Shown piece after piece: positions 1-43,447 of a stretch of DNA of 43,447 nt. The stretch lies in the IMG/VR virus record IMGVR_UViG_3300021057_000007, positions 1 through 43,447 of that record; one strand, given 5' to 3'. Below the pieces are notes generated by a model. The model was not told the origin of the DNA and did no database searches. It saw only the letters and a list, made by a program, of their open reading frames with translations. The stretch is from a virus. The first letter of the stretch is position 1. Each line of letters begins with the position of its first letter. The position numbers and the translations under genes were made by a program.

Positions 1-127
1 GGAGACCTAACCCACCGGTGCATTTGATGAGCACGAGAGATGTACGCCGCGTAATTGCGGAAGAACAATATAAGGAATCGACAACAACGCTTAAGCGGTT
101 GATCTTCGACCTGGAGAGAACGCAGCA
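1..127. repeat. Left copy of the 127-bp terminal overlap
   Basis: These bases are identical to 43321-43447, compared line by line. Because an open frame continues across the join, the repeat is best read as the assembly overlap of a circular or circularly permuted genome, not a packaging repeat. The length of 127 is an odd k-mer size often used by de Bruijn assemblers, which supports the artefact reading (inference). Confidence 0.95.
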
Positions 128-257
128 GCGCGGGTTTCTTCACGAGCAAGATAAGGAGCGCCTGGAGCACTACTACAACCGGTTAAACGAGTTGAAGAAG
201 AGGCACCGAGGAGTTACGCAGCAACTCGATAAAGAGGATGCGAAACCCATTTATTGA
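1..257 (+). CDS. Small coiled-coil protein, 3' part of a gene crossing the circular junction
   Basis: On the circle this gene starts with GTG at 43302, overlapping the previous stop as GTGA, with a GAGGAG Shine-Dalgarno at 43288-43293. It therefore encodes 91 residues; starting at the ATG at 18 would lose the first 15. The product is highly charged and helical (for example LERTQQRGFLHEQDKERL), with a coiled-coil look and no recognisable domain. It is the last gene of a translationally coupled run of small unknown genes. Function unknown. Confidence 0.8.
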   Translation, partial: RPNPPVHLMSTRDVRRVIAEEQYKESTTTLKRLIFDLERTQQRGFLHEQDKERLEHYYNRLNELKKRHRGVTQQLDKEDAKPIY

Positions 258-270
258 CTATTACTATCGC

Positions 271-286
271 TTCTAGTATGTCTAGG
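271..286 (+). promoter_or_regulatory. CTAG-TATGT-CTAG element, copy A
   Basis: The 16 bp TTCTAGTATGTCTAGG recurs exactly inside two longer repeats at 36134-36173 (reverse) and 40608-40647. The core is a quasi-palindrome, CTAG-N5-CTAG. All three copies lie just upstream of a gene or operon, so an operator or promoter element is likely. A TTGACT hexamer at 254-259 could be a -35 box with TATGTC (277-282) 17 bp later, but the other copies lack a comparable -35. Confidence 0.6.
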
Positions 287-300
287 TTCTATGGAGAACC
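285..300 (+). promoter_or_regulatory. GGTTCT-ATGG-AGAACC hairpin enclosing a start codon
   Basis: Six-base perfect arms flank a four-base loop that contains the ATG of the gene at 291. In RNA the start codon would sit in the loop of a six-pair hairpin. The same arms recur at 7767-7782 with a CTAG centre, so a DNA operator is the alternative; the ribbon-helix-helix product of the gene at 291 would be an obvious candidate ligand (inference). Confidence 0.5.
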
Positions 301-464
301 CTACACTAAAAAACTTGAAGTTCTCGGTGTCGTTGCCGGATTGGTTGGTGCGCAAGTTGATGATTCACGCTGCGGAATTAACGGTTAAGCGGGGCTCGTT
401 GGTTACAAGAGTCGATGTCATCCGGGAAGTAATGCTCGGGTACGCGGAGGAGAAGAAGCTTTGA
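291..464 (+). CDS. Ribbon-helix-helix-like small DNA-binding protein
   Basis: A 57-residue protein, MENPTLKNLKFSVSLPDWLV at its start, whose pattern fits the CopG/Arc ribbon-helix-helix fold: a short polar-hydrophobic beta strand (LKFSVSLP), then two helices ending in RVDVIREVMLGYAEEKK. The stop overlaps the TTG start of the next gene by four bases. Its ATG sits in the loop of the 285-300 hairpin, just after the CTAG element, so it may regulate itself. The fold call rests on pattern only. Confidence 0.65.
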   Translation: MENPTLKNLKFSVSLPDWLVRKLMIHAAELTVKRGSLVTRVDVIREVMLGYAEEKKL

Positions 465-703
465 ACGCGAAGACGTTAGAGATCACAAAAGACACAGTTG
501 GCGTTGTCATTCCGCAAAACGCTTTCCCGGGTATCGAAGGTTTCCGCAAGTTCAACGAAGAGATCCGGAAGCATTTGGACGCGGACCAAAGAAAAAACTT
601 CTCAATCTTTCTCGTGAAGCCCGGAACACAGATCGAAGCGATCTCCGAGGCAGACATGAACAAAGCCGGCTGGTATCGCAAAGAGGATCTGTTATCCAAA
701 TGA
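461..703 (+). CDS. Hypothetical protein
   Basis: An 80-residue product from a TTG start overlapping the upstream stop (TTGA), with GGAGGAG at 447-453 as ribosome site. It is charged and soluble, with no cysteines or membrane segment. I recognise no family. Coupling to both neighbours puts it in the same transcript as the ribbon-helix-helix gene and the zinc-ribbon peptide. Confidence 0.7.
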   Translation: MNAKTLEITKDTVGVVIPQNAFPGIEGFRKFNEEIRKHLDADQRKNFSIFLVKPGTQIEAISEADMNKAGWYRKEDLLSK

Positions 704-807
704 ATATCCATTGGGTGGTCAAAGATCACATCTGTAAGTGGTGCGGGCAGAACTTGCTGTCACCGTATACGACATCAACTTGTCCAAAGGAGAAGCCTAA
801 GAGATGA
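700..807 (+). CDS. 35-residue zinc-ribbon-like peptide
   Basis: The ATG at 700 overlaps the previous stop and the TGA at 805 overlaps the next ATG at 804, so it is coupled on both sides. The product contains CKWCGQNLLSPYTTSTC, a CxxC pair plus a third cysteine, with His10 as a possible fourth zinc ligand. It is one of many Cys-rich mini-proteins in this genome. Function unknown. Confidence 0.6.
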   Translation: MNIHWVVKDHICKWCGQNLLSPYTTSTCPKEKPKR

Positions 808-1121
808 CGGCAACGATGGAAAGAGATCCGAACAGGCAGACCGGACGAACGACAAAGCAGTTGGAAGAAGCCGCGCAGAAAGGCGCGGTCTTCATCGTGC
901 CGACGCTGGCAATGAGGGATTACACGAAGCGGTTGATGTACGCAAAGGGAATCGGACCAGTGCGGATAGAAGTGCTAACAGAAAAGATTGCTCAGCAATT
1001 GAGAGGTAGAGCAGCACAACAAGTCGTCGTTGATCATGCCGTCTGGGAGTGCTCGCACCTTGACCTACAAGATCTGCTGCGCGCTGTGCTTGCGCAGATC
1101 TCAACCCCGGAGCAAGCATGA
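804..1121 (+). CDS. Small protein with a P-loop-like GRTT motif
   Basis: 105 residues. Residues 11-17 read RQTGRTT and are followed by a strand (AVFIVPT); near residue 75 lies a second hydrophobic strand ending in acid (VVVDHA). This layout recalls small phage proteins with degenerate Walker A and B motifs, but nucleotide binding is inference. Its stop overlaps the next start (ATGA). It lies shortly before the packaging genes. Confidence 0.65.
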   Translation: MTATMERDPNRQTGRTTKQLEEAAQKGAVFIVPTLAMRDYTKRLMYAKGIGPVRIEVLTEKIAQQLRGRAAQQVVVDHAVWECSHLDLQDLLRAVLAQISTPEQA

Positions 1122-1687
1122 GCCAGAAAGCAGCGAAAGCAAAGCGAAAGATGGAAGCGTTGATTAAGCCTTTGGATTCTCCGGAGGCGGGATCACCTTT
1201 GATGTTGACGCAGGGGCAACAGGCTTTCGAGGATCAGATCTGGCGTACGGAGCCGGGCAAGTTCAAGTTCAACAACCGCCGGGAGATGGGGCACCAGGTT
1301 GTTAACGACAAGCTGGAGACGAAGCAGGATGACACGCTCATGCACGAAAGAGCGTGGGTGTTGCCGCAGAACTTTTGTATTGATTGCGGGAAGACGGACA
1401 TTGTTCCGAAGAGAGGGTTAGCCGGTGAAGCGCGCTTAAACCCCGGGATCATTGTTATCTCCGAGGAGCGCCCGGACATTGGGTGCAAGCCCGGTGATGC
1501 GGTTATTCATTTCACTTGTCACGACTGCATCGATACGGAGAACTGGCGTAATCCAAATGTAATTCACATACCTACGGGGTTGCACTATGAGACACCACAC
1601 GAGCGCAGGGATCGGCAAGCTTTCGAGTGGTGTCAGGCAGCGTGGGCAAGAGGCGATAGTCCCGCAGTCCACAAAGCCAAACGATGA
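1118..1687 (+). CDS. Cys-pair protein, putative zinc-binding, unknown function
   Basis: 189 residues, starting in an ATGA overlap with the gene before. The middle has two CxxC pairs about 45 residues apart (FCIDCGK and FTCHDC), the usual layout of a four-cysteine zinc site. The N-terminus is lysine-rich, and the C-terminus is basic and aromatic. It lies just before the small- and large-terminase region, but no function can be assigned. Confidence 0.7.
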   Translation: MSQKAAKAKRKMEALIKPLDSPEAGSPLMLTQGQQAFEDQIWRTEPGKFKFNNRREMGHQVVNDKLETKQDDTLMHERAWVLPQNFCIDCGKTDIVPKRGLAGEARLNPGIIVISEERPDIGCKPGDAVIHFTCHDCIDTENWRNPNVIHIPTGLHYETPHERRDRQAFEWCQAAWARGDSPAVHKAKR

Positions 1688-1722
1688 CTTCGAAGCACGC
1701 TTAGACCTGGATGTATATCTAA

Positions 1723-2223
1723 ATGACCCAAGACAAAGACAACAATATTATCTCGATCCAAAAGACTACCGATGTTACCTGCAAAAAGGAGCCGACGGTC
1801 AAACAGTCCTTGAAATATATACCCCCGGGGACTTTAGAAAACCCTTCCGAGTTTTTCAAATTACCGAGCAACAAGGAGATCCTCAAGGACTTCAAGTTGT
1901 GCGGGGGCAGCTTGCTCCAGTTGCTAAACGAGCACGTGCCCGCGGTTAGCAAACGCAACTTAGCAGCGCTGCAGATCTTTGAGCAGTTGCAGAAGAACGA
2001 GAAGGACCTGGAGGAGTACAACCAGATAAGCATGTCTGCGGATATGGTGGCAATCCAGACAGCCAAGGAAGAGATGATAAAGCTTTCGAAGGCAAAGGGA
2101 CACAGCCAGATGACAGCGCTTAAGGCTGTCACCGACTTCGCTAAACAGCACCCGAAGCAAGAGAAGACGAAAGATCAAAAGGATCCAATGGATCAACACT
2201 TGGACGTTCTGGAGACTAAATGA
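1723..2223 (+). CDS. Putative small terminase-like protein (by position)
   Basis: 166 residues, ending in an ATGA overlap with the large terminase gene. The second half is helical and charged (residues about 85-165). The first half is proline-rich, with a CGGSLLQLLNEH segment. No clear HTH is visible, so the small-terminase label rests on position alone. The start is weak, lacking a good Shine-Dalgarno. Another frame (1587-1949) is open over its first half. A second candidate small subunit is the HTH protein at 40172-40612. Confidence 0.6.
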   Translation: MTQDKDNNIISIQKTTDVTCKKEPTVKQSLKYIPPGTLENPSEFFKLPSNKEILKDFKLCGGSLLQLLNEHVPAVSKRNLAALQIFEQLQKNEKDLEEYNQISMSADMVAIQTAKEEMIKLSKAKGHSQMTALKAVTDFAKQHPKQEKTKDQKDPMDQHLDVLETK

Positions 2224-4040
2224 TCCGAACTTCCAGGAAAACTTACGACAGGAGCGGAGGGGAGGACAAGCTTCAACTCTTCCGCGCAAAGGCGCGTGAG
2301 AATCCAAGGAAGTTCATTACCAATTACCTGAAGATTGCCACCAAAACGCCAGGCGCACCGATGCAGAACATCAAGGTCTGGCAGGGGCAGGACACATTGC
2401 TCAACAACATTGAGCAGAAGATCAAGAATCAAGAGCGGATCCGCTTAGTTATCCTCAAGTCACGGCAACGCGGGATTTCAACGCTTGTTGCGGCGATGAT
2501 TTTTGCGGATTGCTACAACAAGGACAACATGCGCGGCTTCCTGATGGCGCATGATCTCGACACAACAGAGGGATTGTTCCGCAAACACGTGGATTTCTTG
2601 CGCTATTTGCCAAGTGAATTGCAGATCAAGCCGAAACGATCGAACCAACGGGAGCTTGTTTGGGAAGAGATCGGATCCGAGTTGATTATCGGTACTGCCG
2701 GCGCAAAGAATACCTTGAGAGGTCGCCCGGTTCACTGGTTCCACGGGTCCGAGGCTGCTTTTTATCATGACCTCTGGACGGTGAAGGTAGCAATGGAGGG
2801 ATCCGTGCCAGACTTGCCGGGCACGGGGATCATCTGGGAGACAACAGCGTTCGGGACCGGCAACGCTTTCCATACTCTTTGGAATATGGCAGCGGAGAAG
2901 GACTCTATTTACGAGCAAGTGTTCTTGAAGTGGCAGGATGAAGAAGATTGCCAACTGATCTTCCCGACTCAAAGAGAACTCGACGAGTATTTAGAGGATG
3001 CGTACGCGAAGAAGCCGGATCTAATCGAGCGGCAGAAGCACTACAACTTAAGACCGGAGCAAGCGGCTTTCTGGTATCACACATGGAAGAACTCCTATGC
3101 AAAAGATGATCAGAAGATGGGGCAGGAGTTCCCGTGTGACCCGATAGAAGCCTTTGTTTCCACGGGCTCCCCGGTATTCCCGAGCAAGGTCACCGCGGAA
3201 TGGATGCTCAAGACCAAAGACGGGACGCTTTACGATCCGACGCTTGGGATTGAGCGTTTCGAGAACATGAAGGAGGCGGCGTTCCTTCGAAGGAATGACG
3301 ATACCTATTTAGAGGTATGGGTTCCTCCGCAGAAAGACAGGTATTACGTGATATCCGCGGACCCGGCAGCCGGGCTTGCAACAAGCGATTACACGGTTGC
3401 CTATGTCTTTGACATATTCACTCAAGATATCGTTGCGGAATTGCATGGACGGATAGATCCGAAGGCATGCGCAAAGATGGTCAAGGAATTAGCGGAACTC
3501 TACAACGGAGCACTAGTTGCCCCGGAGAATGATGGTCAAGGTTCAAGCCTACTATCACATCTAAAAGACCAGTATTTCAATATCTACCAGTGGAGACGAC
3601 CGGATGCTTTCGGCTGGAAGACTACTCAAATTCTAGGTTGGGAAACAACCGAGCAATCAAGGCTGGAGATGGTGACAACGGCAAGGCGCCTGTTCCAAGA
3701 GCGTGCCGGGGACCGGGAGTTTATCCCGAGCAAGATGCTGCTTCACGAGATCGCAACCTTTGTCCACGGGAATCTTTTGACCAAGAAGCCCCAGGCAGAG
3801 AAGGGCAGTTATGACGATCGCGTAATGGCGTGGTGCATCGGGGTCTCCGTGTGCCTGCAGGAGTTGAACTTAAACCCGAGCCTGGCACTGAAGTATAAGC
3901 CGGAGTCGGCGGCGAAGGTGAAGGACGACGAGCTTAAGCCTTCGGAGATCATTCGAAGTTTCAAGACGATGGATTGGATGCGAGGGACGCCGGACTTTTC
4001 GGGACCGTTCCAAATGGAGGGGGATATGTACGATGACTAA
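2220..4040 (+). CDS. terL: Terminase large subunit
   Basis: 606 residues, the packaging motor ATPase and headful or site-specific nuclease that loads DNA through the portal. The Walker A-type loop SRQRGIST lies at residues 81-88, preceded by a hydrophobic strand (IRLVILK). A Walker B-like segment HWFHGSE is near 172-178. The RNase H-like nuclease begins with ISADPAAG, giving Asp381, and a late acidic motif YDDRVMAW supplies further metal ligands. Length and domain order are normal for the family. The start overlaps the preceding stop, and the end overlaps the next gene by 8 bases. Confidence 0.93.
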   Translation: MIRTSRKTYDRSGGEDKLQLFRAKARENPRKFITNYLKIATKTPGAPMQNIKVWQGQDTLLNNIEQKIKNQERIRLVILKSRQRGISTLVAAMIFADCYNKDNMRGFLMAHDLDTTEGLFRKHVDFLRYLPSELQIKPKRSNQRELVWEEIGSELIIGTAGAKNTLRGRPVHWFHGSEAAFYHDLWTVKVAMEGSVPDLPGTGIIWETTAFGTGNAFHTLWNMAAEKDSIYEQVFLKWQDEEDCQLIFPTQRELDEYLEDAYAKKPDLIERQKHYNLRPEQAAFWYHTWKNSYAKDDQKMGQEFPCDPIEAFVSTGSPVFPSKVTAEWMLKTKDGTLYDPTLGIERFENMKEAAFLRRNDDTYLEVWVPPQKDRYYVISADPAAGLATSDYTVAYVFDIFTQDIVAELHGRIDPKACAKMVKELAELYNGALVAPENDGQGSSLLSHLKDQYFNIYQWRRPDAFGWKTTQILGWETTEQSRLEMVTTARRLFQERAGDREFIPSKMLLHEIATFVHGNLLTKKPQAEKGSYDDRVMAWCIGVSVCLQELNLNPSLALKYKPESAAKVKDDELKPSEIIRSFKTMDWMRGTPDFSGPFQMEGDMYDD

Positions 4041-4416
4041 GACACCGAATGTCAAAGAGATATTCGACGATGCGCAGCCCGAGGACCTGGAGCGGCTCGT
4101 ACCTTTCTTATACGGAGAGGACCTGGCAAACAGGATCAAAGTTCTCGCGCACGGCAGAAGCAAAGATCTGATCGGCATGATTCAAGAGTCGATGAATATG
4201 GCGCTTGATCACGGGGTCTTCGATGCGCTCGGTGCGACGGACAAGCGCACCGGCAACGACGAGCGCGCAGACTTTGCGCTCAACATTCAGATCAAGGCGG
4301 TGATCGGTGCCGGCAACTACGTGAGGCTCTGCGATGTCGCACGGTTACGCATGGTGAGTAATCAAGCGGCTTTGCGGATGGGGACGCAGTGGGCGTTAGA
4401 GAGGAGAATGTTTTGA
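4033..4416 (+). CDS. Hypothetical protein between terminase and portal
   Basis: 127 residues, mostly helical, with no cysteine cluster or membrane segment; one motif is EDLERLVPFLYGEDLANR. The start ATG lies inside the end of the terminase gene and follows a GGAGGGGGA ribosome site. Proteins in this position are often packaging or head-completion accessories, but I recognise no family here. Confidence 0.7.
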   Translation: MTKTPNVKEIFDDAQPEDLERLVPFLYGEDLANRIKVLAHGRSKDLIGMIQESMNMALDHGVFDALGATDKRTGNDERADFALNIQIKAVIGAGNYVRLCDVARLRMVSNQAALRMGTQWALERRMF

Positions 4417-4718
4417 GCACAGACGCCACAATACAAATACTTGGCTTCCTGACGTTCTTGAACATCGGGTGCATGTTGTTCGTCTCTTTTGTCTCAGCAA
4501 CTATCGTGTATAGTTGGATACGGAACATGCAAATCCAGAGGGACAAGTTGCCCTTGATGCTCCGGGACGAGGTTAACCGCTTAGCTACGGAGTATGTGGA
4601 GCCCTTGAGAGAAGGGGACAACGACTTCGGGCAACCGGAAGCGCAGCCGGTCAAGGACCACAGCAAACGGGAAATTCTGTTAGAGGATGAGTATTCAAAT
4701 TGGAAGAATACGGATTAG
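4413..4718 (+). CDS. Membrane-anchored hypothetical protein
   Basis: 101 residues from a TTG start that overlaps the upstream stop, with GAGGAG at 4401-4406 six bases away. Residues about 6-33 form one strongly hydrophobic span (GFLTFLNIGCMLFVSFVSAT), followed by a charged helical tail. A membrane protein between terminase and portal is unusual. The end overlaps the portal start by 19 bases. Function unknown. Confidence 0.65.
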   Translation: MSTDATIQILGFLTFLNIGCMLFVSFVSATIVYSWIRNMQIQRDKLPLMLRDEVNRLATEYVEPLREGDNDFGQPEAQPVKDHSKREILLEDEYSNWKNTD

Positions 4719-6562
4719 ATCCCAGAGACATCATCCTCAACGATGAGCCCGAAGCCCCGAAGCTGGACTTAAAGATCAAGCCTGCCAAGGATCCGATCTG
4801 GAAGCGTGATGGGCATCTAACCGAGGAAGCGTATGAGGAGCACATGGTGCGCCTTGTCGATGACTTGCTCGATGAGTCCGAGCGCGCCTGGAAGATGACC
4901 AAGCAACGCTGGATGCATGCCGACAAGCGTTTAGAGCTTGACCTGATATTCGATATCTTGCAGAGCAGCACCGCGATCAAGTCGGACTTGCCGCTGGTTC
5001 CGCAAGCGATCGAGGAGAAGATCGCTGTCCAGGTTGAGAGCCTTCCGCGTCCGAGCATTGTTGCAAGACAAGAGACGCAAGAGCAATTTGTCGGAGCGCT
5101 TAACCAGTTCGTCGGTGAGGAACTGGATTCAAACGACTTCGACATTCTGATGATGAAGATCGCCTTAGACATGGCGCGCTTCAATCTCGGGATCATCAAA
5201 CAAAGTGTTGACCCTTATGGCACCGGACCATTTGGACAGAAGGGCAAGATCCTTCTTAAGCGGGTGGACCCGCGGCACATCAACCCGGATCCGCTAAGCA
5301 CCACTTTCGAGGGATGCCGGTACATCATTGAAGCGCGACCGATGGACCTCTCGGATATCCGGGAGCTGTTCCCGCTCAGAGGGCAAGAGGTTGGATCCGA
5401 GGCAGCCTTCACGCTTAACCGCCGCGGCGAAACGCGGGCGGATGAGATAGAAGTTTCGCAGGGTTCAAGCGGCTCCGTGCATACCATCGGTGAAAGGCAG
5501 AGAGCCTTAGTCAAGGAGATGTGGATCCGAGATGACCGAAAAGAATTTATCCCCGAGCTCGACGAAGACGGAAACGAGATCCTCGACAGCGACGGTAAAG
5601 CGGTTGGACGAGTACAGAAGATCTACCCCCACGGCAGACTTGTTATCACAGCAAATAAAGTCCTTCTGCTCGACATTGCCAACCCGTTCCGGCACGGGCA
5701 ATTTCCTTACACATTCTTCCCGGGGCGCGTATCGGCTCGGTTACTTTCCTACGGAGATGTTGAAGTCCTCGCAAGAATAGAGGACAAGATCAACCAGCTC
5801 CACAAGGACATGATCAAGAACGCGAGGGTCAACATGAACTCGCCTTGGATTGTGGATTCTCACGCGTTTGATTCCCCGAGCAAGATGCATAACATAACCA
5901 ATGTGCCGGGGCTTGTGTTGCCGGTGAGACCGGGAGCCAAGGTTTACAGGTTGCCGCCGGCAGAGTTGCCGCAATTCATCTTCCCAATGCTCAATTGGTT
6001 GAAGGGCATCTTTGATGATGTTCTCGGAATCCAGAGTATATCCAGGGGACAGCTAGAGAAGGGCGCTCAACTTTCAGCGGAAGCAATCCAGAGTCTCCAG
6101 GGAACGGCAACGTCCCGGATACGTTTGAAGTCGAGACTCTTAGAGAACAGCCTCAAGCATCTCGGACATTTGTTGCAGTGGAACATCCGGCAGTTTTATC
6201 CAGCGGGATTACAAACCGAGATGGCGGATCCGAGCAACCCCGGGAAGAAAGTAGCGCTTACCTGGTCGGATGCTGCAGCTCAAAGCGATTACGCAGTTGC
6301 AGTCCAAGCAGGTTCAAGCTTGCCAGGTTCCAAGCAAAGCATGTCTGCAATGGCGCTGGCATTGTGGAACGCGGGATTGCTGGGACCGAGAACGACACTG
6401 AAGATGATGGAGTTCCCGGGAGCGGATGCCGCGGTCGAGGAGCGCAAGCAAATGCTCGAGGCGCTGGCTGCGGCGAACCTGAAAGCAGCAGTAAAAGAAG
6501 CCACCGGTGCAAGCAATCAAAGCAACAAGCCGGGCAGAGAATCAAACAAGTTAGTGGGGTAA
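4700..6562 (+). CDS. Portal protein
   Basis: 620 residues. It forms the dodecameric ring at the capsid vertex through which DNA enters and leaves and to which the tail attaches. The sequence has typical portal features: an early helical region (WKMTKQRWMHADKRLELDLI), a beta-rich wing with IDPRH-like text (KRVDPRHINPDP, near residues 188-199), a long helical stem and an Ala/Gln-rich crown at the C-terminus. Start is TTG at 4700 with GAGGATGAG upstream. It lies directly after the packaging genes and before the scaffold and capsid. Confidence 0.88.
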   Translation: MEEYGLDPRDIILNDEPEAPKLDLKIKPAKDPIWKRDGHLTEEAYEEHMVRLVDDLLDESERAWKMTKQRWMHADKRLELDLIFDILQSSTAIKSDLPLVPQAIEEKIAVQVESLPRPSIVARQETQEQFVGALNQFVGEELDSNDFDILMMKIALDMARFNLGIIKQSVDPYGTGPFGQKGKILLKRVDPRHINPDPLSTTFEGCRYIIEARPMDLSDIRELFPLRGQEVGSEAAFTLNRRGETRADEIEVSQGSSGSVHTIGERQRALVKEMWIRDDRKEFIPELDEDGNEILDSDGKAVGRVQKIYPHGRLVITANKVLLLDIANPFRHGQFPYTFFPGRVSARLLSYGDVEVLARIEDKINQLHKDMIKNARVNMNSPWIVDSHAFDSPSKMHNITNVPGLVLPVRPGAKVYRLPPAELPQFIFPMLNWLKGIFDDVLGIQSISRGQLEKGAQLSAEAIQSLQGTATSRIRLKSRLLENSLKHLGHLLQWNIRQFYPAGLQTEMADPSNPGKKVALTWSDAAAQSDYAVAVQAGSSLPGSKQSMSAMALALWNAGLLGPRTTLKMMEFPGADAAVEERKQMLEALAAANLKAAVKEATGASNQSNKPGRESNKLVG

Positions 6563-6566
6563 GAGT

Positions 6567-6878
6567 ATGAAGAGATTCGCATTAGGACTGGTTCTCGGAT
6601 TGTCGATCACAGCGGTGGTCGCGCAAGAGAATATCGTGCTTACTCCGACGAACTTGTACGGCATGATCGAGAAACTGCAAACCGCGCAGCTTGAATTACT
6701 CACTCGCTCAGAGTTCGTTCCGATTGTTCAGCGAGTCAGCAAGATAGAGAAGACCCTCGACTGCGACATTACCGCCCTTGATGCCGGTATCAGATATCGA
6801 CTCAATGAACTTGAGCGCAAAGTTGACGGACTTCAAAAGCAAGTGACCCTGCTTCACGGAAAGAAGGTAGACAACTAA
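6567..6878 (+). CDS. Small protein with signal peptide and coiled coil
   Basis: 103 residues. The first 20 (MKRFALGLVLGLSITAVVAQ) form a textbook Sec signal peptide with an AVVA cleavage context. The rest is a predicted coiled coil (ELERKVDGLQKQVTLL). It sits between portal and capsid genes, an odd place for an exported protein. The stop overlaps the next ATG (TAATG). Function unknown. Confidence 0.65.
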   Translation: MKRFALGLVLGLSITAVVAQENIVLTPTNLYGMIEKLQTAQLELLTRSEFVPIVQRVSKIEKTLDCDITALDAGIRYRLNELERKVDGLQKQVTLLHGKKVDN

Positions 6879-7273
6879 TGGCAACGCCTACAGCAGAAAC
6901 CTTTATCATGCACGCCTTCCTCGGAAGGGGCTCCGCAACAGATCCGATCTCGGTATTCGAAAAGTCTTCGACATCCTTATCCGGATTCAGGGTTGCCACC
7001 ATTACGAAAGAGTTCGCAGCCAGCGCTACCGATCAATCGGTGAATCTTGCGGACTTCGTGGACACGGCAACCTTTATTGCGATCGAGGATACAAACAACA
7101 CGGGTGTTCTTGTCGGCAGGACTACCGGCACATCGGCACGCTTGCAAGTCGCAGCCAACGGATTCTTGTTGTATCACAACGGCAACGCAACACCTCCAAC
7201 GCTTTATTTCGATAACGTCTCAGCTTCGGAGAAGGCGTTCATCAAAATCTATATCTTAGGTACATCTGCATAA
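6878..7273 (+). CDS. Putative virion protein of the head region
   Basis: 131 residues, beta-rich and Ala/Thr-rich, with short strands such as FIAIEDTNN and FIKIYILGTSA at the C-terminus. The composition and position between portal and scaffold suggest a minor structural protein. No family recognised. Confidence 0.55.
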   Translation: MATPTAETFIMHAFLGRGSATDPISVFEKSSTSLSGFRVATITKEFAASATDQSVNLADFVDTATFIAIEDTNNTGVLVGRTTGTSARLQVAANGFLLYHNGNATPPTLYFDNVSASEKAFIKIYILGTSA

Positions 7274-7285
7274 GGGGATTAAGAG

Positions 7286-7744
7286 ATGCTCGAAACAGTA
7301 CGCGATGCGATCATTGTTGCTTTCGACGGCAGAGTTAAAGCTGCTTTCAACGGTGTCGGCAAACGCGCGGTAAAGCTGGAAGTCCCTAACGTCAAGGACA
7401 ACGTTCTCGTTGACCTGCAGCAATCCGCAGTTGGTGACGGCGAGGAGCTCCTGGAGCTCTTTGTTTATTTCGCTGACAACGAAGCATGCGCACCTTCAAA
7501 ATCTTTCCAGTCTAGCAATCTCGCCAGCGTAAAAGACCTCAAGGAAACCTGCGTCAAGTTTGTCTCCGAGGCTCCGGTAATTATTCCCGGACATGCGGAA
7601 AAGCTGGAGACGGATAAAGCTGCAAGAGAAAAGGCTGACGCCGAAGCCGCAGCGAAGGCGGATGCCGAGTATGCAAAGTTAGAGGCTAAAGAAGCCAAGG
7701 CAATCAAGAAAGTCGCGGTCGAAGAGCCGGCACCAAATACGTAA
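7286..7744 (+). CDS. Hypothetical protein with Ala/Lys/Glu-rich tail
   Basis: 152 residues. The first 100 look globular, with strands such as DAIIVAFDGRVKAAF and ELFVYFADNE. The last 50 are a charged Ala/Lys/Glu helix (AAREKADAEAAAKADAEY) ending in VEEPAPNT. It is the last gene before the 7745-7847 regulatory gap. Function unknown. Confidence 0.6.
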   Translation: MLETVRDAIIVAFDGRVKAAFNGVGKRAVKLEVPNVKDNVLVDLQQSAVGDGEELLELFVYFADNEACAPSKSFQSSNLASVKDLKETCVKFVSEAPVIIPGHAEKLETDKAAREKADAEAAAKADAEYAKLEAKEAKAIKKVAVEEPAPNT

Positions 7745-7766
7745 TTTCTACGGTGTTTGTACTCGG

Positions 7767-7782
7767 GGTTCTCTAGAGAACC
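7767..7782. promoter_or_regulatory. Perfect 16-bp palindrome GGTTCTCTAGAGAACC
   Basis: It lies in the 103-bp gap between 7744 and 7848 and shares both six-base arms with the hairpin at 285-300. No T-tract follows, so a terminator is unlikely. About 50 bases later there is a second imperfect dyad, GTGTGGTAACTACAC. An operator controlling the scaffold and capsid genes is the likeliest reading (inference). Confidence 0.5.
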
Positions 7783-7847
7783 TATTACGTTAGAAAAACC
7801 TGCGTGTTACTTATTCCATGTGTGGTAACTACACGGGGTAGTAGACA

Positions 7848-8159
7848 GTGGGACCAGATTACGGAGCGATGCTCAGCGGGCAACCGCCGCAGCAATCTCA
7901 AATGATGTCGGGTCCTACAGTCGCGCAACCCGGTGGCGGTCCACAAAAGCCCCAGGACCCGCTCAGCTACGAACTCTCTTTGTGCGTGGAAACAGTGCGC
8001 AAGTGTTCGAAGTTGCTCGCGGAGCAAGGGGACGAGTCTGCCGCGATGGTCTTCGAAGCCTGCGCGTTAAAGCTCAACAAAGAAAAGATTCAGCGAACCA
8101 AGAAGTTGGAGCAGGCGTTCCAGAACGTTCAAGGAACCATCCTGCCGGCTTTGATGTGA
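7848..8159 (+). CDS. Small hypothetical protein upstream of scaffold
   Basis: 103 residues from a GTG start. The N-terminal 45 residues are Gly/Pro/Gln-rich (disordered); the rest is helical (VETVRKCSKLLAEQGDE). It opens the head-assembly transcript after the regulatory gap and ends 9 bases before the scaffold gene. No family recognised. Confidence 0.55.
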   Translation: MGPDYGAMLSGQPPQQSQMMSGPTVAQPGGGPQKPQDPLSYELSLCVETVRKCSKLLAEQGDESAAMVFEACALKLNKEKIQRTKKLEQAFQNVQGTILPALM

Positions 8160-8168
8160 GGTCAATAA

Positions 8169-9017
8169 ATGTCTGTTCCCAAGCGTGGTTACGATACCGG
8201 AGACCTGTTGGCACAAATGGATGCCGACGGATTCATGGCTAATGCAGATGAAGTATCTGTTGTGCAGGGCGGCGATGAGCCTGTTGTGGATACTCCTGCA
8301 GATCCAGAACCACAACCCGAACCGGCACCAACCCCGGTGCCCGAACCGCAGACCCAAGAGCCCGAGGCTCGACAAGAGAAGCCTTGGAAAGAAGATTTCG
8401 ATCTTCTCCAGAATCGCGTAGAGCTGGAGCAGCAGCACCGGGCGCGCAACACGCAGCCCGAGCAGCAGCAAGCACAGACCGAAAAGAGCATCCGTGAGAT
8501 CACGGATACAGAAGAATACTATTCCCGTTTCGAGCAACTCGAAACACAAGCGCGCTCCGCGTTCTCCGCAGTTAGAGCGATGGAGAAAGCGAACGCTATG
8601 CGTGAGCTGGAAGCACTCAAAGCGGATCACCCGGACATTGTTGATCACATTCCTTCTAAGGAAATAGATCGCGCAATCGAGATGCGTTTGCAGTCCGGCA
8701 ACATCGGCACCGATTGGAAGCAAGGCTTCCTCAAAGTTTATGACCTTGCCACCGAAGGCAAGAGATTCAGTTCTGTTGCGGAAGAAAACGCACGACTCAA
8801 GGCAGAGATCGAAGAACTGAAGAAGCAGAAAAGTTCTGATGAACTCGCAAGTAAGCGAGCTCAAAAGAACGAATTGCAAGCAGCGGGATCCGTTCCGCCT
8901 GGTGGCAGTTCGTTTCAATCCCCCGTAGTCCCCGAGAGATCGAGCGGACCCCAAAGGGGCTACAAGGCAGCGGCAAAGAACTTCGAAAGAGATGTTTTTG
9001 CCAGTTTAGGAGGTTAG
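8169..9017 (+). CDS. Putative scaffolding protein
   Basis: 282 residues, acidic and Pro/Glu/Gln-rich in the first 100 residues, then strongly helical and coiled-coil (for example ENARLKAEIEELKKQK near 215-230), with a basic C-terminus that could bind coat protein. It lies immediately before the capsid gene, the usual place for a scaffold. Scaffolds are poorly conserved, so the call rests on composition and position. Confidence 0.72.
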   Translation: MSVPKRGYDTGDLLAQMDADGFMANADEVSVVQGGDEPVVDTPADPEPQPEPAPTPVPEPQTQEPEARQEKPWKEDFDLLQNRVELEQQHRARNTQPEQQQAQTEKSIREITDTEEYYSRFEQLETQARSAFSAVRAMEKANAMRELEALKADHPDIVDHIPSKEIDRAIEMRLQSGNIGTDWKQGFLKVYDLATEGKRFSSVAEENARLKAEIEELKKQKSSDELASKRAQKNELQAAGSVPPGGSSFQSPVVPERSSGPQRGYKAAAKNFERDVFASLGG

Positions 9018-9023
9018 GCATAA

Positions 9024-10046
9024 ATGGCTACGTCGGTATCGATTAACAGTCTGTCTACATATACAGACCACCATTTCATACCAGCCCTTAAGGATAACTT
9101 CTTCTTAGGGTCTGCACTCTGGTTCAAACTGCGCGAGCGGGAAGAAGCAGTTGACGGCGGCGACGATATTCGCTTCCCGATTTCGTACGACAAATCTAAC
9201 GTTGCCGGTCGTTGGGCCGGAAGATTCTCAGCAATCACCCTGCAATTCCAAGATCACGCAACACAAGGCGTTATCCCTGTTTGCCGCTACACCGCTTCAA
9301 TTGCTTTGGCAGATGAAGACGTTGCGAAGAACAGAGGCAGAGCCAAACTTGTAAACCTCATCAAGGCTCAAGTTGAACTTGCCGAGCGCTCCTTGCGCGA
9401 CAAGATGGGCGTCGATGTCTTCCTCGATGGAAGTGCCGATAGTCCTGCTGGATTCACGGGGCTTGCCGCGATCCTCAAGTACAACTCCGGCACTTATGCC
9501 GGCATCTCCAGAGCATCGTCTTCCGGAGCCAAGAACAACCCAACCGGGAATGCTTTTTGGAACGCGAACGTTGTAGCAGCGAATGCCAACACCACCCGCG
9601 TTTTTTGGAAAGGCTCCACCTCGTGGGATAACAGCGCAGTCTTGACCACTGCAAAGATGCAAACCATGTTTGGTTCCTGCACCTTGGACAAGGCTAAGCC
9701 AACGATCATCGTTACGGCTCAAGTTTTGTACGACAAGTACTGGAGCTTGCTCACAGCAATCCAGCAACAGTACACCGATGACACCCTCGGTAAATTCGGT
9801 TTCGACTCGCTGACATTCAACGGTCGTCCGGTTGTCGTTGACGACAACATCGAGGCAGCAACCTCTATGTACTTCCTCAATCTCGATACGTTCGTACTCG
9901 CACCGTATACCGAGATGAACTTCGCAACCTCGCCGTTTATGCGTGCCCCGGACCAAGCAGCAGAATCCAAGCTCATCACATGGATGGGCAATATCTACTG
10001 CGATCGCCCGCAAGCGAACGGCTGGATCACTGCGTTGACCGCTTAA
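9024..10046 (+). CDS. Major capsid protein
   Basis: 340 residues. The N-terminal region resembles a known group of podovirus and siphovirus capsid proteins of HK97-type fold: TDHHFIPALKDNFFLGSALW, then a GGDDIRFPISYDKS motif near residues 48-62. Later come beta-rich segments ending in a cyclic region (QANGWITAL). The short gap after the scaffold gene holds a GGAGG ribosome site. The capsid shell is built from several hundred copies of this protein. Confidence 0.85.
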   Translation: MATSVSINSLSTYTDHHFIPALKDNFFLGSALWFKLREREEAVDGGDDIRFPISYDKSNVAGRWAGRFSAITLQFQDHATQGVIPVCRYTASIALADEDVAKNRGRAKLVNLIKAQVELAERSLRDKMGVDVFLDGSADSPAGFTGLAAILKYNSGTYAGISRASSSGAKNNPTGNAFWNANVVAANANTTRVFWKGSTSWDNSAVLTTAKMQTMFGSCTLDKAKPTIIVTAQVLYDKYWSLLTAIQQQYTDDTLGKFGFDSLTFNGRPVVVDDNIEAATSMYFLNLDTFVLAPYTEMNFATSPFMRAPDQAAESKLITWMGNIYCDRPQANGWITALTA

Positions 10047-10065
10047 TTGAAGGAGATCGAAAACA

Positions 10066-10515
10066 ATGTCTAGTGATTTGCCCAAAATGTTTGGGGACAA
10101 GGTAACGGATATCAACGTTGCCGCGCAGTACCCAGTTGGCACTCGACGCTTCGAAGGTGGGAACGAGTACGTCTACATGCAAGCAGACGATGCTTTTACC
10201 GCCGGACAAGCAGCGAAGATTGACAGCGCCACCGGCGTTAAATGCACCCCGACGGCAGCCGCCACAGACGGTTGTATCGGAGTTGCAGAGATCGCCGTAA
10301 CCGACGAGTACTTCTTCTGGTTGACAGTCCGCGGACCTGCTTCTGCACTCATTGCAGACAGCACTTCCGCCGGAGAAATTCTGGCACCGTCCGCCACTGC
10401 CGGCGTGCTTGCGGTTGCTCCGACTTCGACTGCGCGCAGAAAGGTAATCGGAGAAGCAGCGGAAGCTAATTCAACCGGTGCAGCTGCTGCCAAAGTCGTC
10501 TACTTGTACGGCTAA
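10066..10515 (+). CDS. Putative head decoration protein (DUF2190-like)
   Basis: 149 residues, beta-rich and Ala/Thr/Gly-rich. The pattern of small hydrophobic strands separated by Gly/Ala turns (TDGCIGVAEIAVTDEYFFW, later GEILAPSATAGVLA) matches the small capsid-decoration proteins that follow the coat gene in many phages. AAGGAGATCG precedes the start. It probably stabilises the mature capsid; the family name is from resemblance only. Confidence 0.65.
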   Translation: MSSDLPKMFGDKVTDINVAAQYPVGTRRFEGGNEYVYMQADDAFTAGQAAKIDSATGVKCTPTAAATDGCIGVAEIAVTDEYFFWLTVRGPASALIADSTSAGEILAPSATAGVLAVAPTSTARRKVIGEAAEANSTGAAAAKVVYLYG

Positions 10516-10559
10516 GTCTTTCCTCCCAACGCACACCACCAACAACCGGAGGTTGCCCG

Positions 10560-11300
10560 ATGAACTTGGGTCAAATGAGGCTCGAAGTCCGTCGGGCAAT
10601 CGACGAGTTGACCGCGGATTTATGGAGCGATGCTGAGTTAAACGCCTGGATAAACGAAGGCGCGAAACTTATGACGAGCAATTGCCAGCAGACGCAGGCA
10701 ATATTTCAAAAGACGCTCACATCCGGGCAACAAGAGTATGTCTTGCCCGATGACGTTGACGAAATATTCAGCGTTTACCTGCACAACAACTCCAGTAATT
10801 ACCCGCTCAAACCAATCAAGCCTTCCGGCGGACAATTGGGCTCCGCGTCCTCCGGTACTCCGGGATTCTTTTACACCCGGTATAACTCTTTGCATACCGG
10901 TGATCACGTCTCTACCGGGATAACGGTAACGGCGGCAACGCTCAATCAAGTAGAGCCGAAGTTCGTTCTCGGGTTGTTCCCGGTGCCGGATTCGGCAATG
11001 TCTTTGACGATCTTTTATTTCTCGCGCCACTACGAGATGAAGCACGACGGAGCTATTCCGATGGTGCCGTTAGAGTTCCGGCGCGGGATCGTTGCGTATG
11101 CAACAGCATTAGCCAAAGAGAAAGAGATGGCTTATGCGGAGGCTGACCGTAAGCGCCAGGAGTTTAAGGACTTCAGCGACAGGCTTAAGGAGAAGATGAT
11201 CTCCGAAGGTCACGAGATGGGCTTCCCTTGCGTGAGCCTGGACGATGAGACCGTTCCTATATACGGAGACATCGTTATCAAGTTTGGAACCATGAGTTGA
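10560..11300 (+). CDS. Head-tail adaptor protein
   Basis: 246 residues. The opening, MNLGQMRLEVRRAIDE then LWSDAELNAWINEG, is typical of phage adaptor proteins that dock under the portal ring. A C-terminal helical segment (EADRKRQEFKDFSDRLKEKM) fits that group as well. In the 44 bp upstream the ribosome site GGAGG lies in a small stem (AACC-GGA-GGTT), which may weaken initiation. It is followed directly by the next tail-completion gene. Confidence 0.75.
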   Translation: MNLGQMRLEVRRAIDELTADLWSDAELNAWINEGAKLMTSNCQQTQAIFQKTLTSGQQEYVLPDDVDEIFSVYLHNNSSNYPLKPIKPSGGQLGSASSGTPGFFYTRYNSLHTGDHVSTGITVTAATLNQVEPKFVLGLFPVPDSAMSLTIFYFSRHYEMKHDGAIPMVPLEFRRGIVAYATALAKEKEMAYAEADRKRQEFKDFSDRLKEKMISEGHEMGFPCVSLDDETVPIYGDIVIKFGTMS

Positions 11301-11309
11301 GGTTGAGAG

Positions 11310-12998
11310 ATGCCGAGACTCGGGACGCTTAAGGACACAATAGATGATGCGCTCAAGAGCCTCTATATAGGGGACTTCTCGGGCGGTCTCAATTCGGAGA
11401 TGGATCCAATTGATCTACCGATCAACGCGTCCCCGGATTGTGAGAATGTCAGGGTTACTAAGGGCGGTCGAGTGATCGGTAGGGATGGCACCACTGTAAG
11501 GGTGTCTTCGTTGCCAGCGGCGAACAGCGACGGAGCCGCTTTCTTTTACGACGATAACGGAGAGAGGCGGCTTGTTGTCTTCAACAATGGCGCGCTGTAC
11601 GACTGCACCAGTTATACAGCGGTGCTCATTCAATCCGCTTGCTACACATCAGGCAATAGAGTGGCGGCAACGGTGCTTAACCGAGTCCTTTATTTCTCGG
11701 ACGGTGAGACGATTACAACGGTTGGCTCCGATGATTCCGGGATCTGGAAGTGGGACCCGGTAAACTCTCCAACTTCAGCATCTATTCTTATAAGCGCAGG
11801 GACAGCCGGAACTATCGAGACGCCGGCGGCAAAGTGCTTGACCACTTATGCAGGTTCGCTTGTGCTCGGCAGGATCAAGTATGTTGGTGGCACGTATGCC
11901 AAGCATGCTGTCATGTGGAGCAACGTCAACGATCCGACAACGATCGTCGGGACAAACATTTTCCAGGTAGGGCAAGGGCAAGGTGGAGAGATTAACGCGG
12001 TGGTGCCGATGGCAGTCACCGCAGTTGGTGTCTCTCCGTATCGTGCAATATTCGTCGGCAAGTCCGAGCAGGGGATCTATCACCTTAAAGGGGCGTTGAC
12101 GGTCTCGGATCTTTCCGAGGTTTTGATCAACGCTCCGACCGGGGTATTGGATGGCGCAACGGTACAGTTTATCCCAGGTGTTGACGGTGCCGGCTACATT
12201 GTTTGGCTTGGAACAGATTACAAAGTCTGGTTTACCTCGGGCGTGGAATCCGGGGAGCTGAGTTTGCCAATACGTTCGGAGCTGGCATCTGCGATTCAAG
12301 AGCGCCACATCATCCACACGGATCCAAAGTTCACTAGCGTCCGACACTTCAAGCGATTTCAGTACATCCTCGACATCGGTAAGGACGAGAACGGCGTTTC
12401 CACTGCTTATGTTTATGACTGGGACTTGAAGATTTGGACAAGATATAAGCGCTTCCCGTCGGGCTTCTGGTGTGAGGCTAAGGATACCAACGGGCAAGCA
12501 GCCATTTACTGCGCAGACGGTGACGATCTGCAGCAAGCGGACACCGGGACAACGGATAACGGAACACAGATAGAGCCTTATTGGAAGACGGGATTCGCGC
12601 ACGCGGAGCTTGTGGATATCCTCAAGGTCTGGCACTGGATCTATATCTCTTATATGACCGATGACACTGACCTTGTGATAACGGCAACGGTGAATCACGG
12701 CAGGGGATCAAGTTCGGTCAAAACAATCGCTTTCGATTCGGATGGTTCCGATGCCGCGTCTCTTTGGGACGAGGCTATCTGGGACACGGACACATGGGAG
12801 GTTACCAATCACGAGCAGTATCCGCCGTATAAGCGACGGACGCGGTTGACCGTTGAAACCACCGAGGGTTCAAAGGGATTGCTTAACGGTTATGACGTGC
12901 AAGTGAAGATCGCTCAAAGCAGTGACGGCGGGCATTTTGAAATTCTTGGATTCAATCTTTTGTATCTACCCCGAGGGAGGAAGAGAGTTGCTGTTTAA
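11310..12998 (+). CDS. Putative tail hub/nozzle protein, propeller-like
   Basis: 562 residues. The N-terminus contains GDFSGGLNSEMDPIDLPINA and CENVRVTKGGRVIGRDG, a signature I know from large beta-rich phage tail proteins that sit below the adaptor. The body is a long run of beta repeats with Trp/Tyr-Gly-Asp turns, suggesting a propeller. It likely forms the short tail conduit of the particle. The last 11 bases overlap the next gene. Confidence 0.65.
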   Translation: MPRLGTLKDTIDDALKSLYIGDFSGGLNSEMDPIDLPINASPDCENVRVTKGGRVIGRDGTTVRVSSLPAANSDGAAFFYDDNGERRLVVFNNGALYDCTSYTAVLIQSACYTSGNRVAATVLNRVLYFSDGETITTVGSDDSGIWKWDPVNSPTSASILISAGTAGTIETPAAKCLTTYAGSLVLGRIKYVGGTYAKHAVMWSNVNDPTTIVGTNIFQVGQGQGGEINAVVPMAVTAVGVSPYRAIFVGKSEQGIYHLKGALTVSDLSEVLINAPTGVLDGATVQFIPGVDGAGYIVWLGTDYKVWFTSGVESGELSLPIRSELASAIQERHIIHTDPKFTSVRHFKRFQYILDIGKDENGVSTAYVYDWDLKIWTRYKRFPSGFWCEAKDTNGQAAIYCADGDDLQQADTGTTDNGTQIEPYWKTGFAHAELVDILKVWHWIYISYMTDDTDLVITATVNHGRGSSSVKTIAFDSDGSDAASLWDEAIWDTDTWEVTNHEQYPPYKRRTRLTVETTEGSKGLLNGYDVQVKIAQSSDGGHFEILGFNLLYLPRGRKRVAV

Positions 12999-14088
12999 AC
13001 AAACGCTAGGCTGGGTGGCAGCCGTAATCTTGATTGTGTTTACCTGCCGGGCAACGACGGCGGATACGCTAACGATCCCGAACTCGTTCACTTCCGGGAC
13101 AACGATTCAATCGTCCCAGATGAACCAGAACTTTACCGCTGTCAGCAACCTGATCAACGGTAATATCACCAACTCCAACATCAAGGCGGCGGCGGCAATT
13201 GCCGCGAGCAAGATCGATTTCTCTTCGGCGTGGTCCGGAACTGCAGCAGTCACGCTCAGCCGGACTTCAGCGAATCAGACATGTCTCGGCACAAAGGTTG
13301 CAGCGGATGCGGGAAACCGGCTCAACATCCAAAGCGATGGCGCTTTGCAGTGGCTATTGGGCGATGCCACGGGCAGTGGCGTTCTCTTGGGGCAGTGGCA
13401 CAACGGAACTAAATACTGCGCATTCCGAACCAGCGACGCAGCGTCCACCTATAATTACCAGCCGCTTGCAGCAGGAGATGTGCGCCTGTTCGGCAAAGCA
13501 AGCTTATCTGCGTATCCAAACTTCGACATCTTCATGGAGAATGGCGGCTCTGATGTTTTGGTTCTCGACATGGGGGTGAACTCCACTCGGGGTCCAGAAC
13601 TGGGTCTTGGTTCGTCAACCGTACAAGCCGATGTTTATTTGAGGCGGGAATCAGCCGGTGTGCTTGCTGTCCGCAATGCCGCTGACAGTGCTTACGAAGA
13701 TGTGAAGTGTGACAATCTTACCGCTGCCACTGCAGTTACTGTTGGTGGCAGGTCCTTGGCTCGATACACATCAACAGCACAAACAATCACCGCCGCCGGT
13801 TCCCTGACACTGGCTCACAGCCTGGGAACGACTCCAGCTAAGGTATGGGCGCATCTTAAGAACACCTCTGCGGAGTTAAATTACTCGGTCAATGATCTTG
13901 TGCCGATCTTTCCGACGGGGAATACAGGCGGATTGAACGTTGGCTTTCAGTGCGTCCCGGATGGCACGAACCTGAACATCCGGTTCGGCAGTGCCGCTAA
14001 CACATTCCAGATCATCAACAAGACAACCGGCGCATTGGGCAATATCACCAACGCCAATTGGAACATCATCTTTTATGCCGAGCCCTAG
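12988..14088 (+). CDS. Tail-fibre-like protein with signal peptide
   Basis: 366 residues from TTG 12988, chosen because GGGAGG at 12975-12980 is well spaced and because this start exposes a signal peptide (MLFKQTLGWVAAVILIVFTC). The body is Ser/Thr/Asn/Gly-rich and beta-structured, beginning with an NSFTSGTTIQSSQMNQNF segment typical of fibre proteins. The C-terminus (residues about 260-366) resembles a receptor-binding beta domain. The export signal on a presumed virion protein is unusual and shared with neighbours. Confidence 0.65.
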   Translation: MLFKQTLGWVAAVILIVFTCRATTADTLTIPNSFTSGTTIQSSQMNQNFTAVSNLINGNITNSNIKAAAAIAASKIDFSSAWSGTAAVTLSRTSANQTCLGTKVAADAGNRLNIQSDGALQWLLGDATGSGVLLGQWHNGTKYCAFRTSDAASTYNYQPLAAGDVRLFGKASLSAYPNFDIFMENGGSDVLVLDMGVNSTRGPELGLGSSTVQADVYLRRESAGVLAVRNAADSAYEDVKCDNLTAATAVTVGGRSLARYTSTAQTITAAGSLTLAHSLGTTPAKVWAHLKNTSAELNYSVNDLVPIFPTGNTGGLNVGFQCVPDGTNLNIRFGSAANTFQIINKTTGALGNITNANWNIIFYAEP

Positions 14089-14132
14089 CAACACGGGCGG
14101 CTTGGCAGTATTCTTGAGTTGAGGTACGACAA

Positions 14133-14711
14133 ATGGTAGTAGGTACGGGTTCGGTAGGGATGGCAGGTGGTCCGGTTGTTTCGACAACCAACCAAACGAT
14201 CGCCACTACAAACAACGCTAACGAGCTCCAGAGCGGCGCTCAAAACAACACCTTCACCCCGGGGCAACAAGCGCTCCAGGGGCAGGCTGCCAACTACATA
14301 TCCAATATACTATCCGGTGGAGCAATCCCGCAGAACATGGGGTTGCCGCAGTCCGTGTATGATGCGGCGTTCCACAACTTCAACAAGTACCAGGCGCCGA
14401 TGCTTGCGGCTCAACACGGAGCCGGCAGTCCGGCGATGAACGCGAGCATGGAGGAATTGAACCTGCAGCTTGCGGGGATGGCGGGACAAAGAGCAACCGG
14501 TAATGCGCTGGATGCTTTCAGCCAGGCGGCGAACTTTGCGCTTAAGCCGATCGGACAAACCAACACCAATACCCGGGTTGCCTCGGGCAATGAGACGCAG
14601 AAGACCAACAGTGTATCCACAACTACCGATGTAGGAGGTCTCCTCGAGCGAATTGCTTTCGCTTCGGGAGGCGGGTTTCCCTCCGTCTTCGGGTCAACCG
14701 GTTCCGTCTAA
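14133..14711 (+). CDS. Gly/Asn/Gln-rich hypothetical virion protein
   Basis: 192 residues, low in charge, with an Asn/Thr-rich start and a helical middle (NASMEELNLQLAGMAGQRA). It is the first of four consecutive low-complexity or large genes (14133-21309) in the position of internal or ejection proteins. Its end overlaps the next gene by 59 bases in another frame. Role inferred from position only. Confidence 0.55.
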   Translation: MVVGTGSVGMAGGPVVSTTNQTIATTNNANELQSGAQNNTFTPGQQALQGQAANYISNILSGGAIPQNMGLPQSVYDAAFHNFNKYQAPMLAAQHGAGSPAMNASMEELNLQLAGMAGQRATGNALDAFSQAANFALKPIGQTNTNTRVASGNETQKTNSVSTTTDVGGLLERIAFASGGGFPSVFGSTGSV

Positions 14712-16083
14712 TCCCCTCGATCCAAATCAAGTCGCCAGCGGCGGCGGGCAGCAACCGGGACCGGGCACGGGAGCCGGGGGACAGCAGCCTCCGTATTATC
14801 CGGGGCAACCGCAAGTTCCTCAACAAGCGCCTACCTATTACGGGCAGGGCGGATTAACGCTGCAAGGCGGGGTCTCTCAGACCGGGGCGCCGGTTTACGG
14901 CGGCGCCGGGGATGCCAACTATGCGAGCTCCTCTGTTACCGGCACAATACGACAGCCGATTACTTACGGCGATCAAGCGAACACGCTTGCCGCTGTTGCT
15001 CAAGGGCGAGCAGATCAAGCCAACGCAATGGGCTTGACGCTCCAGGGTGCCGCCAATCAATCGGCATCCGACCAATGGGAGCATTGGGGTTCAGTCGCGC
15101 AAGGAACCGGGGGATTCGGCACGGCTCCGCAGATCTACCAGGGCGGGCACGATTACTCCGCATACATCAACGAACCCGGAGTTAATAAGGCTCTCGTTCC
15201 GGACAACATGGAAGCAGCTTACGGCGGGCAACCGGGTTACCATCTGGGAGTATTACCGAGCGCTCCAAGCGGTGGCAGTAACTTCGGCGCCGGCTCCGAA
15301 TACAACTCTCAAGGCTACATTTACGAACCCGGATTCACTCCGGGGTCAACGGGAGCGCTTAGCGGCAAGCCGCTCTTTGCGCCTTACAACAACGGTGATT
15401 ATTCAACTCAAGTATCCGGAACGATCATGGGCGGCATGACAGGTTCACCGCCTGCGGTGGCGCTGCCAGGCGTTAACAGCGGCTACGGTCCAGGAGCCGG
15501 CACGCCTGCTGCAAACGGCATCCGTAATGGTGGCTGGATTGAAGACGACAATATCAACTCGATCCAGTTCATTCCGGATCCGAATAATCCTGGCAAAGGG
15601 ACGTTTGTTCCAAACACAGCTACGGGTGGCACAGCCTACGGAACCGGCATGACTTACGCGCCTGGCTATGTGCCGGAGCTGGGCACTGCTGCCAATATGA
15701 AGAACTACTATGACGGTGTTCTTGCCGCCAATCGTCCGGGCGCTAATTCGGCAACCATCGACACGATAACGATCCCGAGGTCTCAGCTTCCGGGAGCTAA
15801 TCTATCCGTATCCGGGAAGACGCTTGCACCGCAGCCAGCGCCACCACCGAAGGCGAAAGCATCAGCGCCTGTTAAGGCAGGCGTCCCGGTTGCCGCCGCA
15901 CCGCGTCCAGTGGCAGCACCAGTTGCTCAACCGGTAGCAGTTGCAAGACCTGCACCTTCCCAAACCCAGGTTGCGCAAGTTGTGCAGGCGCCGGTATATA
16001 CGGGAATCGTTTACAACCAGAAGCCTGTTTACGGCGGCGCCGGGGATGCTAATTATGCCGGCGGCGGATACGCAAATTTATAG
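14653..16083 (+). CDS. Gly/Pro/Gln/Tyr-rich repeat-flanked protein
   Basis: 476 residues from TTG 14653, the only usable start because a stop lies 19 bases upstream and no other start follows for about 70 codons. The sequence is disordered (GTGAGGQQPPYYPGQPQVPQ). The motif VYGGAGDANYA occurs near residue 82 and again near residue 460, encoded by a 32-bp DNA repeat. A Pro/Ala-rich hinge (residues about 395-440) precedes the second copy. Probably a virion protein; function unknown. Confidence 0.6.
   Translation: MLSLREAGFPPSSGQPVPSNPLDPNQVASGGGQQPGPGTGAGGQQPPYYPGQPQVPQQAPTYYGQGGLTLQGGVSQTGAPVYGGAGDANYASSSVTGTIRQPITYGDQANTLAAVAQGRADQANAMGLTLQGAANQSASDQWEHWGSVAQGTGGFGTAPQIYQGGHDYSAYINEPGVNKALVPDNMEAAYGGQPGYHLGVLPSAPSGGSNFGAGSEYNSQGYIYEPGFTPGSTGALSGKPLFAPYNNGDYSTQVSGTIMGGMTGSPPAVALPGVNSGYGPGAGTPAANGIRNGGWIEDDNINSIQFIPDPNNPGKGTFVPNTATGGTAYGTGMTYAPGYVPELGTAANMKNYYDGVLAANRPGANSATIDTITIPRSQLPGANLSVSGKTLAPQPAPPPKAKASAPVKAGVPVAAAPRPVAAPVAQPVAVARPAPSQTQVAQVVQAPVYTGIVYNQKPVYGGAGDANYAGGGYANL
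14893..14924 (+). repeat. 32-bp direct repeat, copy 1, inside a gene
   Basis: GTTTACGGCGGCGCCGGGGA and the following bases match 16027-16058 with two mismatches. The copies are 1134 bp apart, exactly 378 codons, so recombination between them would delete the middle of the gene in frame. Confidence 0.9.
16027..16058 (+). repeat. 32-bp direct repeat, copy 2, inside a gene
   Basis: This is the second copy, near the 3' end of the gene; the first 23 bases are identical to copy 1 and both encode VYGGAGDANYA. The differences fall at synonymous positions, which implies selection on the peptide. Confidence 0.9.
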
Positions 16084-16093
16084 GAGCTAGCAG

Positions 16094-18082
16094 ATGGTCT
16101 TGATGGGTGGAGTAACCGAGAATGTTTTAGGTGGATCACCTTCTAATGTGGTGCCTTACCTGCTGTCCGGTGGCATCGATATCAACGTCCCCATAGGTGG
16201 TGGCGGATACCCGCCTGCGCAGATCCCGCAAGTGCCGGTAATCGTAAACGTGCCACCCGCACAACAAGCGCCTCCGCAGACTACCGAGTTCACCTACGAG
16301 AAGTTCCGGAAGCCGGAGTTTGCTCCACCGATTCCTTACAAGCCATATAATGATATCCTCCAGAGATACCCGCAAGCAACAGCGCAAGCGTTGGACAACT
16401 CGGACTTTATGCCCAATGTTGAGCGCACTGTAAGCGATGCTGCGGACTTTGCGATTCCGCGTAATGCCGGATCTCCGCAGCCCGAGCAAGGGTATGCGCG
16501 TCCGCTTAACGCGCAGCCTGCCAATGTTTACGGTGGACCGAGCGCTTATGGTGGCAACGTCCAGGGCAACGGCATGCAGCAGCAACCGCAGGGCAACCCT
16601 TATGCTGACATCGTTAACAACCTGCCGGCAAACGTAAGCACCCCGCAGCTTGAAGCTGCCCGAGCAAATCAGAACATGATGAACCAGTATCTCGGACAGG
16701 CAGTAATGCAGGGTCCGCAGTACGTCCCGAACCTTCGGGGACCGGATCAAATGACGGGGATGCAGCGGTTCTTCTGGAGCAATCCAGGAATGAACAAGAT
16801 GTATAACGCTCAGCAGGTAGGGATCAACCAACAAAACGCTATCCGCCAGCGCGAGCATGCTGCGAAGCTTTCCGCTTTGACGCAGATGATCGACAACCAA
16901 TTAAGCAACGAATCCTCCAACGCGAGGGAAGTCTTTCAACAAGGCTGGATGACTGCGCGCGAAGTAATAAAGATGGCGCACGATCAGCGTCAAGGAATCC
17001 AGAAGACCGTCAACGAACTCGGCAAGCAATTGCTCGACATGGCACCGGAGCCAGGGGAAGCAAGAGATAAGTTGATGGCAGGGATGATCCGCAGCATGGC
17101 GGAATCGGGAGCACCGATGGAAGCAATCAACGCTTTCCGGCAGTACCGCACCGCGCCGAATCCCAAGGGCATGGCTATGCAGGACAACCGTGAGCTTAAG
17201 GGAGAGCGGGACACGATCAAATTGCAGGTTGAGAAGGCAACGCTTGGAGATAAGATTGCCTCGTCACATGAAAGACGTAAGCGCTTGGAGCAAACTAACC
17301 CTGCGGCAATTGCTCTTGCTAATTCAAGAGCTGCAATTGCTGCTCTCGATGAGCAGATCAAACGCTCTTACGGGGACGAGACGGCGCGGGTCAACCTAGA
17401 GCGCAAGAAGCAGATTCTTGCAGAGGGTAACGGCGAGATGCAAAACAAGGCGCTCAGCACAGCCCGCACGGTCGTCTCTCAATACCAACAGAAGGAAGGT
17501 ATCCTCAACAATACCTTCGATCCGGCGCGCAAGGCGCAGATCAAGAAAGATCTTCAAACTATGCGCGGAGACTACGAGGACGCTTTGGAGATCCAAAGAC
17601 AGCTCGGGCAGCAGCGGACAGCTTCTGCCGGCGTTGGCTTCGACAAGAGCAACAAGGTTATCCCTCAAGCTGCATACGACTTCTACAAGAACAACCCGCA
17701 GAAGATGCCAAAGGCTGCTTTGGATAAAGCATGGAAAGAGCAATACGGAACCGAGCCTCCAGGTTCGCCAGCACCAAAGGGTGAGGAGCCAGAGCTAGGA
17801 TTGCACACGGTAGCGGGCGGCACTCGCTCCGCAAACTCCAAGCAAGACAAGAGCAGCGCGGCGGTGGCGTACAGTGACGGCAGCCAGACTCAAGCTCAGT
17901 TTTACAAGGGTGCCAAGGTCGGCAAAGCAGGCGGGGTTGATGGGGTCTTGAAGCAGCCGCCTACGTCGAAGCCGGACATGGATGACTACACCGAATGGGT
18001 CAAGAGTTCGGGACCGGTGGAGCTTCAACGCGGTTATCCAGGTAAGGGCAAATGGAAAGCTGATGGAATGGGCGGTAAGTAA
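16094..18082 (+). CDS. Putative internal virion protein with coiled coil
   Basis: 662 residues. The first 170 are Pro/Gln/Gly-rich and disordered; residues about 225-480 are long amphipathic helices (for example RQREHAAKLSALTQMIDNQL). A basic, Gly/Lys-rich C-terminus follows. The architecture recalls helical proteins stored in the head and ejected with DNA in podoviruses. ATG 16094 follows GGAG with good spacing. The stop overlaps the start of the next gene (TAATG). Confidence 0.6.
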   Translation: MVLMGGVTENVLGGSPSNVVPYLLSGGIDINVPIGGGGYPPAQIPQVPVIVNVPPAQQAPPQTTEFTYEKFRKPEFAPPIPYKPYNDILQRYPQATAQALDNSDFMPNVERTVSDAADFAIPRNAGSPQPEQGYARPLNAQPANVYGGPSAYGGNVQGNGMQQQPQGNPYADIVNNLPANVSTPQLEAARANQNMMNQYLGQAVMQGPQYVPNLRGPDQMTGMQRFFWSNPGMNKMYNAQQVGINQQNAIRQREHAAKLSALTQMIDNQLSNESSNAREVFQQGWMTAREVIKMAHDQRQGIQKTVNELGKQLLDMAPEPGEARDKLMAGMIRSMAESGAPMEAINAFRQYRTAPNPKGMAMQDNRELKGERDTIKLQVEKATLGDKIASSHERRKRLEQTNPAAIALANSRAAIAALDEQIKRSYGDETARVNLERKKQILAEGNGEMQNKALSTARTVVSQYQQKEGILNNTFDPARKAQIKKDLQTMRGDYEDALEIQRQLGQQRTASAGVGFDKSNKVIPQAAYDFYKNNPQKMPKAALDKAWKEQYGTEPPGSPAPKGEEPELGLHTVAGGTRSANSKQDKSSAAVAYSDGSQTQAQFYKGAKVGKAGGVDGVLKQPPTSKPDMDDYTEWVKSSGPVELQRGYPGKGKWKADGMGGK

Positions 18083-21000
18083 TGCCGAATCCTTTTGCAC
18101 AGTTTGAATCCTCTGCAGCACCTGCGGTAACGGGCGCAAATCCTTTTGCGCAATTTGAAGAAACGGCAGCAGCGCCACCACCTGCGGAGCCTTTACAAGC
18201 CTCTGCGTTTCAGGGCGCCGGACAGACGCAAACGTTCAGCCCGCCAGTGTTTCCGGGAGCGGAGGTTCCACCGCAGGACGACTTCGACATGCCGCAGATG
18301 CCGGCGGAAGATGCGGCTCCAAGCTATCAAGGCTTTGAGTTCAACCCGAGCTTCAACATCCCGCAAGGGCAGCAGCTGCACTCCTTCCAAGACTTTTGGA
18401 ACCGAGGAGTCGTAAAGAATGTCGGAGAGATCGGACAAGGGTTAACCGTACTCGGCAACGTTGCCAAGGCAAGGATGGCGGATGCGGTCACTCCTCAGCA
18501 TCTGCTTGGCAAGGACCCCTTACAGCAGTTGGGGGCAGCCTTTAAGCGGGTGACGGGTGACCCGGTGCAAGCGGCGGTTGTCGGAGCCGGCAAGATCGCG
18601 GGGGTAACCAATCCGGTGATGCCGGTAGTTGGTGCCGTATCCGCCGCATTTGGCGGGGATCCTGCGATGGGGACTAAGCCGTTATTGCGTCCATTTCACA
18701 ACCCGGAAGGACTGAATGATCTTGCGCAGACAGCACAGTTTGCCGGGGATGTGGCGCAGTCGTATTCCCGCAACTACATAGATCCGATCGCACATGGCGA
18801 CTTCGGAAGGGTTGCGGGCTACGTCTCCAACAATCCGGTTTATGCGGCAATGGATGCAGCCAGCATCCCGGGTCCAATGGTAAAGATGGGCATGGCTCCA
18901 ATCAAAGGAGTGGCTTCGATGACAGCGAAAGCCGCAACAAAAGCCGTACCGGCTCTACCTGCTTACGGGCGTGTAGCAGAGGGCATAGGCACCGTTATTG
19001 GTGGCGCCGCTAAAGAAGCGGTAATGAACTCTCCTTTGGCGAAGAGTGCCCAGCATTGGAGCCTAATTCGAGACCTCATTTCCAAGGCTGATAAGGCTTG
19101 GCAGAAAGAGTTCAAGGAACTGATGGAGTATGTCGAAGAGGCATACAACGCCATTCCCAAGAAATGGTCCGAAGAGGATTTGACCGCCATTATTACAATG
19201 TCGGACATGGATAAGTATGTTCAGGCGACGATGGATCCTGACTTCCCGAAGATTCAGGCATACATGGACAGAGCCAACAGCGTTAATCACTTCCTGGGGG
19301 AGAAGCTCAAAAAAGCCGGAGTGATGACACAAAGGCAAATCGAAACAGCAACCTATGGTGATTTCGTTCTTGGGAATCTTCGGCGCCAACATCCGGATCT
19401 TCCCGCTTCTTTCTTGAACACGGAAGAAGGGTGGCAACACATCCAAGCGGCGAAAGCCAGCATGGAGAACATGAAGCAGAAGCCACCGGTTTACATGGGC
19501 ATCATTCCCAAGCCGGTATCGGATGCGGTGCGCACCAGCGAAGGAGCTTTCGGCGGGGTCGGCAAAACACTCAAGGGTGCCGTCAAGAAAGATGTGACCG
19601 TTCCAGGCTCCGGAGACCCGCATTTTGCTACCCCGAGAGAAGCTGGATTCCGCAATGCCGGGCAACACGAGATGTCTCCGATCAAAGCGTTCGAAGTGCG
19701 CTTGAGGCAAGAGCTTGCTTATCTGCACATCAAAGAGCTCTTTGAGAGCATGATAGACAACCCGACGCTCAAGGGTTCCGCGGAAGCGCAAGAGTTCTTT
19801 GTCAAAGACTACTTTGACAAGCTCGCTAAGGCGACCGGGTTGCCATCGCTTCCGAATCTTCCTGATGTGATCAGTATTCCGGGATGGGCAAAGAATGACT
19901 TAGAGGCTGTGCTGTCCACGCCAGCCACAAACCTGGTGAACAAGGTCAACGAAGCCGCTAACCGCGTATTCAAAACTTTGACGCTCGGGCTCAAGCCTTC
20001 GTGGGCTGCTATGCAGTCGGTACAGAATATGGGTGTTTCCTTCTGGTCGAAGTTCCGAGGAATGAGCCCGAATGAAATAGCCGCTTCTGTGATGGCTCAC
20101 TTTGTTGCCTTTGATCCGGCTATTCAAAAGATGATGCCCGCTGGCGTCAACATGACCAATTATGGCGAGAAGCCCTTAGTCAAAGGACTTGCAAAGCTGC
20201 TTGCGCCAATCACGGACAAGGTGTTCGGTGCGGCGACGTGGGCGGACAACTACACGCGCACGGCTCATGCAGCTTATGAGTTGATCAAGCAAATAGAGAA
20301 CGCCGGAGAGTACCGGGTCCCCTTGGAGAAAGCCTTCTCCTTAATGGCAAGGTATGACCAAATAGAGAAAGCAATTGCCAACCCGCAGTATGCGTTGAAG
20401 GCGGTTGCTGAGGTCAACAAATGGTTTGGTGATTACTCCGAGATTGCTGCGCAGATGTGGAGAGAGCCACGCGCCTGGTTCCCGTTTTTCCTCTGGTGGA
20501 TTCACTCCGGAACGTTGACCAAAGCCGCCTTGGTTCAAACTCCTGGTAAGTCCAGGGCGTTGGCTCATCTGGCGAAGAACGCTCCGCCATACTTTCAAAA
20601 CAATGATGTGGATGACTACCACAAACGGCTTGGCATGGTTGCCATGTACGACCTACAAGGACAAGTCCGCAAGGGTCCCAATCAAGGCAATCTTTTGATG
20701 GGTGGTGGCGCCGGCATGTTGCCGATGACGCAGACCTTAGACTTAATGGAGAAGGCTTACCAGCATCTACACGGCACGGTAGACACTCGAGATTCTTCCG
20801 GACTCCCGGTGGTTACGCCGATGGTCGCATTCGGTGTAGGGATGATCGGCAAGAATCCGCAAAATTTGCAAGACTGGTCCGATCCGACCAAGGTTCATTC
20901 CGGCGGTAAGCAATACCGGCACGACGACGAAACCGGGGAATGGATAGAAGTAACCCCTGCTCCGAATCCGCCGCAACTCCTGTTGCGGGCGATTGCACCA

Positions 21001-21309
21001 GGGCAGGAAACCTTGATGCGGGATCTCTTTGCCGGGGACGAGAAGGCGTCAGACTTCACAACTCCATTTGTGAAAGCTCCTAAGCGTGGGCAAGGGGATG
21101 AGCCTCTCAAGAGCTATCCAATCCTGGAGCAAATCTTCTACTCGATTACAGGGATGAAGCCGACCGAGGCTATCATCGACAAAGACACAGCCGACATGAT
21201 GAAAGCCCGGGAGCAGCAGCGCGTAGAGCGCGCTGCAAACAAGTACCAATCCCAAAGAACAACACCCGAACCAACCTGGATCGGTGAGATCCTCGGAGGC
21301 AAGAAATGA
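18082..21309 (+). CDS. Large putative DNA-ejection protein
   Basis: 1075 residues, the longest gene here. It opens with two copies of NPFAQFE (residues 3-9 and 20-26) in an Ala/Pro-rich leader, a tag-like repeat I have seen at the start of other large phage proteins. Glycine-rich hydrophobic stretches (AAVVGAGKIAGVTNPVMPVV, near residue 160) and long helical regions follow. Size, place before the lysozyme and companions suggest an internal protein ejected into the cell. No catalytic motif identified. Confidence 0.6.
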   Translation: MPNPFAQFESSAAPAVTGANPFAQFEETAAAPPPAEPLQASAFQGAGQTQTFSPPVFPGAEVPPQDDFDMPQMPAEDAAPSYQGFEFNPSFNIPQGQQLHSFQDFWNRGVVKNVGEIGQGLTVLGNVAKARMADAVTPQHLLGKDPLQQLGAAFKRVTGDPVQAAVVGAGKIAGVTNPVMPVVGAVSAAFGGDPAMGTKPLLRPFHNPEGLNDLAQTAQFAGDVAQSYSRNYIDPIAHGDFGRVAGYVSNNPVYAAMDAASIPGPMVKMGMAPIKGVASMTAKAATKAVPALPAYGRVAEGIGTVIGGAAKEAVMNSPLAKSAQHWSLIRDLISKADKAWQKEFKELMEYVEEAYNAIPKKWSEEDLTAIITMSDMDKYVQATMDPDFPKIQAYMDRANSVNHFLGEKLKKAGVMTQRQIETATYGDFVLGNLRRQHPDLPASFLNTEEGWQHIQAAKASMENMKQKPPVYMGIIPKPVSDAVRTSEGAFGGVGKTLKGAVKKDVTVPGSGDPHFATPREAGFRNAGQHEMSPIKAFEVRLRQELAYLHIKELFESMIDNPTLKGSAEAQEFFVKDYFDKLAKATGLPSLPNLPDVISIPGWAKNDLEAVLSTPATNLVNKVNEAANRVFKTLTLGLKPSWAAMQSVQNMGVSFWSKFRGMSPNEIAASVMAHFVAFDPAIQKMMPAGVNMTNYGEKPLVKGLAKLLAPITDKVFGAATWADNYTRTAHAAYELIKQIENAGEYRVPLEKAFSLMARYDQIEKAIANPQYALKAVAEVNKWFGDYSEIAAQMWREPRAWFPFFLWWIHSGTLTKAALVQTPGKSRALAHLAKNAPPYFQNNDVDDYHKRLGMVAMYDLQGQVRKGPNQGNLLMGGGAGMLPMTQTLDLMEKAYQHLHGTVDTRDSSGLPVVTPMVAFGVGMIGKNPQNLQDWSDPTKVHSGGKQYRHDDETGEWIEVTPAPNPPQLLLRAIAPGQETLMRDLFAGDEKASDFTTPFVKAPKRGQGDEPLKSYPILEQIFYSITGMKPTEAIIDKDTADMMKAREQQRVERAANKYQSQRTTPEPTWIGEILGGKK

Positions 21310-21806
21310 AGGTAATGAGATCTTCAGTTGAGTGCCGGGAAGTATGCGAACACTTCGAAGGCAGGCATGCCAAGGTTTATATCTGTCCGGCAGGATTCCC
21401 AACCGTAGGTATAGGTCACAAGCTGAAGCCCGGGGAGAAGTTCACTACCCCGCTTTCAGATGCTGAGATTGATGCGCTCTTTGACAAAGACATCCGGGGT
21501 GCCGAGGGTATAGTCAATAAATATGTTGCAGTAGACCTAACGCAGAAGCAGTTCGACATGCTTGTGGACTTCACGTTCAACGTGGGTGGTGATGCGTTCA
21601 GGACATCGACGCTCTTGAAGATGATCAACCGGAAAGATTTTATCGGGGCAAAGGCTCAGTTCTCCAGGTGGAACAAGGCGAAGAATCCGAAGACTGGAAA
21701 GCTTGTTCCGATGGCGGGGTTAACGAGGCGCCGGAAGTGTGAGGCTGAGATCTTCGGGGGCAAGGACATTGCTTATCTAGAGGCTAACAACTGGTTCAGG
21801 GTTTGA
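21306..21806 (+). CDS. GH24 endolysin (T4-type lysozyme)
   Basis: 166 residues. The muramidase core is clear: HFEGRHAKVYICPAGFPTVG gives catalytic Glu18 and Thr33, with Cys27 where T4 lysozyme has Asp20; this CPAG variant is common in phage GH24 enzymes. Further family motifs are QFDMLVDFTFNVG and the C-terminal GLTRRRKCEAEI. It cleaves peptidoglycan between MurNAc and GlcNAc at lysis. No signal peptide is present, so it needs a holin. The start overlaps the upstream stop (ATGA). Confidence 0.9.
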   Translation: MKVMRSSVECREVCEHFEGRHAKVYICPAGFPTVGIGHKLKPGEKFTTPLSDAEIDALFDKDIRGAEGIVNKYVAVDLTQKQFDMLVDFTFNVGGDAFRTSTLLKMINRKDFIGAKAQFSRWNKAKNPKTGKLVPMAGLTRRRKCEAEIFGGKDIAYLEANNWFRV

Positions 21807-21819
21807 TTCTTGTCTCTCA

Positions 21820-21838
21820 ATACTACATAGAGTAGTAT
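21820..21838. promoter_or_regulatory. Inverted repeat ATACTAC-N5-GTAGTAT
   Basis: Seven-base perfect arms lie in the 51-bp gap after the lysozyme gene. There is no T-tract, so an operator or RNA processing stem is likelier than an intrinsic terminator. It could separate lysozyme from the tail-fibre and lysis genes downstream. Confidence 0.4.
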
Positions 21839-21857
21839 CCGTATCGAGGTAATTGAA

Positions 21858-22289
21858 ATGTTCAAAAGGTCCTTTCTGCTCCTTGCTTTCTTGTTGTCTA
21901 TCCAGGCAACGGGAGCGGCTCCACTAGTAACGCTCTCGGGCGTAACGAGCCCGGATAAACCCGTAAGCGCAAGCGATCCGATCCCGGTATCCGGGACAGT
22001 AACCGCTAACCAAACAAGCGTTGCCCAAGCTTCGATCATCAACACAACGGACAACATCCCGAACACAAGTACAACCGTGACTCTTGCTCAAGCGTGTACC
22101 CATGTTCTCGTTAAGACGCCTTCGACAGCGGCGATTCTGTATATCGACTTTGCTAACGGTGCCGCTGCAACTTCAGCTGATTTCCAGCTTGATCCCGGAG
22201 CTGGGATCTTGATCGAAGGACCGAGCATTACAACTTTCAAAATCCTAGGAGCGTCCGCAACCGGAACGTACTCGGTGCTGGCATGGTAA
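21858..22289 (+). CDS. Secreted-type beta-rich small protein
   Basis: 143 residues. MFKRSFLLLAFLLSIQATGA is a strong Sec signal peptide. The mature part is Thr/Ala/Ser-rich and beta-structured (PLVTLSGVTSPDKPVSASD), as in small tail-fibre or decoration proteins. GAGG precedes the ATG. It is followed with overlap by a second exported fibre-like gene. Function unknown. Confidence 0.65.
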   Translation: MFKRSFLLLAFLLSIQATGAAPLVTLSGVTSPDKPVSASDPIPVSGTVTANQTSVAQASIINTTDNIPNTSTTVTLAQACTHVLVKTPSTAAILYIDFANGAAATSADFQLDPGAGILIEGPSITTFKILGASATGTYSVLAW

Positions 22290-23212
22290 GAAAGTTCATC
22301 AATCACTTGAGAAAAACTAGCACCGGATCTTCGTTGCTGGTTTTCGTCATGTTCATGTTCTGTACTGCCGTTCTCGGTTCTGGGTACAGCAGCGGTGGCG
22401 GCGGTGGGGCTGCTGTGGACGCGGCGAATACTTGGTCAGGTATTCAAACATTCCTTGACGGGAAGCTGCGCATTGGCGATAGCGCTGGCGACCACTTCAT
22501 CACAATCGAAACTAACACGAACGAAGCCGCCGATTACAGCTTAATCGTGCCGGACCTGGCGGCGTCTGACACGCTCATGACGCTCGCGACATCGCAGACC
22601 GTGACAGGCGTCAAGACGATGAGCAGCACAAGCGGTAACACCATTCGCTTTAGTATGACCGGGTTGCAAATTAATGATACTGGCGGTGACCATGTCATCA
22701 CCTTCACACCATCTGGAAACGAAGCCTCCGGGCGGACTCTGAATATCCCACTGATGGGTGGGACTGGCACTATGCCTGTCACCCTGGATGTGCAGTTTAC
22801 CGACGTGTCCACGGGCGCAGATACTAACCCGACGAACGCCTTCTCTTACACCCTGCCCGCCAACGTAATGCTCGTGAACGGACGCACCGTGCATTATCGC
22901 GTACATGGCAGCACGGCGGCTAATGCCAATGGCAAAACGGTTTCACTACACATTGGCACAACTGAGGTTTATAACACCGGTGCTGTCGCGGCGAACAATC
23001 AGGATTGGGACCTGGAACTGACTTTTACGGACACCGGAAGCAATACGCAAGATTGGACCGTGCGAGGTGTTTATGGCGGTGCGCTTGTGGCGGCGTCCGG
23101 CACGACCACCAAGACGGATACCACATCTAACGTCATCAAAGCCCAGTTAACCAACAGCGTAGCCAACGCTGGCGACATCACAGCCAAAACAGCGGAGTGC
23201 TGGATTCAATAG
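22283..23212 (+). CDS. Tail-fibre-like protein with N-terminal hydrophobic signal
   Basis: 309 residues. A basic start (MVRKFINHLRK) is followed by a hydrophobic segment (LLVFVMFMFCTAVLGS), then a Gly-rich linker and AANTWSGIQTF, a phrase typical of fibre proteins. Two related beta units follow (LRIGDSAGDHFITIETNTNE and LQINDTGGDHVITFTPSGNE, near residues 61 and 131), an internal duplication. The C-terminal half looks like a beta-sandwich. It probably contacts the host surface; the signal remains unexplained. Confidence 0.65.
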   Translation: MVRKFINHLRKTSTGSSLLVFVMFMFCTAVLGSGYSSGGGGGAAVDAANTWSGIQTFLDGKLRIGDSAGDHFITIETNTNEAADYSLIVPDLAASDTLMTLATSQTVTGVKTMSSTSGNTIRFSMTGLQINDTGGDHVITFTPSGNEASGRTLNIPLMGGTGTMPVTLDVQFTDVSTGADTNPTNAFSYTLPANVMLVNGRTVHYRVHGSTAANANGKTVSLHIGTTEVYNTGAVAANNQDWDLELTFTDTGSNTQDWTVRGVYGGALVAASGTTTKTDTTSNVIKAQLTNSVANAGDITAKTAECWIQ

Positions 23213-23221
23213 GACTAAATC

Positions 23222-23293
23222 ATGGCAGCAAAACTAACGATTTGGACAGAAGGCGTGAAGTTCCAGAAACTGACACGCCCCTACACAGACTAA
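23222..23293 (+). CDS. 23-residue peptide
   Basis: ATG 23222 follows AGGA with seven-base spacing and the frame reads MAAKLTIWTEGVKFQKLTRP to a stop at 23293. It fills the gap between fibre and lysis genes. Evidence is limited to start context and position, so it may be spurious. Confidence 0.3.
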   Translation: MAAKLTIWTEGVKFQKLTRPYTD

Positions 23294-23311
23294 ATGCTAA
23301 GGAGAATCCTG

Positions 23312-23608
23312 ATGTCTGCAGTTCGAAAAGTCTTAGGGTTTGCCGGCGCTCTTAAGGGTGCTGTAGACACCGTGGGCGATATCATCTCGGCAGGCAAGGC
23401 GATTCTTGTTATGCACGATCGTCTTGACGATGATCTTGATGACAACGGGAAGGGTGAGTTTCAGGACTGCCTGGATGAAGTTGACGGCATCCTTGATGAC
23501 ACCGTTGCTTTCGGCAAGGAGACATTCCAGAGGATCCTTAGACTTGTATCCCGGGTAAAGAGACTCGGGCGTTACGTATCCACCGGAGACAAAGGAGAGA
23601 GCAAGTGA
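23312..23608 (+). CDS. Small acidic helical protein of the lysis region
   Basis: 98 residues from ATG 23312, preferred over ATG 23294 because AGGAG at 23300-23304 is well placed for it. An amphipathic N-terminal helix (VRKVLGFAGALKGAVDTVGD) is followed by a very acidic patch (DRLDDDLDDNGKGEF) and a basic C-terminus. No membrane span is convincing. It starts the coupled trio ending at 23984. Confidence 0.6.
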   Translation: MSAVRKVLGFAGALKGAVDTVGDIISAGKAILVMHDRLDDDLDDNGKGEFQDCLDEVDGILDDTVAFGKETFQRILRLVSRVKRLGRYVSTGDKGESK

Positions 23609-23751
23609 TCCGCAGGTTATTCGACAACAACTTTACGGTTCCGGAGATGGCGCTTGCTGCCCTTGTAGTGCTTTCAATCTTTGCCGGTGGAGTGTTGGGA
23701 CCCGAGTTAAAGAAAGAGCTAATAGCGCTGAAGCAAACGGTCTCCAGATAA
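23605..23751 (+). CDS. 48-residue single-span membrane protein, lysis candidate
   Basis: The GTG start overlaps the upstream stop and AAAGGAGAG precedes it. The protein has one hydrophobic helix (MALAALVVLSIFAGGVLG) followed by a short charged helix. Its stop overlaps the next ATG (TAATG). Small one-span proteins beside a two-span protein are typical of holin and antiholin pairs, which is the inferred role. Confidence 0.6.
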   Translation: MIRRLFDNNFTVPEMALAALVVLSIFAGGVLGPELKKELIALKQTVSR

Positions 23752-23984
23752 TGGACCCGAGAACTGCGAGACTACTGAGCCTTGCAACTTACGTGATTGC
23801 CTGGGCAACGTTGGCATACTCCGCTGCCTGCATTTGGGAAGCGGTGGCACCCTTTAAGGGAATGACTTACAAGGTCCCGGCATCGTTGGAAACCTTCTGT
23901 CAATTAGCCGTAGGTTCGGGGTTGGTTGTCTTAGGGATACCGACGATCTCAAATCTCTTTAAGAAAGAGAGACCGAAGAAGTAG
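23751..23984 (+). CDS. Putative holin, two membrane spans
   Basis: 77 residues with two hydrophobic segments (TYVIAWATLAYSAACIW and LAVGSGLVVLGIPTISNLF) and a strongly basic tail (KKERPKK), the composition of a class II-like holin. It would permeabilise the inner membrane so that the GH24 enzyme, which lacks a signal, reaches the wall. It is the last gene of the rightward block and overlaps the end of the leftward block by 26 bases. Confidence 0.6.
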   Translation: MDPRTARLLSLATYVIAWATLAYSAACIWEAVAPFKGMTYKVPASLETFCQLAVGSGLVVLGIPTISNLFKKERPKK

Positions 23985-23994
23985 GCTTCTCCGG
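23954..23994. terminator. Convergent inverted repeats, possible bidirectional terminator
   Basis: Two dyads lie where the rightward and leftward blocks meet: TCTCTTT-AAG-AAAGAGA at 23954-23970, and AGAAG-TAGG-CTTCT at 23977-23990 extended by CCG/CGG. Neither has a long T-tract, so termination is a guess from position and symmetry. Confidence 0.35.
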
Positions 23995-24147
23995 CTTCAC
24001 CGGTGTCAGGGTCAACACGAACTCCTTACCCCGGGTCTCTAGGGCAAGCTTCAAAGGTTGCTGCTCCTTCAGGTCCAGCACTTCCACCAGGTCCTTCGGG
24101 ATCGTAACGCTGTAAGATGTGCGGGCTTTCCGCAGGAAGATATGCAT
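23959..24147 (-). CDS. AbrB/SpoVT-type swapped-hairpin DNA-binding protein
   Basis: 62 residues. TSYSVTIPKDLVEVLDLKEQ matches the AbrB/MazE-like N-terminal pattern, a strand, IPKDLV, then a short helix. Such proteins bind DNA as dimers and serve as antitoxins or transition regulators; no toxin gene is adjacent, so a regulator is likelier. AAGGAG precedes the ATG. It is the last gene of the leftward block and is coupled to its upstream neighbour. Confidence 0.7.
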   Translation of the reverse strand: MHIFLRKARTSYSVTIPKDLVEVLDLKEQQPLKLALETRGKEFVLTLTPVKPEKPTSSVSLS

Positions 24148-24539
24148 TAAGTATTCTCCTTGGCTCGCTCGGCAAGCGCCTTAATCTCCTTCCGCTTCAT
24201 CACCGCGAAGAGATCAGCATCGTCCAAGCGAACGAAAGTAGCTATCAATTTGCCACCTTCAAAAACGCCGACGCTTTGGATTAAGTTGAGTTGGCGATCC
24301 GTCGGTTCCAGCTTCTTCACTTCAATGTTCATATTTATCCTCTTCCGTAATTTCGCCATAGATTTGTTGAAGCGTTTGGCGTTGAAGGCTGCATAGGCTT
24401 CGGAGTCCTGCTGGAGTTCAAAGCCAAGGCGCGCTAGGTCCATAAGGTCAGCGAAGTCATCGTGCACGTGATCCGGCGCGTTCATCACGAACCAGGATTT
24501 CACGTTCTCGATTGCAAGCTCTAAGGTTTCTGCGGTCAT
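24147..24539 (-). CDS. Hypothetical protein with possible internal start
   Basis: 130 residues, helical and charged in the first half. An in-frame ATG at 24332 has a better ribosome site (GAGGA, seven bases away) than the ATG at 24539, so a 61-residue form beginning MNIEVKKLEPTDRQLNLIQS may also be made. No family recognised. The end overlaps the AbrB-like gene by one base. Confidence 0.6.
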   Translation of the reverse strand: MTAETLELAIENVKSWFVMNAPDHVHDDFADLMDLARLGFELQQDSEAYAAFNAKRFNKSMAKLRKRINMNIEVKKLEPTDRQLNLIQSVGVFEGGKLIATFVRLDDADLFAVMKRKEIKALAERAKENT

Positions 24540-24542
24540 TTG

Positions 24543-24788
24543 TTATCCAATGTCATCGCCGCATCCGGCGCAGTGCGTGTCTGGTTCCAATCCGTGGCAA
24601 TGCCAGACCATGCCCGGTGGGTGGCGCCGTAGGCGACAGAAGAATGCTTCCCATGAGAACCCCGCGCGTCCTCGTCCGCATGAATACTCGCCGCCAGTGA
24701 TTAGGTAGTCCCAGCGCTCACGGGTGAAGTAAGCGAGAATCGACCAAAAGCAATTTTGGATTCGTTGCCACAGTGTCAGTTGCTGCAT
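24543..24788 (-). CDS. Cys/His-rich small protein
   Basis: 81 residues with several cysteines and histidines toward the C-terminus (MVWHCHGLEPDTHCAGCGDD), suggesting zinc binding. AGAAGG lies before the ATG. A CATAAC element (24811-24816) precedes it. Function unknown. Confidence 0.5.
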   Translation of the reverse strand: MQQLTLWQRIQNCFWSILAYFTRERWDYLITGGEYSCGRGRAGFSWEAFFCRLRRHPPGMVWHCHGLEPDTHCAGCGDDIG

Positions 24789-24810
24789 GTTTGAGTGCCT
24801 TCTAACGTTT

Positions 24811-24824
24811 GTTATGTTTCATTC
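24811..24824 (-). promoter_or_regulatory. AAACATAAC element upstream of a mini-operon
   Basis: Read on the minus strand the site is GAATGAAACATAAC. It belongs to a set of similar sites before separate genes of the 24.5-28.7 kb block. It resembles a -10 box (CATAAT versus TATAAT) but has no clear -35. Confidence 0.45.
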
Positions 24825-25145
24825 AGTTTTAAATAGTGGCGTCGTTTCAATTGCGGGCGCCCTTCGTTTCCGTGGCGGGCGCTGCTTTTCTCTCTCCGTG
24901 CAGTCATAGCCAGGCAGTCCCATGCGCTTCGCAATTGATTCCTTCACTTTGCCGTCACCCCAGTAGGCTTCGCCTAACGCCTTATCGATGGTGCAATTGA
25001 ATCGACGGATACTCACATCGTCGCCGGAACGCGGTGGAGTGTCGCTTCGATGACCGCTCCATTTCCAGCAGTTGTGACAGTTATGGCTTTCCCAGCCACC
25101 GTACTCGGTGCCGTTGCTGAAGGTATGAACGCGCTTCTCGGTCAT
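24819..25145 (-). CDS. Stand-alone copy of the methylase C-terminal Cys domain
   Basis: 108 residues from ATG 25145, chosen because the gene upstream ends there in an ATGA overlap. FSNGTEYGGWESHNCHNC near residues 9-26, then C-x-I-D-x-A-L-G near 55 and GDGK near 65, match the last 77 residues of the adenine methyltransferase at 27869-28654. Four cysteines are conserved between them, so a zinc-binding fold is likely. The C-terminus is basic (RPPRKRRAP). Function unknown. Confidence 0.7.
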   Translation of the reverse strand: MTEKRVHTFSNGTEYGGWESHNCHNCWKWSGHRSDTPPRSGDDVSIRRFNCTIDKALGEAYWGDGKVKESIAKRMGLPGYDCTEREKQRPPRKRRAPAIETTPLFKTE

Positions 25146-25273
25146 ACGAACCTCATGTGCTGGCAGCACCAAACGATGTCGCAAACCAGTCTAAAGATGC
25201 CGTATATCCCAAGCGTGAAGAAAATGAAGCCGATTAGTTCGGCTACGTTTATTTCAAGGTCTTCGTCAATCAT
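25142..25273 (-). CDS. 43-residue single-span membrane peptide
   Basis: ATG 25273 follows AAGGAG with ten-base spacing. The protein reads MIDEDLEINVAELIGFIFFT, then GIYGIFRLVCDIVWCC, a single hydrophobic helix. Its stop overlaps the start of the Cys-domain gene. A longer upstream frame exists but lacks a ribosome site. Function unknown. Confidence 0.55.
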   Translation of the reverse strand: MIDEDLEINVAELIGFIFFTLGIYGIFRLVCDIVWCCQHMRFV

Positions 25274-25286
25274 TCTGATAAGACTC

Positions 25287-25300
25287 CTTATGTCTTGTTT
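25287..25300 (-). promoter_or_regulatory. AGACATAAG element
   Basis: On the minus strand it reads AAACAAGACATAAG and merges with the Shine-Dalgarno of the gene at 25273. It is the weakest clear member of the CATAAT set. Confidence 0.3.
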
Positions 25301-25301
25301 A

Positions 25302-25517
25302 TTATTTGTCCATCCATTTGTCGGCGCAGTCTTCATCGCAAAAGAAGTAGACCGTCTCTCTAATCTGTCCATTGCTCATCGTCTCTTTGCGTGACCGTTT
25401 GTAGTGCGGACTTAATTCCTCACAGTACATGCAGTATCCGTCAGGATCTCCGTCGCAACTGACGGATGAGCCAGGCTGGTAAGAGCCGAAGCACGTCGGG
25501 CAGAACCATGTTGTCAT
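25302..25517 (-). CDS. Zinc-finger-like small protein
   Basis: 71 residues with three Cys pairs: FCPTCFGSYQ, YCMYCEE and FFCDEDC near the C-terminus. The last resembles treble-clef or MYM-type zinc sites. GGGGGAACG precedes the ATG, and the start overlaps the upstream stop (ATGA). Function unknown. Confidence 0.6.
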   Translation of the reverse strand: MTTWFCPTCFGSYQPGSSVSCDGDPDGYCMYCEELSPHYKRSRKETMSNGQIRETVYFFCDEDCADKWMDK

Positions 25518-25834
25518 CGTTCCCCCTTCGCGACAATGGTGCAGATGAACTCTTTTTTGTCGTCGTCTCTGATGGCGAAGCCGCGAACCAGTTCGTACTC
25601 GACGCCGTTATGCATACAGCCCATGCGCTCTTGCCAGCGTGTTATCGGTCCTGCCATTAGCAGAGCGTAGGCAGCGGCGGCGGCAAGTGATTCGTCGTCT
25701 TCCTTCTCGAAAAGCTTGCTGGCGTCCTTTGAGATGTACAGCGGAATCCCAGCCTTCCATGGAATCTTGCGTAACTCGCCGTCAGCGACAGCCTGGGCGT
25801 GAGTGTATTTGTAGATCAGCTTACCTTCGTCCAT
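25514..25834 (-). CDS. Hypothetical protein
   Basis: 106 residues from ATG 25834, supported by AAGGAGG ten bases upstream. It is mixed alpha/beta, with an Ala-rich helix (ESLAAAAAYALLMAG) in the middle and a closing EYELVRGFAIRDDDKKEF strand region. No family recognised. Its start lies inside the end of the preceding gene. Confidence 0.6.
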   Translation of the reverse strand: MDEGKLIYKYTHAQAVADGELRKIPWKAGIPLYISKDASKLFEKEDDESLAAAAAYALLMAGPITRWQERMGCMHNGVEYELVRGFAIRDDDKKEFICTIVAKGER

Positions 25835-26046
25835 TTGCCGTTTTCCTCCTTGTATCCCATGTGAGTAACCTTCCACGCGCACTCATCACAGCGCGGAAAC
25901 TTGTCCTTGTCCGGGTGATCACCTTTGTACGTTCGCGGTCCGGCGCCACACAGGGCGAACGGATTACCGGATAGCCAGAGATGCGATACTGTCGGCTTCC
26001 CAATACCTGGTGGCGATGGCTTGTCTAGCGTCTTCGTGAGCGACAT
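25816..26046 (-). CDS. Small protein with CxxC and conserved His/Asp
   Basis: 76 residues from ATG 26046, after GGAA and a CATAGT element. RCDECAWKVTHMGY near the C-terminus, with an earlier Cys (ALCGAG) and histidines, could coordinate zinc. It heads a coupled three-gene unit ending at 25302. Function unknown. Confidence 0.5.
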   Translation of the reverse strand: MSLTKTLDKPSPPGIGKPTVSHLWLSGNPFALCGAGPRTYKGDHPDKDKFPRCDECAWKVTHMGYKEENGKWTKVS

Positions 26047-26055
26047 ATAATTTCC

Positions 26056-26069
26056 ACTATGTTTTATTC
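26056..26069 (-). promoter_or_regulatory. AAACATAGT element
   Basis: On the minus strand it reads GAATAAAACATAGT, ten bases before the gene start at 26046. It matches the 24811 and 26449 sites at most positions. Confidence 0.4.
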
Positions 26070-26200
26070 GTTTTTGCTTGGCGCTTCTCCGCTCGCGCCT
26101 GACGGGCAATGCAAGCGCGTCCGTGGTAGCACCACTTGTAGCCGCAATCTTTACAGGGTGTTCCCCACGTCTTTGGCTTAGGCGGTTGCATCGTCGTCAT
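26057..26200 (-). CDS. 47-residue zinc-knuckle-like peptide
   Basis: The frame contains PCKDCGYKWCYHGRAC, four cysteines and a histidine within 16 residues, followed by a basic helix (RQARAEKRQAKTNKT). ATG 26200 or 26191 lies inside the end of the upstream gene. The ribosome site is weak. A nucleic-acid-binding role is plausible from composition only. Confidence 0.5.
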   Translation of the reverse strand: MTTMQPPKPKTWGTPCKDCGYKWCYHGRACIARQARAEKRQAKTNKT

Positions 26201-26423
26201 CCGATGACGCAGGAACCCAGATCGCCATTCCGATAAATTCCATATTTTCCCAGTTGGCGCGATAGTAGGCGTGTCCGGGCTGTTCGCCAAGCTTTGCCGG
26301 GATGGCAACAAATCCTTGAGCGCCCCAGCTTTTAGACTCCGTGACTTGCATAAAGCAGCCCGGAAAGTTAGTTTCAGGCGAAAGCTGAACGACTGATCCG
26401 ATGTCTAGTTCTCGCGGTTTCAT
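26178..26423 (-). CDS. Small beta-rich hypothetical protein
   Basis: 81 residues, reading MKPRELDIGSVVQLSPETNF and later WGAQGFVAIPAKLG and AYYRANWENMEFIG, a pattern I recognise from uncharacterised phage proteins. It probably forms a small beta barrel. The tail is acidic (SSDDDDATA). GAGGAAAA precedes the ATG, and a CATAAT element lies 26 bases upstream. Function unknown. Confidence 0.6.
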   Translation of the reverse strand: MKPRELDIGSVVQLSPETNFPGCFMQVTESKSWGAQGFVAIPAKLGEQPGHAYYRANWENMEFIGMAIWVPASSDDDDATA

Positions 26424-26448
26424 TTTTCCTCACTTTCTGATACGTACA

Positions 26449-26462
26449 ATTATGTTTCTTGA
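26449..26462 (-). promoter_or_regulatory. AAACATAAT element
   Basis: On the minus strand it reads TTCAAGAAACATAAT, upstream of the gene starting at 26423. It lies in the gap after the gene ending at 26450, so it is intergenic. Confidence 0.45.
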
Positions 26463-26716
26463 ATGTCGATGTCGTGTCTCCCTGCAATGCGTCGCATTAC
26501 CTGACCAGGGCGCCATTGGCGGGACCATCGCCGACGTTTCTCAATTGCTGTTTTTGCGATCATTTCCGATGCCAGCTTGAACAATCTGACGGCTTCGGCT
26601 TCGCGTTCTTCTGGTGTTGCGGTCGCCATCTGCTGTTCGATCAACAGGCGCGTGACGAGCTTCCACTTAGCGAGATTGCCGCGAACGTTTTTAAGCTGGC
26701 ATCGGAGTGACGGCAT
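26450..26716 (-). CDS. Basic helical hypothetical protein
   Basis: 88 residues, Arg-rich and helical (KTAIEKRRRWSRQWRPGQVM). Its ATG overlaps the stop of the gene upstream (TAATG). The basic composition allows nucleic-acid binding, but no family is recognised. Confidence 0.55.
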   Translation of the reverse strand: MPSLRCQLKNVRGNLAKWKLVTRLLIEQQMATATPEEREAEAVRLFKLASEMIAKTAIEKRRRWSRQWRPGQVMRRIAGRHDIDIQET

Positions 26717-27111
26717 TAGGCTTTGGCGTAGGTCAGGGAGATGCCTTCCGAAAGCTGATAGTCGGCAACCATCAGGTATGTGTTCGGGTCGAAGGTTGCA
26801 CCCTTCCCTTTCTCTGGATCGATTGCATCTTCGTCAGAGTGAATGACGATCTCTTCTATGCAAGCCACTTCTAGCGCTCTGGTGAGCACCTCTATCAGGT
26901 AGTCCTGGTCGTCTTTGTATGGCGTCAAATCCACCTTGCGAGCACGATGCATTTGAACGATTTCCTTCTTTTCTTTAGTTGTGTCGGACATGAGTTTCTC
27001 CTTCGTTTGTTGCTTGATTGCTCGCCGTTCAATACGGCTCCGCGAACCAAATTTGTATCCATCTTCGGCTCTGTAAAAGCCTTTGTTCCAAACCTTCTTG
27101 AGCCAGTTCAT
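26716..27111 (-). CDS. Hypothetical protein with alternative internal start
   Basis: 131 residues from ATG 27111, which follows GGAGG with eight-base spacing. A second in-frame ATG at 26991 has AAGGAG six bases upstream, so a 91-residue form starting MSDTTKEKKEIVQMHRARKV is equally likely. The N-terminal 40 residues are basic; the C-terminal part is acidic with a VLTRALEVACIEEIVIHSDE segment. Function unknown. Confidence 0.5.
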   Translation of the reverse strand: MNWLKKVWNKGFYRAEDGYKFGSRSRIERRAIKQQTKEKLMSDTTKEKKEIVQMHRARKVDLTPYKDDQDYLIEVLTRALEVACIEEIVIHSDEDAIDPEKGKGATFDPNTYLMVADYQLSEGISLTYAKA

Positions 27112-27141
27112 CCATCGTTCCTCCAGCAGCAGATAACAAGG

Positions 27142-27153
27142 CTTATGTTGCAT
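27142..27153 (-). promoter_or_regulatory. CAACATAAG element, weak member
   Basis: On the minus strand the site reads TGCAACATAAGCC, upstream of the gene at 27111. It departs from the others in the A-rich left part, and is listed only because its position fits the set. Confidence 0.2.
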
Positions 27154-27352
27154 TTATAAATGCGTAGCTCCAATCCACAACGTCATACGGGTCGGAGCCA
27201 GGGCAAGCCCGTCGTACTTCCTCGTAGACCGCGTTTTCGAGCGTGTCTGTGTAGCTTTCGCAAGGGTGCCCAGGCGGCAAGTCCATTTCAAAAACCATGG
27301 ACGGTCCACCGGGTTTCTTCGCGGTAACGGTTACTTCAATCTTTCGTGTCAT
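27143..27352 (-). CDS. Hypothetical protein
   Basis: 69 residues, starting in an ATGA overlap with the gene upstream. It begins with a beta hairpin (MTRKIEVTVTAKKPGG) and continues acidic (NAVYEEVRRACPGSDPYDVV). No family recognised. Confidence 0.55.
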   Translation of the reverse strand: MTRKIEVTVTAKKPGGPSMVFEMDLPPGHPCESYTDTLENAVYEEVRRACPGSDPYDVVDWSYAFINAT

Positions 27353-27846
27353 GGTTCGTACCGACACCCCCGTTTTTCACAGCAATGCGTAATGCTTTTC
27401 ACCGCGTTTAGGCAGGCTTGATAAACAGTGTCAGCGGGCGAGCAGCAACCATTTTTAGTGCTGAATACCTGGTATTGATATTCGCCGGTACGCTCTTGCT
27501 TTTCGTTGCTCCACTTCTCGCTAACTTCAACAGTTACGGAATGGATACCGGGAATCAACATCATGCCTTGTAGCCCGATCTCAGCGGCTTGCGGCGATTC
27601 GGGTAGATGCGATCTGTCTTGCTGGAATCCCTGCCCGACAAAGAGATACCATTCCTCAAAGGAATTATTTGGTGTCATGCCATGGCGGTCAGGTAGCCAC
27701 CACGAGCTATCGCTATCGTCGAAATACCGAACGCTTTGACGCATCCCTTGTCCTTCGATGAACGTGCGGACGTGGAACCAACCGCTGACAAAGAGCGCTT
27801 GGTCATGCGTCGGCAACGTCGTTTTGTCTATCCATTTTCCAATCAT
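27349..27846 (-). CDS. Trp/Cys-containing hypothetical protein
   Basis: 165 residues. The N-terminal region (GKWIDKTTLPTHDQALFVSG, later SWWLPDRHGMTP) vaguely recalls DUF551-type phage proteins, which start with a WI-x-LP motif and end in a Trp-rich strand. The C-terminal third carries eight or so cysteines, including two CC pairs (NGCCSPAD, THCCEKRGC). AGGA precedes the start. Function unknown. Confidence 0.5.
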   Translation of the reverse strand: MIGKWIDKTTLPTHDQALFVSGWFHVRTFIEGQGMRQSVRYFDDSDSSWWLPDRHGMTPNNSFEEWYLFVGQGFQQDRSHLPESPQAAEIGLQGMMLIPGIHSVTVEVSEKWSNEKQERTGEYQYQVFSTKNGCCSPADTVYQACLNAVKSITHCCEKRGCRYEP

Positions 27847-27867
27847 TATGAGTGTCCTATAATCCTC

Positions 27868-27881
27868 GTTATGCCTTATTT
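27868..27881 (-). promoter_or_regulatory. AGGCATAAC element
   Basis: On the minus strand it reads AAATAAGGCATAAC, 22 bases upstream of the start at 27846 and overlapping the last bases of the methylase gene. Confidence 0.45.
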
Positions 27882-28654
27882 AGTTTTACAAATTCAGGGC
27901 AAGTCCACGATGGAAAGCCCAGTCGCTGGTATTGATCGGCGGTGATTTTGCCGTCACCCAGGCAAGCGGTTCCGAGAGCGTTGTCTAGTTCGCACGGTCC
28001 TTCGCCGTACTTGACCTTCTTCGGATTGTTGATCGCGGACTTCTTGCACATGTCGCAGTTAGCTGATTCCCAGCCCGCGAACTCTGAGCCGCTGGAAAAT
28101 GGAGCATCGACAAGCTCCGGTCGGTTGCGGTCGTCATAGAAGATGACGGCTTGCGGATACCGCGGCGATGATGATTTAAGTCCAGGCGGTGCCTTGAAGT
28201 GCCAGCGGTTTCTTGGGCGGCGGATCTCGGAAGCGATCTGCTTCATGGTTCCATCCGGTTGTTCGCGCTCTACGTACCGATGCCACCAGTCAGTATCGGT
28301 TGAATGATTCATCACCGCGACGAGGTTCGCGCCACGGCACCACTGATAGAAAGCAAAGTCCATCCACTTGGCGGCTTGCGAATACGGTGGATTCATGAAG
28401 ATGCGCTCTTTCGTCCAGTCTTGTTTGAACGCATCCATGCGCTCATCCCAGTACCGATCCATCTTGCGGTTGTGGTGCTCAGCACAGCCATCAACGGTGA
28501 AGCGGAACTCGGCGTGAAGCGAGTCGAACTTCTCTTGTGGCGTCTCCCAGTAATCGGTCAGCAGAAGTCCTTCTCCCGGTGTCCACGGCGTACAAGGTCC
28601 CAAGAACGAGTGATCGTCATAGCATTTAGGACATATCCAGCATTGTGCTTGCAT
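27869..28654 (-). CDS. Dam-type DNA N6-adenine methyltransferase with extra Cys domain
   Basis: 261 residues from ATG 28654, preferred because GGAG lies eight to ten bases upstream. The phage Dam family core is clear: WETPQEKFDSLHAEFRFTVD (residues 36-55), catalytic NPPY at 88-91 and NHSTDTDWWHRYV later. It transfers methyl from S-adenosylmethionine to adenine, likely for protection from restriction. A CWICPKC pair lies at the N-terminus. The last 77 residues are an extra four-Cys domain paralogous to the protein at 24819-25145, which normal family members lack. Confidence 0.85.
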   Translation of the reverse strand: MQAQCWICPKCYDDHSFLGPCTPWTPGEGLLLTDYWETPQEKFDSLHAEFRFTVDGCAEHHNRKMDRYWDERMDAFKQDWTKERIFMNPPYSQAAKWMDFAFYQWCRGANLVAVMNHSTDTDWWHRYVEREQPDGTMKQIASEIRRPRNRWHFKAPPGLKSSSPRYPQAVIFYDDRNRPELVDAPFSSGSEFAGWESANCDMCKKSAINNPKKVKYGEGPCELDNALGTACLGDGKITADQYQRLGFPSWTCPEFVKLNKA

Positions 28655-28699
28655 CTCTAAAATCTCCGAAACCCGCATGGGCAGTGTCTTATACCTACG

Positions 28700-28713
28700 A
28701 TTATGCCTATCTA
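28700..28713 (-). promoter_or_regulatory. AGGCATAAT element
   Basis: On the minus strand it reads TAGATAGGCATAAT. It is exactly 21 bp from the next copy at 28721, two helical turns, upstream of the methylase. Confidence 0.45.
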
Positions 28714-28720
28714 AGAATTG

Positions 28721-28734
28721 ATTATGTTTCAAAC
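28721..28734 (-). promoter_or_regulatory. AAACATAAT element
   Basis: On the minus strand it reads GTTTGAAACATAAT and overlaps the last codons of the gene ending at 28722. Together with the 28700 copy it forms a tandem pair before the methylase gene. Confidence 0.45.
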
Positions 28735-28955
28735 GACTTTATCTTCTGCTTCAGTTCAAGCGTCCGCCTGAAGGCATCTAAGTTCTCGTTGTGGCACATC
28801 GCCTCCCACTCTTGGGCGTATGAAAGGCGCGTCGCCAGCGGTAAGTTCTCAGCGTTGAGAATCAACCAAAACGCTTCTTGGGCGCGCTCGAAATGTGTCC
28901 GCCCTGCTGCTGCAACATCTTGAGGCAACACGCGAACCATGTCTTCTTCGTTCAC
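28722..28955 (-). CDS. Helical hypothetical protein
   Basis: 77 residues from GTG 28955, coupled to the gene upstream by overlap. Almost wholly helical and charged (THFERAQEAFWLILNAENL, then LEAFRRTLELKQKI-like text). It is the last gene of the long coupled operon running from 32593. Function unknown. Confidence 0.55.
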   Translation of the reverse strand: MNEEDMVRVLPQDVAAAGRTHFERAQEAFWLILNAENLPLATRLSYAQEWEAMCHNENLDAFRRTLELKQKIKSFET

Positions 28956-29503
28956 TTATCCAACTCCTTAGCCATCTCCCACGCCCACTTCACCCCAGCG
29001 TCCCAGCCCTTTTGGTATCCGTCCTGGAAGGATTCGGGGTCGTGGATGATTTGTGGTGGACCGCCTTTCGGGATGTACATAAGTTGAGGCTTCTCAGTCT
29101 CTCCATTCGCAGCGTCTAAGGCTGCCTGGAACTCGTCGTTAAAGTCTCTTGCGACGCAAGCTATATCGCTGTCAGGGTCTATATCCAGTGCAGCCTTAAG
29201 GTCGTCAGCGGACTTGTAGATGAGAGGCTTACGCCCTTCATCCTCTTCAGGCTCCTCATTAATGACGGCTCCCTTAGATTGATAGAACCTGACAGCTTTC
29301 TGGAAGTTCTCGCCTCCGATCTTCTTCCAGCCCATCTCGATCTGGTTGAGTCCGCGCGCTGTCATCCCTAAAGCTTTGGCGGCTTCTTCTTGCTCCATGT
29401 TCAGTTGGAGTCGCAAGTCTGTGAGACATGCGCCCATGCGTTTCTGTTTAGCCTTCTGCGCCTGGGCTAGTTGTTCGTCTGTCCATTCCGGTGCTTGTGT
29501 CAT
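28952..29503 (-). CDS. XRE-family HTH protein
   Basis: 183 residues. Residues about 25-70 hold a lambda-repressor-type HTH: LTDLRLQLNMEQEEAAKALG then MTARGLNQIEMGWKKIG, with the usual Q-x-E-A-A and recognition-helix layout. The rest is acidic, with an EEPEEDEGRK linker and an aromatic C-terminus (GYQKGWDAGVKWAWEMAK). It lies inside a metabolic/replication operon, so a regulator of early genes is likely. The start overlaps the upstream gene by 56 bases; Met at 29437 is an alternative. Confidence 0.65.
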   Translation of the reverse strand: MTQAPEWTDEQLAQAQKAKQKRMGACLTDLRLQLNMEQEEAAKALGMTARGLNQIEMGWKKIGGENFQKAVRFYQSKGAVINEEPEEDEGRKPLIYKSADDLKAALDIDPDSDIACVARDFNDEFQAALDAANGETEKPQLMYIPKGGPPQIIHDPESFQDGYQKGWDAGVKWAWEMAKELDK

Positions 29504-29648
29504 CTTTAATCACCATGCATACAGAGTTGTAGATACGTCCTTCGAACTTGAATTTGTGGAGGTACTGAGCCTCCGGGATACCGTTGGAGCCAGGCGCTTT
29601 GTATTCGTCCGCCGGCTCCTTGCATAAGGGGCATCGGGGCTTAGACAC
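29448..29648 (-). CDS. Small Cys-pair protein
   Basis: 66 residues from GTG 29648, which overlaps the stop of the gene upstream. A CPLC pair sits near the start (SKPRCPLCKEPADEYKAPGS), and another Cys follows (YNSVCMVIK). The ribosome site is poor, and the 3' end overlaps the HTH gene. Function unknown. Confidence 0.5.
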   Translation of the reverse strand: MSKPRCPLCKEPADEYKAPGSNGIPEAQYLHKFKFEGRIYNSVCMVIKDDTSTGMDRRTTSPGAEG

Positions 29649-29814
29649 GGAACAACAAGAGATATCCGAAGAACCAGATTGCAAGAATCCCGAGGATGAT
29701 TACGGTTATCTCCACCCAAGCGCTTGATTCCATGCGCTCCAGGTCCCGGTACTCGGGCTCCTGCCATTTCACCGCTTGCGGTTTGTCATCAACAAAAGTG
29801 CTTTGTCTTCTCAT
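29641..29814 (-). CDS. Tail-anchored membrane peptide
   Basis: 57 residues from ATG 29814, overlapping the upstream stop (ATGA) with GGAGG seven bases before. The first 35 residues are polar, the rest one hydrophobic helix (VEITVIILGILAIWFFGYLL) reaching the C-terminus, as in a tail anchor. Function unknown. Confidence 0.6.
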   Translation of the reverse strand: MRRQSTFVDDKPQAVKWQEPEYRDLERMESSAWVEITVIILGILAIWFFGYLLLFRV

Positions 29815-30119
29815 TTCGAAGCCTCCGGTAGTGCCCAACAACGCTCGAGCAAGGAGCGATCCGTGTCGAGCATCTTGGCTGTCACCATGCCCTTAACTAT
29901 CAACCAGAAGTAGGAACCTTCGGGTACGTGAGAATTGCAGACGATTCCCTTGAACTCGGGATCGGAGAGCTTGCAGGCTCGGACAACAAAGTCGCCTTTG
30001 TCTCCTCCGTGTTTGCAGCAATCTCCTGCATAGAGATCTTGTCCTGCTTTTACAAGCTGGAAGGTGCAATCGCCTTCTTGTTTGTGAATGCCGAGACGTA
30101 GTTCTGTTTCTTCCGTCAT
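29811..30119 (-). CDS. Cys-rich hypothetical protein
   Basis: 102 residues from ATG 30119, overlapping the upstream stop. Six cysteines are spread through it (GDCTFQL, AGDCCKHGGDKGDF, RACKLSD, IVCNSHVPEG, ERCWALP). The core looks like a small beta domain (YFWLIVKGMVTAKM). No family recognised. Confidence 0.55.
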   Translation of the reverse strand: MTEETELRLGIHKQEGDCTFQLVKAGQDLYAGDCCKHGGDKGDFVVRACKLSDPEFKGIVCNSHVPEGSYFWLIVKGMVTAKMLDTDRSLLERCWALPEASK

Positions 30120-30352
30120 CCTGCAAACCCCGCCGGTAGGACTTTCACAAAAGCCCGTCCTTCCATGTATGTCCGCTCCACGGGTTCCGTAGGTCTGCGG
30201 GGCACTCCACGATTTACTTTCAACGTTACGCGTCCCCACTTCGGGAAGCAGTTCTCGCACTTCTTAGCCCGGTATTGCCCGGAGCCGTTGTTCTTTACCG
30301 GGAAGTCTTCGAGGTCGAAGGTCCTTCCGCAATCTGAGCATTTCTTTCGCAT
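30116..30352 (-). CDS. Zinc-ribbon protein
   Basis: 78 residues from ATG 30352 with AAGGAG seven bases upstream. MRKKCSDCGRTFDLEDFPVK then KKCENC gives a CxxC-x21-CxxC zinc ribbon in the first 36 residues; the rest is basic. Such ribbons occur in phage nucleic-acid-binding and nuclease-associated proteins. It is coupled to the next gene and lies 4 bases from the RuvC-like gene. Confidence 0.6.
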   Translation of the reverse strand: MRKKCSDCGRTFDLEDFPVKNNGSGQYRAKKCENCFPKWGRVTLKVNRGVPRRPTEPVERTYMEGRAFVKVLPAGFAG

Positions 30353-30356
30353 GGGG

Positions 30357-30806
30357 TTACTCCTTGTAGGTATCCGTCCAGGTGGTGGCGATCGCCAAGG
30401 AACTCCAGACATCTTTGGAGATGCCGTAAGTAGCGCCCGGGGATTTCTTTGTCCCTTGGGGTCCGTAGCGGTCGATTAACGCCTGGCGTACGTTGCCGTC
30501 TTTAGCCTTTGCAGTTCCGCAAAGGTGGATAACGATCTCTTTGCGATAGAGGCAGGTAAAGGGCAACTTGGCTTGTTGGATGAATCTGCCGATCCAAACA
30601 CAAGTTTCGAAGACCTCTTTACCTACCGGCATCCCGAAGGAAGCAACCATCTCGATAGCAAGATGCTCGCATTGTCGGTTCTGGTGTAGGAGTACCAAAA
30701 CCTCCTCGTTGTCGGAGATACCGAAACGAACGGGGACAAGTCCATCCGTATCGAACTCCATCCACGCGGACTTAGCAGTTCCGGGATCTATCGCAAAGAT
30801 CTTCAT
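30357..30806 (-). CDS. RuvC-like Holliday-junction nuclease
   Basis: 149 residues of RNase H-type fold. MKIFAIDPGTAKSAWMEF gives Asp7 and the DPG motif; CEHLAIEMVASFGMPVGKEV gives Glu52; a late Asp (near 132, GISKDVWSSLAIA) completes the likely metal site. This matches short phage RuvC-like proteins that cut branched DNA during replication or packaging. The start overlaps the preceding stop (ATGA). Confidence 0.75.
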   Translation of the reverse strand: MKIFAIDPGTAKSAWMEFDTDGLVPVRFGISDNEEVLVLLHQNRQCEHLAIEMVASFGMPVGKEVFETCVWIGRFIQQAKLPFTCLYRKEIVIHLCGTAKAKDGNVRQALIDRYGPQGTKKSPGATYGISKDVWSSLAIATTWTDTYKE

Positions 30807-31510
30807 GCCTGTTTCTGCGCCTTCTTTCTTTCGTTTTGAGCTTTGCCGTATGCCCGGATCTTGTCCGGGTTGGCTTCAGCCCAAGCCTTATTTGCCTGCT
30901 TCGCGCGGTCCTTGTTTTGCTGATACCAACGCCTTGTTGTAGCCCGAGCACAGGGCTTACAGCTGGCACTGGGTACGCGAATCCCATCCCGATACTTCTG
31001 AGTTGAGAACTCACTCATCGGCTTCGCGATCTTGCATGTAGGACAAACCTTCTCGTCCCTGACTTCGTGGATTGACGGACGTTTCAATCCTGCCTCTTTT
31101 AGAAGCTTCGTCATGTAGTGCGGATGGACTCCGAGCTGTTCGGCAATGTCTTTCACCCTGCTTCCGCTCTTGAGCTGCTGCTCGATAATCGGAAACATCT
31201 CTTCCTTTTTACGGTTCCGCAAAGTTTCCGCAGAAATTCCTTGCTCTCGCAGGATTTGCCCTACTCGCTGAAAGGTAACTCCTAGACTTTCCGCAATCTC
31301 CTTCTGGGTGAGTTCACCCTGTAAGTACAAATTGCAGACTTCAACATTCCGCTTTGCCGTTTTGTATGTCCTGGTTTTGGTGCTTTTACTCCTGGCGATA
31401 TCAGGATCGTATAGCTGCCTCCGCCACTTGTAGGCATTAAACGAGCGTGTTGATTCCTCCTCGGAGATCCCGAGGCTCTTTCCAGTTTCAATCCATTGCT
31501 GAAGATCCAC
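30803..31510 (-). CDS. Two-HTH protein with zinc-finger C-terminus
   Basis: 235 residues from GTG 31510, chosen because GGAG lies eight bases away and the upstream gene has just ended. Two helix-turn-helix units are visible: ELTQKEIAESLGVTFQRVGQ (near 80) and RVKDIAEQLGVHPHYMTKLL (near 130). Then come VCPTCKIAKPMSEFS and SCKPCARATTRRWYQ, the zinc-binding lead seen before HNH nuclease domains, and a Lys/Ala-rich helical tail. No HNH residues follow, so it is a DNA-binding protein. Confidence 0.65.
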   Translation of the reverse strand: MDLQQWIETGKSLGISEEESTRSFNAYKWRRQLYDPDIARSKSTKTRTYKTAKRNVEVCNLYLQGELTQKEIAESLGVTFQRVGQILREQGISAETLRNRKKEEMFPIIEQQLKSGSRVKDIAEQLGVHPHYMTKLLKEAGLKRPSIHEVRDEKVCPTCKIAKPMSEFSTQKYRDGIRVPSASCKPCARATTRRWYQQNKDRAKQANKAWAEANPDKIRAYGKAQNERKKAQKQA

Positions 31511-31514
31511 GGGC

Positions 31515-31889
31515 TTATCTCCGTACGAACCCGAAGACAAAGGGGGCACCGATTTGAGCAGCTTGTCCGATCTTCAGGATCCCGTCCGGAATCTTGTCTC
31601 CAACAGCGGCTGCCTTATTCCATGTCCACTTAGTTGCCTGCCATCCCTTGCGCGGAACCCAGGTAACTCCGCGTTCACACATAGAGATGACCGGGTGCCT
31701 GTCCCGGAATCCGCCTACCTTGAGGTCCATAACGAAGGGCTGCTTATTCACCCTTGTGTAGACCTCATCTTTATAGATAAGCGTCTCCGGGATCGGCATT
31801 ACCGGCTCCGGAAGTGAGACTTCCGGGAGCTCGGATGCCAGTGCTCCAGACTGCAAAATTGCTGCAGTCAGAATTACAAGCGCTGTCAT
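31515..31889 (-). CDS. Exported hypothetical protein
   Basis: 124 residues. MTALVILTAAILQSGALASE forms a signal peptide with a likely ALA cleavage site. The mature part is Val/Pro-rich, with a single Cys (MCERGVTWV). A phage gene for a periplasmic protein in the replication operon is odd; superinfection exclusion is one possibility, with no direct evidence. The start overlaps the upstream stop. Confidence 0.6.
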   Translation of the reverse strand: MTALVILTAAILQSGALASELPEVSLPEPVMPIPETLIYKDEVYTRVNKQPFVMDLKVGGFRDRHPVISMCERGVTWVPRKGWQATKWTWNKAAAVGDKIPDGILKIGQAAQIGAPFVFGFVRR

Positions 31890-32593
31890 GCCGACACCTT
31901 TTCCTTCGGGAGAATAGGGTCAAAGGCTTTCTTCAACACCGCTTGCGTGATTGCCTTGGGTTCCGGGTTGTTGGAGCCGGTGGCTTTAACAATCCCTTCC
32001 CAGACTTGATCGATATCGGCGATCGCTTTAACGCAAGCATCGCTATCGAATCCCGAGGGTTTCCCGGAGCCGATCAGGTCTACCTTGATGCCGGACTTGC
32101 GCAAGTAACTCTGCAAGAAGTTCGCGGGGATGTGGCAGTTACGGGCATGCGTAGCCAGTTGATCGTAGAGTTCCACATCGGACATCGGCACTTCAATCGT
32201 GTCGCCGCCGGCAAAGGGATCATCCTCTGCCGGAGTCTCCGCGAAAGGATCGTCTCCGGTTTCGAACTCGGTGCCGGTGTCCCCGGAATCGTCCACCTCC
32301 ACCTTCCATTGGTGCGCGGGTTGCGGAGCGTTCGGGAGTTTCTTGAGTCCTTGGTATGTAATGCGTACCGTGACTCCGGTTTCAAGCTGAGCCATCAACC
32401 AATCAAGCTGCCCAGATCCCGAAACTCCGATGTTCTGGTCTTGTCCGACCTGGAGCACGTAAGTCTTAGCGATCTTGTCTTTGAACTCTTTTTCGAGCGT
32501 CTTCACCCACTTGCCGGTAACGGATTCTCCTACCTGAAACTCCGCTGCCTTCTTGAACTGGATGTCTCCACCCTTTACTTCAGTAAACGCCAT
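31886..32593 (-). CDS. OB-fold-like ssDNA-binding candidate
   Basis: 235 residues. The N-terminal half (about 1-115) has the strand layout of an OB fold: FQVGESVTGKWVKTLEKEFK, KTYVLQVGQD, SGSGQLDWLMAQLETGVTVR and KLPNAPQPAHQWKVEVDD. A very acidic Asp/Phe linker (FETGDDPFAETPAEDDPFAG) recalls the acidic tails of single-strand-binding proteins. A C-terminal helical domain follows. It heads the coupled operon with the RuvC-like gene. AAGGAG precedes the ATG. The ssDNA role is inferred. Confidence 0.6.
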   Translation of the reverse strand: MAFTEVKGGDIQFKKAAEFQVGESVTGKWVKTLEKEFKDKIAKTYVLQVGQDQNIGVSGSGQLDWLMAQLETGVTVRITYQGLKKLPNAPQPAHQWKVEVDDSGDTGTEFETGDDPFAETPAEDDPFAGGDTIEVPMSDVELYDQLATHARNCHIPANFLQSYLRKSGIKVDLIGSGKPSGFDSDACVKAIADIDQVWEGIVKATGSNNPEPKAITQAVLKKAFDPILPKEKVSA

Positions 32594-32608
32594 AGAATCG
32601 GTCTCCTT

Positions 32609-32815
32609 TTAATCGTGGATAGGGGTGCTGGTAGCCAACCCGAGGGCAGGCGGTTCCACCGGAGCGCCTGGCAAGCGGGACTTGCGGAAGTTATCGAGGT
32701 AACGTCTCAAGGACTCCCGTATCAAATCGCTCCGGGTGCGGTGTTCGATATGTGCAACTTGATCAACTTGGTCGAGCATTGCCGGGGGCAAAGCAATAAG
32801 CACTTTCTTTGGCAT
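32609..32815 (-). CDS. CopG-type ribbon-helix-helix regulator
   Basis: 68 residues from ATG 32815. MPKKVLIALPPAMLDQVDQV then RTRSDLIRESLRRYLDNF is a textbook RHH: strand, IALPPAMLDQVD helix, TRSDLIRESLRRYL helix. It binds DNA as a dimer, usually as an autoregulator or antitoxin; no toxin gene is next to it. AGGAG lies eleven bases upstream. It precedes the OB-fold-like gene. Confidence 0.8.
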   Translation of the reverse strand: MPKKVLIALPPAMLDQVDQVAHIEHRTRSDLIRESLRRYLDNFRKSRLPGAPVEPPALGLATSTPIHD

Positions 32816-32863
32816 GTCAAGGAGTTCTCCTGTTGTTCTTCTATATGTACGAGTAGATACCAT

Positions 32864-33064
32864 TTACGCTTCAGATGCATTAACTGTTGGTACAGCTTTA
32901 TGCTCTTTGCTTAAGCGCTTAATCAGCCTGTCCCAGTTGATCTCGGAGATGCGATCTTCGACAGCAAAGGGGACTCTTTGCTCTTCGCGCTTCAGGCGGT
33001 CCCGGATAAATGCGGGCACGTCAACACAGTGCCGGGCAGTACCCGGACTTGCAGGTTTGTTCAT
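32864..33064 (-). CDS. Small charged hypothetical protein
   Basis: 66 residues, charged and helical in the second half (INWDRLIKRLSKEHKAVP). The DVPAFIRDRLKREEQRVPFA segment is mildly reminiscent of RHH or antitoxin text, but no family is claimed. GGAA precedes the ATG. It sits between the CopG-type gene and a short coupled pair. Confidence 0.5.
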   Translation of the reverse strand: MNKPASPGTARHCVDVPAFIRDRLKREEQRVPFAVEDRISEINWDRLIKRLSKEHKAVPTVNASEA

Positions 33065-33074
33065 TTAGGGATTC

Positions 33075-33308
33075 CTACTCTAAGTGAGTAATTTCAACAA
33101 CGTGCGTGTGAGTCCCTTTGATGTGGATCAGCACTCCGCATGTGCAATTGGACGCTCGCAGAAACCAACGCAACAAGGTTGTCCTCTGCTTGTCCGTCAA
33201 CGACATGGTTTGGAAAATCTCCGTCACGTCGAGACAAGCCTCTGTGTCGGGTCCGTCCATACCGAATGCCCAAGTGTCTCCCGGTACAGCAGGAGGGAGT
33301 TGCGGCAT
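33075..33308 (-). CDS. Hypothetical protein
   Basis: 77 residues from ATG 33308, which overlaps the stop of the gene upstream (TAATG) and follows GGTGAG. The protein is Asp/Thr-rich with one CTC motif (SNCTCGVLIHIKGTHTHVVE). Longer upstream extensions are possible but lack a ribosome site. Function unknown. Confidence 0.55.
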   Translation of the reverse strand: MPQLPPAVPGDTWAFGMDGPDTEACLDVTEIFQTMSLTDKQRTTLLRWFLRASNCTCGVLIHIKGTHTHVVEITHLE

Positions 33309-33436
33309 TAGAGGCTCACCAGATACGCCAGCTTGCGGAAGACCTTGGAGATCCAAGAGCTCCTCCGCTGCGGACGACCTAAGCAGACATGGCAATTCTT
33401 CCCGTCAAACGGGTGTGGAAATACACCGGGACACAT
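33308..33436 (-). CDS. 42-residue Cys-rich peptide
   Basis: ATG 33436 follows GGAGG at ten-base spacing and the frame ends with a stop overlapping the next ATG (TAATG). The sequence begins MCPGVFPHPFDGKNCHVCLG, with a CHxC pair, then turns basic. Context and coupling support it despite its size. Confidence 0.55.
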   Translation of the reverse strand: MCPGVFPHPFDGKNCHVCLGRPQRRSSWISKVFRKLAYLVSL

Positions 33437-33503
33437 AATTCTTTGTCCTCCGAATTATTCGCATGGGGTTTATTACAGAACATGGATGCCATGAGATCGG
33501 GGT

Positions 33504-33833
33504 TTAACCCGCCAATCTCGGGGTCAGTGTGCCAGAATTATAAAATTTATCGGCACTCTTAACGTGACTAATAGTACTCATATGAGTGCGGGTATGTCCA
33601 TCCCTTTTCTTCCTATGGTTGATTAGGATATTTGTAAGTTCTTCCATGGAGATACCGAGCGCGGTGGCAATGTCTCTCGCCAACTCCAATCCTAGGTATT
33701 GGTCTCTACGGAAGTAGTTCCGCAGGACTTGGTGATTGCGCCCGGTCTTCGCACTAAGCTCTACGAGCCCGTCGATATCCTTCTTCCGCATGTGGAAAAG
33801 GACTTCAGAAGGGAAGCCTTTCAAGTCTTTCAC
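33504..33833 (-). CDS. XRE-type HTH regulator, repressor candidate
   Basis: 109 residues from GTG 33833 with GAGG seven bases upstream. GLVELSAKTGRNHQVLRNYF then GLELARDIATALGISMEELT, near residues 22-70, is a lambda-type HTH, although the first helix pair is atypical. It follows the serine recombinase in the same operon, 18 bases apart, and is the best candidate for the lysogeny regulator. A 12-bp palindrome ACTCATATGAGT lies within its 3' part (33576-33587). Confidence 0.65.
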   Translation of the reverse strand: MKDLKGFPSEVLFHMRKKDIDGLVELSAKTGRNHQVLRNYFRRDQYLGLELARDIATALGISMEELTNILINHRKKRDGHTRTHMSTISHVKSADKFYNSGTLTPRLAG

Positions 33834-33851
33834 AAAGCATCCTCATATGGG

Positions 33852-34583
33852 TTAACTGGCTGTTCCAATTAAACCATGTTTCTGCCCAGCCCAGAGCCTT
33901 AAAGGCGAGTTATCGTTGATGATGCCTTGGACCATAGAGTTCGACCACTTGGTTGTTTTCTTCTTTCGGGGATAGATTGATAAGTGCTCATTTAGGTACG
34001 CGACGATCCGCCTGGCTCCCCAGCCGCACTCATGCAATTCCATGATTTTCGCTATTGCGGCTTGCTCGACAGGACAAGGAACAAGCATTTTGCCGATTGA
34101 AAGATACCCGTAAGGCGGTCTGCCGTGAACGTATCCATCGTTCTCTCGCTTGCGCTCCTTTCCCTCAACGCAACGCTCTCGCGTTTGCTTTCGCTCCAGC
34201 TCTGCGAAAACAAGCATCATTTGATACATCGCTTCGCCCCAAGGACTGGTGGTATCAATCGGATCAGCAATGCATACAAGCTGGAGTTCTCGCTGCCGGA
34301 ACTCTTGAAGAATCCTGACGCCATCAAGGACAGACCGGGCAAAGCGATCAAGCTTGTAGACAACCAGAACGTTGGCACGTCCTTCATATAGATCAAGCAA
34401 GGCTTGCTGGAATCCGCGACGGCGATCGGCTGATTCCGCACTCTCCACATCCTGGTAAACGTCCAGCAGTCCGAAGCGACGGAACTGGCAGAACTCCTCA
34501 ATCTCTTTTCGCTGACCCGGAAGGGATTGCCCCTTCTCTTGCCCACGCGCAGATACCCGAACATAACCAACAGCAACTGGCAT
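33852..34583 (-). CDS. Compact serine recombinase 1
   Basis: 243 residues. The resolvase domain is complete: GYVRVSARGQEKGQSLPGQR with catalytic Ser11 and Arg9, and VVYKLDRFARS with Arg80 and Arg83. From about residue 150 follows HGRPPYGYL and a partial recombinase domain. It stops well short of typical large serine integrases (400-700 residues) and lacks the zinc-ribbon and coiled-coil region. Integration, inversion or resolution are all possible. Divergent operators lie upstream. Confidence 0.85.
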   Translation of the reverse strand: MPVAVGYVRVSARGQEKGQSLPGQRKEIEEFCQFRRFGLLDVYQDVESAESADRRRGFQQALLDLYEGRANVLVVYKLDRFARSVLDGVRILQEFRQRELQLVCIADPIDTTSPWGEAMYQMMLVFAELERKQTRERCVEGKERKRENDGYVHGRPPYGYLSIGKMLVPCPVEQAAIAKIMELHECGWGARRIVAYLNEHLSIYPRKKKTTKWSNSMVQGIINDNSPLRLWAGQKHGLIGTAS

Positions 34584-34600
34584 GCTTCACCCTTAATCCC

Positions 34601-34660
34601 AAAATATAGTCGCATAAATGTAGTCATATGGCTATATGCAACATATGAATGTAGCCTACT
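34601..34660. promoter_or_regulatory. Operator-like cluster with CATATG repeats
   Basis: The 176-bp divergent gap (34584-34759) contains TAGTCATATGGCTA (34621-34634, an imperfect dyad), TATAGTCGCATAAATG just before it and a second AACATATGAATGTAGCC. GGCTA and TAGCC also bracket the last copy as an inverted pair. The repeats point to binding sites of a repressor, perhaps the XRE protein; a TATATT on the minus strand (34602-34607) may serve as -10. Confidence 0.45.
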
Positions 34661-34759
34661 TGGTTAAGCTCATCCCGTGGTCAGTAGGATATACTTCGTC
34701 ACCTTTACCGTACATGGGGGTTTCCCCAGTGGTTATCGGCTACACAAAGGATCTTCGGA

Positions 34760-35086
34760 ATGTGGGCGTCGGAAAGAACGATTGAGAATGGCAGGATTCT
34801 TTGGGCGTTTTCGGAGACGCCTCCGCTCTGTATTTATTTCCTTATCCTCGGACTCATTCTTTCCTTCTACGTTATCCAAGGCGGCAACAAAGAGGGCGCC
34901 ATGCAAGGGCGGCATTACGTGCTTGCAGGACTCTGCGCGGTTCTCTGGAGCCTACCAAACACTGATTACTTGTTCTCGGTAGCGCTCGGGCTTGGTTTCG
35001 GATGCCTGGGATTGTCCGTGGTCGGAGTCGCGGCGGTGATGTACACAAAGCTTGAAGGATGGCTAAGAAAGAGCAAAACCTTGTGA
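34760..35086 (+). CDS. Membrane protein, moron candidate
   Basis: 108 residues with three hydrophobic segments (LCIYFLILGLILSFYVI, YVLAGLCAVLWSLP, FSVALGLGFGCLGLSVVGVA) and a basic tail. It is the only rightward gene within 24-38.7 kb and stands divergently next to the recombinase/regulator operon. That is where lysogenic-conversion or superinfection-exclusion genes are placed. ATG 34760 has AAAGGAT upstream. Function unknown. Confidence 0.65.
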   Translation: MWASERTIENGRILWAFSETPPLCIYFLILGLILSFYVIQGGNKEGAMQGRHYVLAGLCAVLWSLPNTDYLFSVALGLGFGCLGLSVVGVAAVMYTKLEGWLRKSKTL

Positions 35087-35168
35087 GCCTTTAAGCTGTG
35101 AGCCGCCATCTCTAGCCAACTCTCGGTCGAGTAGTTACATGGGCTAAAACAGCTATAAGCGGTGTTAG

Positions 35169-35375
35169 TCACTTGAAGCGCCTCAGTCGATCATGCAGCG
35201 CGATATTCTTCGCGATGTGCTCCCGATGCCTGCGAGCATCACAGTAAACGCAATCCGTCTCTACCGCCACCGGGGAAAGGTTTCCGCATAATGCGCACTT
35301 CCTCCAAACGTCCTTGTCCGTGTTATCAAAGACGCTGAGCAGCTTAAGGGTTAGGGCTTTGAGGATTGCGATCAA
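35169..35375 (-). CDS. Zinc-ribbon small protein
   Basis: 68 residues from TTG 35375, overlapping the upstream stop (TTGA) with AAGGAGAG nearby. KCALCGNLSPVAVETDCVYC forms a CxxC-x13-CxxC ribbon near residues 27-45, followed by a His/Arg-rich helix. It is the last gene of the excisionase-like operon. Function unknown. Confidence 0.6.
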   Translation of the reverse strand: MIAILKALTLKLLSVFDNTDKDVWRKCALCGNLSPVAVETDCVYCDARRHREHIAKNIALHDRLRRFK

Positions 35376-35662
35376 GCCTCGCTCTCCTTACCAGGAAGTG
35401 GGATCTCCATAGAGAACAGGATCTTGTCTTCAGACTTGACGAGTATTTCAGCATCGCCCTCACCGCAAGTTTCCTTGGTGCTGGAAACCACGCGCTCATT
35501 TATCCATGCGTCCAGATCGGCTTGTCGATAGCGAACGGCTCTCGCGGAGATTTTTACGAACTTTGGACCATCACCTTTCATTCTTCGGATAGCAAGGAAT
35601 CTGGCTGTGTAACCGAGATACTCTGCTGCTTGCTCGGGGCTTAAAAGACCTATAGGTTCCAT
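35372..35662 (-). CDS. Excisionase-like winged HTH protein 1
   Basis: 96 residues. GLLSPEQAAEYLGYTARFLA then VKISARAVRYRQADLDAWI is the HTH_17/AlpA pattern: helix, turn, recognition helix, and a wing leading to LDAWI. Such proteins direct recombination (Xis) or activate phage promoters. The ribosome site GAGGTGAT is almost a perfect anti-Shine-Dalgarno match. It is the third of three similar genes in a row. Confidence 0.75.
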   Translation of the reverse strand: MEPIGLLSPEQAAEYLGYTARFLAIRRMKGDGPKFVKISARAVRYRQADLDAWINERVVSSTKETCGEGDAEILVKSEDKILFSMEIPLPGKESEA

Positions 35663-35672
35663 CTATCACCTC

Positions 35673-35876
35673 TTAATTGTTTCCGGCGCTCTGCCGGGCG
35701 ATGTAGTCCTGAATGGCAGCGGGCGTTATCCGCACCAATCGCCCCACCCTGAATGAAGCAATTTGTTGATCTTTAACGAGAGCCCACGTCATTCGCTCAC
35801 TTATTCCTAGTGATTGTGCTGTTTCTCTGACGGTTAAAGCCGCCCTGGGATTACTTGCTACATCCATCTTGCTCAT
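35673..35876 (-). CDS. Excisionase-like winged HTH protein 2
   Basis: 67 residues. ALTVRETAQSLGISERMTWA and ASFRVGRLVRITPAAIQDYI follow the same HTH_17 layout as its neighbours. It overlaps the upstream gene by four bases (ATGA) and ends 10 bases before the next. Its length is typical of a recombination directionality factor. Confidence 0.75.
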   Translation of the reverse strand: MSKMDVASNPRAALTVRETAQSLGISERMTWALVKDQQIASFRVGRLVRITPAAIQDYIARQSAGNN

Positions 35877-36103
35877 TGTTCGCCTCCCGGGCTGAATGAG
35901 CGCGAGTGCTGTAGCACCGGCACTGTATGTCTTGCCACAAAATCCCGCAAACCAGTAACCGAGAGAAGCACGCGGCGACCGAATCGGACGGTTTCAATTT
36001 CTCTATTAGAGATCCTGTCACGCATCTCCCGCTCGGAAATCCCGCAAATTACAGCGCCCTCCTTGACCGATACCGCTAAACGTGGGACTGCTTGTTCATC
36101 CAT
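35873..36103 (-). CDS. Excisionase-like winged HTH protein 3
   Basis: 76 residues from ATG 36103, preferred to the TTG at 36133 because AGGAAG lies ten bases upstream. RLAVSVKEGAVICGISEREM and ETVRFGRRVLLSVTGLRDFV give the HTH and wing. It is the first gene of the operon and lies 30 bases after repeat copy B. From copy B a 15-codon frame (MSRVVSLRRKTHEHG) ends over its start codon. Confidence 0.7.
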   Translation of the reverse strand: MDEQAVPRLAVSVKEGAVICGISEREMRDRISNREIETVRFGRRVLLSVTGLRDFVARHTVPVLQHSRSFSPGGEQ

Positions 36104-36133
36104 GCTCGTGTGTCTTCCTGCGTAAGCTAACAA

Positions 36134-36173
36134 CCCTAGACATACTAGAACTCGGTATATATCGCGGATTAAA
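36134..36173 (-). repeat. 40-bp repeat, copy B (inverted relative to copy C)
   Basis: On the minus strand this matches 40608-40647 at 38 of 40 positions and ends in the CTAG-TATGT-CTAG core shared with 271-286. It includes TATATACC, a possible -10. It sits directly upstream of the three-HTH operon. Orientation is opposite to copy C, so the two copies flank 36174-40607 as inverted repeats. Confidence 0.85.
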
Positions 36174-36344
36174 AAACAAAGCGAAACTCACCGTTTTGGA
36201 TTGTTCCGCTTTTTCCTGTATAGGGAGAAATAATCCCTCTTGAATAGTGGTGTAAAGGATTACCGGCGCAGTGTTTCACAAACCGCCAATAAAAACCCCG
36301 AAAAATGCCAACCGTTTTATCCCCTCATTTTTCAGAGTTTTTAT

Positions 36345-36387
36345 CCCAATAAAAACAACAAACCCCCGGGAACATTACCACCCGGGG
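36345..36387 (-). terminator. Intrinsic terminator of the recombinase/helicase transcript
   Basis: CCCCGGG (36364-36370) and CCCGGGG (36381-36387) form a seven-pair GC stem around a ten-base loop. On the minus strand the stem is followed by GTTTGTTGTTTTTATT, a T-rich tract. It lies 60 bases after the recombinase stop, in the right orientation. Confidence 0.75.
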
Positions 36388-36449
36388 ATTTGAAGCTTTG
36401 GCGATACACGGGAAACCGTTATGGTTACCGGCTCCCGCATTTGAGGATA

Positions 36450-37220
36450 CTAGGGGGATTCCTGTGATTCAAGGGCTTTGATAATGCGGGAAACCTGGAC
36501 GTGCCGCCATGTTCCGTTGTCCCGTGTCGGGATACCGGCATCGTTCAAGTCTTTTGCGATCGTAGAGAAAGAGAGCCCGGATTCGTAAGACTCGATGATT
36601 TGAGCGAGCACTTGTTGTTCGGCTTCGTTCGGCTCGAGGGTATGCAGGCTCTTTCCGTCTTCATCAACGGTTGTTTTCCAGCCATAAGGCGGTCTGCCTT
36701 TGTCGTATTGACCGTTTTCGCGGTAACGGTGGAAAGCATCCCGGGTCTTCTCGGCAGACTGCTTGCGCATCATCTGGAATGCAGCCATCAAGACGGTAGC
36801 TGCAAACTCACCCATCGCATTAGAGGTATCGAGGTTCAGGTCCAGGAAGACCATAACTTTGCCGGCGGCACGGAACTTCTCAACTTGAGCGAGAAAGTCT
36901 TTCGTGGATCTGGCGAACCTATCCATGTAAGCAACGATGATGCCGTCAGCGTTGTCGGAGAACACGAGTTCAAGCGCTGCCTGGAGTTCCGGTCTATCGA
37001 GAGATCCACCGCTGGCGGTCTCCGTCTTCACATCAACAACAGCGTGTCCCATGAGGTTGCAGTAGTCCTTCATTCTCTGGATTTGAGTTTCAGGTGATGA
37101 GTCTGCTTGAAGCATTGTTGACTTGCGAGCATAAAGCACCAGGCGCTTCGGAGCGTTAGCATCTGAAGTCTTAGCAACATGCAGTTTCGATTTTCTAGTA
37201 GGGCGTGTTAGTCTGTTCAT
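36450..37220 (-). CDS. Compact serine recombinase 2
   Basis: 256 residues from ATG 37220 (AGGA eight bases before); ATG 37274 is an upstream alternative. The resolvase domain holds LVLYARKSTMLQADSSPETQ with Ser34 and Arg32, and VAYMDRFARS with Arg101 and Arg104. From about 160, YDKGRPPYGWKT and an HTH-like end (LNDAGIPTRDNGTWRHVQVS) form a short recombinase domain. Like recombinase 1 it lacks the zinc-ribbon region. It lies inside the segment flanked by inverted repeats B and C. Confidence 0.87.
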   Translation of the reverse strand: MNRLTRPTRKSKLHVAKTSDANAPKRLVLYARKSTMLQADSSPETQIQRMKDYCNLMGHAVVDVKTETASGGSLDRPELQAALELVFSDNADGIIVAYMDRFARSTKDFLAQVEKFRAAGKVMVFLDLNLDTSNAMGEFAATVLMAAFQMMRKQSAEKTRDAFHRYRENGQYDKGRPPYGWKTTVDEDGKSLHTLEPNEAEQQVLAQIIESYESGLSFSTIAKDLNDAGIPTRDNGTWRHVQVSRIIKALESQESP

Positions 37221-37378
37221 TGCAGTAGTCCTTATTCCTTGAGGTATTGCGAGCTCCGATTGAACCAATCGCATGGGGTAAATCGGGCGGGCGTCGGATC
37301 TTTAGAACGATGTCCGCCTTTGCTCATCTATATATTAGCATAAGTGTTCAGGGTGTGGGTGTTCGGATTATTTAAACC

Positions 37379-38755
37379 TCAAGGAGATTCAAACCGGAAG
37401 CATCCTCCGTTAAAGCGAACGGTTGCGGTGCCGGTTGCTCCGTGTCTATTCTTGGCAAGAATGAAGTCAGCTTCTCCGGGTCGTTCATCGTACGGAGGGG
37501 AGGCATCGGGACGGTGGATAAGGATCACCGAGTCGGCATCGGCTTCAATTGATCCGGAGTCTCTCAAGTGGTTTAGCATCGGCACCTTTGTCTTTACGGT
37601 CTCCCGGGTCAATTGAGACAAAGCGATAACGGGGAGTCCGAGATCAATTGCTTGCATCTTCAAGCCTCTACTGATTGCTCCAATTTCCGTGTTGCGGGTT
37701 TCCTCGTCGGAGGCTGAAACCATCTGTTGCAGGTAGTCAACGATTACCATGTCTGCGTTGTGAGCCTGGACGAGTAAGCGAAGGTCGGCAACAGTAAGTG
37801 AGGAGCGCTGCAAGACCTTAATTGAGGATTGTCCGAGCTCCTCCATTGCTTTCTCGATTGCCTGGTATTCACGCGGCAGCGCAAGCGACAAGCCTTTCTG
37901 GAGGTCCTTGTCGGGGATACCGCATTGAGCAGACACCAGGCGCGCGGCAATCTCGTCTTGGGACATCTCTAACGACAGAAACAGGACGCGCTTATTCAAG
38001 GTAATGCCGACATGCCGACAGATATCCAGAGCCAGGCATGTCTTACCGACGCCTGGACGAGCTGCAATCACCATCAGGTGACCGGGCAGCATACCGCCTA
38101 ACCAGTGGTCGATCCGGGAAACTCCCGTCGTTATTCCTCGGGTCTCCGGGGGGTTCTCTAATTGCTCCCGGTATCGCTGCAACACAACCGAGAGATCCGG
38201 AGACGATCGTTCCTCGAGAACATCTTGAGCAATAACCCCGAGGTTAACCGCTGTTATCTTCAAGATCTGCGCTGCAGTCAAACCGGACTCCGCGTTCTCT
38301 TTGACTTCGGAACCCAGGCGCGCAAGCCTCCTTGTAAGCGAGGCGTTTCTTATTCTTCGGATGTGATAAGCAACTGCCACCGAAACAACAAAGGCATCAA
38401 AGAGATCCATTAGATATGTATACATAACCAGCTCAAGAGCGTTGTTATCTTTCAACTCTTGAACAACGGCTGCGAAGTCTCCGGTCTCAGCGACAAGCAT
38501 TGCCTTATAAATTGTTCGGTGTTTCCAGTCGTAGAAGTCCTCGGGCAGCAAGCTCGCCGTAACTTCGCAGTACATATGAGGGTGATTGAAGAGCACGGTC
38601 AACACCGCTTGCTCGCAATAGAAAACGTTTGTTTCGAGAACATCCTCGGTCGTCAACTCCGGGAACTCGATCACCTTTCCCGGTTCCTTACTCAAAGGCA
38701 CCACATTGCTGAAGTCGTCCTTAAAAGGATCGTCTTCTTCGGGGTAAACGTACAT
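37379..38755 (-). CDS. dnaB: DnaB-type replicative helicase
   Basis: 458 residues, the normal length. The N-terminal helical domain is present (NVFYCEQAVLTVLFNHPHMY, residues 43-62, and PEDFYDWKHRTIY). The RecA-like motor has Walker A ARPGVGKT at 232-239, SLEMSQDEIAARL near 261-273 and Walker B VIVDYLQ at 337-343, then RNTEIGAISRGLK and a QLTRE motif. It unwinds DNA 5' to 3' at forks as a hexamer. AGGAG precedes the ATG. With no phage polymerase or primase seen, it likely recruits the host replisome. Confidence 0.93.
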   Translation of the reverse strand: MYVYPEEDDPFKDDFSNVVPLSKEPGKVIEFPELTTEDVLETNVFYCEQAVLTVLFNHPHMYCEVTASLLPEDFYDWKHRTIYKAMLVAETGDFAAVVQELKDNNALELVMYTYLMDLFDAFVVSVAVAYHIRRIRNASLTRRLARLGSEVKENAESGLTAAQILKITAVNLGVIAQDVLEERSSPDLSVVLQRYREQLENPPETRGITTGVSRIDHWLGGMLPGHLMVIAARPGVGKTCLALDICRHVGITLNKRVLFLSLEMSQDEIAARLVSAQCGIPDKDLQKGLSLALPREYQAIEKAMEELGQSSIKVLQRSSLTVADLRLLVQAHNADMVIVDYLQQMVSASDEETRNTEIGAISRGLKMQAIDLGLPVIALSQLTRETVKTKVPMLNHLRDSGSIEADADSVILIHRPDASPPYDERPGEADFILAKNRHGATGTATVRFNGGCFRFESP

Positions 38756-39351
38756 GTATAATGGCTCCTATAGCTTTTATTGCCGGTTAGCCGCTCGCCC
38801 TTGATCTGAACAGATCCGGGGCGTTCGTCTATCGGAGTATATGTTTTGGCATGCCGGTTAAGCATCCACCCGTAAATTTAGGGCACCAAAGACAATACCA
38901 CTGCTCAATTTCTATTGCCACTAGTGCACACAAGAAAGATTTCGAAGAGAATTAATGTATAAGGGAAACCCGCATGAACCCTCAGTCTTAGAGTGGTGGC
39001 ACTTTAAAGATGAGACGTTGGGGGGTTGAATCAGAAGTCATTCAAAAGTATACATTCAGGTAGATGATTCCAGAATTAAGGATTTTAGGAATCTTCAAAA
39101 CACCTTGAGTCCGGGTTCCTGAGGCTCTCTAAATAACCTGCAATTCTTCAATACCCTCCTTTGCTCTGCCCTTGCGCCGTGTGCGCCCCCAAAGCGCACA
39201 CGCAAGGCAGCAAGGGGGCTTGAGAGAGCTTGAAGAGATGCAGATGAATAGAAGAACTCAGAGTCCCGGGAAATAAAGAAACCCCTCAATCAAAAGGAAT
39301 CTGAAGGTTCCTCAAATCTGATTGGGCTATTAAGTAGGAGTGTATTCGCAC
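38756..39351. other. Long structured intergenic region, origin candidate
   Basis: 596 bp without a gene lie between the divergent helicase and the gene at 39352. It has GATCTG-AA-CAGATC (about 38800-38813), a minus-strand TATACT (possible -10 for the helicase) and the large hairpin at 39161-39213. Near 39294-39328, AATCTGA is repeated and GGAATCTGAAGGTTCC forms a dyad. Dense secondary structure next to a helicase gene fits a replication origin (inference). Confidence 0.5.
39161..39213. other. Large imperfect hairpin
   Basis: TGTGCGC (39180-39186) pairs with GCGCACA (39194-39200) around CCCCAAA. After a CCG bulge, CCTTGCG pairs with CGCAAGG, and outer TTG/CAA bases extend the stem with small bulges. 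Fourteen uninterrupted-in-two-blocks pairs make it the strongest structure in the intergenic DNA. It could be an origin element or part of a structured RNA. Confidence 0.6.
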
Positions 39352-39726
39352 ATGGCTCATCATCTTCAATGTCTACCCAAAGACCTCGCTTCCAAAGTCT
39401 CAGTGTTTGTCTCAAAGACATTCCGAGGTCCCTGCGAAGGATGCTTTGAAGACATAAAGGTTGGTGACTCTATGGCTTACAGAAGGCTCGGTAAGTCTAA
39501 AGGTAGAACCCCTAACCAACACATCCAGGTCATCTCCTCACTCCCAACAGAACAACTCTCCGCCATCGAGGATCACTTAGATAAGCGCTTGAAGAATGTC
39601 CTCAGCCTCACCGACCAAAGGTTATTGCGCCTCGAATCACTCATCGTCTCTCAAGCTAAAGAGATCAGGCAGCTCAAAGAACTCCTCGCCTCCAGGTCTA
39701 AGCGGACAACGAAGACAAAGGCGTGA
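39352..39726 (+). CDS. Coiled-coil hypothetical protein
   Basis: 124 residues from ATG 39352 with AGGAG eleven bases upstream; GTG 39340 is too close to it. An early CEGC pair (GPCEGCFEDIKVGD) is followed, from about residue 65, by a long helical coiled coil (DHLDKRLKNVLSLTDQRLLR) and a basic end (SKRTTKTKA). It is the first gene of the rightward block. Function unknown. Confidence 0.6.
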   Translation: MAHHLQCLPKDLASKVSVFVSKTFRGPCEGCFEDIKVGDSMAYRRLGKSKGRTPNQHIQVISSLPTEQLSAIEDHLDKRLKNVLSLTDQRLLRLESLIVSQAKEIRQLKELLASRSKRTTKTKA

Positions 39727-40171
39727 CGATACCCAGGTTCTAAAGGTAGCAAGGGCGCAAGAGGAGTAAAGAGCGTAAGGGTGTAAGGGTGTAAGCAATG
39801 CAACTCATCCTTACAACCTCGGGTTGCTCAGGCTTTGGGAGTGAGTTAGCCGACAAAGGATCTAAGAGGCATGCTGGAGCCTCACATAACCCGAACACTC
39901 ACGGTCGTGGCTGGTCAGCTATCGGGAAACAAAGAACGCTGAAGCCCCAGTGGTGTGGGGTCCTGGAGCCTCGGGAGCCAGGCAGCCCAGGCTCATCGTG
40001 AATTGACTGAGGGTGCCCCGTGCCCCGAACGCCAAATAACCCCCAATATCTATCGCTCAATTTTTTAGTTCTTTAGAATTTTTAGTTCCAAAAAATTCTC
40101 AACTTCCAAAAATTTTGAAATTTCCAAGTTCTCTATTTAGAATCGAGGGAAACGAGAGGGAGTGTGAGGGA
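39727..40171. other. Intergenic region with tandem repeats and an AT-rich island
   Basis: 445 bp; a 67-codon frame at 39798 has the look of chance. Three tandem GTAAGGGT-like units lie at 39774-39795, with a CCTTACA partner downstream. A CCTGG/CCAGG stem lies near 39961-39981. At 40061-40131 an AT-rich island has repeats TTTTTAGTTC (twice) and TTCCAAAAATT (twice, plus a partial copy), which could be an unwinding element of the origin. Confidence 0.5.
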
Positions 40172-40612
40172 ATGTCTAGGCGTCACGGATTAGTAGGGAA
40201 GTATTTAAACAAGGCTGAGAAGGCTGCGTTAAGCGATGAGGATGCGAAGGCGTTAGCGTTAGAGATTTATTGTACGGTGGCGATGCCAAAGCTTTCGGAT
40301 ATAGCCCGAAGGATCGGAAGGCATAAGGACACTGTGCAGAAGTGGTATGACGCTGACTGCTGGTTGGATCAGCGGGTAGCGCGGAGGGACCGAGAGCAGT
40401 ATGAATTGCTGGAGTCTCCGTTGTCTCCGAGTAAGAGTTGGAAGCAGCATTTGCAGCGGATAAAGAATCAGTGTGATGTTTTGGATCGGAAGATGGAAGA
40501 TCCGGGGATGTACCTGGACAACGATCAGTTTATGAAGCTGGTGAAGATTGGCGGGATGTTGATAGACCAGCAATTGGAATCCGAGGAGCGTTACTTGCAC
40601 TGGAATATTTAA
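40172..40612 (+). CDS. HTH protein, possible small terminase or replication factor
   Basis: 146 residues from ATG 40172, after GAGGGAG and GAGGG; an upstream in-frame start at 40115 has no ribosome site. AMPKLSDIARRIGRHKDTVQ then KWYDADCWLDQRVARRDREQ is a helix-turn-helix like those of some small terminase subunits. A helical C-terminus (RIKNQCDVLDRKMEDPGMYL) could oligomerise. If it is the small terminase, it is unlinked from the large subunit by about 5.4 kb. Its stop lies inside repeat copy C. Confidence 0.6.
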   Translation: MSRRHGLVGKYLNKAEKAALSDEDAKALALEIYCTVAMPKLSDIARRIGRHKDTVQKWYDADCWLDQRVARRDREQYELLESPLSPSKSWKQHLQRIKNQCDVLDRKMEDPGMYLDNDQFMKLVKIGGMLIDQQLESEERYLHWNI

Positions 40613-40647
40613 TCCCCGGTATATACCGAGTTCTAGTATGTCTAGGG
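40608..40647 (+). repeat. 40-bp repeat, copy C
   Basis: It shares 38 of 40 bases with 36134-36173 (inverted). It contains the perfect palindrome CGGTATATACCG (40618-40629, unlike copy B by one base in the left arm) and the CTAG-TATGT-CTAG core. It lies 66 bases upstream of the gene at 40713, so a promoter or operator role is plausible. Confidence 0.85.
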
Positions 40648-40712
40648 AGTTGGTAAATAAGGGAGCGGAGTTCTACCGGGACTCCGGGGCTACTGCGTTG
40701 GGAGGTACGGGA

Positions 40713-40910
40713 ATGAGTGAGCAGAAAGATTCTTTTGAGTCGGTTACAGCGGGAAGTGTTCTGCGCCAGCCATCTTTGGATGAGCGGTTGAAGGGTATTG
40801 ATGCGAAGACGACTGCAATGATTGAGCAGCGGAAGAAGTTAATTGACGGTGGGTTTGCTAAGGATGAAGCCGTTGGTCTGGTTCACCTATTGTTTCAACC
40901 CTGGATGTAA
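40713..40910 (+). CDS. Hypothetical protein
   Basis: 65 residues from ATG 40713, fixed by GGAGG at 40701-40705 with seven-base spacing; the longer frame from 40638 starts within the repeat. Charged and helical (LDERLKGIDAKTTAMIEQRK), ending in LVHLLFQPWM. The stop overlaps the next ATG. Function unknown. Confidence 0.6.
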   Translation: MSEQKDSFESVTAGSVLRQPSLDERLKGIDAKTTAMIEQRKKLIDGGFAKDEAVGLVHLLFQPWM

Positions 40911-41161
40911 TGACTGAATCCGAATCTCTTGAATCTCTAATTAATGACACGCGGGATTACCCGGGTGGGGATTGGTTGGAGGTTGAGGGGATAATGCAGA
41001 GGCAATTCGAGGAGGTCCCTTATGCTCCGTGGTTCCGGGCTGTGAGGGTCTGTGCGGAGTTTTACGAGTGTGTGGAGTGTAAGGAGGCTTGGAGTGTAAT
41101 GTGCCAGAGCTTTGACCACGCAAGGGCGTACGGGAGTGTTTATCCGAGGGTGGAGATATGA
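40910..41161 (+). CDS. Acidic hypothetical protein with Cys pair
   Basis: 83 residues, starting in a TAATG overlap. Acidic N-terminus; residues about 46-65 hold VCAEFYECVECKEAW with a CVEC pair and further Cys. It is coupled to the next gene (ATGA). No family recognised. Confidence 0.6.
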   Translation: MTESESLESLINDTRDYPGGDWLEVEGIMQRQFEEVPYAPWFRAVRVCAEFYECVECKEAWSVMCQSFDHARAYGSVYPRVEI

Positions 41162-41364
41162 ACCACGTTGAATTTTTAGCGGAGGAATCTGCGAACCGCC
41201 GACACGGGGAGTGTTCGTGTTTGGAGCGTGGCAGTTCGCAAGATTTTCAATGTCCCTGGCATCTTCATTATTACGAAGAGCTGGATCGGATAGAGCGAAG
41301 GCGAGCGGAGCAAGCCAGAGCGGTTGAGATGCAGAGACAGGACATGGAGACGTGGGGACCGTAG
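41158..41364 (+). CDS. Small Cys/His-containing protein
   Basis: 68 residues. HGECSCLERGSSQDFQCPWH (residues 16-35) gives three Cys and two His in a zinc-like cluster; the rest is a charged helix (DRIERRRAEQARAVEMQRQD). Coupled to the gene before; the next gene starts right after its stop. Function unknown. Confidence 0.6.
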   Translation: MNHVEFLAEESANRRHGECSCLERGSSQDFQCPWHLHYYEELDRIERRRAEQARAVEMQRQDMETWGP

Positions 41365-41766
41365 ATGAAAAGCTCTCAGTTATTCAAGTCTCCGAAGACC
41401 GGGAAGTTTGAGCGAGGGATCGTTGACTTCGGGGACAAGACAAAGGTTTGGGTCCCGCATGAAGCGGGATCTTTTAGGGTTGTTGAAATAAGCGACAGTT
41501 GTGTTGTTGCCCGCGTCGAAGCTGCGATTTTTAAAGGCGTATGGCATTCAGGTGATCGGTATGAGGATCTCAGAGCCGAGCGCGATGAGTTGCTTGCAGC
41601 CGTAAAGACGCTTCAAGAGGGAATGGCTTTTGCGAAGCGACAGAATGCGGAGTTGTGCCAGCGTCAACGCATAGACGATCTACTGTTTGGGATTCGCCAG
41701 CGGGTAACCGATAATGCGCATCATATCGAAGAGAGCTTGCATGCTTTGATGGAGGAATTGCCGTGA
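41365..41766 (+). CDS. Hypothetical protein with coiled-coil tail
   Basis: 133 residues. A beta-rich N-terminal half (ERGIVDFGDKTKVWVPHEAG, then VVEISDSCVVARVEAAIF) is followed by a helical half (RAERDELLAAVKTLQEGMAF). The end overlaps the next start (GTGA). No family recognised. Confidence 0.6.
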   Translation: MKSSQLFKSPKTGKFERGIVDFGDKTKVWVPHEAGSFRVVEISDSCVVARVEAAIFKGVWHSGDRYEDLRAERDELLAAVKTLQEGMAFAKRQNAELCQRQRIDDLLFGIRQRVTDNAHHIEESLHALMEELP

Positions 41767-41924
41767 GCGTATCGAAGAAATTGAGGGAATACTTCGGGGC
41801 ACCGAGCGCAAGACTTGAGGAGATGCTCCGGGAAGTTGAGAGACTCGAGGAGCGCTTAGCGGATATTGAGGTTGCTTTAGCGATCGCGCTGGATGAAGGG
41901 AACCAGGGGGAAGAAGATGCTTAG
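41763..41924 (+). CDS. 53-residue coiled-coil peptide
   Basis: The GTG start overlaps the previous stop. The sequence is a heptad-rich helix (LEEMLREVERLEERLADIEV) like SlyX-type small coiled coils. The end overlaps the next gene. Function unknown. Confidence 0.6.
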   Translation: MSVSKKLREYFGAPSARLEEMLREVERLEERLADIEVALAIALDEGNQGEEDA

Positions 41925-42048
41925 CCAATGGGATCTGTTGCATATATTGCTGGCGGTAATTGTCGGGAATATTTTGGTGAATATCTTTTGGTTGATGTTC
42001 GGGGATTTGATATTCGGTGGAGGGAGGCAAGAGGATGGGCATCGGTAG
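41917..42048 (+). CDS. 43-residue single-span membrane peptide
   Basis: ATG 41917 follows GGGGGAAGAAG. The peptide reads MLSQWDLLHILLAVIVGNIL then VNIFWLMFGDLIF, one hydrophobic helix, with a polar tail. It overlaps both neighbours. Function unknown; its position among early small genes suggests a host-takeover or exclusion role. Confidence 0.6.
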   Translation: MLSQWDLLHILLAVIVGNILVNIFWLMFGDLIFGGGRQEDGHR

Positions 42049-42511
42049 GCTTTTTTCCTTTAACGAGTACGATCGGACAACGGAAAGATTTGCCAAGGCG
42101 CTTCCGGAAATTGCGGAGACGCTGAAGAAGATGTTGGGGAGGATGGAGAGCGATGGAAATGCCGTGCCCCCGTTGTGGGTCTTCCGCAACAACCTCCGGT
42201 CTGTGCAGTACAACCATGGTGTTTTACCCTCCGATCAGTTTGGACGGGAAGATGCACAACCACGACGACAATCTGGTGACCAAGGAGTGGCGGTGTTCGG
42301 CGGGGCATCGGTTCGTCCAGAGACTCCCGAACAAGTGTTGGTGCGGGTGGGTGCAGAGTTACAGCAAGCCAAGGATCAAATCGAAGCCTATAAGCGGCTG
42401 AGGTATTTTGTTGCGCAAGTCGAGGCAATTGATGGCGCCTACGGCGCGAATAAGCCGAGACAAGCGATGCGGATGATCAAGGAAGTTGCAGACAGTTTAT
42501 TGGAGGTCTAA
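42035..42511 (+). CDS. Hypothetical protein overlapping a zinc-ribbon frame
   Basis: 158 residues from ATG 42035 with GGAGG seven bases before. The first 45 residues (FNEYDRTTERFAKALPEIAE) and the last 50 (QQAKDQIEAYKRLRYFVAQV) look like real helices. The middle 80 is low-quality text, and exactly there another frame encodes a zinc ribbon (42153-42401). Either both are translated, or the outer frame is partly a chance open frame. Confidence 0.5.
   Translation: MGIGRLFSFNEYDRTTERFAKALPEIAETLKKMLGRMESDGNAVPPLWVFRNNLRSVQYNHGVLPSDQFGREDAQPRRQSGDQGVAVFGGASVRPETPEQVLVRVGAELQQAKDQIEAYKRLRYFVAQVEAIDGAYGANKPRQAMRMIKEVADSLLEV
42153..42401 (+). CDS. Zinc-ribbon protein nested in another frame
   Basis: 82 residues from ATG 42153 after GGGGAGGATGGAGAGCG. 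MEMPCPRCGSSATTSGLC at the start, then WRCSAGHRFVQRLPNKCWCG, give a classic pair of CxxC/CxC knuckles. It is entirely inside the 42035-42511 frame, a same-strand overlap of 249 bases. The ribosome site and the domain both argue that it is real. Confidence 0.65.
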   Translation: MEMPCPRCGSSATTSGLCSTTMVFYPPISLDGKMHNHDDNLVTKEWRCSAGHRFVQRLPNKCWCGWVQSYSKPRIKSKPISG

Positions 42512-42837
42512 TGACACCACTTGAAGTGCGTGAGAATTACGAGAAGGTTGCTTGCATGTGGAGCAGCTTAAGAGGGGAGGCGTTCCAAAGCTTCGACGTT
42601 GCGAAGATGGTGGCGCTCTTTCACTTAGGTTTCGGAGCTGCAGGAACTGCGGGAGTGTTCTTGCAGGATGCGCATAACCTGCAGGTGGAGATGACGGTCC
42701 CGAATCCCCCGGAGGATATGGAATACAACGAGCAGGATTACGCGATCTTCGATCAAATGGAATCTTTGTTGGTGGAGCAGAAGGGCTTACAATCTTCTCA
42801 AGAGGTGGTTGAAGATGCGAGAGATCAATCCGTTTGA
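42511..42837 (+). CDS. Hypothetical protein
   Basis: 108 residues, starting in a TAATG overlap. Helical and acidic, with a hydrophobic middle (VALFHLGFGAAGTAGVFLQD) that may be a buried helix, not a membrane span. The last 23 bases overlap the next gene. No family recognised. Confidence 0.6.
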   Translation: MTPLEVRENYEKVACMWSSLRGEAFQSFDVAKMVALFHLGFGAAGTAGVFLQDAHNLQVEMTVPNPPEDMEYNEQDYAIFDQMESLLVEQKGLQSSQEVVEDARDQSV

Positions 42838-43096
42838 AATGCAAGGCGAGCATCTTGTGCATAAGCCGCGGAGCGTCGGGTACACGTGCAAGATCGGCTA
42901 TGCCTGCGACGGGCATTGCCGCTGTCACTGCAAAGTAAAGAGTATGAGTTTTCAGGAATGGTTTTATCGGTTCTTGCAAACGAATCCACCGATGCCGCCG
43001 TTAAAGCTTTATCCGTTCCAAGAGAAGATGGTTGAAGAGATAAGGAAGCGGCACGAGGAAGGCAAGCCTATTCGGTTATTTATTCGCAAGGGATGA
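42815..43096 (+). CDS. Cys/His-cluster hypothetical protein
   Basis: 93 residues from ATG 42815 (GAGGTGG upstream; TTG 42809 is an alternative). YTCKIGYACDGHCRCHCKVK near residues 25-44 is a dense Cys/His cluster that likely binds zinc. A charged helix follows (PFQEKMVEEIRKRHEEGKPI). Coupled to the next gene. Confidence 0.6.
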   Translation: MREINPFEMQGEHLVHKPRSVGYTCKIGYACDGHCRCHCKVKSMSFQEWFYRFLQTNPPMPPLKLYPFQEKMVEEIRKRHEEGKPIRLFIRKG

Positions 43097-43305
43097 TTTC
43101 TATGAAGGTCTATTTAGTCTGTCTCATCGACGTTCAAAATGAAGGGGATTTCCTCGATCCCGAAGGGGTGTATTCCACAAGGGAGAAGGCGGAAGCCCAT
43201 GTTGCCAAACGGCAGGAGCCGTACAAGCCTTACGCGAATCGTTGGAGCGCTCCGCAGTTTGAGATCAAGGAGTGGACTCTTGATGATGAGGAGTCCTTTA
43301 AGTGA
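43093..43305 (+). CDS. DUF7336-like small protein
   Basis: 70 residues; ATG 43093 overlaps the previous stop, and ATG 43102 is an alternative. MKVYLVCLIDVQNEGDFLDP, then GVYSTREKAEAHVAKRQ and IKEWTLDDE, matches the small phage domain in which a beta strand, an STREKAE helix and a closing beta strand recur. Function unknown. The stop overlaps the GTG of the junction gene. Confidence 0.65.
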   Translation: MISMKVYLVCLIDVQNEGDFLDPEGVYSTREKAEAHVAKRQEPYKPYANRWSAPQFEIKEWTLDDEESFK

Positions 43306-43447
43306 AATTCGGGACGCAATGGAGACCTAACCCACCGGTGCATTTGATGAGCACGAGAGATGTACGCCGCGTAATTGCGGAAGAACAATATAAGGAATCG
43401 ACAACAACGCTTAAGCGGTTGATCTTCGACCTGGAGAGAACGCAGCA
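43302..43447 (+). CDS. 5' part of the junction-crossing gene
   Basis: GTG 43302 begins MKFGTQWRPNPPVHLMSTRD and continues in the same frame at window base 3, ending at 257. It is truncated here only by the end of the window. Confidence 0.8.
   Translation, partial: MKFGTQWRPNPPVHLMSTRDVRRVIAEEQYKESTTTLKRLIFDLERTQ
43321..43447. repeat. Right copy of the 127-bp terminal overlap
   Basis: Identical to 1-127. Removing one copy yields the 43,320-bp circle. Confidence 0.95.

Follow-up and report, generated by a model that had tools for sequence, protein, structure and literature searches.

Putative operator sites around a serine recombinase and a DnaB helicase in the genome of an uncultured tailed phage

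Inverted repeats on either side of a serine recombinase gene raise the question whether the DNA between them is invertible or whether the repeats are sites at which a regulator acts on the neighbouring genes. Such a pair is found in the IMG/VR record IMGVR_UViG_3300021057_000007, which was analysed over its entire length of 43,447 bases (hereafter referred to as the window). The first 127 bases of the window recur at its end and the record was therefore read as a circular or permuted phage genome of 43,320 bases followed by a 127-base end repeat. Judged by its sequence, the genome is that of an uncultured tailed phage, encoding terminase, portal, major head protein, endolysin, DNA methyltransferase, Holliday junction resolvase and DnaB. 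Scans for Rfam families and tRNAs gave no matches.

The two 40-base copies, B and C, were recovered at the positions that the earlier note had given; they are inverted with respect to each other, 95% complementary (38/40) and 4434 bases apart. A third copy of 16 bases, A, which had also been reported earlier, repeats the inner 16 bases of B and C exactly. The 16-base core TTCTAGTATGTCTAGG has exactly three occurrences (Table 1), with no fourth copy within three mismatches in the whole window and the next-best site carrying four mismatches. Shuffled sequences gave a mean of 0.16 core matches at up to three mismatches and none of the 100 shuffles reached three. Similarly, the longest stretch that recurs exactly in inverted form measures 28 bases; 20 simulated sequences with the dinucleotide composition of the window reached 13-17 and never contained a 14-mer in three copies. 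The repeats are thus beyond chance expectation. The core is asymmetric and carries two CTAG tetramers nine bases apart (CTAG-N5-CTAG), forming a dyad of odd length; CTAG is depleted genome-wide (37 observed, 168 expected) and the three cores hold six of these 37. In B and C, a 12-bp palindrome with an even centre, CGGTATATACCG, ends two bases upstream of the core; it is perfect in C, has one deviating base in B and is missing from A, and the sequence on either side of it adds no further symmetry. A separate direct repeat of 36 bases (92% identity; 14889-14924 and 16023-16058) occurs in the structural region.

Table 1. Features of the three repeat copies, their surroundings and the candidate regulators (positions in the window)
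Feature	Position	Strand	Remark
Copy A, core TTCTAGTATGTCTAGG	271..286	+	ends 4 bases before ATG 291
Gene after A, 57 aa, no family match	291..464	+	ribbon-helix-helix look by eye only
HTH_3 (Cro/CI-type) protein, candidate repressor	28952..29503	-	
Ribbon-helix-helix protein (RHH_1), candidate regulator	32609..32863	-	
Second small serine recombinase, 243 aa	33852..34583	-	31% identical to the first over 183 residues
HTH_17/AlpA-like DNA-binding protein	35372..35662	-	
HTH_17 DNA-binding protein	35673..35876	-	
First gene after B, HTH_17/excisionase-like DNA-binding protein	35873..36103	-	
Copy B, 40-base element	36134..36173	-	core 36135-36150; palindrome-like part 36153-36164
Second long hairpin, about 20 pairs, between recombinase gene and B	36288..36345	-	z -4.9
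Hairpin with 12-bp stem, then T-rich tail, after recombinase gene	36359..36392	-	-27.1 kcal/mol, z -3.9
Serine recombinase, 274 aa, small type, short DNA-binding end	36450..37274	-	
DnaB-like replicative helicase, 458 aa	37379..38755	-	
Sigma-70-like match TTGAAA-N17-TAGAAT	40115..40143	+	where G over C skew begins
Gene before C: HTH, weak likeness to terminase small subunit	40172..40612	+	stop codon inside C
Copy C, 40-base element	40608..40647	+	core 40631-40646; perfect palindrome CGGTATATACCG 40617-40628
First gene after C, no family match	40713..40910	+	GGAGG seven bases before ATG

The gene content assigned earlier to the segment between B and C agrees with profile matches to a serine recombinase (PF00239, 4.7e-27, together with the first half of PF07508) and to DnaB (PF03796, 5.7e-68). 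By inspection, the recombinase has the YARKS serine motif and the DRFARS arginines and is of the active type as far as these motifs go. The replication origin that had been called likely for this segment is plausible on compositional grounds: an AT-rich repeated stretch lies at 40059-40160, the GC skew sets in abruptly at about 40,100 and a strong, GC-rich hairpin (39174-39213, z -4.7) lies in the DNA that separates DnaB from the rightward genes. From 40059 to 43305 and on to about 4040, third codon positions favour G over C and T over A, a bias with an abrupt onset near 40,100 and a rightward decay over several kb; the switch possibly marks an origin or a strong early promoter.

As the earlier note had stated, each copy lies before a gene or operon. 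All three cores have the same orientation toward the next gene and lie directly ahead of its start, at 4 (A), 31 (B; ATG 36103, minus strand) and 66 bases (C; ATG 40713) from start codons predicted from the open reading frame and a ribosome-site-like sequence. Downstream of B, three HTH_17/excisionase-like genes stand in tandem (35372-36103). Two strong hairpins stand between the recombinase gene and B, so that the left block of HTH genes probably starts its own transcription at or near B. The hairpin nearer to the recombinase gene, which a scan restricted to loops of 3-8 did not list, is a probable intrinsic terminator closing the recombinase/DnaB unit. Since the right block has one gene ahead of C, C may lie internally and not be the first promoter of that block. 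A search for sigma-70-like promoters yielded none at B or C; A has a weak match of this kind (TTGACT-N17-TATGTC), read by eye only.

These observations suggest that the three copies are probably sites at which a single regulator binds, as operator or promoter elements, before three gene blocks. B would serve the left block headed by the three HTH genes, C the right block leading toward packaging, and A a gene within the rightward block, upstream of terminase; B and C would then be inverted because the two blocks under their control diverge. The third copy lies apart from the segment; that it speaks for operators had been recognised before. The common recognition element would be the asymmetric core with its two CTAG tetramers, whereas the palindrome of B and C could bind a second, dimeric regulator or replace a -35 box; on/off control of the downstream genes would be the most likely role of the signal. 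Protein binding at the copies, the start of transcription there and the identity of the protein are what we infer, with the HTH_17 trio after B, the RHH_1 protein and the Cro/CI-type protein as candidates. CopG-like operators have two palindromic tetramers nine bases apart, a geometry considered here as a lead only; a literature search returned no source for it. The protein encoded directly after A was also considered as a ribbon-helix-helix protein and set aside, having neither a Pfam or PDB sequence match nor a meaningful fold match (low-confidence model, pLDDT 66).

The view that had been placed first, with operators as its rival, is that B and C are the substrates of the recombinase encoded at 36450-37274, so that 36174-40607 is turned around and the DNA upstream of the two divergent blocks is exchanged. 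Inverted repeats of such similarity bracketing a recombinase that keeps the catalytic motifs of its family by eye are in keeping with inversion, which would also bring the read-through gene that now precedes C into the place of the terminators at B, and the reverse. The crossover site of a serine recombinase consists of two half-sites around a 2-bp centre and hence has an even dyad. The palindrome in C is even-centred, as such a site requires, but it is short, imperfect in B and without extended symmetry, and the dyad within the core, being odd, would not fit such a centre. Moreover, the third copy lies elsewhere and lacks the palindrome, and the segment carries replication genes rather than alternative gene ends. 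The proposal that inversion would place the two operons under different upstream DNA holds only for the DNA beyond the 40-base repeats: B and C are intergenic in placement and may contain promoters, and a promoter inside the repeat would be unchanged by a flip.

Base composition provides an indirect test of flipping. In the gene 40172-40612, which belongs to the segment and adjoins C, third codon positions of the coding strand have a GC skew of +0.60. The genes that follow beyond C have +0.69, +0.47 and +0.46, and pooling of the right flank gives +0.38 (0.27 to 0.49), while the first five genes outside B have a pooled left-flank skew of 0.00 (-0.11 to 0.12). The skew is thus unbroken through C and the two flanks differ strongly. 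Were the two orientations about equally frequent over time, each flank would meet the same neighbouring DNA and a similar bias would be expected in both; the difference between them therefore indicates that the present orientation has prevailed. Frequent inversion is unlikely by this indirect test, whereas rare or recent inversion is compatible with the skew data. Together with the third copy, the orientation of the cores, the hairpins and the odd dyad, the skew leaves operators as the better supported part of the earlier proposal and removes inversion from first place; we regard recombination between B and C as improbable. Fainter still is the prospect that the phage flips a replication module (recombinase, DnaB and probable origin) between two identical outward-facing control elements, in which case the left or the right block would alternately receive read-through and adjoin the origin.

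Slightly less probable than recombination between B and C is a function of the core in the transcript, as a hairpin of 5-6 bp with the loop UAUGU (UUCUAG-UAUGU-CUAGG) for antitermination or translation control. The hairpin of lambda boxB is of the same size; here the hairpin covers almost exactly the 16 bases that the copies have in common, its loop sequence does not vary among them and every copy has the same sense relative to its downstream gene. The stem is, however, weak (-2.9 to -3.4 kcal/mol) and shows no covariation, the copies being identical; in B and C the core folds onto upstream bases of the element rather than onto itself, and B lies past the terminator-like hairpins, on the wrong side for an antitermination site. 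It is very unlikely that the 40-base copies are terminal inverted repeats of a mobile replication cassette, or partition or replication-control sites binding a replication protein: they do bracket DnaB, the recombinase and the plausible origin region, but there is no transposase among the segment genes tested, no ParA/ParB among the proteins scanned and no target duplication at the flanks (AACAA left, AGTTG right), for which reason transposon ends were rejected, and the third copy bounds nothing.

Related genomes were searched for the repeat, a check which the earlier note had suggested. The best capsid relatives are three IMG/VR records, with major capsid proteins 51, 48 and 40% identical, which have packaging and head genes in common with this phage; one of them has a related serine recombinase. 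The core did not turn up in these three records, two of which are fragments, at up to two mismatches, and three-mismatch matches in them are about as common as those of a reversed-pattern control. The DnaB was likewise unmatched in the three records, as a mobile cassette would allow. With two of the three being fragmentary, the absence of the core and of DnaB there is weak evidence. In the relative G003, sequences like ACTGGAGGACACTATG recur (L194:7146-7161 and three further places); at least two are directly before a plus-strand gene start, and they are ribosome-site-like. Positions 20000-43320 were compared with 50,697 phage records for nearly identical DNA and gave no match, nor did searches of phages and plasmids with the 66-base (C) and 71-base (B) surroundings, and a 27-base pattern was not found in genome contigs. 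Ten exact matches to the core in viral contigs all had unrelated flanks and were rejected as chance-level. Single-sequence scans with the recombinase, DnaB and TerL gave no relatives; alignment scans gave only relatives about 25-31% identical, without the motif. The segment itself was not present in any relative recovered.

Among known systems, the closest described architecture is that of the SAS/ESAS elements of Cluster K mycobacteriophages, in which an asymmetric core precedes gene starts and some copies have an upstream inverted repeat (PMC3203893). The present repeats share with them the short asymmetric core in a single orientation immediately ahead of gene starts and the inverted repeat just upstream of a subset of copies (here B and C), and may work alike without being members of that group. 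They differ in the core (GGGATAGGAGCCC in SAS/ESAS, unrelated to the one described here), in the inverted-repeat part (a 12-bp palindrome here, two 17-bp arms there), in their lower copy number, in their varied distances to the start codon and in the type of phage. The function of SAS/ESAS is itself still described as needing experimental verification (PMC12699233). The operators/stoperators of Cluster A phages such as L5 (PMC6550527, PMC9283540), at which the phage repressor binds and blocks elongation, are also similar and may work alike, their binding sites being oriented with transcription (PMC6550527) as are the sites here. The present sites again do not belong with them, being three as against 20-30 and unrelated in sequence, with no homologous repressor identified. 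Serine-invertase modules (PinQ, e14 P segment) resemble the locus in having a small serine recombinase near a pair of inverted repeats, but they flip within genes and yield alternative products (PMC12529663), whereas the repeats of this phage are in promoter position, have a third copy and lie in DNA whose composition disfavours frequent flipping.

The three copies, read as putative binding sites of one regulator, thus offer a system for testing gene control from several sites in a phage lineage without a cultured near relative. They also carry a caution, namely that inverted repeats around a recombinase need not denote invertible DNA where the neighbouring genes diverge.
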